Assembly (NCBI GenBank): GCA_021324635.1
Contig: JAJPIS010000110.1
Span: 1 to 62,120, forward strand
Direction: 5' to 3'
Length of the DNA: 62,120 bases
Source: Gemmatimonadota bacterium
GTDB lineage: Bacteria; Gemmatimonadota; Gemmatimonadetes; Gemmatimonadales; Gemmatimonadaceae
Position numbers and translations under genes: made by a program
Notes under the pieces: generated by a model
The model's input: the letters and a program-made list of their open reading frames with translations, nothing else
The model's database searches: none
Told to the model about the DNA's origin: nothing
In this document: one piece after another, positions 1-62,120 of the stretch
Layout of the letters: every line of letters starts with the position of its first letter
Numbering within the stretch: the stretch's first letter is position 1

Positions 1-1483
1 GCCCGCCCCGCCCGCCCCCTCCACCAGCGCCTCCGCCGCCGTGCGGACCCCTCGGCGCCCCCCGGGGTGCGCCGCCAGCGCCGGCGCCCGGGCCGCGAGG
101 GGCGCGCGGCCGGTCCCCGAAGTCCCGCCTCGGGTCGCCGCCCCGGCCTGCGCCCGCGCCCCGGTCGTGGGGCCGCGCTCCTCCCGGCCGTCCGCCGGTC
201 CCGCCCCGTCCCGTCCAGGCGGGGCGCTGATGGGTCCCGGTCTCTCGCGCGTCGGCCGCGACGGCGGGCGGCCGGGCGGATCCCGCCGCCTCACTTCGCC
301 GACCCGCGGCTGCCCGGACGCGCTCGAGGAGCCGCACGGCCGCGGCCGCGATCGTGAGTCCGTCGAAGTCGGTCAGCAGGGGCTCGAGCGCCAGCAGCTC
401 GCGCTGGGGTGCCACATCGGCGAGCTCCCGCGCGAGCTCGGCGCGGAGGGCGGCATCACGCGCCCGCGCCCGATCGGCCGGCCCGGGAAGCGGCAGCGGC
501 GTCACGGCCGCGCCGGTGACCGCCCGGAGATGCCCGAGCTGCCGCGGCAGGAGCAGGGCGACCGTCTGGACCGGCGCGCCGCGGGCCACCCGGCGCCACT
601 CCTCCGGCGTGTGTGGCAGCTCGTAGAGCACCAGCAACGCGGCGTGCCCGCCGGCGGCGTTCCCCGCCCCCTCCGCCCCCTGTTCGGGCGCCGCCCCGGC
701 GTCGCGGACCACGCGGACGGACGCGGACGGACCCGTGTACCCGAGCGCCGCGAGCGTCGCTCGAGCCTCGGCCTCCCCCGCGGCTGACCGGACGGAGACG
801 ACCGCCGACGGCGGGTCCAGCTCGTCGAGCACGCGCCGGAGCGCCGTGTTCCGGAGGGACGGTTCGACGAAGTGGTACGCGATGCTCGTGGCCGCCGCAT
901 CGCCGCCTGCTGGCGTGCTCGCGGCCGGCGGCGTGCCGACCCGATAGGCGCGCCTGGCATGCCGCTCGAGGAAGTCCTCGACGCTCGCGCCGGTGGTCGA
1001 TGTGATGACGATGCGCGCCGCGTCCTTGGGCACGTCGGCAAGCACCGCCTCGAGCTCGTCCCCGGCGACGCCGGCGAGGATCTCGTCCAGCCAGGCGATC
1101 GCGACCCACCGAACCGCGTCCATCTTGAGCGCCGAGCCGCGCAGCAGCGCCAGGAGCTGCGACGGTGCGCCGATGACGACCGGTGCAGCGCCGGCCCGGA
1201 GCACACGCGCCGTGCGATCGGCCCCGGTCGCCGCGACGACGCGCGGCGGTGTGCCCGCGCGCGCGCGGGCGAGCGCGTCCGCGATGCCGACCGCGGCGTC
1301 GGCGTCGGCCGTGATGACGAGGAGTTGGGTCGCGCCGGCGTCGGCATCGACCCGCGGCAGGATCGCGTCGAGCACGGGGGTCGCCGCAGCCCACTCGCTG
1401 GGGAGCACGTGCACGACGTTCTGTCCACGAGCGACCGACCCGGCCTCGACTGCCGTCCCGCCGAGCGAAGGGTGTTGTTCCAC
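1..1483 (-). CDS. Degenerate DEAD-box helicase-like protein, C-terminus off the window
   Basis: An open frame without stop runs from a GTG at 1483 (an in-frame TAG lies just upstream) to the left edge, about 494 residues. I translated it by hand. It resembles a two-lobe SF2 helicase, but the motifs are eroded. No GxGKT Walker A is seen near the N-terminus. A motif II equivalent reads AIAWLDE instead of DEAD, followed by an ITSTTG segment where SAT motif III would sit. The second lobe starts near AYHFVEPSLRNTALRRVLDE. The C-terminus becomes an Arg/Gly-rich tail (APRGP, GGGGGRGG), as in RNA-binding DEAD-box proteins. It is divergent from the aminotransferase gene. Inference: a non-catalytic RNA-binding paralogue of an RNA helicase. 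The family call is moderate; the reading frame is well supported by sensible protein composition. Confidence 0.6.
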   Translation of the reverse strand, partial: MEQHPSLGGTAVEAGSVARGQNVVHVLPSEWAAATPVLDAILPRVDADAGATQLLVITADADAAVGIADALARARAGTPPRVVAATGADRTARVLRAGAAPVVIGAPSQLLALLRGSALKMDAVRWVAIAWLDEILAGVAGDELEAVLADVPKDAARIVITSTTGASVEDFLERHARRAYRVGTPPAASTPAGGDAAATSIAYHFVEPSLRNTALRRVLDELDPPSAVVSVRSAAGEAEARATLAALGYTGPSASVRVVRDAGAAPEQGAEGAGNAAGGHAALLVLYELPHTPEEWRRVARGAPVQTVALLLPRQLGHLRAVTGAAVTPLPLPGPADRARARDAALRAELARELADVAPQRELLALEPLLTDFDGLTIAAAAVRLLERVRAAAGRRSEAAGSARPPAVAADARETGTHQRPAWTGRGGTGGRPGGARPHDRGAGAGRGGDPRRDFGDRPRAPRGPGAGAGGAPRGAPRGPHGGGGAGGGGGRGG

Positions 1484-1491
1484 GGAATGGG

Positions 1492-1520
1492 GGCTAAGTT
1501 TTGCGCTGGCCGGCTAAGTT
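1492..1520. promoter_or_regulatory. Direct repeat in the divergent promoter region
   Basis: The nonamer GGCTAAGTT occurs at 1492-1500 and again at 1512-1520, 20 bp apart (about two helical turns). It lies between the divergently transcribed helicase-like gene (start 1483) and the aminotransferase (start 1556). It could be a dimeric regulator site, but no matching regulator is encoded next to it. Confidence 0.3.
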
Positions 1521-1555
1521 ACCGGATCGCTCCCCCTCCTCCAACTCCGCGACGG

Positions 1556-2770
1556 ATGACTGCGACCGTTCCCGGCACCTCTCCCGCCCGCACACCCGCG
1601 GAGGCGGCGTTCACGCCGTCGGCGAACATTGTCGAGCTCAGGGAGTCGGCGACGATCGCGGTATCGGCACGAGCGCGGGCCCTTCGTGCGGCCGGGCGCA
1701 CCATCCTCGACCTCGGTGCCGGCGAGCCGGACTTCGATACGCCCCGGTTCATTCGCGCCGCGGCCGAGCGGGCGATCGACAGCGGCGCGACGCACTACAC
1801 GGCGACCGAGGGGATCCTGTCGCTCCGCGAGGCGATCGCCGCCGAGGCGAACGACCGGTATCGGGGGAGCGATCCCATCACCCCGGCCGACGTCGTCGTC
1901 TCCAACGGCTCGAAGCAGTCACTGTTCAACGCCTGCTTCGCGCTCTTCGGGGCCGGCGATGAAGTGCTGATCCCGACGCCGAGCTGGACGAGCTACTACG
2001 AGATGGTCGGACTCGCGCGGGCGACGGCGGTGCCGGTGTTTGGCACGCGGGCGCGCGGGCTCAAGGTGACGGCGGCCGAGCTCGCGGCGTCGGCGACGCC
2101 GCGCACGCGCGGTCTGATCCTCAACTCTCCCTGCAACCCGACGGGATCCGTCTACACGGCGGCCGAGTTGCGCGAGATCCTGTCGCTCGCGGCGACCCGC
2201 GGGTGGTGGGTGCTGAGCGATGAGATCTACATCCGGATCGTCTACGGCGCGCCCGCGGCGTCGGCCCTGGACCTCGTGCACACCCGGGACCGGTTGATCG
2301 TGATCAACGGCGTCGCGAAGGCATACGCGATGACCGGCTGGCGGATCGGATGGGCGATCGCGCCGCGCGCCGTCGCCGCCGCCATGACGGCGCTGCAATC
2401 CCACACGACCTCCAACGCGTCGTCGATCTCCCAGCACGCGACGGTGGCGGCCCTCCAGGAGCGTGACGCGGCCGAGGCGGCGATCGCGCACATGGTCGGG
2501 CACTTCCGGGCGCGCCGCGACGCCGCGACGGCGCTGCTCGACGCGGCCGAGATTCCGCACGTGCGGCCGGATGGCGCGTTCTACCTGTACGTCGATGCGG
2601 GCGGCGATGGCGCCGCCTTCGCGACTCGGCTCCTCGACCGGTATGGCGTCGCCGTCGTGCCGGGGGCTGCCTTCTACACCCCCGACTGGGTGCGGGTCTC
2701 GTACGCCGCGCCGATCGAGTCGGTGGTCGAGGGGGTCACACGGCTCGTCGAGGTCCGCCGCGGCGCCTGA
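1556..2770 (+). CDS. PLP-dependent class I/II aminotransferase (AspC-like)
   Basis: Fold-type I aminotransferase of 404 residues, the usual length for bacterial aspartate/prephenate-type enzymes. Visible landmarks are the N-terminal LGAGEPDFDTP substrate segment, NSPCNPTGS in the middle, the PLP lysine at about residue 255 in NGVAKAYAMTGWRIGW, and the carboxylate-binding arginine in WVRVSYA near the end. It transfers an amino group between an amino acid (probably aspartate or an aromatic amino acid) and a 2-oxo acid in the cytoplasm. The frame is open further upstream, but ATG 1556 starts just before the family domain; the region before it is the divergent helicase-like gene. The exact substrate cannot be read from sequence. 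Confidence 0.88.
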   Translation: MTATVPGTSPARTPAEAAFTPSANIVELRESATIAVSARARALRAAGRTILDLGAGEPDFDTPRFIRAAAERAIDSGATHYTATEGILSLREAIAAEANDRYRGSDPITPADVVVSNGSKQSLFNACFALFGAGDEVLIPTPSWTSYYEMVGLARATAVPVFGTRARGLKVTAAELAASATPRTRGLILNSPCNPTGSVYTAAELREILSLAATRGWWVLSDEIYIRIVYGAPAASALDLVHTRDRLIVINGVAKAYAMTGWRIGWAIAPRAVAAAMTALQSHTTSNASSISQHATVAALQERDAAEAAIAHMVGHFRARRDAATALLDAAEIPHVRPDGAFYLYVDAGGDGAAFATRLLDRYGVAVVPGAAFYTPDWVRVSYAAPIESVVEGVTRLVEVRRGA

Positions 2771-2785
2771 GCCGTCCGGCGGCGC

Positions 2786-3781
2786 CTAGTCCCTGCTACT
2801 GCTCACCGCCGGGTCGAGGCACCAACTGGCCGCCCCGCGGAAGATCTCGAGCCAGCGGCCGGCGTTGTAACGCATGATCATGGGGTAGGTGTCCCCGCCG
2901 TACTGCCATCCCTCGAGGAAAATCTCGTCCGTCCCGTCGCCGTTCAGGTCGAGGTGGTCGACGTAGCGACGATACTCGGCGTGCGCGGCGGGACCGTTGA
3001 CGGACTCCGAGTAGCTGGTCGTGTAGTCCGGGCCGCTGCGGTCCGCCATCGCGAACACATACGCTGTCTCATCGCCGTGTGCCGCGGCTTCCTCGGCGTT
3101 CGGATCGACGTACGAGACGACGAGCGTCGGATCGTGGGTGGCCCCGGTGTTCACCGCCATGGCGTGGAAGTCGAGCGAGTCGAGCCGGCGGCGCGGGATC
3201 CGCGCCTCGTCGGCCACGCGGCCGCCGATGTCCCGCGCCAGCGTCGTCGCCGCACGTTGGTCCATCGGCGACCCCGGAGCTGCCGGGATCAGATCGGCGC
3301 TCGTCGCCAGGAATTCCACCGTGATGCCCGCGCGCACCTTGCTCTCGAGGGTCACCGCGGCCATCGGAACGAGGTTCTGGCAACTGGGGAGCGTGTAGAC
3401 CGGCGCCTCGGGGCGCGACCACATCCCCTGTTTCACCGTCACCGCGCCGACCGGCCGGCCATCCTGGTAGAGCGTGTAGCTGGCGCCGGGCCGGTGATAG
3501 ATGCGGTCGAAGCTGCGCCACCCGTTCGCCGAGAGATGAATCGCCTGGGGCTTGCCGTGATCGAGGACCGCGATCGGCACCATCCGGGGGTCGTCGCGCT
3601 CGCCGAACACCTCGAACAGGATCGTCGGTCTCACGCGGAGATCCAGCTCCCGCGTCGCGGCCGACGCGCCGGCGACACCATGGCCGAGGAGGGTCGTTTT
3701 CAGCTTGTCGCACCCCGCGGTCATCATTAGCGTTAGCCAGAGCACGCCGCCGGCAGCCACACGGGCCGCGCCCCGAACCAT
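2786..3781 (-). CDS. Lipoprotein of unknown function
   Basis: 331 residues from ATG 3781, preceded by a G-rich ribosome binding site. A short basic N-terminus and hydrophobic stretch end in a lipobox (LMMTAGC, Cys about 23), so it should be acylated and membrane anchored. The body has no family I recognise. Near the C-terminus a DLNGDGTDEIF segment resembles the calcium-binding loop of FG-GAP/VCBS repeats. It is transcribed away from the nurA-herA operon, whose first gene starts 61 bp away on the other strand, and ends 15 bp from the convergent aminotransferase. Confidence 0.7.
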   Translation of the reverse strand: MVRGAARVAAGGVLWLTLMMTAGCDKLKTTLLGHGVAGASAATRELDLRVRPTILFEVFGERDDPRMVPIAVLDHGKPQAIHLSANGWRSFDRIYHRPGASYTLYQDGRPVGAVTVKQGMWSRPEAPVYTLPSCQNLVPMAAVTLESKVRAGITVEFLATSADLIPAAPGSPMDQRAATTLARDIGGRVADEARIPRRRLDSLDFHAMAVNTGATHDPTLVVSYVDPNAEEAAAHGDETAYVFAMADRSGPDYTTSYSESVNGPAAHAEYRRYVDHLDLNGDGTDEIFLEGWQYGGDTYPMIMRYNAGRWLEIFRGAASWCLDPAVSSSRD

Positions 3782-3842
3782 TACCCCCCGCCGGATCCGG
3801 CCGGCGCTCCTGTATCCTGTCGTCACGCGTCGCGTAGGGTCA

Positions 3843-4823
3843 ATGGACGCAAGCCTCCGCAGTGCGCAGCGCTTGCTCGATCGGTGGGCGCCCACAGCCC
3901 GATCCACGGACGGTTTTGGCCCCACGCTGGAGACGCTCCCGAGGCCTGGAGAGTCACCGCGCCTCGTCCCGGCCCGCACCGTCGAGGGCGGCCCCGTCCG
4001 GGCGCGCCGGGTGCCCGGCGCACCGGAAGTGGCCTTCGGCGCCTTCCTCGACGGCACGCAACAGACCCACGTGCTCCGGCACGAGTGCACGGTTCCGATC
4101 GTGTTCGGCACGGCCGCGGCGGTCGTGCGCGTGCGCCGCAACCGCCGGCTGGTGACGTGGGGACGCGGACCCCTTCGCGACGGACGCTTCTATGTGCCGC
4201 GCGCGCTCGTGTCCGACGCCTTCTGGACGCAGGTCGCCGGGCTGGGCGCCATGGACACCGGCGCGCACCTCGGCCCCGACGATCAGGGGATCGCACCCGA
4301 CGGTGTCCATCCGACCTCGCTCGCGGAGCGCGCGCTGCACTTCGTCCAGGCGAAGCGCGAGCAGTTGGAGCGCACGCTCGCCGAGGACTGGTGCCGCACG
4401 GAACGCTCCCCGCTCTACATCGACGGGGGGATCAGCGGGAGCGAGACGGTGGCCCGCGCTCCGTGCAGTGTCGGCGTGGTAAAGGCGCACCGAACGCTGT
4501 ACGTCGGGCCGGATGACCTCCCCGTGCTGGCGACCCTCGGCGCGGGCGAGCGCACGACGGCCTTTCGGCTCGCGGTCGGTCGCCGCACACCGGTCCTGAG
4601 CTGGTACCTGCGCTGCCGCCACGCCCCGGGCCGGGAGCCGACCTGGGGGCTCGTGCGGGTCGAAGTGGCGGAGCTCGATGCCGCCGCCGTGACCGCGCGG
4701 GCGGATGAGGTTTCGCGCTGGGTGCTCGCCGAGACGGCGCCGCTCGCGCTGCCGGACCCCCGCTGGCATGCCCTGGCGTACGGTATCAGAGACTGCGAGG
4801 AGTTCCTACGAGCGATCATGTGA
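3843..4823 (+). CDS. nurA: NurA-family nuclease
   Basis: NurA is a single- and double-strand nuclease that works with the HerA translocase to resect DNA ends. The protein (326 residues from ATG 3843) has two features expected of the RNase H-like NurA fold: a first acidic motif FGAFLDGTQQ and a later PLYIDGGISGSE. The strongest support is context: its stop overlaps the herA start by four bases (GTGA). The track frame is open upstream to 3705, but that part would run antisense into the lipoprotein gene, so ATG 3843 is chosen, with a short GTAGGGT in front. Active-site acidic residues are assigned by motif position, not by alignment. Confidence 0.72.
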   Translation: MDASLRSAQRLLDRWAPTARSTDGFGPTLETLPRPGESPRLVPARTVEGGPVRARRVPGAPEVAFGAFLDGTQQTHVLRHECTVPIVFGTAAAVVRVRRNRRLVTWGRGPLRDGRFYVPRALVSDAFWTQVAGLGAMDTGAHLGPDDQGIAPDGVHPTSLAERALHFVQAKREQLERTLAEDWCRTERSPLYIDGGISGSETVARAPCSVGVVKAHRTLYVGPDDLPVLATLGAGERTTAFRLAVGRRTPVLSWYLRCRHAPGREPTWGLVRVEVAELDAAAVTARADEVSRWVLAETAPLALPDPRWHALAYGIRDCEEFLRAIM

Positions 4824-6835
4824 GCGGCACCGGCCCGGACGGGAACGGCCGCGCGCCCGGCGAGCCTGCCGCCTGGCCGGGCACCGGCGACGCGCGTCCG
4901 CCCCTGGGCCGTGTCGTGGCGACGGAGCGGCGGCCCAACACGCCACACGAGTTCCATTTCTGGACGGCGCTCGACGCGAGCGTGGGCATCGGCACGATCG
5001 TGCGCGTCGAGGGACGCCACGCGATCAACGGCCAGATCCCCACGGTGTACGGCGTCGTCGTCGAGGGGTTCGGCTACACCGACCTCCAATCGCCGCTCTA
5101 CGATGTGCTGAGCGCCGACGGCTCGCCCGCCCAGGCGTCCCGGGCCGCCACGGAGCGCACGGAGATCCGCCTCTACACGGCGGCCGTCCTCCGGCAGATC
5201 CCCGAGGAGCCCCTCCAGCCGGTGCCGATCGGGGACGTCTTCCTCGCCACGGACGAGGATGTCGCGTGCGCGCTGCGGATGGACGCCTATCTCGCGCGCT
5301 CGGGGATCCCGATCGGTCTGTACCACGCCGGCGGCACCGACGCGCCGGTGTACCTCGACGCCGACTTCCTGCTCGGGCCCGAGGCGGCGCACCTCACGGT
5401 CACCGGCGTGTCGGGGCTCGCGACCAAGACGAGCGCTGTCGAGTGGCTGCTGGCGTCCATCTTCACGCACTTCCCCGCCGAGAAGGGCTCGATCGCGGCC
5501 GTCTGCTTCAACGTGAAAGGCCCGGACCTGTGCTTCCTGGACCAGCCATCGGTGGACCTGAGCGACGCCGACCGGGCGCTCTACGCGCAGCTCGCGGTCG
5601 CGCCGGACCCGTTCGCCAACGTGCGCTACTTTGCGCCGTACACCCCGCGCGGCTACGCGCTCAACACGCTGCGCTCGCACGAGGCGCTCGCGCACAATGT
5701 CGCCCCGCTCGTCTGGGGGCTCCGTGAGGTCATGCAGTTCGCGGATGTGCTGCTGACGCGCGAGGATCTCGACGCCAAGGCCGACGCGCTCGTCGATTTC
5801 ATCCGCGAGATGGTCGTGGGGCGCCAATTCACGGATGGGATGCTGCCGCGCGCGTACGAGGTGCAGTCGTTTGCCGACCTCGACGAGTGGTTCCGCGACG
5901 TGCTGCGCGCACTCGAGAAGCACAACCAGGAGAGCTGGCGCACGCATCATGTCGCGACGATCCGGAAGATCCGGAACCGGCTGTCCAACATCGCCCAGCG
6001 GTGCGCCGGCCTGGTCACGAACGATGCCCGGGTCAGCGACCTGCCCTGGGGGAGCTTTGTCGATCGGACGGTGTATGTGATCGACGTCGCAAACCTCGAG
6101 GAGGACGCGCAGGATCTCATCTTCGCGCGCGTCGTCTCCAAGCTCCGCGAGCACCTCGAGCGCCGCGACCTGGGCGTCAATCACGTGGTCGTCTTCGTCG
6201 ACGAGCTCAACAAGTACGCACCCGGCGACGGACCGGATACGTACGTCCGGAAGATGCTGCTCGACCTCGCCGAGCGAGGGCGCTATCTCGGGCTCGTGCT
6301 CTTCGGGGCGCAGCAGTTCAGATCGCAGGTTCACCGTCGCGTCGTCGGCAATGCCGGTACGGCGCTGTTCGGCCGAATGGATGCCGACGAGCTGGCCACG
6401 CCGGGGTACGCCGTGCTCAGCCCGGCGGTCCGGACTCGGCTCGCGACGCTCGAGAAGGGGCAGCTCATGGTGCGGCACCCGCACTTCACCCAACCGATCT
6501 TCGTGCGCTTTCCGCGGCCGCCGGTCCTCTCGGGCCGGATCGGCGCCGAACGTTTCCCGCAGGCGGCCGAGACGTCGCTCGAGGGGGCGGTGACCCGCAG
6601 CCTCCGGGTGCTCGACCCGGGCATCACGCTGGAGTGGGTCAAGGGGGTGACGGCCCTGTACGAGCCCGCCGAGATCCTCCGCGCCCGCGCCAATACCGAG
6701 CGTGAGCGCCCGACGGATGTCCGCGCCTACTTCAAGGCCCAGTTCCGCGCCGTCGTGCCCCCGAAGCCGGTTGTCTCGCAGCCGCTCGGCGTCCCGATCC
6801 GGGCCGCGCCCACCGACGACCCGTACGGCTTTTGA
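4820..6835 (+). CDS. herA: HerA-family DNA translocase/helicase ATPase
   Basis: 671 residues. HerA is a hexameric FtsK/VirB4-type pump that drives NurA. The N-terminal part (about 50-80) looks like the HAS-barrel (ALDASVGIGTIVRVEG, GVVVEGF). The nucleotide site is around residues 196-205 (GVSGLATKTS), where the lysine is kept but the glycine before it is threonine. Walker B with catalytic Glu is VVFVDELNKYAP near 460, followed by LLDLAERGRYLGL and an FGAQQF sensor-like segment. Start GTG 4820 overlaps the nurA stop, and the last codons overlap the next gene (TTGA). Translational coupling to nurA is likely. Confidence 0.85.
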   Translation: MSGTGPDGNGRAPGEPAAWPGTGDARPPLGRVVATERRPNTPHEFHFWTALDASVGIGTIVRVEGRHAINGQIPTVYGVVVEGFGYTDLQSPLYDVLSADGSPAQASRAATERTEIRLYTAAVLRQIPEEPLQPVPIGDVFLATDEDVACALRMDAYLARSGIPIGLYHAGGTDAPVYLDADFLLGPEAAHLTVTGVSGLATKTSAVEWLLASIFTHFPAEKGSIAAVCFNVKGPDLCFLDQPSVDLSDADRALYAQLAVAPDPFANVRYFAPYTPRGYALNTLRSHEALAHNVAPLVWGLREVMQFADVLLTREDLDAKADALVDFIREMVVGRQFTDGMLPRAYEVQSFADLDEWFRDVLRALEKHNQESWRTHHVATIRKIRNRLSNIAQRCAGLVTNDARVSDLPWGSFVDRTVYVIDVANLEEDAQDLIFARVVSKLREHLERRDLGVNHVVVFVDELNKYAPGDGPDTYVRKMLLDLAERGRYLGLVLFGAQQFRSQVHRRVVGNAGTALFGRMDADELATPGYAVLSPAVRTRLATLEKGQLMVRHPHFTQPIFVRFPRPPVLSGRIGAERFPQAAETSLEGAVTRSLRVLDPGITLEWVKGVTALYEPAEILRARANTERERPTDVRAYFKAQFRAVVPPKPVVSQPLGVPIRAAPTDDPYGF

Positions 6836-7779
6836 GTTCCGCGCGACGCTGCCGGCCCGCGGCCCGAGCCGCGGGGCGTCGGGCCGGCTCGCCGGTGCGG
6901 GCCGCCGCCCGTACCGCGTTCGCGGTCGCCACCCTCGGCTCGGTCGGCTCGCTCGGCACGGTCGCCGGCGCACGCCCCGCCGGCGCCCAGCAGGTGCTAC
7001 TCCAGATCCGGCCCCACCCGGGCGACACGCTGCACATGCGCTTCGATCAGGAGATGGACTACGCCGGCTCGGTGCGCCGGGCCGGCGCCGACTCGACGCC
7101 CGGGGCCGGCGCGGCCACGATGGTCACCCGGGTCACGACTACGTGGTGTGTGCTTCAGCGGCTCGTCGTGGAGCGCGCGGACTCTTCCGGGACCGACGTC
7201 CTCGGTGTCACCGACTCGGTCGCGGTCGCGACGGTCGGCGCCCGCGCGAGCGAGGCCGCGGCGCGGCAGACCCGGGCCATGACGGGGAAACGTGTCTGGC
7301 TCCGGGTGGCGCCCGACGGGGCGATGGCGATGCTCGACAGCTCGACCGGCGTGAGCTCGGCCGTTCGCGAGGTCCTGGCGAACTTGCCGGTCACCTTCCC
7401 GCGGCGGCCGGTCCGGGTGGGGCAGTCGTGGATTCGGAGCATGACCGTGCCGGCCGGCGCCGGCTACGTGGCGGGCGAGCCGATCACGCTCCAGTTCCGC
7501 CTCGACTCCGTGTCCGCCACCGGCGACTCGGCCTTCGTCTCCGTGCGCGGCCCGCTCGGGAGCCCCCGGGTCGACACGGCGTTCGGGGGCGAGCGCATCA
7601 CCTCGCGGGCCTCGCTCACCGGGACCATGCTCATCGACCGCACCCGCGGGTGGCTGACCGACTGGCATGCCACGATCGCGGTGCAGTCGATCATCAGTGC
7701 GCCGCACGTCGCGGACTCCGCCCTCGGGCGGATGCGCATGACGGTGACGCAGTGGTTCCGCACCGTCGATCGCCCCTAG
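6832..7779 (+). CDS. Secreted protein of unknown function inside the repair operon
   Basis: 315 residues, beginning at TTG 6832, which overlaps the herA stop by four bases. The N-terminus is Arg-rich followed by a hydrophobic stretch ending in PAGAQQ, a likely signal peptidase I site near residue 45. The rest is beta-rich with alternating Val/Thr and Arg, resembling DUF6263-type exported proteins; no catalytic motif is evident. It sits between herA and sbcD, only 13 bp before sbcD, so it is almost surely co-transcribed with DNA-repair genes although it should act outside the cytoplasm. If TTG is not used, a downstream start would shorten the signal peptide. Confidence 0.7.
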   Translation: MSSARRCRPAARAAGRRAGSPVRAAARTAFAVATLGSVGSLGTVAGARPAGAQQVLLQIRPHPGDTLHMRFDQEMDYAGSVRRAGADSTPGAGAATMVTRVTTTWCVLQRLVVERADSSGTDVLGVTDSVAVATVGARASEAAARQTRAMTGKRVWLRVAPDGAMAMLDSSTGVSSAVREVLANLPVTFPRRPVRVGQSWIRSMTVPAGAGYVAGEPITLQFRLDSVSATGDSAFVSVRGPLGSPRVDTAFGGERITSRASLTGTMLIDRTRGWLTDWHATIAVQSIISAPHVADSALGRMRMTVTQWFRTVDRP

Positions 7780-7792
7780 ATTTCCGCTATAC

Positions 7793-8992
7793 ATGCGGCT
7801 GGTCCATCTCTCAGACCTGCATCTCGGCTATCGCCAGTACCAGCGGCTCACCCCTGGCGGCATCAATCAGCGAGAGGCCGACGTCGCGCTCGCGTTCAAG
7901 CGCGCGATCGACGCAGTCATTGCCCTCGGACCCGACCTCGTCGTCGTCGCGGGCGATGTCTTTCACACCGTCCGCCCGACCAACCCCGCGATCCTCCACG
8001 CCTTCCAGCAGTTCGCGCGACTGCGGTCGGCGCTGCCGGAGGCGATCGTCGTCGTGGTCGCCGGCAATCACGATACACCGCGGGCGGCCGAGACCGGGTG
8101 TATCCTCCGGCTGTTTGCGCCGCTGGGGATGCAGGTCGTGGACGCGAGCCCGGAGCGGCTGAGCTTCCCCGACCGGCAGCTCTCGATCCTCGCCGTCCCC
8201 GATGCGGCGATCGGACAGTTGGCGCTGACGCCGGACCCGGGCGCCCGGTACAACGTCCTCGTGCTGCACGGGGAGGTTCAGGGAACGCTCCCGGGTGTGG
8301 CCGGGGCCGACCGGGCCACGGTGGAGATCACGCCCGAGGAGCTCGGGGCGGACCGGTGGACGTACGTGGCGCTGGGTCACTACCACGTGTACCGGCGGAT
8401 CGCCCCGAACGCGTACTACTCGGGCTCGCTGGAGTACACCAGCACCAATCCATGGGGTGAGCTGGTCGAGGAGCGGGAAGAGGGCATCCCGGGCAAGGGC
8501 ATCATCGAGCACGATCTGGCGACCGGAGCGCACCGGTTCCACCCCGTTGAGGCCCCGCGGGCGCTGGTCGATCTTCCGTCCCTCTCGGCGCGCGGCATGA
8601 TGGCGGCGGAGCTCGACGCCCGCATCCAGGAGCTCGTCGCAGGCTGTGAGGGGGGGATCGACGGGAAGATCGTCCGCGTGCTCGTGCGCGACATCCCCCG
8701 ACACATCCTGCGCGAGCTGGACCATCGCGCCCTCCGCGACTTTCGCCGGCGGGCGTTGCACTTCCAGCTCGACACGCGGCGCCCGGAGATGATCCGGCTT
8801 CACGGGCGCGGGGCGCCCGGCCGCCGGCCTTCGCTCGCCGAGATCGTGCGCGACAAGCTCCACGAGCGGTCGTTGGAGCCGGACATCGACCGGCTGGCGC
8901 TCGTCGATCTCGGTCTGCGGTACCTCGCGGAAGCCGAGGCCCTGAGCGCAGCCGCGGTCGCGATGGAAGGGCAGGGAGGGGCCGAGGTGTGA
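7793..8992 (+). CDS. sbcD: SbcD/Mre11-type DNA repair exonuclease
   Basis: Manganese-dependent phosphoesterase that processes double-strand ends with SbcC/Rad50. All calcineurin-type motifs are present: SDLHLGY (Asp8, His10), AGDVFH (about 53), AGNHDTP (about 90), VLHGE (about 160) and ALGHYHVY (about 194). 399 residues fits the family. ATG 7793 follows the preceding gene by 13 bp, and the stop overlaps the sbcC start (GTGTGA). In archaea mre11-rad50 is commonly next to herA-nurA, and the same arrangement is seen here. Confidence 0.93.
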   Translation: MRLVHLSDLHLGYRQYQRLTPGGINQREADVALAFKRAIDAVIALGPDLVVVAGDVFHTVRPTNPAILHAFQQFARLRSALPEAIVVVVAGNHDTPRAAETGCILRLFAPLGMQVVDASPERLSFPDRQLSILAVPDAAIGQLALTPDPGARYNVLVLHGEVQGTLPGVAGADRATVEITPEELGADRWTYVALGHYHVYRRIAPNAYYSGSLEYTSTNPWGELVEEREEGIPGKGIIEHDLATGAHRFHPVEAPRALVDLPSLSARGMMAAELDARIQELVAGCEGGIDGKIVRVLVRDIPRHILRELDHRALRDFRRRALHFQLDTRRPEMIRLHGRGAPGRRPSLAEIVRDKLHERSLEPDIDRLALVDLGLRYLAEAEALSAAAVAMEGQGGAEV

Positions 8993-11472
8993 AGCTCAAC
9001 AGCCTGCGCCTCGTGAACTTCCGCCAGCACGCCGACAGTCAGATCACGTTCGACGGCGGGCTGACCGGCATCATTGGTCCCAACGGATCGGGTAAGACGA
9101 CGATCCTCGAGGGGATCGCGTGGGCGCTCTACGGGAACAGCGCGGCGCGCGGGACCCGCGAGTCGCTTCGCTTCAATCGCGCGCCGGCGCGGGCGGCGGT
9201 TCGGGTCGAGCTCGACTTCGAGCTGGCCGGCCACCGGTATCGGGTCGTTCGCGGTCTCACCAACGCCGAGCTGTACCTCGACGGCGCGTCGGTCCCGATC
9301 GCGAACTCGATCACCGGCGTGACCGAGTTGCTTCAACGGCGGCTCGGGATGACCCGCACCGAGTTCTTCCACACGTACTTCACGGGGCAGAAGGACCTGA
9401 ACGTGATGGCGGCCATGGGGCCGTCGGATCGTGCCCGGTTCCTCTCCCGCGTGCTCGGATACGAGAAGCTGCGGACGGCCCAGGATCTCGTGCGCGATCG
9501 GCGCAAGGAGATCATGGCCAAGATCGCCGGCGTGCGGATGGGGATGCCGGACCGCGACACGGTGGAGCGCGGCCTGCTGGAGGCGGCGAGCCGGCTCGGG
9601 ACGGCCGAGCGCCGCCTCGCCGAGGCGGAGCGGCACGAGCGGGAAGCGGCCGCGGCGCTCGCGTCGGCGACGCCAGAGTGGGAACGAGTCCAGCGCGAGC
9701 GGGACCGGCTCCAGGAGCTCCTGACGGACCTCAAGGTCGCGGAGCGCGACGAGGAGGCGCTCGCCCGCGATGGCGAGCGGATCACCCGCGAGCTCGCCGA
9801 CGTCACCGCGGCGCGGGCCGAGCTCGAGCCGCTGCGCCGCGAGCTGGCGACCTTCCCCGGCGTCGTCGCCGAGCTTCAGCGGGCGGACGAGCTGTACCGG
9901 GAGGAAGGCCGCCGGCAGACGTTGCTCGAGGCCGCCCGTGCGCTCGACGATGAGTTGGCGCGCTTGCGCGAGCGGCGGTCACGGCTCGAGACGGCGCCGG
10001 CCCTCGAGGAGGAAGTCACTCTCTCGCTGGAGGCGCGGCGGCGGGAGCTCGAGGAGGCACTCGGCCAGCTCGAGGCGCGGCGGACGGAGTGGGTGCGCGA
10101 CCGCCAGGAGGCCGAGACCAAGCTTCAGGCGCTGCGCGCCCAGTACGCCGACGTCCGGCAGCAGCGCGAGCGTCTCATGAGTGCCGGCGAGGAGGGGACG
10201 TGCCCGACCTGCGCGCGCCCGCTCGGCGGTCACTACCGCACGGTGCTCGACCTGCTCGAGGAGCAGGCCGAAACCGTCCGCGTCGATGGGAATTATTTCA
10301 AGGCGCGGCTGGAACAGTTGGAGCAGATGCCGACCGACGTGCGCGCGCTCGACGAGCGGCGGCGGGCGCTGACGCAGGATGTCGGGACGTTGGAGCGAAA
10401 GCTGGCCAAGGTGCAGCTCGCGGTGCAGGAGTTCCAGCAGGTGGCGCGCGAGATCACGAGCAAGGAGCAGCGGCGCGGCGTGCTCGAGCGGGACATCGTG
10501 GCGATCCCGAGCGGGTACGACGCCGCCCGTCACGCGTATCTCAAGGCGGAGGCCGAGCGGCTGACGCCCCTCGACGCGCGGGCGGCGCGGTTGGGCGCGC
10601 TCGTCGAGCGCGAGCCGCAACTGGCGCGGGAGCGCTCGCGGGTCGAGGGCGCGGTGGCGGCCGTCTTCGCCCGGCTCAAGGCGATGCGCGCCCGCCGCGA
10701 CGCGATCCACTTCTCCGAGGCGACGTACCAGGCGGTGCGGGAGCGTCACGATCGCGCGGCGGCCGAGGCGCGGAGCAGCGAGTTCGCGGCCGCCACGGCG
10801 CGGATCGAGGTGACGGCCGCACGCGCCGAGATCCAGGCGGCCGAGGCACGCCGGCGAGAGCTCGACGAGGTGCAGGGCAAGCTCGATGGGCTGCACCGCG
10901 AGAAGCGCCTGCACGACGAGCTGGACCGGGCGTTCTCCGACATGCGGACCGATCTCAATTTCGCTCTGCGGCCCGAGGTCTCGGAGCTGGCGAGCAGCTT
11001 CCTCGTCGACCTGACCGACGGCCGCTACTCGGAGCTCGAGCTGGACGACCAGTACAACATCGTCGTGCTCGAGGACGGGGTCCCCAAGCCGGTCATCTCG
11101 GGCGGGGAAGAGGATCTCGCACACCTCGTGCTACGGCTCGCGATCTCGCAGATGATCGCCGATCGGGCGGGGCAGTCCTTCTCCCTGCTCATCCTGGACG
11201 AGGTGTTCGGCTCACTCGATGAGGCACGGCGCCACAACGTGATCGAGCTGTTGCGACGGCTGCACGATCGCTTCGAGCAGGTCATTCTCATCACCCACGT
11301 CGAGTCGGTGCGGGAGGGACTCGACCGGGTGATCGCCGTGCGGTACGACGAGGAGCGTGGATGCTCCGTGGTGGAGCAGACGGCGCCGGACGAGGAGCCC
11401 GCGGGGCTCCCACCCGACGCGGCGCCGGTCGGCGGCTCCGAGGCGGCCGCCGTCGCGAGCACGGCCGCATGA
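8989..11472 (+). CDS. sbcC: SbcC/Rad50-type SMC-like ATPase
   Basis: 827 residues. The N-terminal ABC half holds Walker A GPNGSGKTT (30-38) and a Q-loop region (FTGQKDLN). Long Glu/Arg/Leu-rich coiled coils run from about 180 to 650 on both sides of a zinc hook CPTC at residues 405-408. The C-terminal half has the ABC signature ISGGEED (about 703) and Walker B LLILDEVFGSLDE (about 733-745), with a D-loop after it. A 30-residue Ala/Pro-rich tail follows. It tethers DNA ends and gates SbcD. GTG 8989 overlaps the sbcD stop. The short coiled coil is closer to archaeal Rad50 than to the longer E. coli SbcC. Confidence 0.93.
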   Translation: MKLNSLRLVNFRQHADSQITFDGGLTGIIGPNGSGKTTILEGIAWALYGNSAARGTRESLRFNRAPARAAVRVELDFELAGHRYRVVRGLTNAELYLDGASVPIANSITGVTELLQRRLGMTRTEFFHTYFTGQKDLNVMAAMGPSDRARFLSRVLGYEKLRTAQDLVRDRRKEIMAKIAGVRMGMPDRDTVERGLLEAASRLGTAERRLAEAERHEREAAAALASATPEWERVQRERDRLQELLTDLKVAERDEEALARDGERITRELADVTAARAELEPLRRELATFPGVVAELQRADELYREEGRRQTLLEAARALDDELARLRERRSRLETAPALEEEVTLSLEARRRELEEALGQLEARRTEWVRDRQEAETKLQALRAQYADVRQQRERLMSAGEEGTCPTCARPLGGHYRTVLDLLEEQAETVRVDGNYFKARLEQLEQMPTDVRALDERRRALTQDVGTLERKLAKVQLAVQEFQQVAREITSKEQRRGVLERDIVAIPSGYDAARHAYLKAEAERLTPLDARAARLGALVEREPQLARERSRVEGAVAAVFARLKAMRARRDAIHFSEATYQAVRERHDRAAAEARSSEFAAATARIEVTAARAEIQAAEARRRELDEVQGKLDGLHREKRLHDELDRAFSDMRTDLNFALRPEVSELASSFLVDLTDGRYSELELDDQYNIVVLEDGVPKPVISGGEEDLAHLVLRLAISQMIADRAGQSFSLLILDEVFGSLDEARRHNVIELLRRLHDRFEQVILITHVESVREGLDRVIAVRYDEERGCSVVEQTAPDEEPAGLPPDAAPVGGSEAAAVASTAA

Positions 11473-11518
11473 TGGCCGTGGGGGGTGGTGTGGTCCCGGC
11501 CGAGCCCGGGGGGCCGTA

Positions 11519-12493
11519 ATGGTCGCCGCGCGGAGCTGGCGGCAGCTTCGGCACCTCGACGGCCCCTTCCGGGCCCATCGCGGGGACATCCCGGGCCTGA
11601 ACCACGTCTTCAGCGATGCGTTCACGGAGCGGTATCGGCGCGACGGGATGGTCGGTGTCCGCGTCCCGTACCTGAATCCCGCGATCTGGCGCTACGCGCT
11701 CGAGGACGCGGGCAGTGGCGCGATGATCTGGCGAGGAGAGCGCGACGAGGTCGCCGCGTTCAACATGGCGCACCGGTCGGGCGCGGAGGGGTGGATGGGT
11801 CCGCTCGCGGTGCGCCCGGAGTCGCAGGGCGCGGGGATTGGCAAGGACGTGGTCCGGACGGGGATCGAGTGGCTGCGGCGCGAGGGGGCGCGGGTGATCG
11901 GGCTCGAGACGATGCCGCGGACGATGGACAACATCGGCTTCTACTCCGGCCTCGGCCTCGTCCCGGGGCGACTCACGCTGACCCTGACGTTCGATGCGGC
12001 GCCGGCGGAGCGGTCCGCGCTCCTGCTCAGCCGACTGTCGGCGTCGGTGCGCGATGGCATGATCGCCGAATGCCGGGCGCTGCTCGACCGGCTGCTCGCG
12101 GGATACGACTTCACGCGCGAGCTGACGCTGACCGAGGAGCTGGCGCTGGGCGACACGGTGATCCTGGAGGGACGCGAGGGGGTCATCGGGTTTGCGCTCT
12201 GTCACACCGCGCCGCTCGTGGAGGGCCGGGCGCGCGAGGAGTTGCGTGTGCTCAAGCTCGTGCTGGCGCGCGAGGACGATCTCGAGGCGCTCGTCCGCGC
12301 GCTCGCCGACTACGCGCGCCGGAGCGGCACGCGCCGCGTCGCGCTCCGCGCCCAGAGCGAGTACGTGCGCGCCTACGAGCGCCTGATCGCCCTCGGCGCC
12401 CGCGTCCGGTGGACCGACCTCCGCATGACCGTCACCGGCGCGCCCGAGCCCCACGCCCCCGGTGGCATCGTCTGGTCGAACTGGGAAGTGTAG
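11519..12493 (+). CDS. GNAT-fold acetyltransferase, two GNAT lobes
   Basis: 324 residues from ATG 11519, preceded by a run of G that can act as Shine-Dalgarno. The first half contains a GNAT motif A (MGPLAVRPESQGAGIGKDVV, the Q/R-x-x-G-x-G/A acetyl-CoA loop) and the motif B region NIGFYSGLGLVPG. The second half (about 175-320) looks like a second, divergent GNAT lobe (VLKLVLARED then RVALRAQSEYVRAYERLIALG). It acetylates an unknown amine. It starts 47 bp after sbcC and is probably the last gene of the nurA-herA operon. Confidence 0.8.
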   Translation: MVAARSWRQLRHLDGPFRAHRGDIPGLNHVFSDAFTERYRRDGMVGVRVPYLNPAIWRYALEDAGSGAMIWRGERDEVAAFNMAHRSGAEGWMGPLAVRPESQGAGIGKDVVRTGIEWLRREGARVIGLETMPRTMDNIGFYSGLGLVPGRLTLTLTFDAAPAERSALLLSRLSASVRDGMIAECRALLDRLLAGYDFTRELTLTEELALGDTVILEGREGVIGFALCHTAPLVEGRAREELRVLKLVLAREDDLEALVRALADYARRSGTRRVALRAQSEYVRAYERLIALGARVRWTDLRMTVTGAPEPHAPGGIVWSNWEV

Positions 12494-12538
12494 GACCCGG
12501 TGGCGCCTGTCTGTCCACCGTGTCGACGGAAGTATCGC

Positions 12539-13405
12539 TCAGGGCCTGGCGACCAGCCCCTTGCTCAGGATGCCCTGACGGGCCAGCGTGTCGAGCTGGT
12601 CGCCGTCGTGACTGACGACGACTGTCACACCGGTGCGCTCCGCCTGATGCAGCCAGGCCAGCTCGCCGGCGATCGCCGCGCGGTCCTCGTGCCGGGTTGC
12701 GGAATCGGGCTTCCCTCGCTCGGTCTCGATGCCGACGCGATGCCAGGCGACGTCGCCCGAGAGGATCACCTCGCGGCCCGAGGCGAGCTTCACGTACACC
12801 ACCTGTGAACCCGGCGTGTGCCCCGGCGCCTTGATCAGCACAACGCCGGGCGCGATCGGCAGCACGCGATCGTAGTCGAACACGATGTAGCGCCCGGCGC
12901 GGGTCGAGTCGAAGGGGATGCGCGTCGCCCCGGGATTGTGGAGCAGCGACGCCATCTGCGCCCGGGTGAGCATCGTCCTTGGCGCCAGCTCGTCGGCGGC
13001 GGCCGAGTGGGTCACGGTGCCGATGTGATCGTAGTGCTCGTGCGTGACGACGATGAGGCCGGCGCCCCGCAGCGCCGCGACCGCGCGGGCGTATCGGTCA
13101 TCGTGGAATCCGCTGGTGTCGTTGGCCGTGGCTGCGATCTCGCGGTCCATCGCCGCGTCCACCATGATCCATCCGTGCGCAAAGCGAACCTGGAAGACAG
13201 AGGTGGGCGACGGGACCTTCGTCTGCTCCGCGTCCTTCACGGCCTGCGAGAGCAGCCATGAGTCCTCGGCGACGTTGAGATAGCCGATCGCGGTCGGAAG
13301 GGCTCCGGGGACGGCGTGCACGAGGCCGCGCGCCGCCGCGAGCTCCGATTGGGCGGCGAGGGGTCGTGCCAGCGCGAGCGCGCAGCAGAGGAGGTGACGA
13401 AGCAT
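12539..13405 (-). CDS. Secreted metallo-beta-lactamase-fold hydrolase
   Basis: 288 residues from ATG 13405. A signal peptide (LLCCALALARPLAAQS) suggests export, with cleavage near residue 19. The MBL-fold zinc motif HxHxDH is THEHYDHIG (His122, His124, Asp126, His127); later ligands include GHTPGSQ (third His) and SGDVAWH (bridging Asp). The C-terminal TVVVSHDGDQ supplies the last histidine. A quorum-quenching lactonase or other zinc hydrolase is possible; no substrate can be assigned. It is divergent from the esterase gene across a 312-bp gap. Confidence 0.83.
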   Translation of the reverse strand: MLRHLLCCALALARPLAAQSELAAARGLVHAVPGALPTAIGYLNVAEDSWLLSQAVKDAEQTKVPSPTSVFQVRFAHGWIMVDAAMDREIAATANDTSGFHDDRYARAVAALRGAGLIVVTHEHYDHIGTVTHSAAADELAPRTMLTRAQMASLLHNPGATRIPFDSTRAGRYIVFDYDRVLPIAPGVVLIKAPGHTPGSQVVYVKLASGREVILSGDVAWHRVGIETERGKPDSATRHEDRAAIAGELAWLHQAERTGVTVVVSHDGDQLDTLARQGILSKGLVARP

Positions 13406-13717
13406 GGCGCCAAGGAACGGGAACGGGTCCAACCTCGCGAGGGGGAAGGGTCGAGATGGCCCTCCGGCGGGACACTCCGGCCTCCACGTCTCCTCCCGTG
13501 CACGCAGCGGACCCCACCTGGTGCGTTCGCGCCACCGGCACCCTCCCCGGCACCCGCGAGGGCGTCGCGCTCGCGACTCGGCGCGATGAGCCCGGTCGCC
13601 GGTGCCGTCGCCGACGGGGGCCCGGGCTACTAACCGCGAGGCGCCCGGATCGGTACGTTTCGCGCCGCTCCCCGCGCGCCGCGGCGCGGCGTGCGACCCA
13701 TCAGGCGGAGACACGAC
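13406..13717. other. Divergent intergenic region, no gene seen
   Basis: This 312-bp gap separates the start of the MBL-fold gene (minus) from the esterase gene (plus). Frames through it give only Arg/Pro-rich shadow translations. I see no clear -10/-35 pair or hairpin beyond general GC-rich pairing; it probably carries both promoters. Confidence 0.4.
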
Positions 13718-15091
13718 ATGTCCCGAGCCCAGCCCACTCATCGAGCGCAGGTGCGGCGACCGGTGCGCTGGGCCACCGCCGTCGCGATGGCGACGGCACT
13801 GCGATCGGTGGGTGGCCAGGCGCCGGCGCCCGATGCGAGCCTCGTCGACTGGGTGCGCGCCGCCGCCATCCCCGTCCGGCCGGTGGATCAGCCTTACGTG
13901 GACTCCACGTTCACCTTCCTCGGACCGCTCGTGGGCCGCGCGCGGGTGCTCGCCATCGGGGAGCTCGTCCACGGCGCACACGAGCCGCTCGCGTTTCGGA
14001 ACGAGGTGATCCGGTACGCCGTGACACACCTCGGCGTCAGGGCGGTCGCGCTCGAGTCGGGGTTCACCGAGGCCCACACCATCGATGCGTTCATCCACGG
14101 CGGGCCGGGGGACATCGATACCGTCGTGCGGACGGGACTCACCTGGAACTTCGAGCGCTTGCCCGAGAATCGAGACCTCGTCCTCTGGCTCCGGACGTAC
14201 AACGCCCACGCACGGCAGAAGATCCGCTTTTACGGCCTGGACATCAGCGGGGCCGACGACGCGGGCATCATGCCGCGCGCCGCCGGCGCGGTCCGCACGA
14301 CGCTCGAGTACCTGGACCGCGTCGAGCCCGACGTCGACCGCGCGCGCCGAGCCCGCGTCCGCGGCCTCCTCGACCGCTTCCTACCCGCGCGCTACGCCGA
14401 GTACAGCGCGGACGAGCGTGACCTCCTCCGGACCACCCTCGAGCGCGCCTACGCGACGCTGCGCGCCGACTCGACCCGGTACAGCCACGCGACCTCACCG
14501 AGCCTGTACGCCTGGGAGACGCGGAACGCCTGGGAGGCCGTCCGGCTCAATGCGATGATGGCCGCCGGCATCGCCGACACCACCGCCATGACGCGCGCGG
14601 TCGTGAACGCGCGCGACTCCATGATGGCCGAGAATGTTCGATGGGTGCTCGCCCAGGTAGGCCCCACCGCCCGCGTGATCGTCTTCGCGCACAACGGTCA
14701 CGTGATGAACGTGGAGACGACCTTCGAGGGGCAACGGGTCGAGAGCCTGGGCCGATACCTCCGCGCGTGGGTGGGCAGCGCGCTCGTCGTGCTCGGCGCC
14801 GCGACCGGCGCGATCGTCGGCGGGACCGGTGGCATCGGCGGGTGGCTCGGCGACTCCGGGGTCGCGGTGGCATCTCCCGCGAGTTTCGCCGCACTGCTCG
14901 CCGGCGCAGGCCGGCCGACCTTCGTCCTCGACCGCCGAACCGGCGACCACCTGAGCGGAGTGGCGGCCGCGCTGGCGCGGCCCTGGCCCCTCCTCTTCGA
15001 TACACCTTCGGAGTTTTCGCTCGTCGTCCCCGACCAGGCGTTCGACGCGATCACGTACTTCGATCGCGTGACCCCGGCGAAGCTGCGGTAG
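13718..15091 (+). CDS. Erythromycin-esterase-family protein, exported
   Basis: 457 residues from ATG 13718, preceded by a good ribosome site (GGCGGAG, 7 bp before). An Arg-rich, then hydrophobic N-terminus (WATAVAMATALRSVGG) may be a signal peptide. Ere-family landmarks are GELVHGAHE near 81-89 (catalytic Glu/His region), ALESGF, RFYGLDISG and the late VFAHNGHV. The family hydrolyses macrolide lactones in EreA/EreB, but most members have unknown substrates, so resistance should not be assumed. Confidence 0.8.
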   Translation: MSRAQPTHRAQVRRPVRWATAVAMATALRSVGGQAPAPDASLVDWVRAAAIPVRPVDQPYVDSTFTFLGPLVGRARVLAIGELVHGAHEPLAFRNEVIRYAVTHLGVRAVALESGFTEAHTIDAFIHGGPGDIDTVVRTGLTWNFERLPENRDLVLWLRTYNAHARQKIRFYGLDISGADDAGIMPRAAGAVRTTLEYLDRVEPDVDRARRARVRGLLDRFLPARYAEYSADERDLLRTTLERAYATLRADSTRYSHATSPSLYAWETRNAWEAVRLNAMMAAGIADTTAMTRAVVNARDSMMAENVRWVLAQVGPTARVIVFAHNGHVMNVETTFEGQRVESLGRYLRAWVGSALVVLGAATGAIVGGTGGIGGWLGDSGVAVASPASFAALLAGAGRPTFVLDRRTGDHLSGVAAALARPWPLLFDTPSEFSLVVPDQAFDAITYFDRVTPAKLR

Positions 15092-15139
15092 GTCAGCCTC
15101 GCCCGTCAGCTGAGGGTCAGGAGCACCTCGACAGGCACC

Positions 15140-16531
15140 TCACGGGAAGGGGCGCGGGCGCGGCTCGGGCCGCGGCCAGGGCTCGAACGCGTCCTTACCG
15201 GCGAGCGCCCGGACGGCCGTCTCCCGAACCACGGGATCACCCGAGCGGAGCAGGTCGGACAGCGCCTGCTCCGACCGGCCGCCGCACTTGACCAGGGCAC
15301 GAACGAGCGCCCGCCGGACCTCGGCGTCTCGTTCGGTGGCGAGCGCGTCGCGGATCGCCGGCAGCGCGCTCGAGTCGCCGAGCTGACCGACGGCCCAGGC
15401 GGCGTTCAGCCGCGCATCGGCATCCTCGTCCCGTAGCACCCGGATCAGGCCGGCGGGCGCCTTCCCGCCCCCGTCGTCGTCGCCCAGCTGGCCGATCGCC
15501 CACGCCGCCGTGCTCCGCACGCGCGCGCTGTGGTCGCGTCCGGCCGCCTCTCCGAGAACGTCGACGGCCGACCGGTCCTCGATCTGCCCCAACGCCCAGG
15601 CGGCGGTCTCGCGCACCTGGTCGTCGCCGTCGCCGCGGAGCGCCGTGACCAGGGCCGGTGCATCGCGCTTCGCCTCCATGTTGCCGATCGCCCAGGCGCT
15701 CATCTCCCGCACGCGCGGGTCACGGTCCTGCCCGAGCGCGGTCGCCAGCGCCGGCGCCCCCTCGCGCGCCTCGAGGTTGCCGAGCGCCCACGCCGCGACC
15801 CGGCGGACCGATGGCGCGGGGTCGTCGCGAAGCACGCGCACCAGCATCGCCGTCGCGCTCGTCGAATCCAGCCGCCCGACGGCCGCCACGACCGCGCGAC
15901 GCACCGTCGAGTCCTCGTCCCCGATCCGCTCCTCGAGCGGCGCGAGCGCCCGCCCGTTTTCCAGATGTCCGAGCGCCCAGGCGACGTTCGCACGCACCGC
16001 GGCCGCCGGATCGCGCAGCGTCTTGATGAGCGGGTCGACGGCGCTCGGCGGCTGCCCCAACCCGAGCCCGAACGCTGCCAGCGCGCGGAGCGCCGCATCG
16101 CCCGATGCGAGTCGCGCCACGAGCGCCGCCGCGACCCGCCCCGCCGTGTCGCCCCCGAGCAGGCGCACCGAGAGCTCGCGGACGCACGCGTCGTCGGATG
16201 CGAGCCCACCGAGCAGCCGATCCTCGTCGGCGACGCTGAACCGCCGCGACTCCTCGTGGCGACCGATGTCGGCCGCCGCCGCGGCGAGCGGCCGCGAGGG
16301 GGCGTCCGCCCAGTCGCCCCAGCCGCCGTTGGGGATGGTGCGGGCCGCGAGCGCACAGATCAGGGGCGGCGCGCCATGGGCAGCCGCGAGCAACGCCGCG
16401 ACGTCGACGGGCGTCGCCGGCGCTGCCGGGGCGCGACCGGGTGGCGCCGCCCCGACCGAGTGACCGAGCTCCGCCCGCATGCCGACGAGGACGACCGACG
16501 TCGCGGCGGCGAGACCGAAGAGATGGCGCAT
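15140..16531 (-). CDS. Secreted HEAT-repeat protein
   Basis: 463 residues from ATG 16531 (GGGAG ahead). The N-terminus MRHLFGLAAATSVVLVGM is a signal-peptide-like segment, so the protein is likely periplasmic or secreted. From about residue 125 it is a solenoid of roughly eleven 31-residue HEAT (PBS-lyase type) units, recognised by repeated AAWALG or RETAVRAL helices and D-x-x-x-x-VR turns. The last residues are Trp/Pro/Arg-rich (PWPRPEPRPRP), matching the tail of the neighbouring membrane peptidase. An operator-like sequence upstream (16569-16580) repeats the one before blaI. Inference: co-regulated partner or target of the BlaR1/HEAT protein. Confidence 0.85.
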   Translation of the reverse strand: MRHLFGLAAATSVVLVGMRAELGHSVGAAPPGRAPAAPATPVDVAALLAAAHGAPPLICALAARTIPNGGWGDWADAPSRPLAAAAADIGRHEESRRFSVADEDRLLGGLASDDACVRELSVRLLGGDTAGRVAAALVARLASGDAALRALAAFGLGLGQPPSAVDPLIKTLRDPAAAVRANVAWALGHLENGRALAPLEERIGDEDSTVRRAVVAAVGRLDSTSATAMLVRVLRDDPAPSVRRVAAWALGNLEAREGAPALATALGQDRDPRVREMSAWAIGNMEAKRDAPALVTALRGDGDDQVRETAAWALGQIEDRSAVDVLGEAAGRDHSARVRSTAAWAIGQLGDDDGGGKAPAGLIRVLRDEDADARLNAAWAVGQLGDSSALPAIRDALATERDAEVRRALVRALVKCGGRSEQALSDLLRSGDPVVRETAVRALAGKDAFEPWPRPEPRPRPFP

Positions 16532-16568
16532 GATGACTCCCGGGGTGACCTTCAGTCGTGGTGAAACG

Positions 16569-16580
16569 GTTGAAAAATCA
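16569..16580 (-). promoter_or_regulatory. Operator-like half-site upstream of the HEAT gene
   Basis: The 12-mer GTTGAAAAATCA here is identical to the left arm of the palindrome in front of blaI. It lies 38 bp upstream of ATG 16531, next to a possible -10 (TATGCT, minus strand, 16585-16580). A second arm is not obvious, so this may be a weaker half-site for the same BlaI-type repressor. Confidence 0.5.
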
Positions 16581-16622
16581 GCATACATCGGGTGACGGAT
16601 CGCCCACGCCGAGCCGATCCGA

Positions 16623-18797
16623 TCAGGGCGTGGGGCGTGGCTCGGGCCAGGGCCACGGCCACGGGCCGGCCGCCTCCCCACCCGCGAGGGCCCGCACCGC
16701 GACCGACCGGAGCCGCGCGTCCGGCGACTCGAGCAGCCCGCGGAGCGCGGTGACGGACGCCGGACCCGTGGCCGCGATCGCCCGAATCAGGGCCCGCTGT
16801 CCTTCCGGGTCCGACTCGGCGTGCAGCGCGGCCTCGAGCGCCGGCAGGGTCGTCGGGTCCTGGATCTGGAACAGCGCCCAGGCGGCAAGCCGCCGGGTCT
16901 CGCTGTCCCGGTCGCGCAGCATGCTGACGAGCGCGGCCGGTGCCTGCTTGGGGGCGATCGTGCCGAGCGCCCACGCCGCGCGGGAGCGCACGGCGACGCT
17001 CGAGTCCGACAGCGTGGCCACGAGCGCGTCGGCCGCGGGCTCCGCACCGAGGGTGCCGAGCGCCCAGGCGGCGGTCGCGCGGACGTCGTCGTCGCGATCG
17101 GCGTGAAGTGCGGCGACGAGCGCGTCGACCGCGTCGCGCCGCTCGTCGTGGCTGGCGAGCGACCAGGCGGCCATCTCCCGGACGCGCGCGTCGGCGTCCT
17201 GCCGGACGGCGGCAACGAGCGCATCGCCGCCCTCGCGCGACTCCGGGTACTGTTCCAGCCCCCACGCCGCGATCCGTCGCAGCGCTGCGCTACTGTCGCT
17301 GCGGAGCACCTTGGCCAGGAGGACCGGTCGCTCGTCGGGCTCCGCCCCCGCCCGGGCCTCCGCGACCGGCGCCGAGCGCGGGACAGCCGCTGACTGGTTA
17401 CGCGCGGGGCTCGCGACCGATGCCGTGGCCACTGTCGACCGCAGGCCGTGAGGCCACGCGGGACGAGCCGACGCGCGTCGACCATCGTCGTGCGGCTCGC
17501 CGGCCCGGGACGGCGCCCCCGCAGCGCTCGGGGCCGAGGCCTGCGCCGTGGAGGATGCGCCGGGGTCCGACCGCGGGGCGCCCGCTCGGCGCGTCGGGGC
17601 GGCCGCGGCGACCAGACCCGCACCCAGGGCCACCGAGGCTGCCATGACCATCCGCCGCCGGCGACTCGGCGCCGTGTGGGGCAGGTCGGGATCGAGGATC
17701 GCGAGCAGTCGGCCCTCGAGCTCGCGACGGCGCGCCATGGCCAGGGCCGCGGCCGGAACGGCGCTCGTCCGCAGGGCGCCACGGCGGACGCTCGTCACGA
17801 TCTCCAGCAGGTGCTCCGCATAGTCGCTCGCCCGTGTGCCACAGGCGAGGGCCAGGTCATCGCACGCCCGCTCGCTCTCGGCGCACATCCGCCGGGCGGC
17901 GACCCACACCAGCGGATGGAACCAGTAGCAGGCACAGGCGACCCGCCCCACGAGATGCCCGAGCACATCACGCCGCTGCACGTGCGCGAGCTCGTGGAGC
18001 AGGACAGCTCGACGCCGGTCGGTCGACCAGCCCTCGCACTCCTCCGGCAGGACGATCGTCGGGGCGCGCACCCCGCACGCGAACGGCATCCGCGTCTCGC
18101 CGCTCACCAGCAACTGCGGCAAGGCATCGAGTCCCATCCGGTCGGCGGCGTCCACCAGCGGCACCTGCCACGCGGGTCCGTCGAGCCGCCTGGCGCGGCG
18201 CACGATCGCCCGCACGGCCACGGCCGACCACACGAGTGATCCCAGGAGGCCGAGCGCCAGGGCCGCCCAGATCCCGACGATGAGGATCACGAGGGGTGTC
18301 GCGAGGGCCGCCGAGCGGGCGGCCGCGAGGGCGGCCGAGAGGAGCGAGGAGAAGCTCCGGACGTCGGTGGCGACATCACGGCGCTCGGTCGCCCTCCGTG
18401 CCGACCCGGTGCCCGCGTCAGCTGCGGAGCGGTCGGCGGGCGTAGACGCGCGCGCAGACGCGCGCGCATCCGCACTCACCGCCCCTGGCGCCGGCGCGAT
18501 CGATGGGAGGGGTGCCGTCGATCTGGCGTGTGCGGCCGGGGCGCGCGGTGGCATCGCGGGCAGCACCGGGACCGCGAGCGGCGTCCAGACGGCGAGCGCG
18601 GGGGCGAGGAGCACTCCCGCGAGCGCGACCTGCCAGACGAGGTGCCGCGCGCCGGCCGACCCGCGGCGGAGGAGCGCCGCCAGAAGGCACGCGGCGAGGA
18701 GGATGATCGTTGCCTTGGCGATCAGCGTCGCGGGACGGCTGTCCCAGACCGGTCCGAGCGCGAGCGGGGCGACGATGCGTGTGACGATGGTGACCAT
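16623..18797 (-). CDS. BlaR1-type M56 membrane peptidase fused to HEAT repeats
   Basis: 724 residues. Hydrophobic segments lie near 25-45, 53-72, 165-195 and 385-402. The M56 zinc site is LLHELAHVQRRD (His268, Glu269, His272) with a downstream acidic ligand in ESERACDDLA. In BlaR1/MecR1 the last membrane helix is followed by an extracellular penicillin-binding sensor; here that place (about 492-711) holds about seven HEAT units (RRIAAWGL, REMAAWSL, RATAAWAL, RSRAAWAL, RRLAAWAL and two weaker ones). The C-terminus is PWPWPWPEPRPTP. An Ala/Pro/Ser-rich insert spans about 80-135. It starts 6 bp after the blaI stop. Role by family: intramembrane signalling that leads to repressor cleavage; the ligand is unknown. 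Confidence 0.88.
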   Translation of the reverse strand: MVTIVTRIVAPLALGPVWDSRPATLIAKATIILLAACLLAALLRRGSAGARHLVWQVALAGVLLAPALAVWTPLAVPVLPAMPPRAPAAHARSTAPLPSIAPAPGAVSADARASARASTPADRSAADAGTGSARRATERRDVATDVRSFSSLLSAALAAARSAALATPLVILIVGIWAALALGLLGSLVWSAVAVRAIVRRARRLDGPAWQVPLVDAADRMGLDALPQLLVSGETRMPFACGVRAPTIVLPEECEGWSTDRRRAVLLHELAHVQRRDVLGHLVGRVACACYWFHPLVWVAARRMCAESERACDDLALACGTRASDYAEHLLEIVTSVRRGALRTSAVPAAALAMARRRELEGRLLAILDPDLPHTAPSRRRRMVMAASVALGAGLVAAAAPTRRAGAPRSDPGASSTAQASAPSAAGAPSRAGEPHDDGRRASARPAWPHGLRSTVATASVASPARNQSAAVPRSAPVAEARAGAEPDERPVLLAKVLRSDSSAALRRIAAWGLEQYPESREGGDALVAAVRQDADARVREMAAWSLASHDERRDAVDALVAALHADRDDDVRATAAWALGTLGAEPAADALVATLSDSSVAVRSRAAWALGTIAPKQAPAALVSMLRDRDSETRRLAAWALFQIQDPTTLPALEAALHAESDPEGQRALIRAIAATGPASVTALRGLLESPDARLRSVAVRALAGGEAAGPWPWPWPEPRPTP

Positions 18798-18803
18798 CGG
18801 TGC

Positions 18804-19223
18804 TCATCTCCCGCGCTGCCGCGCGCGCTCGATCGTTTTCTGGAGTCGTGCCAGCTCATCACCGCTCATGGCGACATCCGACATCCGCAGCAGCGCGGCG
18901 ACGGCCTGCTCCGGGGATCCCGCGAAGTACGTGCGAACCACGTGTGCCAACACATCGTGTCGAGCCGTCTCGGTCGCCACCGAGGGGGAATAGACGTAGC
19001 GGGGCCCGTCCTCCTTATGGCGTACGAGTCCGCGCTCGCCGAGGATTCGAAGGACCGAGCGGACGGCGGAGTAGGTCGGGGGATCGGGGAGCTCGGCCAT
19101 GATCTCGGCGACCGTCGCCTCGCCGCGGCGGTGCAGGATATCCATCACCTGCCGCTCGCGGCGGGAGAGCGTCGTCGGCGCCGGCGGAGATGTCGGCGCG
19201 GGTCGCGGCGAAGGACGGCGCAT
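18804..19223 (-). CDS. blaI: BlaI/MecI/CopY-family repressor
   Basis: 139 residues. A winged helix is visible from about 18 to 85 (LSRRERQVMDILHRRGEATV, then AEIMAELPDPPTYSAVRSVLRILGERGLV and the wing RYVYSP), followed by a dimerisation region (VLAHVVRTYFAGSPEQAVAALL). Such repressors bind palindromes as dimers and are inactivated by the paired BlaR1 peptidase, whose gene follows after 6 bp. The palindrome at 19254-19284 is the probable autoregulatory operator. Confidence 0.92.
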   Translation of the reverse strand: MRRPSPRPAPTSPPAPTTLSRRERQVMDILHRRGEATVAEIMAELPDPPTYSAVRSVLRILGERGLVRHKEDGPRYVYSPSVATETARHDVLAHVVRTYFAGSPEQAVAALLRMSDVAMSGDELARLQKTIERARQRGR

Positions 19224-19253
19224 GGGACCGTTGGGCTGAAGGGGGCACGGTGT

Positions 19254-19284
19254 GTTGAAAAATCACCTGTGCTGATATTTCAAC
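19254..19284 (-). promoter_or_regulatory. Palindromic operator upstream of blaI
   Basis: Arms GTTGAAAAATCA (19254-19265) and TGATATTTCAAC (19273-19284) pair at 11 of 12 positions around a 7-bp centre. The site lies 31 bp upstream of the blaI start. On the minus strand a TTGACG at 19303-19298 is followed 17 bp later by AAATAT inside the palindrome, a weak but plausible promoter that a bound repressor would cover. The same 12-mer recurs before the HEAT gene. Confidence 0.65.
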
Positions 19285-19478
19285 AGTGCACGGCGCCCGT
19301 CAAGGGGGGGCGGCGTCCCGCCGTCGGCCGCGTCCTTGGGGTCACCCGCAGGAGCATGACCGCGGGTCGGGCGTGGCACGGTGCACGCATCTCGGATACC
19401 GTCGATCCCGGGAGGCGGACGGCGGCGCGGCCGCCCCGCGGGCCCGGGCGTTGGGTCCCTTCAGCGGAGAGCGTCTGC

Positions 19479-19805
19479 ATGGCGTCGGCCGACATCCACA
19501 CCGAAGAACACCGCGTGCCCGGCTCGCAACTGGTCGAACGCGCGAAGGCCCTCATTCACGAGGGCAACGTGCGGCGTCTCATCGTGCGCAACGATCAGGG
19601 GCACACGGTCCTGGAGGTCCCGCTGACCGCCGGCGTCGTGGGAACGCTGCTCGCGCCGGTCTGGGCGGCGCTCGGGGCGATCGCGGCGCTCGCCGCGCAC
19701 TACACACTGATCATCGAGCGCCGCCCGGAGTCGGGCTCGAGCGCCGTCACCGCTTCGCCACCGCCACCGCCCGGCGGGACCGAGGGAACGGCCTCGCCCA
19801 TCTGA
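19479..19805 (+). CDS. DUF4342 small membrane-associated protein
   Basis: 108 residues from ATG 19479 with a GGAGAG ribosome site. The core matches the DUF4342 pattern: LVERAKALIHEGNVRRLIV, then LEVPLTAGVVGTLLAP and a hydrophobic segment ending in YTLIIERR. One membrane helix is likely at about 49-75, followed by a Pro/Ser-rich tail. Function is unknown for the family. It is divergent from blaI, with the operator region between them. Confidence 0.8.
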   Translation: MASADIHTEEHRVPGSQLVERAKALIHEGNVRRLIVRNDQGHTVLEVPLTAGVVGTLLAPVWAALGAIAALAAHYTLIIERRPESGSSAVTASPPPPPGGTEGTASPI

Positions 19806-19861
19806 CGAGTGGGCGCGCGCGCGGGCGCCTCGAGTCTCGAACGGGCGCCCCGCCGCTCCGC

Positions 19862-20059
19862 TCAGCGAGCGGAGCCGGGGGGGAGGGACGCGTCATCGCG
19901 CGGCCGCCTGGCCGACGAGCTGAGCACCGCGATGCGCCAGATGAGCAGGAACATCCCCACGCTCAGGAAGAGGTGCACCCATCCCGGCGCGTCATAGGCG
20001 AACGTCGCGATCGCCCACACGATCACCATGATGACGGCAGCGACGAGTCCGATATCCAT
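19862..20059 (-). CDS. Small two-helix membrane protein (Lmo0937/DUF5670-like)
   Basis: 65 residues from ATG 20059. Two hydrophobic helices (LVAAVIMVIVWAIATFAY and VHLFLSVGMFLLIWRIAVL) flank a GWVH turn, the layout of short Lmo0937-type proteins. The frame is open to a GTG at 20149, but that extension would cover the 6S RNA promoter and adds no helix, so the shorter start is preferred. Function unknown; relatives are often linked to envelope stress. Confidence 0.6.
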   Translation of the reverse strand: MDIGLVAAVIMVIVWAIATFAYDAPGWVHLFLSVGMFLLIWRIAVLSSSARRPRDDASLPPGSAR

Positions 20060-20127
20060 GGAACGCTCGACGAAGGAGAGACGCAACGCGACGGGGCCCG
20101 CAACGACTCGCGCGCCCACCGTCGCGA

Positions 20128-20156
20128 TTGACGCTACGAGCGACGACACCTACATT
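20128..20156 (+). promoter_or_regulatory. Sigma-70 type promoter of the 6S RNA gene
   Basis: TTGACG (20128-20133) and TACATT (20151-20156) are separated by exactly 17 bp, giving an expected start near 20163. No protein gene follows on this strand until folE; the 6S RNA-like sequence does. Confidence 0.6.
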
Positions 20157-20162
20157 GCGGCA

Positions 20163-20348
20163 CCCGCATCTGGAAATGTACGTGCGATCGGTGTGGGGCG
20201 GAGAGGCTTAATTTTTGAGCCGATAAGTCCACCGAGTGGGTTCGATAATCTGTGCTGACGTCATGCCCCAGTGCGGGGACGGCGGGAGGCATGGTGAGGG
20301 CCTCAATACATTCGACTGGGCTTCAAAAACCCCTCTTCGCACCCCCTG
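20163..20348 (+). ncRNA. ssrS: 6S RNA
   Basis: About 185 nt of non-coding sequence between a promoter and an intrinsic terminator. The element TGAGCCGATA (20216-20225) is identical to the segment in the 5' side of E. coli 6S RNA, and GGGCTTCAAAAAC (20318-20330) resembles its 3' partner GCCUUAAAAC. The ends pair in a long closing stem: CGGAGAGG near 20199-20206 with CCTCTTCG near 20332-20339. The middle folds into a hairpin (CATGCC with GGCATG; GAGG with CCTC). 6S RNA binds RNA polymerase holoenzyme and mimics an open promoter. Exact ends are inferred from the promoter and terminator. Confidence 0.78.
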
Positions 20349-20351
20349 ACT

Positions 20352-20379
20352 GAAGGCCCCGCCCCCCGGCGGGGCCTTC
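20352..20379 (+). terminator. Intrinsic terminator after 6S RNA
   Basis: Perfect 12-bp stem (GAAGGCCCCGCC with its complement) and a CCCC loop, followed by TCTGCC rather than a full T run. It directly follows the 6S RNA closing stem and would separate it from folE. Confidence 0.75.
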
Positions 20380-20403
20380 TGCCATCCAGACGCGGCGTCC
20401 TTC

Positions 20404-20432
20404 TTGTTTCACCGGTCCAGCCCGGGTACGCT
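20404..20432 (+). promoter_or_regulatory. Promoter of folE, apparently leaderless
   Basis: TTGTTT (20404-20409) and TACGCT (20427-20432) are 17 bp apart. The predicted start falls at about 20438-20439, on the folE ATG itself, so the mRNA would have no leader. No ribosome binding site is seen, which fits. Confidence 0.5.
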
Positions 20433-20437
20433 ACGAC

Positions 20438-21112
20438 ATGAAGAACAGCAAGACGAACAACGGAGCCGACGGGCGCGGCCGCGTGGGCACCGCGGTGCGC
20501 CCACGCGACGAGGCGATGCCGCCGACCGCCGACGGTGGACGCGCGGCCGCGCTCGAGAAGGTCGTCCGGCGGCAGCTCGACCTCCTCGGCGAGGACGCCG
20601 ACCGACCCGGGCTGGTCAAGACCCCGGCGCGGGTCGCCAAGTCCCTCCTCTGGCTGACGCGGGGCTACGGGCTCGATGCCCGGCAGGTCATCGGCGACGC
20701 GCTCTTCGAGGAATCACACGAGAGCATGGTCATGGTGCGCGACATCGAGCTCTATTCGCTCTGCGAGCACCACATGCTGCCCTTCTTCGGCCGCGCCCAC
20801 ATCGCCTACATCCCGCGCGGCCGCATCGTCGGGCTCTCCAAGCTCCCACGCGTGGTCGAGGTCTTCGCCCGCCGGCTCCAGGTTCAGGAGCGCCTCACGG
20901 AGCAGATCGCCGGAGCCATCGAGAGCGTCCTCGAGCCCTATGGCGTGGGCGTCGTGATCGAAGCACAGCACCTCTGCATGATGATGCGGGGCGTCGAGAA
21001 GCAGAACTCCAAGACGATCACGAGCGCGCTGCGCGGCACCTTCCGGTCCGACGGGAAGACGCGCGATGAGTTCTTCCGGCTCGCGTACGGGCCGTGGCCG
21101 GCCGGGCGGTAG
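20438..21112 (+). CDS. folE: GTP cyclohydrolase I
   Basis: 224 residues. Converts GTP to dihydroneopterin triphosphate, the first step of folate/pterin synthesis. Family landmarks: [18 protein letters not shown], the zinc cysteine/histidine pair in [28 protein letters not shown], and the C-terminal [11 protein letters not shown] (zinc Cys) with a conserved T and R after it. The first 35 residues are a hydrophilic extension. The stop overlaps the next gene by 19 bp. Confidence 0.95.
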
Positions 21113-21852
21113 CCGCGGCGAGGACGCGATCCGCGGCGGTCGCCGCGCCCCTCGCAACCCCGCTGGCCGGCGCGACGGCGGTCGTCACCGGCGGCTCGCG
21201 TGGTATCGGACGGGCGACCGTGCGCGCGCTCGCCGCAACCGGCGCGCGGGTGGTGAGCGTCTCCCGCTCGGCCGACCGCGAGCCCGCGGCCGGCGTGCTC
21301 GCCGTGGCCGCCGACCTGCTCGATCCGGCATCGGCCGCCCGAGCCGTCGGTGAGATCGAGCGCGTGCTCGGCGGACCGCCTGACGTGCTCGTCAACAATG
21401 CCGGCTGTTTCGACCTCGCCCCGGTCGAGGACACCTCGTCGGCGATGCTCGCGAGCGCGCTCACTCTCAACCTCGCGGCACCGTTCGCGCTCATCCGGGC
21501 GTTCCTGCCCGGCATGCGAGCCCGCCGTCGCGGCCACATCGTGAGCATCGGGTCGATCGCCGACCACATCGCGTTCCCCGGCAACGCCGCCTACGCAGCG
21601 AGCAAGTTCGGGATGCGAGGTCTCCACGAGGTGCTGCGCGCGGAGATCGGCGGCAGCGGCGTGCGGGCATCGCTCATCTCGCCGGCCGCGGTCGGCACCA
21701 CCATCTGGGATACGCTCGATCCGGCGACGCGGGCCCGGCTCCCCGACGCGGCCGCGATGCTCGACCCGTCGGCCGTCGCGGACGCGGTCCTCTTCGCCGT
21801 GACCCGCCCCGAGGCCGTGAGCGTCGACGAGATCCGGCTGTCGAGGAGCTGA
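21094..21852 (+). CDS. Short-chain dehydrogenase/reductase
   Basis: 252 residues from GTG 21094. SDR Rossmann motifs are complete: TGGSRGIGR (NADP-binding glycine loop), NNAG, catalytic Ser in VSIGSIAD and YAASK (Tyr, Lys). After the active site, [10 protein letters not shown] is the substrate-side loop. The overlap with folE suggests co-transcription; a pteridine or carbonyl substrate is conceivable but unproven. The N-terminal 15 residues could be trimmed if a later start is used. Confidence 0.88.
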
Positions 21853-21862
21853 GGGCAGGTCC

Positions 21863-22540
21863 GTGCGCCTCGATCTCGTCGAGATCTTCCGCTGCCCGCG
21901 CGCGCACGCGCCGGCGTCGCTCATCGCCGCGGTCGACGCCGCGGTCGACGGGGATGTGACGCGCGGTGTGCTCGGCTGCCCGGTCTGCGATGTGCGCTAC
22001 CCCATCATCGCCGGCGCGGTCGTGTTCGACGAGCGGCTGCGCGCCGCCTGCCTGGCGGCCGGGCCCGCGCCCCGCGCGACACCCGACGCAGCGCTCCGGA
22101 CGGCCGCACTGCTCGACCTCACGGGTCCAGGCGGGCGCGTCCTCCTGGGGGGCACGGCCGTCGCAGCCGCCGATGCGCTCGCCGCGCTCGTCGATGTCGC
22201 GATCGTCGCCCTGGATCCGCCCGGGCCGACGCCGGCCGCTCCCGGCGGTGTCGCGGTCTACGCCGGCGCCGCCCCGCTCGGCCCGGCCGTGCTGCGCGGC
22301 GCCGTCCTGGACGGCGAGACCGCGGGTGCCGCCCCGACCGTCATCGCCGCGCTTCGTCCGGGCGCCCGTCTCCTCGCGCCGGTCGCGCTGGCGATGCCGG
22401 CCGGTGTGCGACCCCTCGCACGCGACGCCGAGCACTGGTTGGCCGAACGGACCGACGACGGGGCCGCGGCCGTGCCCCTTCGTCGGGCCGCACCGGCTGT
22501 CCCGGCCGCACCGGCCGCGTCACCCCGCCCCGCTCGCTGA
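21863..22540 (+). CDS. Trm112-like zinc-ribbon protein with Ala-rich C-terminus
   Basis: 225 residues from GTG 21863 (GGGCAGG ahead). The N-terminus resembles Trm112/UPF0434: EIFRCPRAHA, then LGCPVCDVRYPIIAGAVVF, giving three visible cysteines for a zinc site. Residues from about 75 on are Ala/Pro/Val-rich, with a GPGGRVLLGG segment that loosely recalls a methyltransferase glycine loop, but no complete SAM motif. It may be a degenerate methyltransferase partner. It lies 10 bp after the SDR and is likely in the folE operon. Confidence 0.6.
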   Translation: MRLDLVEIFRCPRAHAPASLIAAVDAAVDGDVTRGVLGCPVCDVRYPIIAGAVVFDERLRAACLAAGPAPRATPDAALRTAALLDLTGPGGRVLLGGTAVAAADALAALVDVAIVALDPPGPTPAAPGGVAVYAGAAPLGPAVLRGAVLDGETAGAAPTVIAALRPGARLLAPVALAMPAGVRPLARDAEHWLAERTDDGAAAVPLRRAAPAVPAAPAASPRPAR

Positions 22541-22554
22541 CCCGCCGCGCGGGA

Positions 22555-24468
22555 TCAGACCCGCTCGCCGGCCGCTCGGGCGCCGCTGTAGATGCCGTCG
22601 ATCTGGGACGCGTAGAGCCGGTCGACGACGCGGCGCTTGACCTTGAGCGTCGGCGTCAGCTCGCCGCCCTCGAGCGACAGCTCGTGGTCGAGGAGCGCGA
22701 TGCGCTTGGGCATCTCGAAGTTCGCGAGTCCGGTGAGCCGGCCGAGTGACTCGGCCTCCATCTTCTGGCGCACCGCCGGAAGGGCCAGCAGGGACGCCCG
22801 GTCGGTCCAGGTCAGCCTTTCCTCCGTCGCCCATCGCTCGAGTCGTTCCATGTTCGGCACGATCAGCAGCGCGGGGAACGGGCGCCGGTCGCCGACCATC
22901 ACTACCTGAGTGACGAACGGGCTCGCCAGGACGCGGTTCTCGATCGGGGCCGGGGCAATGTTCTTCCCACCCGCGGTCACGATCAGCTCCTTCTTGCGAT
23001 CGGTGATCGACAGGAACCCGTCGTGCAGCTGGCCGATGTCGCCGGTGTGGAACCATCCGTCGGCGTCGATGGCCGCGTGCGTCGCGTCGGGCTTGTTGTA
23101 ATAGCCCCGCATCACGTGGGGCCCGCGCGTCAGGATCTCGCCATCGTCGGCGATGGCGATCTCGACCCCGGCCACCGGGCGGCCGACGGTGCCGATCCGG
23201 AAGTGCTCCGGTGTGTTCACGGCGATCACGGGGCTCGTCTCCGTGAGCCCGTATCCCTCCAGGATCGTCAGCCCGGCCGCGTAGAAGAAGCGGTTGATGT
23301 CGGCCGCGAGCGGCGCGCCGCCCGAGACGAAGAAGCGGAGGCGGCCCCCCATGCGCGCCTTGAGGCGGGAGAAGACGAGCGCCTGGGCGATGTTGTAGCG
23401 CGCGGCGAGCCAGCCGTCCGGCGTCTGGCCGGCCAGCCGGCTCTGCGCCCACTCGTCGGCGACGCGGCGCCCCCACTCGAAGATCCGCCGCCGGATCGGC
23501 GAGCGGTGCGCCTGGTCGAGCACCCCGGCATAGACCTTCTCGTACACCCGCGGCACCGCCAGCACGAACGTCGGCCGCACCTCCCCGAGGTTGGTCAACA
23601 GCGTCTCGAGCGACTCCACGTATGCGATCGACGCGCCGACGGCGAACATCAGGTAGTGGTCCGCCATCCGGCCGAAGATGTGCGACAGCGGCAGGAAGCA
23701 GAGCGATACGTCGTTCCCCACGAACGGCAGCACCGTTCGCGTGGCGGCGACATTCGAGGCGATGTTGTCGTGCGTGAGCATCACGCCCTTGGGCTCGCCG
23801 GTCGTGCCCGAGGTGTAGATGATCGTCGCCAGGTCGTCGGGCCGCACGGCGAGCGCGCGATCCCGGTACGCCCGGGTCGCCCCCGGCCCATCGGCGGTGG
23901 CGCCGACGGCCTCGAGCTCGCTGAGCGTGAGATCGACACCGTCGAGCGGCTCCTCCTCGAAGCTCACGACCAGTCGGATCGCCGGAAGTTGCCCACGGAT
24001 GCTCGCCAGCTTGGCGGCCTGCGCCGCGGTGGACACGAAGACCGCGGCGGCCCCGCAGTCCTGGAGCACCGGCGCGATCTGGGCCGCCGGCAGGTTGGCG
24101 TAGAGCGGCACGTCGATCAGCGCCGCGGTGAGGCAGGCGAAGTCGGCGATCGCCCACTCCGGCCGGTTCTCCGAGAGGATCGCCACCCGGTCGCCGGGCC
24201 GGAGCCCCTTCTGGAGCAGCCCCTGGCCGGCGTGGCGGACCCGCGCCAGCAGATCCCGGTGCGCGATCGCGCGATAGCGGCCGCCGCGCTTGTACTGGAG
24301 CGCGTCGGGCTTGTCGTACCGCTCCGCACTCTCGAAGAAGAGCTGGTTGAGGGTGCCGAGCGGGGGGCGTGGCGTCGGACCCGCGACATACCGCTCGTTC
24401 GGGCCACCGGCCGCCGTGGCGGCGCCCGACGAGAGTGGCGGAACCGAGGGAGCAGCCATATCAGACAT
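22555..24468 (-). CDS. Long-chain fatty acyl-CoA ligase (AMP-forming)
   Basis: 637 residues from ATG 24468, which overlaps the upstream lipoprotein stop by 8 bp. ANL-superfamily motifs are IIYTSGTTGEPKGVMLTH (P-loop), GYGLTETSPV, GWFHTGDIG and the hinge DRKKELIVTAGGKNIAP. FadD15-type enzymes activate fatty acids to acyl-CoA at the membrane. It is the last gene of a four-gene minus-strand run (TPR, ParA, lipoprotein, ligase). Confidence 0.92.
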   Translation of the reverse strand: MSDMAAPSVPPLSSGAATAAGGPNERYVAGPTPRPPLGTLNQLFFESAERYDKPDALQYKRGGRYRAIAHRDLLARVRHAGQGLLQKGLRPGDRVAILSENRPEWAIADFACLTAALIDVPLYANLPAAQIAPVLQDCGAAAVFVSTAAQAAKLASIRGQLPAIRLVVSFEEEPLDGVDLTLSELEAVGATADGPGATRAYRDRALAVRPDDLATIIYTSGTTGEPKGVMLTHDNIASNVAATRTVLPFVGNDVSLCFLPLSHIFGRMADHYLMFAVGASIAYVESLETLLTNLGEVRPTFVLAVPRVYEKVYAGVLDQAHRSPIRRRIFEWGRRVADEWAQSRLAGQTPDGWLAARYNIAQALVFSRLKARMGGRLRFFVSGGAPLAADINRFFYAAGLTILEGYGLTETSPVIAVNTPEHFRIGTVGRPVAGVEIAIADDGEILTRGPHVMRGYYNKPDATHAAIDADGWFHTGDIGQLHDGFLSITDRKKELIVTAGGKNIAPAPIENRVLASPFVTQVVMVGDRRPFPALLIVPNMERLERWATEERLTWTDRASLLALPAVRQKMEAESLGRLTGLANFEMPKRIALLDHELSLEGGELTPTLKVKRRVVDRLYASQIDGIYSGARAAGERV

Positions 24469-25294
24469 GTGGGCTCGAGTAGTGGATGACGAACCGGACG
24501 GGGCTCCCGGGCACGGGGGTGACGCGATAGAGCGCGCTCGCCTCCACGACGACCGAGTCCACCGTCCCCGGCGCCACGCGCCCGACCTGAAATCGGACGC
24601 GGCGGGCGGCCTGCCCGCTCGCGTCGGTCGTGTCCGCCCGCGCCGGGTTGCCATTGGCGTCGACGAGATAGGCGAAGAGGGTCGTGTCGCGGAATGTTCC
24701 GGTGCCGGCCGCGGACACCGGATAGGTGATCCGGAATTGCATCCGGTAGGTGCGGGTGAGTGAATCCCCGCCCGGGACCGTCGGGATGTGCCGGAGCTGG
24801 ATCGTGAGCGGCACCGAGACATTCGAGTCCGCGTGCGTCAATGACAGCGCCAGCGACGTCGTCGAGTCGGTGTCGGCGTGGACGATCGAGTCCGGGCGAA
24901 GGACGACGGGGACGGTGAAGGGAAGGGACTGGAGCCCCTGCGCGTCGGCCACCACCCGCGCCACGCTGTCGCCGCCGGCGGCCCCGATCGCGTGATTCGC
25001 CCCGTCGATCGTCAACTGCCGCGGAGTGAGCGTGATGAACCGGACGGTCACCGCCGCGAGCGGATGCCCACTCACGTTGTACGCCTGCCCCCGAAGCGGC
25101 GCCACCACACCGGTGCTGTCCCGCATCGTGTCGCCGGCGACCACGGAGGGCGACGGGATCGAGTCCACGCTCAGGGAGAAGACGGCCGTGGGGCTGCTCG
25201 GCGGCTGCGTGCAGGCGACGGGCCCCCACGCGCCGACGAGCATCGCGACGAGCATCGCGGCGGGCGTCGCGGCCTCACGGCCGCGCCGCGTCAC
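24461..25294 (-). CDS. Lipoprotein with Ig-like beta-rich body
   Basis: 277 residues from GTG 25294. An Arg-rich start and hydrophobic core (AAMLVAMLVGAWGPVAC) end in a lipobox Cys at about 28. The body is Thr/Val/Asp-rich with phrases typical of big-Ig-like surface proteins (GHPLAAVTVRFITL, YLVDANGNPARADTTDASG), suggesting two beta-sandwich domains. No enzyme motif. It is 32 bp after parA and overlaps the acyl-CoA ligase. An alternative start is the internal ATG at the hydrophobic core. Confidence 0.65.
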   Translation of the reverse strand: MTRRGREAATPAAMLVAMLVGAWGPVACTQPPSSPTAVFSLSVDSIPSPSVVAGDTMRDSTGVVAPLRGQAYNVSGHPLAAVTVRFITLTPRQLTIDGANHAIGAAGGDSVARVVADAQGLQSLPFTVPVVLRPDSIVHADTDSTTSLALSLTHADSNVSVPLTIQLRHIPTVPGGDSLTRTYRMQFRITYPVSAAGTGTFRDTTLFAYLVDANGNPARADTTDASGQAARRVRFQVGRVAPGTVDSVVVEASALYRVTPVPGSPVRFVIHYSSPHV

Positions 25295-25326
25295 ACGAGG
25301 GCACCGGCCGCGGTCGGCCGGCCTCC

Positions 25327-26160
25327 TCACTGCAAGCGCTCCGTCAGCAGCGTCGCCAGCTCGAGGTAGGCCTGCGCCGCGGGGTCGTCCGGGTCGCGCA
25401 GCACGACCGGCTGGCCGGCCGCAAATGCCTCGGCCGACGCGGCGCTCCGCGGGATCACCGTGTCGAGCACGATGTCCGCCGGCAGGTGCGCCCGGACGTA
25501 GTCGGCGACCCGCTCGCAGGCGGGATTGGCGCTGTCGTACATGGTGAGAAGAATACCGTCGAGCGTCAGCTCGTCGTTGCTCGAGGCGATGTCCTGAATG
25601 GCACGCAGGATCTGCGGCGTCGTCTGGAGCGCGAGCGGCTCGCACTGGAGCGGGACCAGCACGTGCTGGCTCGCCTCGAGCGTGCGCCGGACGACCGGCC
25701 CCAGCCCCGGGGGCGTGTCGACGATCACCACGTCGCACCGCGCGCGCGCCTCGGCGAGCACGTCGTGCAGAATGTCGGTGTCCGCGACCAGCGCCTGATA
25801 GCCGGCGTGGCTCGCCTCCTCGGTGACCGTCCCGACGAGCAGCACTCTGAGCCAGGGCAGCTGCGTGGGCAGGATGATCTCGCGCAGTCCCGTTCGGCCG
25901 ATCAGGTAGTCGAAGAAGCCGTGCGTCGGATGGCCCCGACGGAGCCCGGCACCGTAGCGCACCGAGCCTTGCGGATCGACATCGACCAGGAGCGTGCGCA
26001 TTCCGCGCCGCGCGAAGCCGGCGGCGAGGTTGACGGCCGTCGTGGTCTTGCCGACGCCGCCCTTCTGGCTGACGACGGACAGCACCTGCCCCAGACGGCG
26101 GGGCCCGGGGCTAGAGACCGGGGTCGACGGGGGCGTCGCCGTCGCTGAGATCGCGGTCAT
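25327..26160 (-). CDS. ParA/MinD-type ATPase (orphan)
   Basis: 277 residues from ATG 26160. Deviant Walker A SQKGGVGKTTTAVNL near 40-50, motif A' LLVDVDPQGS, Walker B VVIVDTPPGLG. These features define ParA-like ATPases that segregate DNA or position protein cargo. No parB gene or parS-like palindrome is nearby, so a role in cargo positioning is possible. Its start lies 50 bp inside the TPR gene's 3' end, so the two are translationally coupled. The call is firm for the family, open for the cargo. Confidence 0.88.
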   Translation of the reverse strand: MTAISATATPPSTPVSSPGPRRLGQVLSVVSQKGGVGKTTTAVNLAAGFARRGMRTLLVDVDPQGSVRYGAGLRRGHPTHGFFDYLIGRTGLREIILPTQLPWLRVLLVGTVTEEASHAGYQALVADTDILHDVLAEARARCDVVIVDTPPGLGPVVRRTLEASQHVLVPLQCEPLALQTTPQILRAIQDIASSNDELTLDGILLTMYDSANPACERVADYVRAHLPADIVLDTVIPRSAASAEAFAAGQPVVLRDPDDPAAQAYLELATLLTERLQ

Positions 26161-26629
26161 CGGGCGTCGGCCGGCGCCGGCGCACGAGCTCACCGTCCAC
26201 CGGCCCCCCAGTGCGGATCTGCTCGAGCGCATGCCGGGCGTGCCGGACCCAACGGTCGGCCTCCTCGCTCTTGGGTGGGGCGGCCAGGAAGTGCTCGAGG
26301 TGAAGCTGGGCGCCGCGCGCGTCGCCGCGTTTGAGCAGGAGGAAGGCGAGCCCGTAGTGCGCGCCCGAGAGCTGCGGCTGCACGTCGAGCGCTCGTCGAT
26401 AGCATCGCACCGCCTCCTCGAGCCGGCCGGTCTTCGAGTACGCGATCGCCATGTTCTGGAGCACCCGGTGATCGTTGGGCTGGTCGCGCAGCGCCAGCTT
26501 GTACGACGTCAGCGCCGCGTCGTAGTCCCCCTGCCGCTCGAGCGTCAGTGCCTCGTTGAGGTAGTCGAGCCGCTGCGGCTTGACCTCACGATCGGACGAG
26601 CCGCCGAGGAGTCGGCGCAACCAGGACAT
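26111..26629 (-). CDS. TPR-repeat protein
   Basis: 172 residues from ATG 26629. About three TPR units: LNEALTLERQGDYDAALTSY, VLQNMAIAYSKTGRLEEAV and HYGLAFLLLKRGDARGAQLH. The C-terminus is acidic and overlaps parA. The protein is probably cytoplasmic and may be an adaptor for the ParA-like ATPase. A start 27 bp upstream (GTG 26656) is possible. Confidence 0.75.
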   Translation of the reverse strand: MSWLRRLLGGSSDREVKPQRLDYLNEALTLERQGDYDAALTSYKLALRDQPNDHRVLQNMAIAYSKTGRLEEAVRCYRRALDVQPQLSGAHYGLAFLLLKRGDARGAQLHLEHFLAAPPKSEEADRWVRHARHALEQIRTGGPVDGELVRRRRPTPDDRDLSDGDAPVDPGL

Positions 26630-26691
26630 ACGGCGAAAAGGTAGGGCTCCGGCCACTCCCGAGCAACCGACGCGGGCCGTAGCTTAGGCGC

Positions 26692-27210
26692 ATGTCCCCG
26701 AGGCGCTATGTCGTCGACCACACCAAGGGTGTCATGCACATCGAGTGGCCGCTCTTCGGGGAGCTGTCGCGGGCGCTGGCGCTCAAGGTCGGGCGCGCCT
26801 ACGACCCGGAGCTGGTCGTCGGGGTGGCGACCGCCGGTGTGGTCCCCGGCGCGGTGGTCGCGGCGATGCTCGATCGGGAGTTCCACTCGATCATGGTGAG
26901 TCGGCGCTACCGGGCGGACCACGTCCGCGAGACGCCCGCCGTCCTCGGTACCGCGCCGCCCGACGTGCGCGGGCGCCGCATCCTGATCGTCGACGAGACG
27001 TGCGATTCGGGCGCCACGATGCGTCTGGCCGTCGCCGCCATCATCAACGCCGGCGCCGCCCAGGTCCGGACGGCGGTGTGCTTCAAGACGGGCACGTTCG
27101 AGCCGGATTTCTACGCCCTGGCGACCGACAGCACGATCGTCCTCCCCTGGGACCGTGAGGTCCTGGTCGACGGGGAGCTCGTGCCGAACCCGATGTACGA
27201 GGGGGTCTAA
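26692..27210 (+). CDS. Phosphoribosyltransferase-fold protein
   Basis: 172 residues. The type I PRTase PRPP loop is ILIVDETCDSGATM near 99-112, with VVGVATAGVVPGAVVA as the preceding loop and hydrophobic core strands around them. It may be a purine salvage or regulatory PRTase; the hood region that sets the base is too short to assign. A TAGCTT box ends 6 bp before the ATG, so the mRNA may be leaderless. Confidence 0.82.
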   Translation: MSPRRYVVDHTKGVMHIEWPLFGELSRALALKVGRAYDPELVVGVATAGVVPGAVVAAMLDREFHSIMVSRRYRADHVRETPAVLGTAPPDVRGRRILIVDETCDSGATMRLAVAAIINAGAAQVRTAVCFKTGTFEPDFYALATDSTIVLPWDREVLVDGELVPNPMYEGV

Positions 27211-27213
27211 CGC

Positions 27214-27816
27214 CTACGCCGTGACGGTCTGCGCGACGGCCGTCCCGTAGGACGCCCCATGCCCCATGGCGTCGTAGACGCGCGACAGCATCTCGGCGCT
27301 CCCCACGAGGAACCGGCAGCGCGCGTCCCCTGCCGACCGGCACTCCACCTCCAGCACGGCGAGTGGGTGGTCCGCGATCCGGCCGAAGAAATCGGCGAAC
27401 ATCCCCGTCGTGAGGTGGCAGGAGGGGTGATCGACCCCGCTGTCCGGGTCGGCCTCCCCCCAGTCGGCGGAGTCGAGGGTCGCGACCGCGTCGCGCAGGG
27501 TCCCGATCGTGAGCGTCCCCCACCCGGCGTCGCGGAAATACGCCGATGCGTACCGCTCGAATGTCGGGACGTCCAGGTCCTCCGGCGCCCGAGGCGCCCC
27601 GCTGCCCGCCCCGTCGACCCCTCCATCCCCATTGTGCTCCCGGAGCCAGGCCCTGAAGGAGGCGAAGACGGCCTCACCGCCGGCGTAGCCGGCCTCCTGG
27701 AGGTAGGTGGCGGCGGAGGGGCCCGCATCGCGGACCAGCGCCGAGCGGAGCGCGGCCAGCGACGCCCGGGTGAGCGCCACCATCTGGTGGTTGGCGAGAT
27801 CGATCGAGGGTGCCAT
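27214..27816 (-). CDS. V4R-domain protein
   Basis: 200 residues from ATG 27816. The C-terminal part matches the 4-vinyl-reductase (V4R) pattern: HLTTGMFADFFGRIAD, then VLEVECRSAGDARCRFLVGS with two cysteines and an Arg/Asp pair. V4R domains bind small hydrophobic molecules and occur in signalling or tetrapyrrole contexts. It follows ligA by 31 bp on the same strand and is convergent with the PRTase gene across 3 bp. Confidence 0.75.
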   Translation of the reverse strand: MAPSIDLANHQMVALTRASLAALRSALVRDAGPSAATYLQEAGYAGGEAVFASFRAWLREHNGDGGVDGAGSGAPRAPEDLDVPTFERYASAYFRDAGWGTLTIGTLRDAVATLDSADWGEADPDSGVDHPSCHLTTGMFADFFGRIADHPLAVLEVECRSAGDARCRFLVGSAEMLSRVYDAMGHGASYGTAVAQTVTA

Positions 27817-27847
27817 GGCTCGTCCTCGGTGCGCAGCGTCGTGTGTG

Positions 27848-30780
<2,933 letters not shown>

Positions 30781-32071
30781 CTGTCCGGAGGTCGAAGGGG
30801 ACGTCGTCAGCCGTCCGGCCGCTGCCGGGCGCGTCGGCCATGGGCTCCGCCGCGCCGCCGCCGCCCTGCTGGGTGGTTAGGACGTCCCACCGGACGACCC
30901 GATTTCGCCCCTGCGCTTTCGCGGCGTACAGCGCGTCATCCGCCGCCCGCACCAGGGCGGCGACGTCTGCAATGCCGGGGTGCGGCCAGGCCGCCACGCC
31001 GCAGCTCACGGTCCGGCGGATGACCGCTCCGGCAAAGGAGAATGTACGCCCGTCGACGGCTTTCCGCACCCTTTCGGCGAAGGCCACGGCGGCGTCGACC
31101 GTCGCCCCCGGCAGGATCAGCATGAACTCCTCGCCGCCGTACCGGCCCACGCGATCGATCTCGCGCGCCTGCTCGCGGAGAAGCTGCGCGAACTGGCGGA
31201 GCACGGCGTCGCCCGCTTGATGCCCGTAGTCGTCGTTCACGCTCTTGAACTTGTCCAGGTCGCACATCACGCAGGCGAACGGCTCGCCGAGGCGCCGCGA
31301 GTGCTCGAACGTCTCGTCGAGCCGCTCCTCGAGCCGCCGGCGGTTGTCGATGCCGGTGAGCCCGTCGGTGCGAGCGATGCGCACGAGCTGGTCGTTGATC
31401 GCGGAGAGCTCGGACTTCTGGCGCTCGACCTCCTCCTGCAAGGACTTGATCCGGAGGAGCGATCGGATGCGCGCCTCGAGCTCGGCGAAGTTGATCGGCT
31501 TGGTGATATAGTCGTCCGCGCCCGCGTCCAGGCCGACCACCATGTCCTCCGTCGTGTCGAGCGCCGTCTGGATGATGATGGGGATGAACGGCAGCGAGCG
31601 ATTGGCCTTGATCCGCCGCGCGACCTCGAATCCATCGATCCGCGGCAGCATCACATCGAGGAGGATGAGATCGGGGAGCACCGCCCCATCGGGGAGCGGC
31701 TCGTCGTAGCCGCCGACGGCCCGGAGCGCCTCTTCCCCGTCGTGCGCCTCCATCGTCGCGTAGCCGCGCGCAACCAGCCGGTCGCGGAGGATGATCACGT
31801 TGTCGGCGTGATCGTCGACGATCAGGATGCGCGCGTTGCCGCCCCCCGGCCCGGTCTCGTCCGATGCGGCGCTCTCCCTCCGCTCCCCCGCCCCGTCCGG
31901 GCCGGGCGCGTCTCTCGTCGTGCCGTGGCGTCCCGCCATGTCATCACCTCCCGAGGGACCGTCGCCAGACGCCGGTTCCGTGCCGGCATTCCCGTGCACC
32001 TGATACTCCGCGTGCACTCGCACGTCACGACCGCTGCCCACGGTCGGCGCTGCGCCGCGTCCTCCTCGGGC

Positions 32072-32674
32072 TCACCGCGCGGTCGTGCCCCGCGTCGCGG
32101 TCGTCGCCCCCGATCCACTCCCCGCCCCCGTCGCACCACCCCCCCCACCTCCAGCCGCCCCACCGCCGCTCTCCGCTGCCCCGTCGCCTCCGGTCCTCAC
32201 GCCGTTGCCGACCGGCTCGCCCCCGGCGTACTGCCCGTCGCCGATGGCGCTCCCCGGCGCCGCCACGCTGCCCGCACCGTCGCCGGCGGCTGCGCCGGGC
32301 CGGCCCAGGAAGCGCTGCACCTCGGCGACCACGGCGCGTGGCTCGCACGGCTTCGCCAGGTAGCCATCGCACCCGACCTCCATGGCCCGCTCCCGATCCG
32401 ACGCCAACGCATGCGCCGTGAGCGCGATGATCGGGATCTGACGGGTCTCCGGATCGTGCTTCAGGACCTGCGTCGCCTCCCACCCGTCAATGATCGGGAT
32501 GGAGATGTCCATCAGGATGAGATCCGGCCGCTCCGCCCGCGCGGTCGCGATCCCCTCCTCCCCGTTCAGCGCCTCCATGACCCGATACCCGAAGTGTCGG
32601 AGAATCGTGGAGTACACAATGCGGTTATCCTCGTTGTCCTCGACGAGCAGAACGGTCTTCGGCACGGGCATCAT
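32072..32674 (-). CDS. Single receiver-domain response regulator with Gly/Ala tail
   Basis: 200 residues. Receiver domain in the first 125: acidic pocket VEDNEDN, phospho-acceptor Asp56 in LILMDISIP, Thr in ALTAHA and Lys in YLAKPCEP. Residues 126-200 are a disordered Gly/Ala/Thr tail. It resembles DivK-type regulators. It is 132 bp upstream of the receiver-GGDEF gene and may share its transcript. Two adjacent ATG codons begin the frame, so the start may be 3 bp later. Confidence 0.87.
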   Translation of the reverse strand: MMPVPKTVLLVEDNEDNRIVYSTILRHFGYRVMEALNGEEGIATARAERPDLILMDISIPIIDGWEATQVLKHDPETRQIPIIALTAHALASDRERAMEVGCDGYLAKPCEPRAVVAEVQRFLGRPGAAAGDGAGSVAAPGSAIGDGQYAGGEPVGNGVRTGGDGAAESGGGAAGGGGGGATGAGSGSGATTATRGTTAR

Positions 32675-33103
32675 GACGGCAGGGGTCCGAGGGCGAACGA
32701 CGGATGGCGGGCGCGCTGAAGGGCAGACGCCGACCAGGTCCGAGGTAGGGTCTGACGGCGGGGCGTTTGGGGTTTGGCAAGCAAGTTTCTTACCATCTGG
32801 AGGGGTCGAACCGCCCGAACGTCCCCCCCGCCGGAGGTCTTTGGGGTAGCTCCCGGGCGCACGGCTGGACGCCCGTCCGGACAGGAGTTCCGATCGCCCC
32901 GCCCCGCCACGCCCGGGCCCCCGCTGAGGGGCACGGCCAGCCCCGCATCCAGACCGATGCGGGCTGCCCCACCGGCTCCCGCACCGGCTCCCGCACCGGC
33001 TGCCGCACCGGCCCCCGCACCGGCCCCCGCACCGGCCCCCGCACGGCCTCCCCGCCCGGGTGTATGCCCGGCGGAGGCACGGGCGTACACGCGACCGAGG
33101 ACC
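32675..33103. other. Intergenic region upstream of the receiver gene
   Basis: About 430 bp between the two minus-strand genes. It contains a 12-bp tandem repeat block (32971-33042) and a relatively AT-richer stretch near 32768-32800. Translations are Gly/Ala/Arg repeats. I compared the stretch by eye with cyclic di-GMP riboswitch consensus parts and did not see a match. Confidence 0.4.
32971..33042. repeat. 12-bp tandem repeat, six units
   Basis: Six consecutive copies of ACCGGCNCCCGC-type units (two ACCGGCTCCCGC, one ACCGGCTGCCGC, three ACCGGCCCCCGC). Multiple-of-three length keeps frames open and explains the artefactual Ala/Gly translations. Confidence 0.85.
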
Positions 33104-34006
33104 TCAGCGCCGGGCCAGGCGACGCTCGGCATCCTGCTTGTAATGCGAATCGTTGTACTCGGCCGCCGGCGTGTCGACGACCATCTGGAACTGCTCGCGG
33201 GCCTTTGCGGTCTGGCCGATGTCGGCGTAGATCTTCCCCAGGTCCAGGTGGTGGATGATCCGCTCAGGGTCGTGGGCCACCGCCGCCTCCATGTACCGGA
33301 CGGCTTCTTTCCAGCTCGCCGTCCCCAGGATCCCGCCCCCGAGCAGGTTGCGCGCGATGAACCGTTCGATCCCGCTCAGCCGCATCACCTCGGCGTTCCA
33401 GAGACCCATCACGTGGAGCGCCCCCGGGTGCGCCGAGTCGGCCGCGAGCGCCGCCAGCGCCTCGGCGCGGATCTCCTTCGCGTACTGGATGCGCCGCTTG
33501 CCACCGACGGCCAGCGCCGCACGTCCGAGCGCCCGAGCGACGTGGAAATGACCCTCCGCGCCGGCAGGGTTGACCGCGACCGCGCGCCGCGCGTAGCGAA
33601 GCGCGGTGGCGAATCGACCCTGCCGGACCTTGGCGTCGGGCTCGAACTCACCGAGGTCCACCGCTTCGCGGGCCGCCTTGCACAACGCCTCGTACTTGCT
33701 GGAGTCGAGCGCGATCGCGTGCTCGTAGTCGGCCAGAGCGGCGGCAGCGTTCATGGCGGTGTGCTCCCGGTCGCCGGCGGTGATGGCTCCCGCCGCGGTC
33801 TCGGGACCGGCGGTGCTGTCGGCGGCACCGCTGGCGGCACCGCTGGCGGCACCGCTGGCAGCGCCGGAGCTGGCGCCGGCGGTCGGGGTCCCCTGAGCCA
33901 CGGCGCGTCCGCCCATCGCGCCCGCGACCAGGAGCATGCTCGCCACCCAGCGTCCATGCGTCGACCAGTGCACCACGCTCCCTCCGTGGCGGTCCATCGG
34001 CCACAT
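33104..34006 (-). CDS. Exported TPR-like (RMD-type) protein
   Basis: 300 residues from ATG 34006; ATG 33997 is an equal alternative. A hydrophobic stretch MLLVAGAMGGRAVAQG looks like a signal peptide core with cleavage at AVAQ. A (SGAA)n stretch follows, then TPR-like helices (ADYEHAIALDSSKYEA, FATALRYARRAVAVNPAGAE, AVRYMEAAVAHDPERI, AKAREQFQMVVDTP). The pattern is like the regulator of microtubule dynamics family often found in Bacteroidetes/Gemmatimonadota-type proteins. Divergent from the thymidine phosphorylase gene. Confidence 0.78.
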   Translation of the reverse strand: MWPMDRHGGSVVHWSTHGRWVASMLLVAGAMGGRAVAQGTPTAGASSGAASGAASGAASGAADSTAGPETAAGAITAGDREHTAMNAAAALADYEHAIALDSSKYEALCKAAREAVDLGEFEPDAKVRQGRFATALRYARRAVAVNPAGAEGHFHVARALGRAALAVGGKRRIQYAKEIRAEALAALAADSAHPGALHVMGLWNAEVMRLSGIERFIARNLLGGGILGTASWKEAVRYMEAAVAHDPERIIHHLDLGKIYADIGQTAKAREQFQMVVDTPAAEYNDSHYKQDAERRLARR

Positions 34007-34050
34007 GCGCGCGCCGCATCCCGCCGCCACCGTACGGTGAACTCGCCACA

Positions 34051-35388
<1,338 letters not shown>

Positions 35389-35515
35389 GGCGGCCGTCGG
35401 CCGGCCCGCCGGCCGCCGTGGCGGGCAGTTCGCGCCGCGGTATCTTCACGCGGGCGCGACCGCAGTGGCTGTCGCCTTGCGGATCGATCATCGACCTGTC
35501 GACCGAGAGACATCA

Positions 35516-35782
35516 ATGCGCTTCGCGATACGGATGGAAGGACGCACCGCTCTCCTCGCGTCGTACGGCGCCTACGCCGTCACGGCTGCGCTGCTGGGGG
35601 TGCTGGGGTTCATGATCTGGCTCACCCGGCCCGTGCCGACCGGTGGCATGCGCACCGACATGTCGATCGTCACCTGGATCTGCACGGTGGTGATCCTGGC
35701 CATCGTCGGCGCGGCCCACGTGGCGCTCGGTCGTCAGCTCCAGGCCGCCGCACGGCGCGACGCCGCACGCGGACGGCGGTAG
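35516..35782 (+). CDS. Small two-helix membrane protein
   Basis: 88 residues from ATG 35516 (GAGAG ahead). Two hydrophobic helices (AVTAALLGVLGFMIWL and WICTVVILAIVGAAHVAL) with short charged ends. No family recognised. Its last codons enter the 10-bp tandem repeat, whose TAG supplies the stop. Confidence 0.6.
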   Translation: MRFAIRMEGRTALLASYGAYAVTAALLGVLGFMIWLTRPVPTGGMRTDMSIVTWICTVVILAIVGAAHVALGRQLQAAARRDAARGRR

Positions 35783-35830
35783 ACGGCGGTAGACGGCGGT
35801 AGACGGCGGTAGACGGCGCTAGACGGCGCG
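35771..35830. repeat. 10-bp tandem repeat, six units
   Basis: Six head-to-tail copies of RGACGGCGNN (mostly AGACGGCGGT) between the small membrane protein gene and the topoisomerase gene. The unit length is not a multiple of three. No gene is encoded in it. Confidence 0.9.
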
Positions 35831-35873
35831 GCTCGCGCGTCGCGCCCCCGACCCGCCGGTCCACTCGCGGCCG

Positions 35874-36977
35874 CTAGGCGGCGGACGCTCGGCGCCGCCG
35901 GCCCGGCCGGGGCTCCCCCTCCGCCCGTGGCCGGCGACGCCGCTCGGGAAAGTGCTCGGCGAGAAAGGCGATCAGCGCCCGCTCGTCGGGCGACCACGCG
36001 ACCCATGGGTCGTGCTTGGCGATGGCGCTGACGCTCGGCGGTGCGACGATCCGCGGTCGTGCGCCGCGGGGCCGCGCCCGGCGATCGCGGGTGATCGTGA
36101 GGCCGTGGTCCAGGTACTCGGCGAGCACGATCGGATGGATGTACGCCTTGCGACAGATGGCGGGCGTGTTGCCGAGCTCCGCCGCGACGATCCGGATCGC
36201 CATCACGACGTTGCGTTTGGCCTCCCGCTGCGATGCGGCGGGGCCGACGTCGGCCAGCACCATCGCGGCGTGCAGCGTGCCCCCCCAGGTGCGGAAGTCC
36301 TTCGTCGTGTACGGAACCCCGACCAGTCGGCGGAGGTAGGCGTTGACGTCCGAGGCCGTCAGGTCGTGCCACGCGCCGCCCTCGAGGTAGCGGAAGAGGC
36401 GGCGCCCGGGCGAGCCTTCCAGCTCCCGGACGAACGCCGCGAGCGCCCGGTCGGCGATCACGTGGTGCTGTGGGATGCCCCGCTTACCGATGTACTCGAG
36501 CACCACCGACCCGGCGTCGACCCGGGCATGGCGCTTGTGCAGCGTCGTCGTGCCGTAGCTGTGGTTCTCGCGCGCGTAGCGGTCGGACCCGACGCGGAGG
36601 TATCCCTCGGCGATCAGTCGGACGACGCCGGCCGCGACCTTGCGCTTGCCGAGCCCGCGGGCGCTGAAGTCGCGCGTGATCGCCGCCCGGATGGCCGGCA
36701 GGTCGCGCGCCAGCCGAGCGACCCGGTGATACTTGCGAAGCTGCCCACGCTCCACCGCCCGCGCGTGGTACCGGTACTGCTTCCGCCCCCGGGCATCGAA
36801 CCCCCACGCCTGCACCGACGCGCGGGGATCGGCGGCGATGTGCACGTCGCGATAGGCCGGCGGGATCCGGAGCGCGTCGATCCGGGCCAGTACCGCCCGC
36901 GCGCGCACCGGCTGGCCGGAATCCGACACGTACCGAAATCCCGTGCGGGGAGAGCCGAGCCGGTGGATCCAGTGCAT
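35874..36977 (-). CDS. DNA topoisomerase IB (poxvirus/eukaryote type)
   Basis: 367 residues. Relaxes supercoils by a 3'-phosphotyrosine intermediate. N-terminal IPPAYRDVHI and WGFDARGRKQYRYH belong to the DNA clamp. The catalytic part includes ENHSYGTTTLHKRHARV, TTKDFRTWGGTLHAAM and the nucleophile region NTPAICRKAYIHP (Tyr). The Arg/Pro-rich C-terminal tail (last 25 residues) is likely flexible. Bacteria with this enzyme still have gyrase, as here. Confidence 0.92.
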   Translation of the reverse strand: MHWIHRLGSPRTGFRYVSDSGQPVRARAVLARIDALRIPPAYRDVHIAADPRASVQAWGFDARGRKQYRYHARAVERGQLRKYHRVARLARDLPAIRAAITRDFSARGLGKRKVAAGVVRLIAEGYLRVGSDRYARENHSYGTTTLHKRHARVDAGSVVLEYIGKRGIPQHHVIADRALAAFVRELEGSPGRRLFRYLEGGAWHDLTASDVNAYLRRLVGVPYTTKDFRTWGGTLHAAMVLADVGPAASQREAKRNVVMAIRIVAAELGNTPAICRKAYIHPIVLAEYLDHGLTITRDRRARPRGARPRIVAPPSVSAIAKHDPWVAWSPDERALIAFLAEHFPERRRRPRAEGEPRPGRRRRASAA

Positions 36978-37024
36978 CGGTTGTGCCTCCTGCGCTCCGC
37001 CTCGAAGGGGTTAGATTCTCGCAC

Positions 37025-37804
37025 GTGCCGTACCATTCGCTCACCCTGACCGTGTCGGACCGTGTGGCCACCATCACGGTCAACCGGCCCGAGAAGCTCA
37101 ACGCGCTCGACGACGCCACGATCACGGAGCTGGGCGCGGCGGCCGATGAGGTTCGCGCCCGCGCGGACATCGGCGGCATCGTCCTCACCGGCGCCGGGCG
37201 CGCGTTCGTGGCCGGGGCCGACATCTCGGAGCTCGCCGGGCAGTCCCCGCTCGCGGCCCGCGAGCGAGCGCTCCGCGGGCAGGAGATCTTCCGACGGTTC
37301 GAGACATCGCCCAAGCCCGTCGTGGCCGCCGTGAACGGCTTCGCGCTGGGAGGTGGATGCGAGCTGGCGATGGCCTGCCATATGCGCGTCGCGAGCGAGG
37401 GAGCGAAGTTCGGGCAGCCCGAGGTCAAGCTGGGCATCGCGCCGGGCTACGGCGGCACGCAACGCCTCCCGCGCCTCGTCGGACGGGGTCGTGCGCTCCA
37501 GCTCCTGCTGACGGGCGAGACGATCGATGCCCAGGAGGCGTTCCGCATCGGTCTCGTGAACCGCGTCGTCCCGGCCGAGCAGCTCCTCGACGCCGCGCGC
37601 GCGATGGTCGGGCAGATCCTGCGCAACGGGCCGCTCGCCGTCGCGCTGACGATCGACGCCGTCGACCGCGGGCTCGACCTGTCGCTCGGCGAAGGTCTGG
37701 CGGTCGAGGCCGGGCACTTCGGCCTGCTCGCCGCGACCGCCGACATGGGCGAGGGGATGCGCGCCTTCCTGGAGAAGCGCGCGCCGGCGTTTCGCGGCGC
37801 GTGA
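37025..37804 (+). CDS. Enoyl-CoA hydratase/isomerase family protein
   Basis: 259 residues from GTG 37025. Crotonase-fold: TVNRPEKLNALD, oxyanion-hole segments AFVAGADISEL and VVAAVNGFALGGGCELA, catalytic Glu in FGQPEVKLGIAPGYGGTQRL. Likely hydrates enoyl-CoA in fatty acid oxidation. A TAGATT box ends 7 bp upstream of the start, suggesting a leaderless mRNA. It is 72 bp before recF. Confidence 0.9.
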   Translation: MPYHSLTLTVSDRVATITVNRPEKLNALDDATITELGAAADEVRARADIGGIVLTGAGRAFVAGADISELAGQSPLAARERALRGQEIFRRFETSPKPVVAAVNGFALGGGCELAMACHMRVASEGAKFGQPEVKLGIAPGYGGTQRLPRLVGRGRALQLLLTGETIDAQEAFRIGLVNRVVPAEQLLDAARAMVGQILRNGPLAVALTIDAVDRGLDLSLGEGLAVEAGHFGLLAATADMGEGMRAFLEKRAPAFRGA

Positions 37805-37876
37805 TGGGAGCGGTGCGCGCCGGTGGTTCGTGGCGCGTGACGCGATCGGGCGGACGGGTGCGTCCGCGTCCCTGAC

Positions 37877-39163
37877 GTGTGGCTCCAGGGACTCGACGCC
37901 CGCGACTTCCGCAACCTCGCCCACGTCGCGCTCCGTCTGCCGCCGGATGGAATGGTGATCGTCGGCGAGAACGGGCAGGGGAAGACGAACCTGCTGGAGG
38001 CGATCGCCTACCTCCACCTGCTGCGCTCCGTTCGGGGAGCGCGCGATACCGACGTCGTCCGCTTCGGCGCCGATGGGTTCTCGGTGCGCGGACATCTGGC
38101 GGCTGGTGCCGGGCCGAGCCGCGGCGCGCGCAGCCAGCACTCGACCGTGGTGCTCGGGTTCGAGCGGGCGACCCGACGGAAGCGGCTGACCATCGATGGC
38201 GGCGTGCCCGATCGACTGAGCGATGGGCTGGGCGCCGTTCCCTCCGTGACCTTCTCGCCGGCCGATGTGGACCTCGTCCGCGGCGGGCCCGCCGGGCGCC
38301 GGCGCTACGTGGACGTCGTGCTCGCCACGACCTCCCGCCGTTACCTGGCCGCGCTTCAGCAGTACCGCGGTGCGCTCGTGCGCCGAAACGCCGCCCTCCG
38401 ATCGCTCGTGCGGCGTGCCCCGAGAGGGTCGGCGGACGGTGGGGACGCACCGGCGAGCCCTCTGGCGAGCGCCTCGACGACCGCCCCGGCGAACACCCCG
38501 GCGAGCGCGTCGGCGGCCACGCCGGCCCGCGCGCTGGACGCGGCGCTGGGTGCGTGGGAGCCGATGCTCGCCGACGCGGGGGCGGTGCTCTGGGCGGAGC
38601 GGGCCGAGTGGGCGTGTCGGAAGGCGCCGGAGCTCGCCCGCACCTGCGCCGCGATCGGCGAGCGCGGGTCGGTCGAGATGCGGTATGCGCCCCACCTGCC
38701 TGCCGGGCCGTCGGCGCACGCGATCCGGGCAGGCGAATCGAGCATCGCCGATCTGCGCGACGCGCTCGCCGGGGCGCTCGAGGCCGGACGAGTGGCGGAT
38801 CTCCGACACGGGTCGACCCGGGTGGGGCCGCATCGCGACGATCTCGTCCTGACGCTGGGTGGACGAGAGCTGCGCACGTACGGATCGGCCGGCCAGCAGC
38901 GCACGGCCGCGATCGGACTCCGGATCCTCGAGGCCGACACGCTCCGCGCGCACGATGCCGGCGTCGCCCCGATCCTGCTGCTCGATGACCCGTTCGCGGA
39001 GCTGGACGAGCGGCGCGCCCGGGCGATCCTCGACGTGCTGGGTGGGGAGGCCGTCGGCCAGGTCGTCCTGGCCGTTCCGAGGGACGCGGATATCCCGCCC
39101 GGTCTCACGCGACTCGCGCGCGCCCGGATCGCCGATGGCGTGATCGCGTCGGAGGCGGCGTGA
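37877..39163 (+). CDS. recF: RecF DNA repair/replication protein
   Basis: 428 residues from GTG 37877. SMC-like ATPase that helps load RecA at gaps. Walker A GENGQGKTNLLEAI (about 35-48), FSPADVDLVRGGPAGRRRY, a GPHRDDL segment, signature SAGQQRT and Walker B LLLDDPFAELD. It is longer than usual because of an Ala/Pro/Ser-rich insert near 190-220. The stop overlaps dciA (GTGA). Confidence 0.94.
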   Translation: MWLQGLDARDFRNLAHVALRLPPDGMVIVGENGQGKTNLLEAIAYLHLLRSVRGARDTDVVRFGADGFSVRGHLAAGAGPSRGARSQHSTVVLGFERATRRKRLTIDGGVPDRLSDGLGAVPSVTFSPADVDLVRGGPAGRRRYVDVVLATTSRRYLAALQQYRGALVRRNAALRSLVRRAPRGSADGGDAPASPLASASTTAPANTPASASAATPARALDAALGAWEPMLADAGAVLWAERAEWACRKAPELARTCAAIGERGSVEMRYAPHLPAGPSAHAIRAGESSIADLRDALAGALEAGRVADLRHGSTRVGPHRDDLVLTLGGRELRTYGSAGQQRTAAIGLRILEADTLRAHDAGVAPILLLDDPFAELDERRARAILDVLGGEAVGQVVLAVPRDADIPPGLTRLARARIADGVIASEAA

Positions 39164-39501
39164 CGCGCCGCCGCCGAGACCACGAGGCGGACCGGTCGCC
39201 GGCCGCGGTGCGGCCGAAGCGCGTGGACACCGTGATCGCCGACGTCCTGCGGGGCGCCGGGATCGCTGACCGCGTCGCGCAGGCCGGGTTGATCCCGGAC
39301 TGGCCACGGTTGGTGGGTCCGCAGGTCGCGGCGGTGACCGAGCCGCTCAGGATCACGGCCGACGGCACCCTGTTCGTCGCCGTGGCCACGAACCCGTGGA
39401 TGGCGGAGCTCTCGCTCCTGGAGCGGCAGATCCTCGCCGCCATCAACGTCGTGCCCGGCCGGCCGCCGATCCGGAAGATCCGATGGCAGTCCAGACGGTA
39501 A
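39160..39501 (+). CDS. dciA: DciA-type (DUF721) replicative helicase loader
   Basis: 113 residues. DUF721/DciA proteins assist DnaB loading in bacteria without DnaC. The KH-like fold is seen in WPRLVGPQVAAVTEPLRI, GTLFVAVATNPWMAELSLLERQIL and the C-terminal IRKIRWQSRR. Position between recF and gyrB is typical. Start GTG 39160 overlaps recF. Confidence 0.88.
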   Translation: MTRRRRDHEADRSPAAVRPKRVDTVIADVLRGAGIADRVAQAGLIPDWPRLVGPQVAAVTEPLRITADGTLFVAVATNPWMAELSLLERQILAAINVVPGRPPIRKIRWQSRR

Positions 39502-39539
39502 CTCCTTGTTTTTCAAGGGCATAGCCACGGCCGACCCCG

Positions 39540-39568
39540 TTGCGGGCGGCGGCCCGGGGCGTTAGATT
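39540..39568 (+). promoter_or_regulatory. Promoter of gyrB
   Basis: TTGCGG (39540-39545) and TAGATT (39563-39568) with 17 bp between them, predicting a start near 39575 and a leader of about 60 nt before gyrB. A small hairpin (CCTTG-TTTTT-CAAGG, 39505-39519) just after dciA could attenuate read-through. Confidence 0.5.
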
Positions 39569-39624
39569 CAGAGATTATGGGCGAGGTGTCTTTCGGTTTT
39601 CCTTCGCCCCAGAGGCTATTCTGA

Positions 39625-41571
<1,947 letters not shown>

Positions 41572-41700
41572 CGCCGTCGCCGCCACGCCGTTCGGAGGAC
41601 GTGAGGCATCTGTCGACGGATCGCGAAGTCCGTCGCGTCCCGGACCGCGTCGGGCCAGCCTGCGTCGCGAGCGGGGTGGTGGGAGGCCGGCTGTCGAAGA

Positions 41701-42972
41701 TCACGGTCCGAGAAGAGCCGCCGGGACGACGGCAACGCCGTCCGGTCGGCGATAGGCCTGTGGCCCCGTCGTCACGAGCACCGTGTCGAGCACGTCGTTC
41801 TCGAGCCGGCGTCGAAGCCAGAGAAGATGCTTCACGTCGTCGTCTGACACCGTCGCCCCGAGCTTCACTTCAATCGCGAGCACCCTCTGGTCCGAGCGCT
41901 GGACTATCAGGTCGACCTCCTGACGCCCGTCCCTTGTACGGAGATGGCGCACCTGCCCTTCCGCTGCCTGCGCATATACACGAACGGACAGTGTGACCAG
42001 TGACTCGAAGAGGCGGCCGAGGAGAGTCCCATCTCGCGGGACGATCGGAGGAGTGGCGCCGGTCAGCAACGCACCCTCGTCCACACCGAGTAAGCGCGCC
42101 GCCAGGGCCGGATCAGCAAGGTGATGCTTTGGGCCCTCGGTGAGGCGGGCCAGGTGGTTGCGAGATGGGAGCCATCCAGGAACGGGGTCGATCAACCAGA
42201 GGCGCTCGAGGATGTCGCGGTACGCACCAACGGTCACCTTGGTGGGCGCCTCGCGGTCAGCCTTGGTCGCGGCGCGTCGAATCTTGTCGAAGGACGTCGT
42301 CGTACCCGTCGCAGCGGCGTACGCCGACATCCAGCGCCGGAGCGTTTCGGGCTTCCGTACCGCGTGACCTTGTTCGAGGAAGTCGCGGTCCACAACGCGC
42401 GCTAGGTAGCCATCGAGTTGCGCGCGGAGCGCTCGACCGCTCAGGCGGCGCAAGCCGGGGAAACCGGAGCGAACGATCTCCGTCGCGTAGCCGGCGAGAT
42501 CGACAGCGGTACGTCCCGTGATCGTTGGCTGCGAACCGGTGAGAAGTTCGCGTAAGCTCACGCTGGGCGGCGCCGCCCCACGTTCGCTGAGGGCGAGGGG
42601 GCGCATCCGCACTCTGACGATCCGCCCCGCGCCGGAATGTGTGGGGGCTTCGGCGGGCGCTGCGGAGCCGGCGAGGAGATAGCGATTCGGCGGCGCGTCA
42701 TGGGCCACCGCGCGGCGGACGGCATCCCAGATGGCGGGGACGTGCTGCCACTCATCGAGGAGAACGGGTGGGGGCGCTCGCAGGACCGCGACGGGGGCCG
42801 CTGCCGCCAGCTCTCGCTGCGCGGGATCGTCGAGACGGATGGCAGTGGCGACCCTGCGCTCGGCCGTTGCCGTCTTCCCAACCCCTTTCGGCCCCTCGAG
42901 CGCGAGGGCGGGAAGGGACTGCAGCAGCTCGTCGAGCTCGCCGTCGACGATCCGGGGCGTGTAGCTGATCAT
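41701..42972 (-). CDS. ATPase with DUF4143 domain
   Basis: 423 residues from ATG 42972. N-terminal AAA-like domain: Walker A LEGPKGVGKTATAERR near 29-44, Walker B VLLDEWQHVP, sensor YLLAGSAAP. The middle has EIVRSGFPGLRRLSGRALRAQLDGYL and the C-terminal DUF4143 nuclease-like fold with LFESLVTLSVRVYA and QEVDLIVQ, then VLAIEVKLG. Such proteins are common near toxin-antitoxin or phage-defence loci but are of unknown role. Its AT-richer upstream region and isolated position hint at transfer. Confidence 0.85.
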   Translation of the reverse strand: MISYTPRIVDGELDELLQSLPALALEGPKGVGKTATAERRVATAIRLDDPAQRELAAAAPVAVLRAPPPVLLDEWQHVPAIWDAVRRAVAHDAPPNRYLLAGSAAPAEAPTHSGAGRIVRVRMRPLALSERGAAPPSVSLRELLTGSQPTITGRTAVDLAGYATEIVRSGFPGLRRLSGRALRAQLDGYLARVVDRDFLEQGHAVRKPETLRRWMSAYAAATGTTTSFDKIRRAATKADREAPTKVTVGAYRDILERLWLIDPVPGWLPSRNHLARLTEGPKHHLADPALAARLLGVDEGALLTGATPPIVPRDGTLLGRLFESLVTLSVRVYAQAAEGQVRHLRTRDGRQEVDLIVQRSDQRVLAIEVKLGATVSDDDVKHLLWLRRRLENDVLDTVLVTTGPQAYRRPDGVAVVPAALLGP

Positions 42973-42979
42973 CAAGACC

Positions 42980-43016
42980 GATAGTATACCGTTTGCCCGC
43001 GAGATAATATACCGTT
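42980..43016 (-). promoter_or_regulatory. AT-rich direct repeats/promoter of the DUF4143 gene
   Basis: GATAGTATACCGTT (42980-42993) and GATAATATACCGTT (43003-43016) are 13/14 identical and 23 bp apart, about two helical turns. On the minus strand they contain TATACT and TATATT, good -10 sequences. The nearer one ends 10 bp before the ATG, so the mRNA would be nearly leaderless. The repeats may bind a repressor. Confidence 0.5.
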
Positions 43017-43164
43017 CGACCAGGCCATGCGATACCATCCGACCAGGCGCAGGCTAGGGGCGCAGCTCCGGACCATTCCGGCTGCTGCCGGGTTCCACTG
43101 CGGGCGCAGCACCCCTCGAGTCGCGGCGGGTCGATGGCAGCCCTCACCTGGAGCCCGTGATCAC

Positions 43165-43974
43165 ATGCGCCTTCGTGCCTGGATCGTGCTCACCCTCGCG
43201 CTCCCCGCGGCGCTCCCCGCGCAATCGCCAGCGACGCGGGCGCCGGGGGACGGCGTCATGCTGGCGTTCGAGAACTTTGCGGGGATCTACGGCAGCCGGC
43301 TCGTGGCGGCGCTCGACTCGATCCCCGAGGCACGATACGCGTACCGGCCCACCCCGGCACAGCAGACGGTGGGATACATCGCCCAGCATCTCGAGGACGC
43401 CAACTACGAGCTCTGCCAGCAGTTCGGGGGCGTGAAACACCCCGGGACGGCAAAGGACTCGGCCCCCGATACGGTCAAGGCGCGCTGGCCCAAGGACACG
43501 CTCGTCGCACGCCTCCGAGCATCGCTCCGGTTCTGCGACACGGCTCTGGGACGCGTCGGCCCGCTCCGATCGATGGCACGGGCGAGCAGCCTGCTCGCGT
43601 TCGAGACCGACCTGGCCGAGCACTACAGTCAGCTCGCCGGCTACATGCGCCTGCTCGGGCTGGTGCCGCCGTCGGCGCTCCCACAACCGGCACGCACGGC
43701 GATCGAGCTGCCGGCGTCCGCACTTCGCCCCTTCGTCGGGACGTACGAGGCCGCGCCGGGCGTCCGGATGGACATCACCCTGCACGATGGCGCGCTCTTC
43801 ATCCACTCCACGGTGAGCGACGCGACCAGACGGCTGTGGCCCGAGAGCAACCGCGACTTCTTCCTGAAGGAGGTCGACGCGCAGATCCGCTTCACGCGCG
43901 AGGTGGGGGGTGCGGTGACCGGTCTGGTCGTCCACCAGAACGGCCGTGATGTGCCGGCGAAGCGGATCCCATGA
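43165..43974 (+). CDS. Exported DinB-like protein
   Basis: 269 residues from ATG 43165. Signal peptide (RAWIVLTLALPAALPAQS), cleaved near residue 21. The middle is a DinB/YfiT-like four-helix bundle: IPEARYAYRPTP, VGYIAQHLEDANYELCQQFG and ETDLAEHYSQLAGYMRLLG. Metal-binding His residues fit HLEDANYE and EHYSQ. The C-terminal 80 residues form a beta-rich domain (FVGTYEAAPGVRMDITLHDG) as in DUF3471-like tails. Stop overlaps glpK (ATGA). Confidence 0.75.
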   Translation: MRLRAWIVLTLALPAALPAQSPATRAPGDGVMLAFENFAGIYGSRLVAALDSIPEARYAYRPTPAQQTVGYIAQHLEDANYELCQQFGGVKHPGTAKDSAPDTVKARWPKDTLVARLRASLRFCDTALGRVGPLRSMARASSLLAFETDLAEHYSQLAGYMRLLGLVPPSALPQPARTAIELPASALRPFVGTYEAAPGVRMDITLHDGALFIHSTVSDATRRLWPESNRDFFLKEVDAQIRFTREVGGAVTGLVVHQNGRDVPAKRIP

Positions 43975-45473
43975 CCCACGTGCTCGCGATCGACCAGGGG
44001 ACGACGGGCACCACGTGTCTCATGATCGGCTCGGACGGGCGGGTCGCGGGGCGGGGATATCGGGAGATCACGCAGTTCTATCCGCAGCCCGGGTGGGTCG
44101 AGCACGACCCGGTCGAGATCCTCGACCGCACGCTCGAGGCGGCGGCCGAGGCGGTCCGGGGCGCGGGGGAGCTGCCGGCGGCGATCGGGATCACCAACCA
44201 GCGTGAGACGGTGGTCGCCTGGGAGCCCGCCCGCCCTCGTTCGGCGCCGCACGCGATCGTCTGGCAGGACCGCCGGACGGCGCCACGCTGCGCCGAGCTG
44301 GCGAGCCACGCCCGGGCGGTCGCCGCGACGACCGGGCTCACCCTCGACCCGTACTTCTCGGCCGCCAAGCTCGAGTGGCTGCTCCGGCACCATCAGTGGA
44401 TCGAGCGCGCGGTCCGGGGCGACGTGCTGGTCGGCACGATCGACACCTGGCTCATCTGGAACCTGACCGGCGGCGCGGTCCACGCGACCGATCCCACCAA
44501 CGCCGCCCGTACCTCGCTCTACGACATCGGGCGGCGCGCGTGGAGCGACGCCATGTGCGACCTGTTCGGCGTGCCGCGCGGCGCGCTTCCCGAGGTCCGG
44601 CCATCGGCCGGCGAGTTCGGGGCCGTCGAGGCGCCCCTCGTCGGCGGCCCCGCCGGCCGCACGATCCCGATCGCCGGCGTCGCCGGCGACCAGCAGGCGG
44701 CGCTCTTCGGCCAGGGCTGCCACCAGGCAGGGGAGAGCAAGAATACGTACGGCACCGGCGCCTTCCTCCTGCTGCACGCCGGCTCGCGCCGACCCAGGCC
44801 GCCCGCCCGATCCGGACTCCTGGCGACGGTCGCGTGCGACGCTCAGGGCCAACCGGCGTACGCCCTCGAGGCGTCGATCTTCATCGCCGGCGCGGCCGTG
44901 CAGTGGCTCCGTGACGGGCTCGGGATCATTGCGTCGGCGGCCGACACCGAAGCGCTCGCCCGGAGTGTGCCGTCGACCGCCGGCGTCACCTTCGTCCCGG
45001 CGCTCACCGGGCTCGGCGCCCCGTACTGGGAGCCGGCCGCCCGAGGCACGATCACGGGACTCACGCGCGGCACGACCCGCGCGCATCTGGCCCGCGCCGC
45101 TCTGGAGGCGATGGCCTACGCGACCGACGACGTGCTCGCGAGCATGCGCCGGTACGCGGGCGCGGCCGGGCGCGCCGTCGCCCGGTTGCGGGTCGACGGG
45201 GGGGCGTCGCAGAACGACTGGCTCATGCAGTTCCAGGCCGATGTGCTCGACGTCCCGGTGGAGCGGCCCGACCTGGTGGAGACGACGGCGCTCGGCGCCG
45301 CCGGGCTCGCCGGGCTCGCCGCCGGCGTCTGGTCCGACAGCGCCGCCTTCACCGCGGGGCGCACCTTCACCCGGTTTGCCCCGGGCGCCGGCCGGGACGC
45401 CGCCCGGCAGGGCGCGCGGGCCTGGTCGCGCGCCGTGGCCGCCGCCCTCTACTGGGCCCGGCACGCCACGTAG
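43971..45473 (+). CDS. glpK: Glycerol kinase
   Basis: 500 residues. Phosphorylates glycerol to sn-glycerol 3-phosphate. FGGY signatures: AIDQGTTGTTCLMI at the N-terminus, GITNQRETVVAWE, WQDRRT, ESKNTYGTGAFLL and LRVDGGASQNDWLMQFQAD. The stop-start overlap with the DinB-like gene suggests one transcript, although the two have no obvious functional link. Confidence 0.95.
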   Translation: MTHVLAIDQGTTGTTCLMIGSDGRVAGRGYREITQFYPQPGWVEHDPVEILDRTLEAAAEAVRGAGELPAAIGITNQRETVVAWEPARPRSAPHAIVWQDRRTAPRCAELASHARAVAATTGLTLDPYFSAAKLEWLLRHHQWIERAVRGDVLVGTIDTWLIWNLTGGAVHATDPTNAARTSLYDIGRRAWSDAMCDLFGVPRGALPEVRPSAGEFGAVEAPLVGGPAGRTIPIAGVAGDQQAALFGQGCHQAGESKNTYGTGAFLLLHAGSRRPRPPARSGLLATVACDAQGQPAYALEASIFIAGAAVQWLRDGLGIIASAADTEALARSVPSTAGVTFVPALTGLGAPYWEPAARGTITGLTRGTTRAHLARAALEAMAYATDDVLASMRRYAGAAGRAVARLRVDGGASQNDWLMQFQADVLDVPVERPDLVETTALGAAGLAGLAAGVWSDSAAFTAGRTFTRFAPGAGRDAARQGARAWSRAVAAALYWARHAT

Positions 45474-45506
45474 CGACGCTCGCGCTCGCTTCGTATTATC
45501 CGCGCG

Positions 45507-45704
45507 ATGCCGAGACCGGATCCGAACCCGTCGGAGCGGCGGTCGAATCTCGAGCTGCGGACCGTCATCGACGAGATGCTCGAGCGGATCCGCGACTTCC
45601 GCCAACTGACCGGGGCCTGGACGCCCGAGGAGCGTGAGCGGGCCGAGCGGGAGCTGGAGGCGATCATGAGCCGGATCAGGCAGGCCGCCATTCGCCCGGA
45701 GTGA
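45507..45704 (+). CDS. Small charged helical protein
   Basis: 65 residues, very rich in Glu and Arg (VIDEMLERIRDFRQL, EERERAERELEAIMSRIRQ), likely a single helical hairpin or coiled coil. No family recognised. A TATTAT box ends 7 bp before the ATG, suggesting a leaderless mRNA, which supports the start. Confidence 0.6.
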   Translation: MPRPDPNPSERRSNLELRTVIDEMLERIRDFRQLTGAWTPEERERAERELEAIMSRIRQAAIRPE

Positions 45705-45828
45705 TGCCCGGCCGGGCGACCCTTCCCGCCGAACCGCAAGGCCGGTCGGGTCGCTATACTCCGGTCACGATCATGACGATCATGCAGATGCGCATGCGGA
45801 TGGACGTGCGGAGCGGAGGGCCGGCGCG

Positions 45829-46278
45829 ATGAAGCCGCGAGCCAAGTTCCTCGTCGGCGGAGCCGTCATCCTGGGCGCGGCGGGGTACCTCATGGCGAGC
45901 TCGATCCGGACGACCGCCGTGTACTACGTCACCCCACAGGAGCTCGCGGGCAAGGTGGCGGCCGACCCGTCGCTCGTCGGCACCGGCGTCAAGCTCGGCG
46001 CGCGCGTCGTCCCCGGCTCGATCGAGCGCGACCCGGGCGGCCGCGAAGTCGCGTTCCGCGTGTCCGACGGGGCGCGCACCTATCCGGTCGAGTATCGCGG
46101 CGTCATCCCCGATACCTTCACCGACAGCGCCGACGTCATCGTCGAGGGCCGGCTGGGCACCGACGGAACGTTCCACGCGACCACCCTGCTCGCCAAGTGC
46201 GCCTCTCGGTACGAGAACGCGCCCAAGTACCGGTCGACCCCGGGGTATCGTCCGGCGACCGTCGCCCGCTCGGCCTGA
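45829..46278 (+). CDS. ccmE: Cytochrome c maturation protein CcmE, CxxxY type
   Basis: 149 residues from ATG 45829 with a GGAGGG site. One N-terminal membrane helix (KFLVGGAVILGAAGYLM) and an OB-fold (GTGVKLGARVVPGSI, YRGVIPDTFTDSADVIVEG). CcmE hands haem to CcmF. In most bacteria haem binds a His in HxxxY; here the place reads LLAKCASRY (Cys124, Tyr128), the Cys variant known from archaea and some sulfate reducers. It lies 120 bp before ccmF. Confidence 0.9.
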   Translation: MKPRAKFLVGGAVILGAAGYLMASSIRTTAVYYVTPQELAGKVAADPSLVGTGVKLGARVVPGSIERDPGGREVAFRVSDGARTYPVEYRGVIPDTFTDSADVIVEGRLGTDGTFHATTLLAKCASRYENAPKYRSTPGYRPATVARSA

Positions 46279-46317
46279 CTGCCGAACGGCAATGCCGGGC
46301 GGTACGAATGCGGGCCA

Positions 46318-46365
46318 GGCATCGGAGCAGATGCCAGTAGCGGGCGGCACGAATGCCGCCCCCAC
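46318..46365 (-). repeat. Degraded copy of the cutA-uvrA palindromic repeat
   Basis: The stretch from GGCATCGG to GCCGCCCCCAC matches, in reverse orientation, the unit repeated at 53205-53556 (inverted GGGCGGCATxCATGCCGCCC core). A second partial unit precedes it at 46291-46316. It sits between ccmE and ccmF. Confidence 0.6.
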
Positions 46366-46398
46366 GTTGATCCACCGCACGGTCCTCGATGATTCTCG

Positions 46399-48432
46399 AT
46401 GATCCTCATTGGTGAGCTGTCGCTCTGGGTCGCGCTCCTCTTTGCGGGATGGGGCGCGGTCGTGTCGTTCACGGGTGGGGCGCTGCGCCGTGCCGACCTG
46501 AGCGCGACCGGCGAGCGGGCGGTCTACGCGACCTGGGGCTTCGTCGCGCTGGCCGCGGCCGGGCTCTGGACCGCCCTCCTCCGGCACGACTTCACGCTGC
46601 GGTACGTGGCGTCGTACACCAGCGCGAACCTGCCGCGCCTCTACACGATCACCGCCTTCTGGGCCGGGCAGGAAGGCTCGATGCTCTTCTGGGCGCTGAT
46701 CCTCTCGACGTACTCGGCCATCGCCGTCTGGGCGAACCGCGGCCGCAACCGCGCGCTCATGCCCTTCGTGTGCGGGGTCCTATCCGCCGTCACCCTCTTC
46801 TTCCTCGCCACCCTCTGCTTCGGCGCGAGCCCGTTCACGCGGCTGCCGTACGACGTGGTCGACGGCAACGGGCTCAATCCGCAGCTCCAGAACCCGGGAA
46901 TGGCCTTCCACCCGCCCAACCTGTACCTGGGCTACGTCGCGACCACGATCCCCTTCGCCTTCGCCATCGCCGCCCTCGTGACCCGCCGGCTCGACGGCGA
47001 GTGGCTGGCCGCCGTCCGGCGGTGGTCGCTCGTCTCCTGGTTCTTCCTGACCGTCGGGATCACGCTCGGGATGTGGTGGGCGTACGTCGAGCTCGGGTGG
47101 GGCGGCTACTGGATGTGGGACCCCGTCGAGAACGCCTCGCTGCTCCCGTGGCTCACCGGCACGGCCTTCCTCCACTCGATCATGGTGCAGGAAAAGCGGG
47201 GGATGCTGCGCAAGTGGAACGTCGTCCTCGTCGTCTCGACCTTCCTGCTCGCGATCCTCGGCACGTTCATCACGCGGAGCGGCGTGATTTCGAGCGTGCA
47301 TTCCTTCGCGCAATCCCCGGTCGGCGTCTGGTTCGCCGCGCTGCTGGGGATCGCGGTGGCCGTGACCGCCTATCTCGTGGCCACGCGCCTCAAGGACCTC
47401 GAAGCGAGGGCCGAGCTGGAGAGCATGATCAGCCGCGAGGCCGCGTTTCTCTACAACAACGTGCTCCTCGTCGGGATCGCCTTCTCCGTGCTCTGGGGGA
47501 CCCTCTTCCCGATCCTGAGTGAGGCGGTGCGGGGCACGAAGATCACCGTCGGCCCCCCCTTCTTCAACGCGGTGAATGTCCCCCTCGGCCTCCTGCTGCT
47601 GGCGCTGACCGGGATCGGACCGCTCATCGCCTGGCGCCGGGCCTCGATCGCGAACGTCCGCCGGCAGTTCGCCACGCCCGGCTTCGGCGCCGTCGCCGTC
47701 CTCGCGATCCTGCTCGCGCTCGGGATGCGCGAGATCCACGCGCTCGTCGCTTACACGCTCGCCGGTTTCGTCGCCACGACCATCCTCCAGGAGTTCTACA
47801 AGGGGGTGGGCGCGCGGATGCGGATGCATGGCGAAGGCGTCGCCCTGGCTTTCATCCGTCTCATCGCCCGCAACCGGCGGCGCTACGGCGGCTACATCGT
47901 CCACGCCGGCGTCGTGATCCTCTTCTGCGCGTTCGCGGGCCTGGTGTTCAAGACCGAGCACGACGTCACACTCAAGGACGGCCAGACCTTCGCCGTCACC
48001 GACCCGTACGGTCACCACTGGGAATTCGTCAGCATGGGGATCTCCCGGTTCGACGCCCTGAATCGGCAGGTCACCGCCATCTCGCTCAAGCCGACGCGCG
48101 ACGGGCACCCGGTGCCGGTGATCGAGAGCGAGAAGCGGCAGCACGTCGACAGCCGCGGCTCGCCGACCTTCGAGCCGTCGACGGCGGTCGGCATCGACGA
48201 GCGTCCGAGCGAGGACGTGTACGTCGTGTTCACCGGTGTGCTCCCGGACGACACGGCCGAGATCCGGATCTCCTTCAATCCGCTGGTCTGGTGGGTGTGG
48301 TACGGGGGCGCCCTCATGGCGCTGGGCGGCCTGATCGTCATGTGGCCACAGGCCGACCGTGCGCGTGCCCAGAGCGGCTACGCCGCCGTGCTCGCTCCGG
48401 AGCGCGTCGCGCCGGCACCGGCCGTCACATGA
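46399..48432 (+). CDS. ccmF: Cytochrome c-type haem lyase CcmF
   Basis: 677 residues with about 15 membrane helices. Haem-handling WWD motif region: MWWAYVELGWGGYWMWDPVE near 215-235. Conserved pieces ENASLLPWLTGTAFLHS, ITRSGVISSVHSFAQSP and NPLVWWVWYGG are present. It attaches haem to apocytochromes outside the membrane. The stop overlaps the ccmH-like gene (ATGA). Confidence 0.95.
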   Translation: MILIGELSLWVALLFAGWGAVVSFTGGALRRADLSATGERAVYATWGFVALAAAGLWTALLRHDFTLRYVASYTSANLPRLYTITAFWAGQEGSMLFWALILSTYSAIAVWANRGRNRALMPFVCGVLSAVTLFFLATLCFGASPFTRLPYDVVDGNGLNPQLQNPGMAFHPPNLYLGYVATTIPFAFAIAALVTRRLDGEWLAAVRRWSLVSWFFLTVGITLGMWWAYVELGWGGYWMWDPVENASLLPWLTGTAFLHSIMVQEKRGMLRKWNVVLVVSTFLLAILGTFITRSGVISSVHSFAQSPVGVWFAALLGIAVAVTAYLVATRLKDLEARAELESMISREAAFLYNNVLLVGIAFSVLWGTLFPILSEAVRGTKITVGPPFFNAVNVPLGLLLLALTGIGPLIAWRRASIANVRRQFATPGFGAVAVLAILLALGMREIHALVAYTLAGFVATTILQEFYKGVGARMRMHGEGVALAFIRLIARNRRRYGGYIVHAGVVILFCAFAGLVFKTEHDVTLKDGQTFAVTDPYGHHWEFVSMGISRFDALNRQVTAISLKPTRDGHPVPVIESEKRQHVDSRGSPTFEPSTAVGIDERPSEDVYVVFTGVLPDDTAEIRISFNPLVWWVWYGGALMALGGLIVMWPQADRARAQSGYAAVLAPERVAPAPAVT

Positions 48433-49130
48433 GGCTCCCGGCCACTGTCCCCGCGGCGACCGGCGAGACGACACCGCGGCTCACCCGCCGCGGCTTTCTC
48501 GCCGCGCTCGGCGCGGGCATGACGTCCGTACTCGCCACCACCCCCGGGACCGCCGCTCCGCAGGGCAGCCAACCCGGCGCCGACCAGCCGGGGGCCCAAC
48601 AGGGGCCGCGGCTCACGATGAGTGGTCCGATGAGCGAGAGCGCGTACCGCCCGGTGCAGCGTCCCGCGAAGCCCGGTGCGCAGGCGTCGATGACCGCGGC
48701 CGACCGCGACGCGCTCGAGCATCAGATCCACTGTCAGTGCGGCTGCACGCTCGACGTCTACACCTGCCGGACGACCGACTTCACCTGTCCCGTCTCGCCG
48801 GCGATGCACGCGGACGTGATGCAGCTCGTCGCCGGCGGATACACCGGGCCCGAGATCATCGCCGCCTTCCGCGCCGCCTACGGCGAGCGGGTGCTGATGG
48901 CCCCGACGCGCGAGGGGTTCAACTGGGCGGCGTACGTCACCCCGTTCGTCGCCCTCGGCGCCGGCGCCGGCCTGGTGGCCGTGCTCATCCAGCGCTGGAA
49001 GCGCGCCGCCGACCTGGCGGCGCAACCCATCGCATCGGCTACCGCAGGCGGGCACGCCGCACACGCGCACGTGGACGCGACCCCGGAAGAACTCGCCCGA
49101 TTGGATGCCGCCGTGCGCGACGACCGGTGA
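48429..49130 (+). CDS. ccmH: CcmH-like protein with Tat-type signal and Cys cluster
   Basis: 233 residues from ATG 48429. N-terminus PRLTRRGFLAALGAG is a twin-arginine signal. The thiol region reads HCQCGCTLDVYTC (Cys102, 104, 106, 113) with another Cys at 120, where the usual CcmH has LRCxxC. The following helix (MQLVAGGYTGPEIIAAFRAAYG) matches CcmH/NrfF. A C-terminal membrane helix is at about 170-188. It should keep apocytochrome thiols reduced for CcmF. Overlap with ccmF supports the role. Confidence 0.82.
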   Translation: MRLPATVPAATGETTPRLTRRGFLAALGAGMTSVLATTPGTAAPQGSQPGADQPGAQQGPRLTMSGPMSESAYRPVQRPAKPGAQASMTAADRDALEHQIHCQCGCTLDVYTCRTTDFTCPVSPAMHADVMQLVAGGYTGPEIIAAFRAAYGERVLMAPTREGFNWAAYVTPFVALGAGAGLVAVLIQRWKRAADLAAQPIASATAGGHAAHAHVDATPEELARLDAAVRDDR

Positions 49131-49155
49131 TGCGGGACCTGTCCACTCCGCCCGC

Positions 49156-49683
49156 GTGATCCAGATCGTTCTGGGGGCGGTGCTCGCGGCCATCGTCCTC
49201 ACGTTCGTGCTGCTCCCGATCCTGGTGCCGCGCACCGGCGGCGGCGCGGCCGGCCGCCCGGCGCCAGGGGCGGATCACCGGGGGACGCGGGCGGTGCCCG
49301 GGGCGAGCGCGATCGACGTCCTTCGCGAGATCGAGTTCGACCGCGCGACCGGCAAGCTCTCCGAGAGCGACTACGCGACGCTCAAGACGGAGTACACGGG
49401 GCAGGCGCTCGAGGAGATCCGGGCCGCGGGTGAGCGGCCGGGGGTCGCCGCCTCGCAGACTCGGGCCCCGACCGCGGCCGCCCCGGTGTGCCCGATCTGC
49501 GGCCCGCGCCCCGAGGCCGACGCGCTCTACTGCTCGAGCTGCGCGCGCTACCTGGGCGGCGTCTGCGATGCGTGCGGGCGAGCGGTCACGCGCGCCGACG
49601 CGCGGTTCTGCGAGCGGTGCGGCCAGCCGCTGGGCGGAGCGGTCGGCGCCACGATGCGTACGCGGCGGGTGGCCGCCGGCTGA
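49156..49683 (+). CDS. CcmI-like membrane protein with double zinc ribbon
   Basis: 175 residues from GTG 49156; ATG 49105 would extend into the ccmH end. One N-terminal membrane helix (IVLGAVLAAIVLTFVLLPIL), then a CcmI-like helix (IDVLREIEFDRATGKLSESDYATLK). The C-terminus has four CxxC pairs (CPIC, CSSC, CDAC, CERC), two zinc ribbons. Position suggests cytochrome c maturation; the ribbon part is not usual for CcmI. Confidence 0.7.
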   Translation: MIQIVLGAVLAAIVLTFVLLPILVPRTGGGAAGRPAPGADHRGTRAVPGASAIDVLREIEFDRATGKLSESDYATLKTEYTGQALEEIRAAGERPGVAASQTRAPTAAAPVCPICGPRPEADALYCSSCARYLGGVCDACGRAVTRADARFCERCGQPLGGAVGATMRTRRVAAG

Positions 49684-49728
49684 GGGCGCGGGGCAGTTCC
49701 GGACGCGCCGGATGGCCGGCGCCGCCGG

Positions 49729-51432
49729 TCACGAGCTGGCTCGCTCGATCCCCTCCAGTCGGCGCAGGGCGACACGGATCGCGAGCAGTGTCACGGCGAT
49801 GCACAGGGCGGCGGCACCGCCCAGGCCGAGCACCAGCTGGACCCCGTCGGCGGTGAGCGGCGGTGTGCCCCACAGGTGGCGCGCCAGATGGATGTAGACC
49901 GGCCGCGCCTCGAGGATGATCGTGGCGCCGAGCAGGGCGACGGCCGTCATCATGTACACGAGACCCCCGAAGGACGTCGGGATCTGGGCCGCGTTCTCGG
50001 TCTCGAACTGGGGGAAGAGGGTGCCGAAGCAGAGGGCCAGCGCCGAGACGGCCAACGTGAGCAGGGCGATCGAGAGGAGTGTCACGGCGAAGATGAAGTC
50101 ACTCACCTGGAGGAGATGGTTGGTGACCGCGACGATCCCCTCGGCCAGCACGAGGAGCGGCAGCGTGCCGACCCAGTACTTGGCCCAGAGCAGGTCGCGC
50201 ATCGCGAGCGGACTCGCGCGGAGCAGCCAGAACGTCCGTCCCTCGAGGCTCACGGCCGGCAGGATGAAGCGGGCGGCGATCGACGCCAGCACGAAGCCGG
50301 CGAGCAGCAGGTTGCAGAACGGGACGATCGTGCGCAGGAAGAAGCTCACGCCGTCGCCCGTGAGCGGCAGGAACTTCACGTTGAACACGTAGACGGCGAT
50401 GAGCACGGCGAGCAGCAGGAGCTGTGACCACTGTGTCGTGTCGCGGAAGAAGACCCGAAGCTCCTTGAGCACGAGCTCCCGGCGGGCCGGGCCGAGCGGA
50501 GCGAGGAGCGCGGCCCCGGCGCGCGCGAGGGTGCCGCGGGTCGTCCCCGGTGCGGCGTCGCCGCCGCGTCCCGAGCCCTCCTGCGCCTTGCTGAATCCAC
50601 GGCCGTAAAGCCATCGGTGGAGCGCGGCGCCCGCGGCGGCCGCGAGCGCGGTGGCGCCCCAGAGCGCCAGGTGGGCCCGGACGTCGGTCGTCCCGCCCAA
50701 GTGTGCCATGATCGCGCGCTGCGCCCACTCGCTCGGCAGCCAGGGGGCCGAGGGCGATTGCAGGGCCTCCAGGTACGCCGCCAGCGATTGGAAGCCTTCG
50801 GGGCGCGCGAGTCGCTCGGGGCGCGGCAGGCGGAGGACGAGGACCAGCCCCGCGCCGCTCAGCACCGCCACCACGCTCAGGATGTCCCGTGCGCGCCGGG
50901 CCGGGAAGATGTTGACCAGCACGAGCGTGATGGCGCTTCCGAGGATCGCCGGGAGCAGGAAGAACGGCGCCATGGCGGCCACGGCGACGGCGCCGAAGAG
51001 CGGACCGCCATGGTAGACGACGCCGTAGGCGGCGAGCATCGGGATCGCCATCAGCGCCACCATCCAGCTCGAGCTGACCAGTGTCTCGGTGAGCTTGGCG
51101 GCGTAGAGCGCCGGCCAGCGGACGGGCGCGGCGGCGAGGATGTCGAGGTCGCGCGCGAGAAAGAAGCTCGACAGCGCGGTGATCACGTTCGAGAGGATCA
51201 GGATCCCGAAGAACCCCGCCAGGATCATCCCGAGGAGCTTGGCCGCGAGCAACGGCCCGAGCTCGGGCACGTTCCGGAAGTAGCGAAGCAGTCGGGCGAG
51301 CACGGCGAACACGCCGCCCCAGAACCCCGCGCCGAGGAGGCCGAGGGCGATCCAGCGCGTGCGGCCGACGCCCGGCGCGGTCGCGCGGACGCGGGCCGTG
51401 AGCCACTTGGGTCGGAGGAGGAGGCGGAGCAT
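49729..51432 (-). CDS. ABC transporter permease
   Basis: 567 residues with about twelve hydrophobic helices (for example LLGMILAGFFGILILSNVITAL, VALMAIPMLAAYGVVYHGG and LLLLAVLIAVYVFNV). It lacks a nucleotide-binding motif and follows the ATPase gene by 21 bp. The substrate is unknown; such large ABC-2 permeases often move lipids or drugs. Convergent with the CcmI-like gene. Confidence 0.85.
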   Translation of the reverse strand: MLRLLLRPKWLTARVRATAPGVGRTRWIALGLLGAGFWGGVFAVLARLLRYFRNVPELGPLLAAKLLGMILAGFFGILILSNVITALSSFFLARDLDILAAAPVRWPALYAAKLTETLVSSSWMVALMAIPMLAAYGVVYHGGPLFGAVAVAAMAPFFLLPAILGSAITLVLVNIFPARRARDILSVVAVLSGAGLVLVLRLPRPERLARPEGFQSLAAYLEALQSPSAPWLPSEWAQRAIMAHLGGTTDVRAHLALWGATALAAAAGAALHRWLYGRGFSKAQEGSGRGGDAAPGTTRGTLARAGAALLAPLGPARRELVLKELRVFFRDTTQWSQLLLLAVLIAVYVFNVKFLPLTGDGVSFFLRTIVPFCNLLLAGFVLASIAARFILPAVSLEGRTFWLLRASPLAMRDLLWAKYWVGTLPLLVLAEGIVAVTNHLLQVSDFIFAVTLLSIALLTLAVSALALCFGTLFPQFETENAAQIPTSFGGLVYMMTAVALLGATIILEARPVYIHLARHLWGTPPLTADGVQLVLGLGGAAALCIAVTLLAIRVALRRLEGIERASS

Positions 51433-51453
51433 GGTCCGGCCGGCGCGAGCCGG

Positions 51454-52212
51454 CTAGGCGTCGAGCACCGCGAGCAGCTCCCGGGCGGCGCGCTCGCCGG
51501 TGAGCCGGAGGAAGATGTCCTCGAGCCCGGTCGCGCCGGCGGCCGCGGTCGCACGCAGCTCGGCCATCGTCCCCTCGGCGCGGATCCGGCCCCCCTGGAC
51601 GATCGCGATCCGGTCGCACAGCGTCTCGGCGACTTCGAGCGTGTGCGTCGACATCATGATCGTGTGGCCGCGGCGCGTGTACTCGCGGAACAGGTCCTTG
51701 AGGATGCGTGCGGCCTTGGGGTCCAGCCCCACCATCGGCTCGTCGACGACGATGACCGCCGGCCGGTGCACGAACGCGCTCGCGATGATGAGCTTCTGCC
51801 GCATGCCGTGGCTGTAGCTCTCGACCAGCTCGTCGCGCCACGGCTCGAGATCGAAGAGCGCGAGCAGCTCGCGCGCGCGCCGGTCCGTGCTCGACCCGGA
51901 CTGCCCGTACAGGCCGGCGACGAAGCGGAGGAACTCCATCCCGCTGAGCTTCTCGTAGATGAACGGACGGTCGGGGATGAAGCCGAGCTGCGACTTGGCG
52001 GCGACCGGGTCGCGGGCGAGATCGATGCCCGCGATGCGGACCGTTCCCGCGGTGGGCTGGAGGATGCCGGCGATCATGCGCAGGCTCGTGGTCTTGCCGG
52101 CCCCGTTCGGGCCGAGCAAGCCGAACAGCTCGCCGCGCGGCACGACGAGGTCGATCCCCGACACGGCCGTGAAGGACCCGTATCGCTTCGTGAGTCCCGC
52201 GAGCTCGATCAC
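51454..52212 (-). CDS. ABC transporter ATP-binding protein
   Basis: 252 residues. Walker A LLGPNGAGKTTSLRM, Q-loop near LGFIPDRPF, signature YSHGMRQKL and Walker B VIVVDEPMVGLD, with a switch His in MMSTHTLE. Pairs with the adjacent permease. Start 52212 overlaps the TPR stop. Confidence 0.94.
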   Translation of the reverse strand: MIELAGLTKRYGSFTAVSGIDLVVPRGELFGLLGPNGAGKTTSLRMIAGILQPTAGTVRIAGIDLARDPVAAKSQLGFIPDRPFIYEKLSGMEFLRFVAGLYGQSGSSTDRRARELLALFDLEPWRDELVESYSHGMRQKLIIASAFVHRPAVIVVDEPMVGLDPKAARILKDLFREYTRRGHTIMMSTHTLEVAETLCDRIAIVQGGRIRAEGTMAELRATAAAGATGLEDIFLRLTGERAARELLAVLDA

Positions 52213-52757
52213 GACGGTCGCGGCGCCGTCTTGGCCTGTGCCTCGCGCGCCCGCTGGTACGCGGCAGCCGCCTCGTGCGGGCGGTGCATGCGGTCGAGCA
52301 CGATCCCGATCCCCTTGAGCGCACGCCAGTGATCGGGCTCGAGCCGGGTCGCGCTCTCGAACGCCTCGAGCGCGGCCGCCAGGGCGTCGGTATGGTTGTA
52401 CGCGTCACCCAGGTGGTAAAAGGCGGTCGCGTTCGTCGGGTCGGCCTCGACCGCCTGCTGGAGCGGCTCCACGGCCGCGCGCCACCGCGCCTTGCGACAG
52501 AGCTGGATCCCGCGATCGGTGAGCGCCTCGGCCGTTGCGCCCACGGCCGTGGCGTGGGCGGGAGCCGCCGGGGCCGCGGGGGACGCGGGGGACGCGGGGG
52601 ACGCGGTCGGGGCCGAGGCCAACGCGCTCGGTGCTGCGGGCAGCCCCGTGGGCAACCCTGCGGGCGACGCGGCGGGTGGCGCGGCGGGCGACGCGGCGGG
52701 CGACGCGGCGGGTGGGGGCGCGGCGGGCGGCCCCGACGGGGAGGATCCGTCGATCAT
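52209..52757 (-). CDS. TPR protein with Ala/Pro-rich N-terminus
   Basis: 182 residues. The first 75 are Ala/Pro/Ser low complexity. Three TPR-like units follow: LCRKARWRAAVEPLQQAVEA, AFYHLGDAYNHTDALAAALEAF and LKGIGIVLDRMHRPHEAAAAY. It lies 7 bp after cutA and overlaps the ATPase gene. Probably an adaptor of the transporter. Confidence 0.72.
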   Translation of the reverse strand: MIDGSSPSGPPAAPPPAASPAASPAAPPAASPAGLPTGLPAAPSALASAPTASPASPASPAAPAAPAHATAVGATAEALTDRGIQLCRKARWRAAVEPLQQAVEADPTNATAFYHLGDAYNHTDALAAALEAFESATRLEPDHWRALKGIGIVLDRMHRPHEAAAAYQRAREAQAKTAPRPS

Positions 52758-52764
52758 CCGAGGC

Positions 52765-53100
52765 TCAGACGAGCGCCAGCGACGTTTCCTTGTCGATCCA
52801 CCCCAGGTACTTGTCCGCGCCTGCGGTCACCGGGAGCGCGAGCAGCTCGGGAACCTTGTAGGGGTGCAGCTCGCCGAAGGCGGCCGTGAGCGCATCGACC
52901 CGCGCGCCACGCGTCTTGAGGAGCACCACGACTTCGGTCTCGTCGGCGATCTGGTCTTTCCACCGGTAGAGCGAGCGGGCGCCGGGCAGCAGGGTGCCGC
53001 AGGCGATGAGCCGCCGGTCGAGCAACGCGCGCACCAGCGCGAGGGCTTCGTCGGTGGTGGCGACGGTCGTCAGGACAACCAGGGCATCCGTAGTAGGCAT
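52765..53100 (-). CDS. cutA: Divalent cation tolerance protein CutA
   Basis: 111 residues from ATG 53100. CutA1 ferredoxin-like fold: LTTVATTDEALALVRALLDR, LIACGTLLPGARSLYRWKD, ETEVVVLLKTR, LHPYKVPELLALPV and YLGWIDKET. CutA forms trimers and is linked to copper tolerance. The upstream frame reads into repeat DNA and is rejected. Confidence 0.93.
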   Translation of the reverse strand: MPTTDALVVLTTVATTDEALALVRALLDRRLIACGTLLPGARSLYRWKDQIADETEVVVLLKTRGARVDALTAAFGELHPYKVPELLALPVTAGADKYLGWIDKETSLALV

Positions 53101-53204
53101 GATGGGCTCAGAGAAGACGAGGCAGCAGTCACCAAGGTAAGGGCACGGCGGCCCGTCCGGGCCGCCGTGCCCGTCGGACGGGCGGCCGCCAGGCCGCCCC
53201 GCGC

Positions 53205-53298
53205 GTAGGGGCGGCATTCATGCCGCCCGCGACTCGCATCCCGCACCAATGCCGGGCGGCATTCATGCCGCCCGCGACCCGCATCCCGCACCGATGCC
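53205..53298 (+). repeat. 94-bp palindromic repeat, copy 1
   Basis: Two tandem subunits, each with an inverted GGGCGGCATTCATGCCGCCC core followed by GCGACNCGCATCCCGCACC. The same 94 bp recurs at 53463-53556. Likely a REP-like element family. Confidence 0.85.
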
Positions 53299-53351
53299 GG
53301 GGCGGGAACGGCCGCGTCCCGCGGCCACCAAAGGAACGGGATTGTTTGGAT

Positions 53352-53390
53352 GGTACCAGGGGCAATCGCAACGCGATTGCCCCTGGTACC
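53352..53390. repeat. Perfect 18-bp hairpin
   Basis: GGTACCAGGGGCAATCGC (53352-53369) is followed by AAC and its exact reverse complement (53373-53390). It lies between the two 94-bp repeats. No T run follows, so it is more likely a mobile palindromic unit than a terminator. Confidence 0.85.
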
Positions 53391-53462
53391 GGGACCGGCA
53401 CCGACCGGGCGCGATGGTGGGCCCGTCGTGGCGGTGCGGGCGCACGTCGCCGGGCGCCCCCC

Positions 53463-53556
53463 GTAGGGGCGGCATTCATGCCGCCCGCGACTCGCATCCC
53501 GCACCAATGCCGGGCGGCATTCATGCCGCCCGCGATTCGCATCCCGCACCGATGCC
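53463..53556 (+). repeat. 94-bp palindromic repeat, copy 2
   Basis: Nearly identical to copy 1; the clearest difference is GACCCGC there versus GATTCGC here. Both copies point the same way. Confidence 0.85.
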
Positions 53557-53631
53557 TGGCCCGGCATGTCACGGTACACCACGTTGCGATGCGCCCACGG
53601 CGGCACCGTCATCCCCCGCGTCGCCCCGGTA

Positions 53632-53679
53632 CCACGCACCCACGCACCCACGCACCCACGCACCCACGCACCCACGCGA
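53632..53679. repeat. 8-bp tandem repeat
   Basis: Five perfect copies of CCACGCAC and a sixth ending in GA. The unit is not a multiple of three. Confidence 0.9.
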
Positions 53680-53842
53680 CAACGCACCGTCACCCGCCCG
53701 TGCCGGGCACCAGGCCGCCCGCCCCAGGCGGGGCACCGTGCCGCCCGCCGCCCGCCGCCCGCCGCCGCCCGCCGCAGTGCGCCGCTCCGCGCCGGGGGTT
53801 CCCCTGGCATCCGGCGGCGGCGGCGATGAGCTTTCGCGGATT

Positions 53843-56800
53843 ATGCCGGAAGAATCGCTGGTCGTCCGCGGGGCGCGCGAGCACAACCTCCGCAACATCG
53901 ACGTCACGATCCCCCGCGACCGCCTCACGGTCATCACGGGGCTGTCCGGGTCCGGCAAATCGTCGCTCGCCTTCGATACCATCTACGCCGAGGGGCAGCG
54001 CCGCTACGTCGAGTCACTCTCGGCCTACGCACGCCAGTTCCTCGGCCTCATGGAGAAGCCGGACGTCGACTCCATCGACGGGCTCTCCCCCGCGATCGCG
54101 ATCGAGCAGAAGAGCGCCGGGCACAACCCGCGGTCGACCGTCGCCACCGTCACCGAGATCTACGATTATCTCCGGCTCCTCTACGCCCGGGCCGGCGTCC
54201 CGCACTGCGCCAACTGCGGCCGCCCCGTCCAGCGCCAGAGCGCGGGCCAGATCGCCGACACGGTCCTCACCTGGGCCCCGGGCACGCGGATCGAGATCCT
54301 CGCCCCGCTCGTGCGGGGCCGCAAGGGCGAGTTCCGGGATCTCTTCGAGTCGGCACGGAAGCAGGGGTTCGTGCGAGCGATCGTCGACGGCGCGTTGGTC
54401 GAGCTGGCGGAGCCGCCCAAGCTCAATCGCCGGCAGAATCACAGCGTCTCGGTCGTGGTCGACCGCCTCGTCGTGCGCGCCGAGGACCGCGGCCGACTGG
54501 CCGACTCGATCGAGACCGCCTTGCGGCTGACAGACGGGCTGGTCGAGATCATCGCCCATTCGCGCGATGCGGCGGGAACCGGTGGCACGTCGAGTAGCAC
54601 GTCGGGCGGTGCGGCGGCTGGCCCGGGGGATGGCGCGGCGAGCGGAGCGACCGGCGAGACGCATCTCTACTCCGAGAAGTACGGCTGTCCCGTCTGCGGC
54701 ATCTCGCTCCCCGAGCTCGAGCCGCGGCACTTCTCCTTCAACTCTCCCTTCGGGGCCTGCCCGGCGTGCAGCGGACTCGGGACCCGGCGCGAGGTCTCGG
54801 AGGAGCTCATCCTCGGCGACCCGAGCATCTCCCTGCTCGAGGGCGTGATCCTCCCCTGGGGAGAGCCCGACGGCTACCTCCGCAAGGTGATCCTGCCGGG
54901 GCTCGCGAAGCGCTACCACTTCGACCTCAACGCCCCCTGGGGAGAGCTGCCACAGTTCGTCCGGGACACGCTGCTCTACGGTGCGGGCGGCCGGCGAGGG
55001 ACGCAGGTCGATGCCGCGGTCGACGATGGGACGCGCTGGGAGGGAATCCTCGCCAACGTCCAGCGCCGGCACGATGAGACCCAGTCCGACGCCGTCCAAC
55101 TGGAGCTCGCCCAGTACATGGTCGCCGTGCCCTGCTCGGCATGTCGGGGTCGGCGGCTCAAGCCCGAGTCGCTCGCGGTGACGATCGAGGCGCGCAACAT
55201 CGGCGACGTCGTCGAGATGTCGGTGCTCGAGGCCCAGCGGTTCTTCGAGAGCATCCCGGTCCGCGACGCGGCGGCCGGCCGGGTCGGGCTCGATCCGGGG
55301 ATCGCCGGGCCGATCCTCAAGGAAGTGCGCGAGCGGCTGCGCTTCCTGGTCGACGTCGGACTCGACTATCTCACGCTCGATCGGCCGGCGGAATCGTTGT
55401 CCGGTGGCGAGGCCCAGCGGATCAGGCTGGCGACGCAGATCGGGTCCCGGCTCGTGGGCGTGCTGTACATCCTCGATGAGCCGTCGATCGGACTGCATCA
55501 GCGTGACAACGCGCGCCTGCTCGCGACCCTCCAGCAGCTCCGCGACCTCGGCAACACCGTGATCGTCGTCGAGCACGACGAGGAGACGATGCGGGCCGCG
55601 GACTACGTCATCGACATGGGCCCCGGGGCGGGCAAGCACGGCGGGCAGATCATCGCCTGCGGGTCATTGGAGACGGTCGCGCGGGACCCGGCGTCGATCA
55701 CCGGCCAGTACCTCACCGGCGTCCGGGCCATCCCGCTCCCGGCGAGCCGCCGTCCAGTCGATCCCGCGCGGCTCCTGCGGATCGAGGGCGCCCGCGCGCA
55801 CAACCTGCGCACGATCGACGTCGACATCCCGCTCGGGACCTTCGTCGCCGTCACCGGCGTGTCGGGCTCGGGGAAGAGCACCCTCGTCGAGGACATTCTC
55901 CACCGCTCGCTGGCCCGTCACTTCTATCGCGCGCGGGTGATCCCCGGCGAGCATGCGCGGATCACCGGGCTCCAGCACCTGGACAAGGTGATCGACATCG
56001 ATCAGAGCCCCATCGGTCGGACCCCGCGCTCCAATCCCGCCACCTACACGGGTCTGTTCACGCCCATCCGCGAGCTCTTCGCCGAGATGCCGGAGGCGAA
56101 GATCCGCGGCTACGGGCCCGGGCGCTTCTCCTTCAACGTGAAGGGAGGTCGGTGCGAGGCCTGCCAGGGGGACGGGCTGGTCAAGATCGAGATGCACTTC
56201 CTCCCCGACGTCTTCGTCCCGTGCGAGGTGTGCAAGGGAAAGCGCTTCAATCGGGAGACATTGGAAGTCCGGTTCCGGGGCCTCACGATCGCCGATGTGC
56301 TGGAGTTGACGGTCGAAGACGCCCTCGCGTTCTTCGAGAACCAGCCCCGCATCCACCAGAAACTCGCGACGCTCGCGGACGTAGGGTTAGGGTACATCCA
56401 CCTGGGGCAGAGCGCGACGACGCTGTCGGGTGGGGAGGCGCAGCGCGTGAAGCTGGCGACGGAGCTGTCGAAGCGAGACACCGGACGGACGTTCTACATC
56501 CTCGATGAGCCGACGACCGGGCTCCATTTCGAGGACGTGCGGATGCTGCTGACCGTGCTGCATCGACTCGTGGATCGCGGCAACACGGTGCTCGTGATCG
56601 AGCACAACCTGGACGTGATCAAGACTGCCGACTGGGTCATCGATCTTGGCCCGGAGGGCGGCGCGCGGGGTGGCCGGGTCGTGGCGGCGGGGACGCCCGA
56701 AGCCGTGGCCGGTGCCGCAGGGTCGTACACGGGGGAGTACCTCCGGCCGCTGCTCGGTCCGGCGCCGGCCGGCGAGGGGGTGTCGGATCGGTCGCCGTCG

Positions 56801-56992
56801 GTGCGATCGGCGACCCCCGGGGCAGCGGTGCCCGCCGCCGTCCAGCGTGGCGGCCCGCGTGGCGGCCCACGCGGGGGCGCGCGGGGCGGGCGCGGTGCCG
56901 GCGGGGGCGAGCCGGCGGGCGAAGGCGGAGGGGGAGGACGCGAGACGGGGAGCGCGGGGGACGGCGCGCAGCGGCGGCTGCGCATCGTGTGA
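53843..56992 (+). CDS. uvrA: Excinuclease ABC subunit A
   Basis: 1049 residues from ATG 53843. First ABC half: Walker [17 protein letters not shown], the UvrB/DNA interaction region, zinc modules around CANCGRP and CPVCGIS...CPACSGLG, signature [16 protein letters not shown] and [14 protein letters not shown]. Second half: [24 protein letters not shown] and CEVCKGKRF zinc cysteines, [15 protein letters not shown] and [11 protein letters not shown]. The last 70 residues are a Gly/Arg/Ala-rich extension beyond the usual UvrA end. It detects bulky lesions for nucleotide excision repair. Confidence 0.97.
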
Positions 56993-57007
56993 GCGGCGGG
57001 GGCGTCC

Positions 57008-57080
57008 GTGAGCGGCGCGTGAGCCGCGCGTGAGCGGTGCGTGAGCGGTGCGTGAGCCGCGTGAGCGGTGCGTGAGCGGC
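57008..57080. repeat. 11-bp tandem repeat after uvrA
   Basis: Seven near-copies of GTGAGCGGTGC (some shortened to 9 bp) directly after the uvrA stop. The repeated TGA means it is not coding in one frame. May affect transcript ends; no hairpin with T run is seen. Confidence 0.8.
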
Positions 57081-57181
57081 TCGCGACGGGCGGCGAGTGC
57101 CGGCTTTACCCGCCCTGCCGGCGCGGTTATGTCTCAGCGCAGCATTGGGAACCCGAACTTCGACGAGGTACGACGAGGCAT

Positions 57182-57589
57182 ATGGTCACCCGCGAAGACA
57201 TCGAGAGCTTTCTCGACCGACTGGCCTCCGAGGGTGGGGGCGCCAGCTACACCGAGGTGGAGCCCGGACTCTGGATCGTCCGGCCGACGGGGGCGCTCGA
57301 TCTGGACGTCGTCGTCCACTACTCGCCGCCGGTCGTCATTCTTCGGATGAAGGTGATGAATGTCCCCCACACGGAGTCGGCGGCGTCCAGCCTCAATCGG
57401 CGGCTCCTCCAGCTGAATGCAACCGATCTCGTGCACGGCTCGTATGGCATCGAGCGGGAGTCGATCGTGCTGACCGAGGCGCTCGAGCTCGCCCACCTCG
57501 ATTACGACGAGTTCCTGTCGAGTTACGAGGGCATGACGCTGGCCCTCACGTCACACCTGCGTGAGCTCTCCGGGTACCGCGAGTCGTAG
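57182..57589 (+). CDS. YbjN/CesT-like domain protein
   Basis: 135 residues from ATG 57182. The pattern ESFLDRLASEGGGASYTEVE, WIVRPTGALDLDVVVHYSPPVVILRMKVM and LNRRLLQLNATDLVHGSYGI is that of YbjN-type chaperone folds (secretion-chaperone-like). Function unknown. It lies 33 bp before pspA, so it may be co-transcribed and linked to envelope stress. Confidence 0.75.
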   Translation: MVTREDIESFLDRLASEGGGASYTEVEPGLWIVRPTGALDLDVVVHYSPPVVILRMKVMNVPHTESAASSLNRRLLQLNATDLVHGSYGIERESIVLTEALELAHLDYDEFLSSYEGMTLALTSHLRELSGYRES

Positions 57590-57622
57590 CACACGCGTCT
57601 CCGCCGCTGACCGGGATATCCA

Positions 57623-58609
57623 ATGGGCCTCTTCGATCGCTTGTCCACGCTCCTCAGATCGAATATCAACGATCTCATCTCCTCGGCCGAGAACCCCGAG
57701 AAGATGCTCAATCAGATCATCGTCGACATGCGCTCGCAGTTGGTCAAGGCGAAGCAGCAGGTTGCGGCGGCGATCGCCGATGAGAAGCGCCTGCGCGACC
57801 AGGCGGACGCCGAGCTCCGGCAGGCGCAGGACTGGGAGAACCGCGCCGTGCTCGCCGTGCGGGAATCGCGCGACGACCTCGCCAAGCAGGCGCTCGTGCG
57901 GCAGAACGAGCACATGACGCACGGGCAGGCGCTCGAGCAGACCTGGCACGCCCACCGCGAGGAGACGGAAAAGCTCAAGAACGCGCTCCGCGATCTCAAC
58001 GACAAGATCGAGGAGGCGAAGCGAAAGAAGAACCTCCTGATCGCGCGTCAGCGGCGGGCGCAGGCGCAGAAGCGCATCGCCGAGACCATGTCGGCGCTGT
58101 CGGAGAAGTCGGCGTTCGAGGCGTTCGCGCGGATGGAGGAGCGGATCGATCAGAGCGAGCGGCAGATTCGCGCGTCGGTCGAGATCGACGAGGAGTTCAC
58201 GGGCGACCGCCTGGCGAAGGACTTCAAGCAGTTGGAGCAGTCCGCCGGCGCCAACGACGCCGAGTTCCGGCTGCTCCAGCTCAAGCAGCAGATGGGGCTC
58301 CTGGGGAGCGGCGGCGGTGCGCCGGCGAAGCAACTCGGGGCAGGGGCCCCGGACGCCGCTGGCGCCCGCGCGCTGCCGGGCGGCGTCCCCGCGAGAGCGG
58401 CCGGAGACCAGGGTTCGGCGAGCGGCGGCGCCGGCGCGGGGCGGGGCGGCGCGACAGGCGGCGCAGCGGGGGGCGCAGCGGGCGGTGCAACCGGCGGCCC
58501 GGCGGCTGGTGGGCGCGTCGGCGCCGCTGGCGTGGAGGAGGGGGCCGGCCACGACGGCGATGGGATTCCGATGGCCGACGTCGAGGAGCTTCCTGACGGG
58601 CATCAGTAG
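57623..58609 (+). CDS. pspA: PspA/IM30 family membrane-stress protein
   Basis: 328 residues. Start MGLFDRLSTLLRSNINDLIS is the amphipathic helix that binds membranes. Long coiled-coil helices follow to about 215 (AENPEKMLNQIIVDMRSQL, ADAELRQAQDWENRAVLAV, LEQSAGANDAEFRLLQLK). The remaining 110 residues are a Gly/Ala-rich tail absent from model PspA proteins. Forms ESCRT-III-like assemblies that protect membranes. Confidence 0.93.
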   Translation: MGLFDRLSTLLRSNINDLISSAENPEKMLNQIIVDMRSQLVKAKQQVAAAIADEKRLRDQADAELRQAQDWENRAVLAVRESRDDLAKQALVRQNEHMTHGQALEQTWHAHREETEKLKNALRDLNDKIEEAKRKKNLLIARQRRAQAQKRIAETMSALSEKSAFEAFARMEERIDQSERQIRASVEIDEEFTGDRLAKDFKQLEQSAGANDAEFRLLQLKQQMGLLGSGGGAPAKQLGAGAPDAAGARALPGGVPARAAGDQGSASGGAGAGRGGATGGAAGGAAGGATGGPAAGGRVGAAGVEEGAGHDGDGIPMADVEELPDGHQ

Positions 58610-58654
58610 GCCGCGGAGGCTGGACCGTCGACAGTCCGCGCCCGGGGGCGGGTG

Positions 58655-59854
58655 ATGGCCGCCGGTCCACGCACGGCGCGGCCGCGGATCGGCCGCGTGC
58701 TGGCGGCCGTGGTGTTGACGGCGCTCGCGCTCTGGATCGTCAGCGCGACCGCCAACGTCTTCCTGCTGCTCTTCCTCGCCATCCTCGGTGCGCTCTATCT
58801 GGGGGCGCTCCGCGACTACTTCATCCGGCGGCTCCATCTCCCCGACATCATCGCCTTCGGCCTGGCGGTGGTGCTCACCGCCGGGGCGGGCGTCGGGATG
58901 GTGTGGCTGCTCGTACCGCCGGTGATCGCCCAGACGCAGGGACTGATCGCGAACCTTCCGGCGCAGCTCCAGGCGTGGGACGCCGGGCTCACGCGGGCGC
59001 TGACCCGGCTCCCGGGGACGGCCGCCTTCGTCGCCAAGCTCGGGCCCCATCCGCTGCTCGGTCCGGCGTCCGATTACCTCACCGGCCGGCTCCCGTCGCT
59101 CTTCGGGGACGTGTCGAAGCGGGTGCTCTCGACGCTCGAGGCCGTGGTCGCCGTCTTCACCGTCGTCGTGATGAGCATCTATCTCGCCCTGTATCCGGGC
59201 GTGTATCGGGAGTGGGTGATCGTCCTCTTCCCGCCCGTGCACCGCGACATCGCCCGGGACGTGCTCTCGGGGCTCGGCGAGACGTTGCGCGCGTACATTG
59301 TCGGGCAGCTCGCATCGATGATCATCCTGGGCGGGCTCACGGCGATCGGCCTGGCGGCGGTCGGTGTCCCCTACTGGCTCACCTTCGGGGTCTTCAGCGG
59401 GCTCGCCGCGCTCGTCCCGGTGTTCGGGGTCCTGCTCGCGACGACGCTCCCGGCGCTGTTCGTGATCGGCGGTCCCGACGGCCTGTCGCGCGCGCTGCTC
59501 GTCGTCGGAGTGGGGATGCTGGTCCACATCGTGGCCGGCAATCTCGTCTCGCCGCTCATCTTCTCGAAGAAAGTCGACCTGCCCCCCGTGCTGTCGATCA
59601 TTGCCGTCCTGATCGCCGGGGAGTTGCTCGGCCCGTTGGGGCTCGTGGTCGCGGTGCCGCTCCTCGCGGCCATCATGGTGGTCGTCCGGCGGATCCTGAT
59701 CGAGCGGATCTACGAGGGTCGTGGCTTCCGCCGCGCGGTCCGCGACCGGACCCTCGTCCTGCGGGTGCCCGTCCCCGACGGTGGCGTCTGGCTCCCCGAC
59801 CCGTCGGCCCCGCCGGTCGATCTGGTGGCGCTCTCGGAACACGCCGGCGACTGA
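58655..59854 (+). CDS. AI-2E transporter-family permease
   Basis: 399 residues from ATG 58655. Eight or so hydrophobic helices with the family's long amphipathic segment (about 105-160) and conserved IVGQLASMIILGGLTAIG, GVPYWLTFGVFSGLAALVPVFG and SPLIFSKKVDLPPVLSIIAV. Members export autoinducer-2, sodium or other solutes; no substrate can be set. It follows pspA by 45 bp. Confidence 0.87.
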   Translation: MAAGPRTARPRIGRVLAAVVLTALALWIVSATANVFLLLFLAILGALYLGALRDYFIRRLHLPDIIAFGLAVVLTAGAGVGMVWLLVPPVIAQTQGLIANLPAQLQAWDAGLTRALTRLPGTAAFVAKLGPHPLLGPASDYLTGRLPSLFGDVSKRVLSTLEAVVAVFTVVVMSIYLALYPGVYREWVIVLFPPVHRDIARDVLSGLGETLRAYIVGQLASMIILGGLTAIGLAAVGVPYWLTFGVFSGLAALVPVFGVLLATTLPALFVIGGPDGLSRALLVVGVGMLVHIVAGNLVSPLIFSKKVDLPPVLSIIAVLIAGELLGPLGLVVAVPLLAAIMVVVRRILIERIYEGRGFRRAVRDRTLVLRVPVPDGGVWLPDPSAPPVDLVALSEHAGD

Positions 59855-59873
59855 GCGGCTTCATATTTCGCCG

Positions 59874-61400
59874 ATGGCCGAGTTCCGCCTCTACAACACG
59901 ATGAGCCGTACGATCGAGCCGTTCGCGCCGGCGGATGGCTCGACCGTGCGCATGTACACGTGTGGCCCGACCGTGTACAACGCGGCCCACCTCGGGAATT
60001 TCCGCACCTTTCTGTTCGAGGATCTCCTTCGCCGCGCGCTCCAGCTCCGGGGCTGGCACGTCAGGCAGGTGATGAACCTGACCGACGTCGACGACAAGAT
60101 CATCGACAAGGCAGCGGCCCTCGGCACGACCATCGACGCCGTCACGGCGCCCGTGATCACGCGCTTCCACGAGGATCGGCGCTACCTGAAGATCCAGGAC
60201 GCCGAGGCCTACCCGCGGGCGACCGACTACATCGCGGCGATGATCGACCTGGTCGCCCGGCTGCTCGACCGCGGGCTCGCCTACCAGGCGGACGACCGGT
60301 CGGTGTACTTCGCGATCGGCCGCTTCCCGGGGTACGGTCGGCTCTCGCACCTCGACCGGCGCGAGATCAAGGCGGGGGCCCGGGTTGCCCAGGACGATTA
60401 CACCAAGGAGAACGCGCAGGACTTCGCCCTCTGGAAGGCGGCCAAGCCCGAGGATGAGCGGGTCGGCGCCGCCTGGGATGCGCCCTGGGGGCGGGGGCGT
60501 CCCGGCTGGCATCTCGAGTGCTCGGCGATGGCGCTCTCCCTGCTCGGCGAGACGCTGGACCTCCACTGCGGCGCGGTGGACCTGATCTTCCCGCACCACG
60601 AGGACGAGATCGCGCAGTCCGAGGGGGCGACCGGCCGGACCTTCGCCCGGCACTGGTGCCACGGCGAGTTCCTGCTGACCGACGGCGTCAAGATGGCGAA
60701 GCGGGTCGGCAACGTGCGCACCGTGGCCGATCTCCGCGCCGAGCGCATCTCGGCGGCGGCCGTGCGCCACGTCATGTACAACACCCACTATCGGCAGGAG
60801 CTCAACCTGTCCGAGGCGGCGCTCGAGGCGTCGCGCCGGGGCGTGCTCCGCCTCCGGGAGCTCGCCGACCGGCTCGACGCGCCCACCACCGTCGGCGGCA
60901 CGGTGGCCATGGCGGCGGCCGTCGACGAGCTGGAGCAACGGGTGCGGGGGGCGCTGTTCGACGACCTCAACGCCCCCCAGGCGCTCGCCGCCGTGTTCGA
61001 TTTCGTCCACGGCGCGAACGCCGACCTCGATCGCCGCGGCCAGGACCGGGCCGCGATCGACGCCGCGCGACGCGGGCTCGAGTTCATCGAGACGGCGCTG
61101 GGCATCGTGCCGGACCCGCGGGCCGGGGGCGTGATCCGCTCCCGGGTCCCGGCGCTCGCGACCGGCGAGGCGGGAGACGCGGGCGAGACCGTCGGGACCG
61201 TGGGGGCCGGCGCAGATGGCGACGGCGAAGCGGACGCGGCCGTGCTTCGTGGGTGGGTCGAGGAGCGGCTCCAGGCGCGACGGGCGGCGCGCGAGCGGCG
61301 GGACTTCGCGGCGGCCGACGCCATCCGGGCCGAAGTCGAGGCCCGCGGAGTCACCATCCGGGACACCGGGGCCGGCACGACCTGGACGCTCGCCGGCTAG
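59874..61400 (+). CDS. cysS: Cysteinyl-tRNA synthetase
   Basis: 508 residues from ATG 59874. Class I landmarks: MYTCGPTVYNAAHLGN (zinc Cys and HIGH-type HLGN), GRPGWHLECSAMA, FPHHEDEIAQSEG and HWCHGEFLL for zinc, and KMAKRVGN as the KMSKS loop. A Gly/Asp/Ala-rich insert is near 440-460. Charges tRNA-Cys. Directly followed by the tRNA-tuf operon. Confidence 0.95.
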   Translation: MAEFRLYNTMSRTIEPFAPADGSTVRMYTCGPTVYNAAHLGNFRTFLFEDLLRRALQLRGWHVRQVMNLTDVDDKIIDKAAALGTTIDAVTAPVITRFHEDRRYLKIQDAEAYPRATDYIAAMIDLVARLLDRGLAYQADDRSVYFAIGRFPGYGRLSHLDRREIKAGARVAQDDYTKENAQDFALWKAAKPEDERVGAAWDAPWGRGRPGWHLECSAMALSLLGETLDLHCGAVDLIFPHHEDEIAQSEGATGRTFARHWCHGEFLLTDGVKMAKRVGNVRTVADLRAERISAAAVRHVMYNTHYRQELNLSEAALEASRRGVLRLRELADRLDAPTTVGGTVAMAAAVDELEQRVRGALFDDLNAPQALAAVFDFVHGANADLDRRGQDRAAIDAARRGLEFIETALGIVPDPRAGGVIRSRVPALATGEAGDAGETVGTVGAGADGDGEADAAVLRGWVEERLQARRAARERRDFAAADAIRAEVEARGVTIRDTGAGTTWTLAG

Positions 61401-61426
61401 ACTGCAAGCGTACGTCCGACAACGGC

Positions 61427-61455
61427 TTGACACTCCCGGCCGAGTCGGGTATCGT
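61427..61455 (+). promoter_or_regulatory. Promoter of the tRNA-tuf operon
   Basis: Consensus TTGACA (61427-61432), 17-bp spacer and TATCGT (61450-61455), predicting a start near 61462, about 22 nt before the first tRNA. This is the best -35 box seen in the window. Confidence 0.75.
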
Positions 61456-61483
61456 ACGAGTCTGGCGCAAAAACCCGCTGTGT

Positions 61484-61556
61484 GCCGACGTAGCTCAATT
61501 GGCAGAGCAGCTGATTTGTAATCAGCAGGTTGCGAGTTCGATTCTCGCCGTCGGCT
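61484..61556 (+). tRNA. tRNA-Thr (TGT)
   Basis: Acceptor GCCGACG pairs with CGTCGGC; the anticodon arm GCTGA-TTTGTAA-TCAGC carries TGT; T arm GCGAGTTCGATTCTCGC. CCA is not encoded. Confidence 0.96.
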
Positions 61557-61599
61557 CTGTCGCGAGGGGCGGGGCCGACGGCGCGGGAGCTGGGATTGT

Positions 61600-61683
61600 G
61601 GTGGGGTACCCAAGCGGCCAACGGGAGCAGACTGTAAATCTGCCGGCTTCACGCCTTCGAAGGTTCGAATCCTTCCCCCACCA
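61600..61683 (+). tRNA. tRNA-Tyr (GTA)
   Basis: Acceptor GGTGGGG pairs with CCCCACC; anticodon arm GCAGA-CTGTAAA-TCTGC carries GTA; a long variable arm (about 84 nt total) is typical of tRNA-Tyr. CCA is not encoded. Confidence 0.95.
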
Positions 61684-61746
61684 CTCGGAAGGAACTCGGA
61701 GATCGGGAATCCGGCGGTCACCGAACGAGATGTGCAGGGGAGTGCC

Positions 61747-61819
61747 GCGGGAGTAGCTCAGTTGGTAGAGCGCAAGCCTTCCAAGCTTGATGTCGCGGGT
61801 TCGAGCCCCGTCTCCCGCT
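61747..61819 (+). tRNA. tRNA-Gly (TCC)
   Basis: Acceptor GCGGGAG pairs with CTCCCGC; anticodon arm CAAGC-CTTCCAA-GCTTG carries TCC. CCA is not encoded. Confidence 0.95.
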
Positions 61820-61887
61820 TCGGCGTGATGCGCCGACGAGACAGGAGTGAGGAGAAAGGAGAGAGGAGACGGAGAGGGGTCGCGGGC

Positions 61888-61960
61888 GCTCGCGTAGCTC
61901 AGTTGGTAGAGCACACCCTTGGTAAGGGTGAGGTCATCGGTTCAATCCCGATCGCGAGCT
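61888..61960 (+). tRNA. tRNA-Thr (GGT)
   Basis: Acceptor GCTCGCG pairs with CGCGAGC; anticodon arm CACCC-TTGGTAA-GGGTG carries GGT. It is 66 bp before tuf. CCA is not encoded. Confidence 0.95.
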
Positions 61961-61972
61961 TGCGCACCATGA

Positions 61973-62120
<148 letters not shown>

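Follow-up and report, generated by a model that had tools for sequence, protein, structure and literature searches.

Gene content of the locus

The window (the whole stretch of DNA analysed here, 62,120 nt) derives from a Gemmatimonadota bacterium (assembly GCA_021324635.1, contig JAJPIS010000110.1, positions 1-62,120 of the forward strand) and carries a cassette at positions 15140-19285. On the minus strand, from 19285 downwards, the cassette is composed of two palindromes, a blaI-type gene, a gene encoding an M56 protease fused to HEAT repeats (M56-HEAT), a third palindrome and a gene encoding a second, predicted exported HEAT protein (Table 1). The upper limit of 19284, set earlier by a reading of the DNA from its letters alone (the sequence-only reading), proved to be the edge of a real repressor-site-like palindrome.

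Table 1. Positions of the cassette features in the window, in minus-strand order
Feature	Position	Strand	Basis
Operator-like palindrome O1, TGTTGAAATATCAGCA, upstream of blaI	19270..19285	-	
Operator-like palindrome O2, AGGTGATTTTTCAACA, upstream of blaI	19253..19268	-	
BlaI/MecI-type winged-helix repressor, 139 aa	18804..19223	-	Pfam Penicillinase_R 4.7e-26
M56 protease with HEAT ectodomain, 724 aa	16623..18797	-	Pfam Peptidase_M56 + HEAT_2
Membrane-protease module, residues 1-405, four helices, HELAH 268-272, E309xxxD313	17583..18797	-	Relatives' alignment, helix prediction
HEAT ectodomain, residues 490-704, seven units, pLDDT mostly >90	16686..17330	-	Unit scan, predicted model
C-terminal tail of the M56-HEAT protein, GPWPWPWPEPRPTP	16626..16667	-	
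Operator-like site O3, TGCTGATTTTTCAACC, upstream of the exported HEAT gene	16568..16583	-	
Exported HEAT protein (predicted), 463 aa, signal-peptide-like N-terminus	15140..16531	-	HEAT_2 3.7e-63, ~10 units
N-terminal cap peculiar to the exported protein, invariant Cys59 + Cys116	16128..16420	-	Relatives' alignment
C-terminal tail of the exported HEAT protein, EPWPRPEPRPRPFP	15143..15184	-	

The repressor scored 91.8 bits against the PF03965 profile (cut-off 22.6) and belongs to this family; its gene adjoins the M56 gene in nearly all relatives. For the exported HEAT protein, the ATG at 16531 was retained as the best start, and the GTG at 16681 given in the mechanical ORF list was judged unlikely. 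Export was judged from the N-terminus by eye.

Outside the cassette, a gene for an Erythromycin-esterase family protein (13691-15091, plus strand; PF05139, 3.2e-46) converges on the exported HEAT gene, with the two gene ends close together, and no operator-like site was found near it. The window also contains a gene for an SMC/SbcC-type ATPase (8989-11472, plus strand; SMC_N 1.1e-20) and, at its right edge, a four-tRNA cluster (61484-61960, plus strand; Thr(tgt), Tyr, Gly, Thr(ggt)).

The M56 protease and its membrane module

The M56-HEAT protein is a member of the Peptidase_M56 family (PF05569, residues 161-348, E=3.7e-27; 95.7 bits, cut-off 31), and HEAT_2 was matched behind this domain (E=7.6e-30, Pfam). 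The zinc-site residues H268, E269, H272, E309 and D313 (HExxH plus ExxxD) were invariant in 35 relatives. Membrane helices were predicted at residues 25-43, 53-71, 169-187 and 383-401; four helices were found in nearly all relatives, and the HELAH motif sits between the third and the fourth. A profile of the membrane-protease part matched the cryo-EM structures of Staphylococcus aureus BlaR1 (8exs/8exp, E=2e-8), and the predicted model of the M56 protein was aligned to 8exs over 256 residues (VIA Z 19.1, rmsd 4.5). With Foldseek, the top 50 matches of this model were HEAT and armadillo chains only, and BlaR1 appeared on the second structural comparison. The zinc site and the BlaR1-like membrane helices noticed in the sequence-only reading are thereby borne out. 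The protein gave the single M56 match of its own genome at E <= 0.001.

With the NCBIfam model blaR1_generic, the M56 protein scored 70 bits, below the cut-off of 400. No transpeptidase, penicillin-binding or class-D lactamase family was found in it with Pfam and NCBIfam up to E=1. The region that follows the fourth helix, which had been read as HEAT repeats in place of a penicillin-binding domain, contains seven units and is HEAT both by profiles and by predicted fold; the possibility that it belonged to the transpeptidase family was thus set aside.

In BlaR1, both ends lie outside (Nout/Cout), the protease lies inside and BlaI is cleaved directly (PMC9834060). Because the four helices are conserved, and because the module is homologous and could be aligned to BlaR1, the HEAT array of the M56 protein is predicted to lie outside the cytoplasm; this is where the sequence-only reading had put it, and a cytoplasmic HEAT region is not what the helices and the BlaR1 alignment indicate.

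HEAT arrays of the sensor and the exported protein

The unit scan of the M56 protein gave seven HEAT units at residues 494-710, and the linker that joins the membrane module to the ectodomain (residues about 405-483) was predicted to be disordered. Both proteins carry tandem units with a predicted solenoid fold, which places them among the HEAT solenoids, and the nearest solved folds of both arrays were alphaRep/HEAT-like solenoids (7q1f, Z about 27 against the M56 model). The secreted neighbour built of HEAT units, also part of the sequence-only reading, was recovered by the domain match, the unit count and the signal-peptide-like N-terminus given in Table 1, its export being predicted. The two cysteines of its cap would fit an extracytoplasmic disulfide.

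The sensor ectodomain and the exported array were 48% identical over 219 residues (178 bits), and any other HEAT protein of the same genome reached 62 bits at most in the same comparison. In a tree of the C-terminal parts, 22 of the 23 ectodomains were placed opposite all 23 exported arrays (fork support 93/90), the exception being the ectodomain of locus L043, a long branch. Since the tree has two nearly separate clades, the arrays are most likely ancient paralogues that separated before these genera and have not been homogenised since. According to the branch lengths, the exported HEAT protein evolves more slowly than its M56 partner.

C-terminal tails and the tryptophan position

Both proteins end in the same Pro/Trp/Arg tail, which is of the GPWPWPWPEPRPFP type in the sensor and of the DPWPWPWPRPRPFP type in the exported protein. 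The frame of the exported tail (P-W-P-x-P-x-P-R-P-R-P-x-P) was invariant in 24 relatives, and across the genome the tail pattern was found solely at the ends of these two genes. The f4 relatives have the tail on the exported protein only, and it is therefore probably older there than on the sensor. In divergent triads, the tail is missing from the M56 protein or from both proteins. The tail was predicted at low to middling confidence (pLDDT about 55-69).

The residue that follows the paired alanines of HEAT helix B (the AAW position) is tryptophan in both proteins. Six such residues did not vary among the 24 exported orthologues, and the same holds for four scored residues in all 24 ectodomains. 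In the other HEAT proteins of the genome, tryptophan is almost absent from this position. When the motif was matched to the published alphaRep module, the AAW position corresponded to position 26, which is variable and part of the alphaRep binding surface (PMC3754942). By analogy, the invariant tryptophan would face the HEAT groove. Because a groove of this kind would be Trp-lined, an extended, perhaps proline-rich peptide is a reasonable first guess for its ligand.

Operator-like palindromes

Mechanical palindrome searches at single loci were noisy before a shared motif was recognised. This motif, the 16-bp palindrome TGYTGAWWWWTCARCA, occurs before blaI, in most cases as two copies, and as a single copy before the exported HEAT gene; the centre-to-centre spacing of O1 and O2 is 17 bp, the same as in most relatives. 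Among the M56-HEAT loci, the site was present in 21 of 30 blaI upstream regions (0.3 expected) and in 22 of 30 intergenic regions before the exported gene (0.2 expected; mononucleotide shuffles in both cases). The loci that lacked it before the exported gene were of divergent types, plus locus L045, whose site lies just beyond the stretch scanned and was found in the genome-wide site list. The window contains three sites against 0.03 expected (dinucleotide shuffles), and the pattern TGATTTTTCAAC, with one mismatch at most, occurs just three times in the 4.09-Mb genome, each time inside the cassette.

Genome-wide sites were searched by pattern; a stricter 16-bp rescan was set aside, having lost many known sites because the outer bases vary. 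The degenerate site was found in 23 of the 25 genomes with an M56-HEAT locus (the remaining two carry divergent types) and in 4 of the 20 family members in which this M56 had no match; of these four, G068 has a divergent triad. G027, G057 and G062, family members likewise without such a match, each have one or two perfect operator-like sites. The reversed-pattern control gave almost no matches. The operator known from Firmicutes differs from this palindrome. From their position and their co-distribution with the cassette, we infer that the palindromes are putative binding sites of the BlaI-type repressor.

Further sites and the DUF5916 genes

Outside the cassette, the first 15 genomes that carry it have about one more site-bearing locus each. 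The commonest targets were DUF5916/CBM9 genes, preceded by a further site in four genomes (G021, G212, G143 and G246); by sequence, the further site of G023 precedes the apparent 5' end of a DUF5916/CBM9-type gene. Two further sites lie before MacB/FtsX permeases, one (L090) just before a beta-lactamase-family (PF00144) serine hydrolase, and others before genes for a dienelactone-hydrolase-like protein and an M1-like peptidase; one site within a recQ-like frame may be due to chance. The genome of the window has only a pair of extra sites, 23 bp apart (contig C59, 2573-2609; L088), which precede an exported alpha/beta-hydrolase-like gene whose frame stops early.

DUF5916 genes adjoin the cassette in six loci and stand beside nine other BlaI-M56 loci as well, although the family numbers only about four copies in a genome (58 matches, counting fragments, in 14 genomes). 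DUF5916/CBM9 genes were seen beside BlaI-M56 pairs of other types in L053, L054, L057, L058, L060, L063 (first M56) and L152. As judged from gene neighbourhoods, the association of the uncharacterised DUF5916 family with M56 switches extends past the HEAT type seen in the window. Apart from DUF5916 and MacB-type permeases, the neighbour genes of the cassette loci followed no rule. No paper on DUF5916 was found among the open-access papers searched.

Distribution and conservation

A search with the M56 part gave matches in 101 of 298 Gemmatimonadota genomes, the nearest group being M56-HEAT. Complete pairs were present in 23 loci, and there the M56-HEAT gene is directly followed by the gene for the exported HEAT protein. 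The N-terminal cap served as a marker for the exported protein beyond HEAT alone, and was found in 45 of 395 genomes of the phylum, from 25 genera; in nearly all the extra loci that were read, the gene with this cap has an M56-HEAT gene, or the end of one, as its neighbour. These counts are of loci, which are not all independent, and some loci are from the same genome (e.g. L002 and L158). The same exported HEAT gene, together with an M56 gene end, recurs at both ends of one contig (L149/L150, G227:C140), a duplication that is probably an assembly artefact.

Exported HEAT genes with the Pro/Trp tail also stand alone (L151, 6281-7681; L155, 5594-6949), with no M56 or BlaI gene in the stretch read. 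The weak cap match of L154 looks like another HEAT gene. Divergent triads (BlaI, M56-HEAT and HEAT protein) without the Trp tail were found in L152, L153, L162 and L056. Two genomes of the window's own genus are without the cassette, which is therefore dispensable.

No M56-HEAT fusion was found outside Gemmatimonadota in one species-genome scan, the reach of which was near relatives only; the matches in Acidobacteriota and Opitutia were M56 proteins without recognised HEAT units. The conservation across genera by which the sequence-only reading proposed to judge the arrangement is present, the triad recurring in dozens of genomes, so that it cannot be put down to chance. The cassette is of the M56/BlaI kind yet is not BlaR1, and its HEAT-sensor form is new and to date met in Gemmatimonadota only.

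Proposed mechanism and alternatives

The cassette is a conserved gene-control switch of soil-dwelling Gemmatimonadota, built like BlaI-BlaR1 but with an outside sensor of HEAT repeats, and it points to an undescribed cell-envelope signalling system. We consider it likely that the cassette works by regulated proteolysis in the manner of BlaI-BlaR1, with a Trp-lined HEAT solenoid in place of the drug-binding ectodomain and the exported paralogue as the main output. In the resting state, the palindromes that precede blaI-M56 and the exported HEAT gene would be occupied by the BlaI-type repressor. The signal would arise beyond the inner membrane, either from a ligand that binds in the HEAT groove or from an altered filling of the groove; the four-helix M56 module would relay it and would then cleave the repressor. 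The operon and the exported HEAT protein would be derepressed and, in many relatives, so would one more gene for an envelope or exported protein, most often DUF5916/CBM9. Given its paralogy with the sensor, the exported protein most likely has the same target, which it might neutralise, sequester or present. The sensor of BlaR1 resembles class-D lactamases (PMC7593790). By this analogy, the simplest mechanism would be that both HEAT proteins recognise one extracytoplasmic thing, which the sensor reports and the exported protein deals with.

The sequence-only reading had further supposed that the two arrays interact outside the membrane, or bind a common ligand, and so control repressor cleavage. 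The linkage of the two proteins in one switch gained from the operator-like sites that they share, their close paralogy and their common tail; that contact between them, or one ligand for both, triggers cleavage of BlaI is something we can only infer. The alternatives that follow are compatible with the core switch, and our confidence in them overlaps with that in the switch.

The first alternative, which we entertain tentatively while leaning against it, is feedback: the exported HEAT protein would act as a brake or co-receptor rather than as an effector, docked on the M56 ectodomain and keeping the protease off until a client of its own is bound. A comparable action on CpxA has been proposed for periplasmic CpxP. 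The adjoining genes, the operator-like site and the C-terminal tail common to both, and the paralogy of the arrays are consistent with docking, and the exported gene appears to be under the switch itself, a requirement of negative feedback. HEAT-like arrays can also bind each other, as the alphaRep pair A3/bA3-2 does through its concave faces (PMC3754942). Against this alternative, the exported genes without a neighbouring M56 gene (L151, L155) mildly suggest a function of their own, and the exported protein is the slower-evolving partner.

It is possible, if doubtful, that the shared tail is itself the natural occupant of the groove: the Pro/Trp/Arg tail would lie along the Trp ladder of its own protein or of the partner, and an envelope peptide or proline-rich ligand would signal by displacing it. 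The armadillo groove of importin-alpha holds extended peptides in this way of binding. The invariant AAW tryptophans of both arrays (six and four), rare in the other HEAT units of the genome and placed at the alphaRep binding-surface position 26, argue for such an exchange, as do the invariant tail frame and its confinement to these two genes; the low to middling pLDDT of the tail and the divergent triads that lack it on the M56 protein or on both argue against it. More doubtful still is the fuller form of this idea, in which the matched, Trp-laddered grooves would hold their own or each other's tails until an extracytoplasmic peptide displaced a tail and the M56 protease fired; we know of no peptide-displacement receptor of this kind in bacteria.

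It seems to us unlikely that the tail serves to sort or anchor the two proteins (to the wall, the outer membrane or the surface), with the HEAT arrays as generic scaffolds and both proteins held at one place. The location of the tail at the extreme C-terminus of both paralogues and its seemingly greater age on the exported protein would suit such a role, but it occurs in only two genes of the genome, unlike general sorting signals, and the M56 protein is already held in the membrane. An ordinary BlaR1-type beta-lactam response, with HEAT merely replacing the sensor and a beta-lactamase controlled elsewhere, is highly improbable: the site before the PF00144 serine hydrolase of L090 would fit it, but profile searches gave no penicillin-binding domain, the only further sites of the window's genome precede the broken hydrolase-like gene, and the sites of other genomes mostly precede genes for DUF5916 proteins, MacB/FtsX permeases and other hydrolases.

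Comparison with known systems

To our knowledge, the BlaI-BlaR1 pair is known almost solely as a beta-lactam switch, and no paper joining BlaR1 with HEAT repeats was found among the open-access papers searched. If the proposed switch is right, M56 would serve generally as a core for signalling across the membrane, on which the sensor can be exchanged, and the principle that the sensor is a copy of the effector would extend past beta-lactams. With its small predicted regulon and exact operator-like motif, the switch is directly testable.

As in BlaI-BlaR1 and MecI-MecR1 of Staphylococcus and Bacillus, a BlaI-type repressor and an M56 protease are encoded together. The protease shares with BlaR1 the four-helix membrane module, the HExxH and ExxxD motifs and an ectodomain placed after the last helix, and the cassette shares with BlaI-BlaR1 the palindromic sites before the operon and the output gene, as well as a sensor that resembles the exported output. 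In contrast, the sensor of the cassette is a HEAT solenoid, whereas those of BlaR1 and MecR1 are class-D-lactamase-like; its output is a predicted exported HEAT protein instead of a lactamase or PBP2a, and its palindrome differs. The closest folds are the alphaRep/HEAT-like solenoids (MTH187 and the PBS lyase CpcE-CpcF), among which CpcE-CpcF (5n3u) consists of two HEAT proteins bound to each other; alphaRep, MTH187 and CpcE-CpcF are cytoplasmic or artificial, whereas the arrays of the cassette are predicted to be exported, Trp-lined and Pro/Trp-tailed. In CpxP-CpxA, a small exported partner is likewise controlled by the sensor's own pathway, but in the cassette the partner is paralogous to the ectodomain, and a protease takes the place of the sensor kinase.
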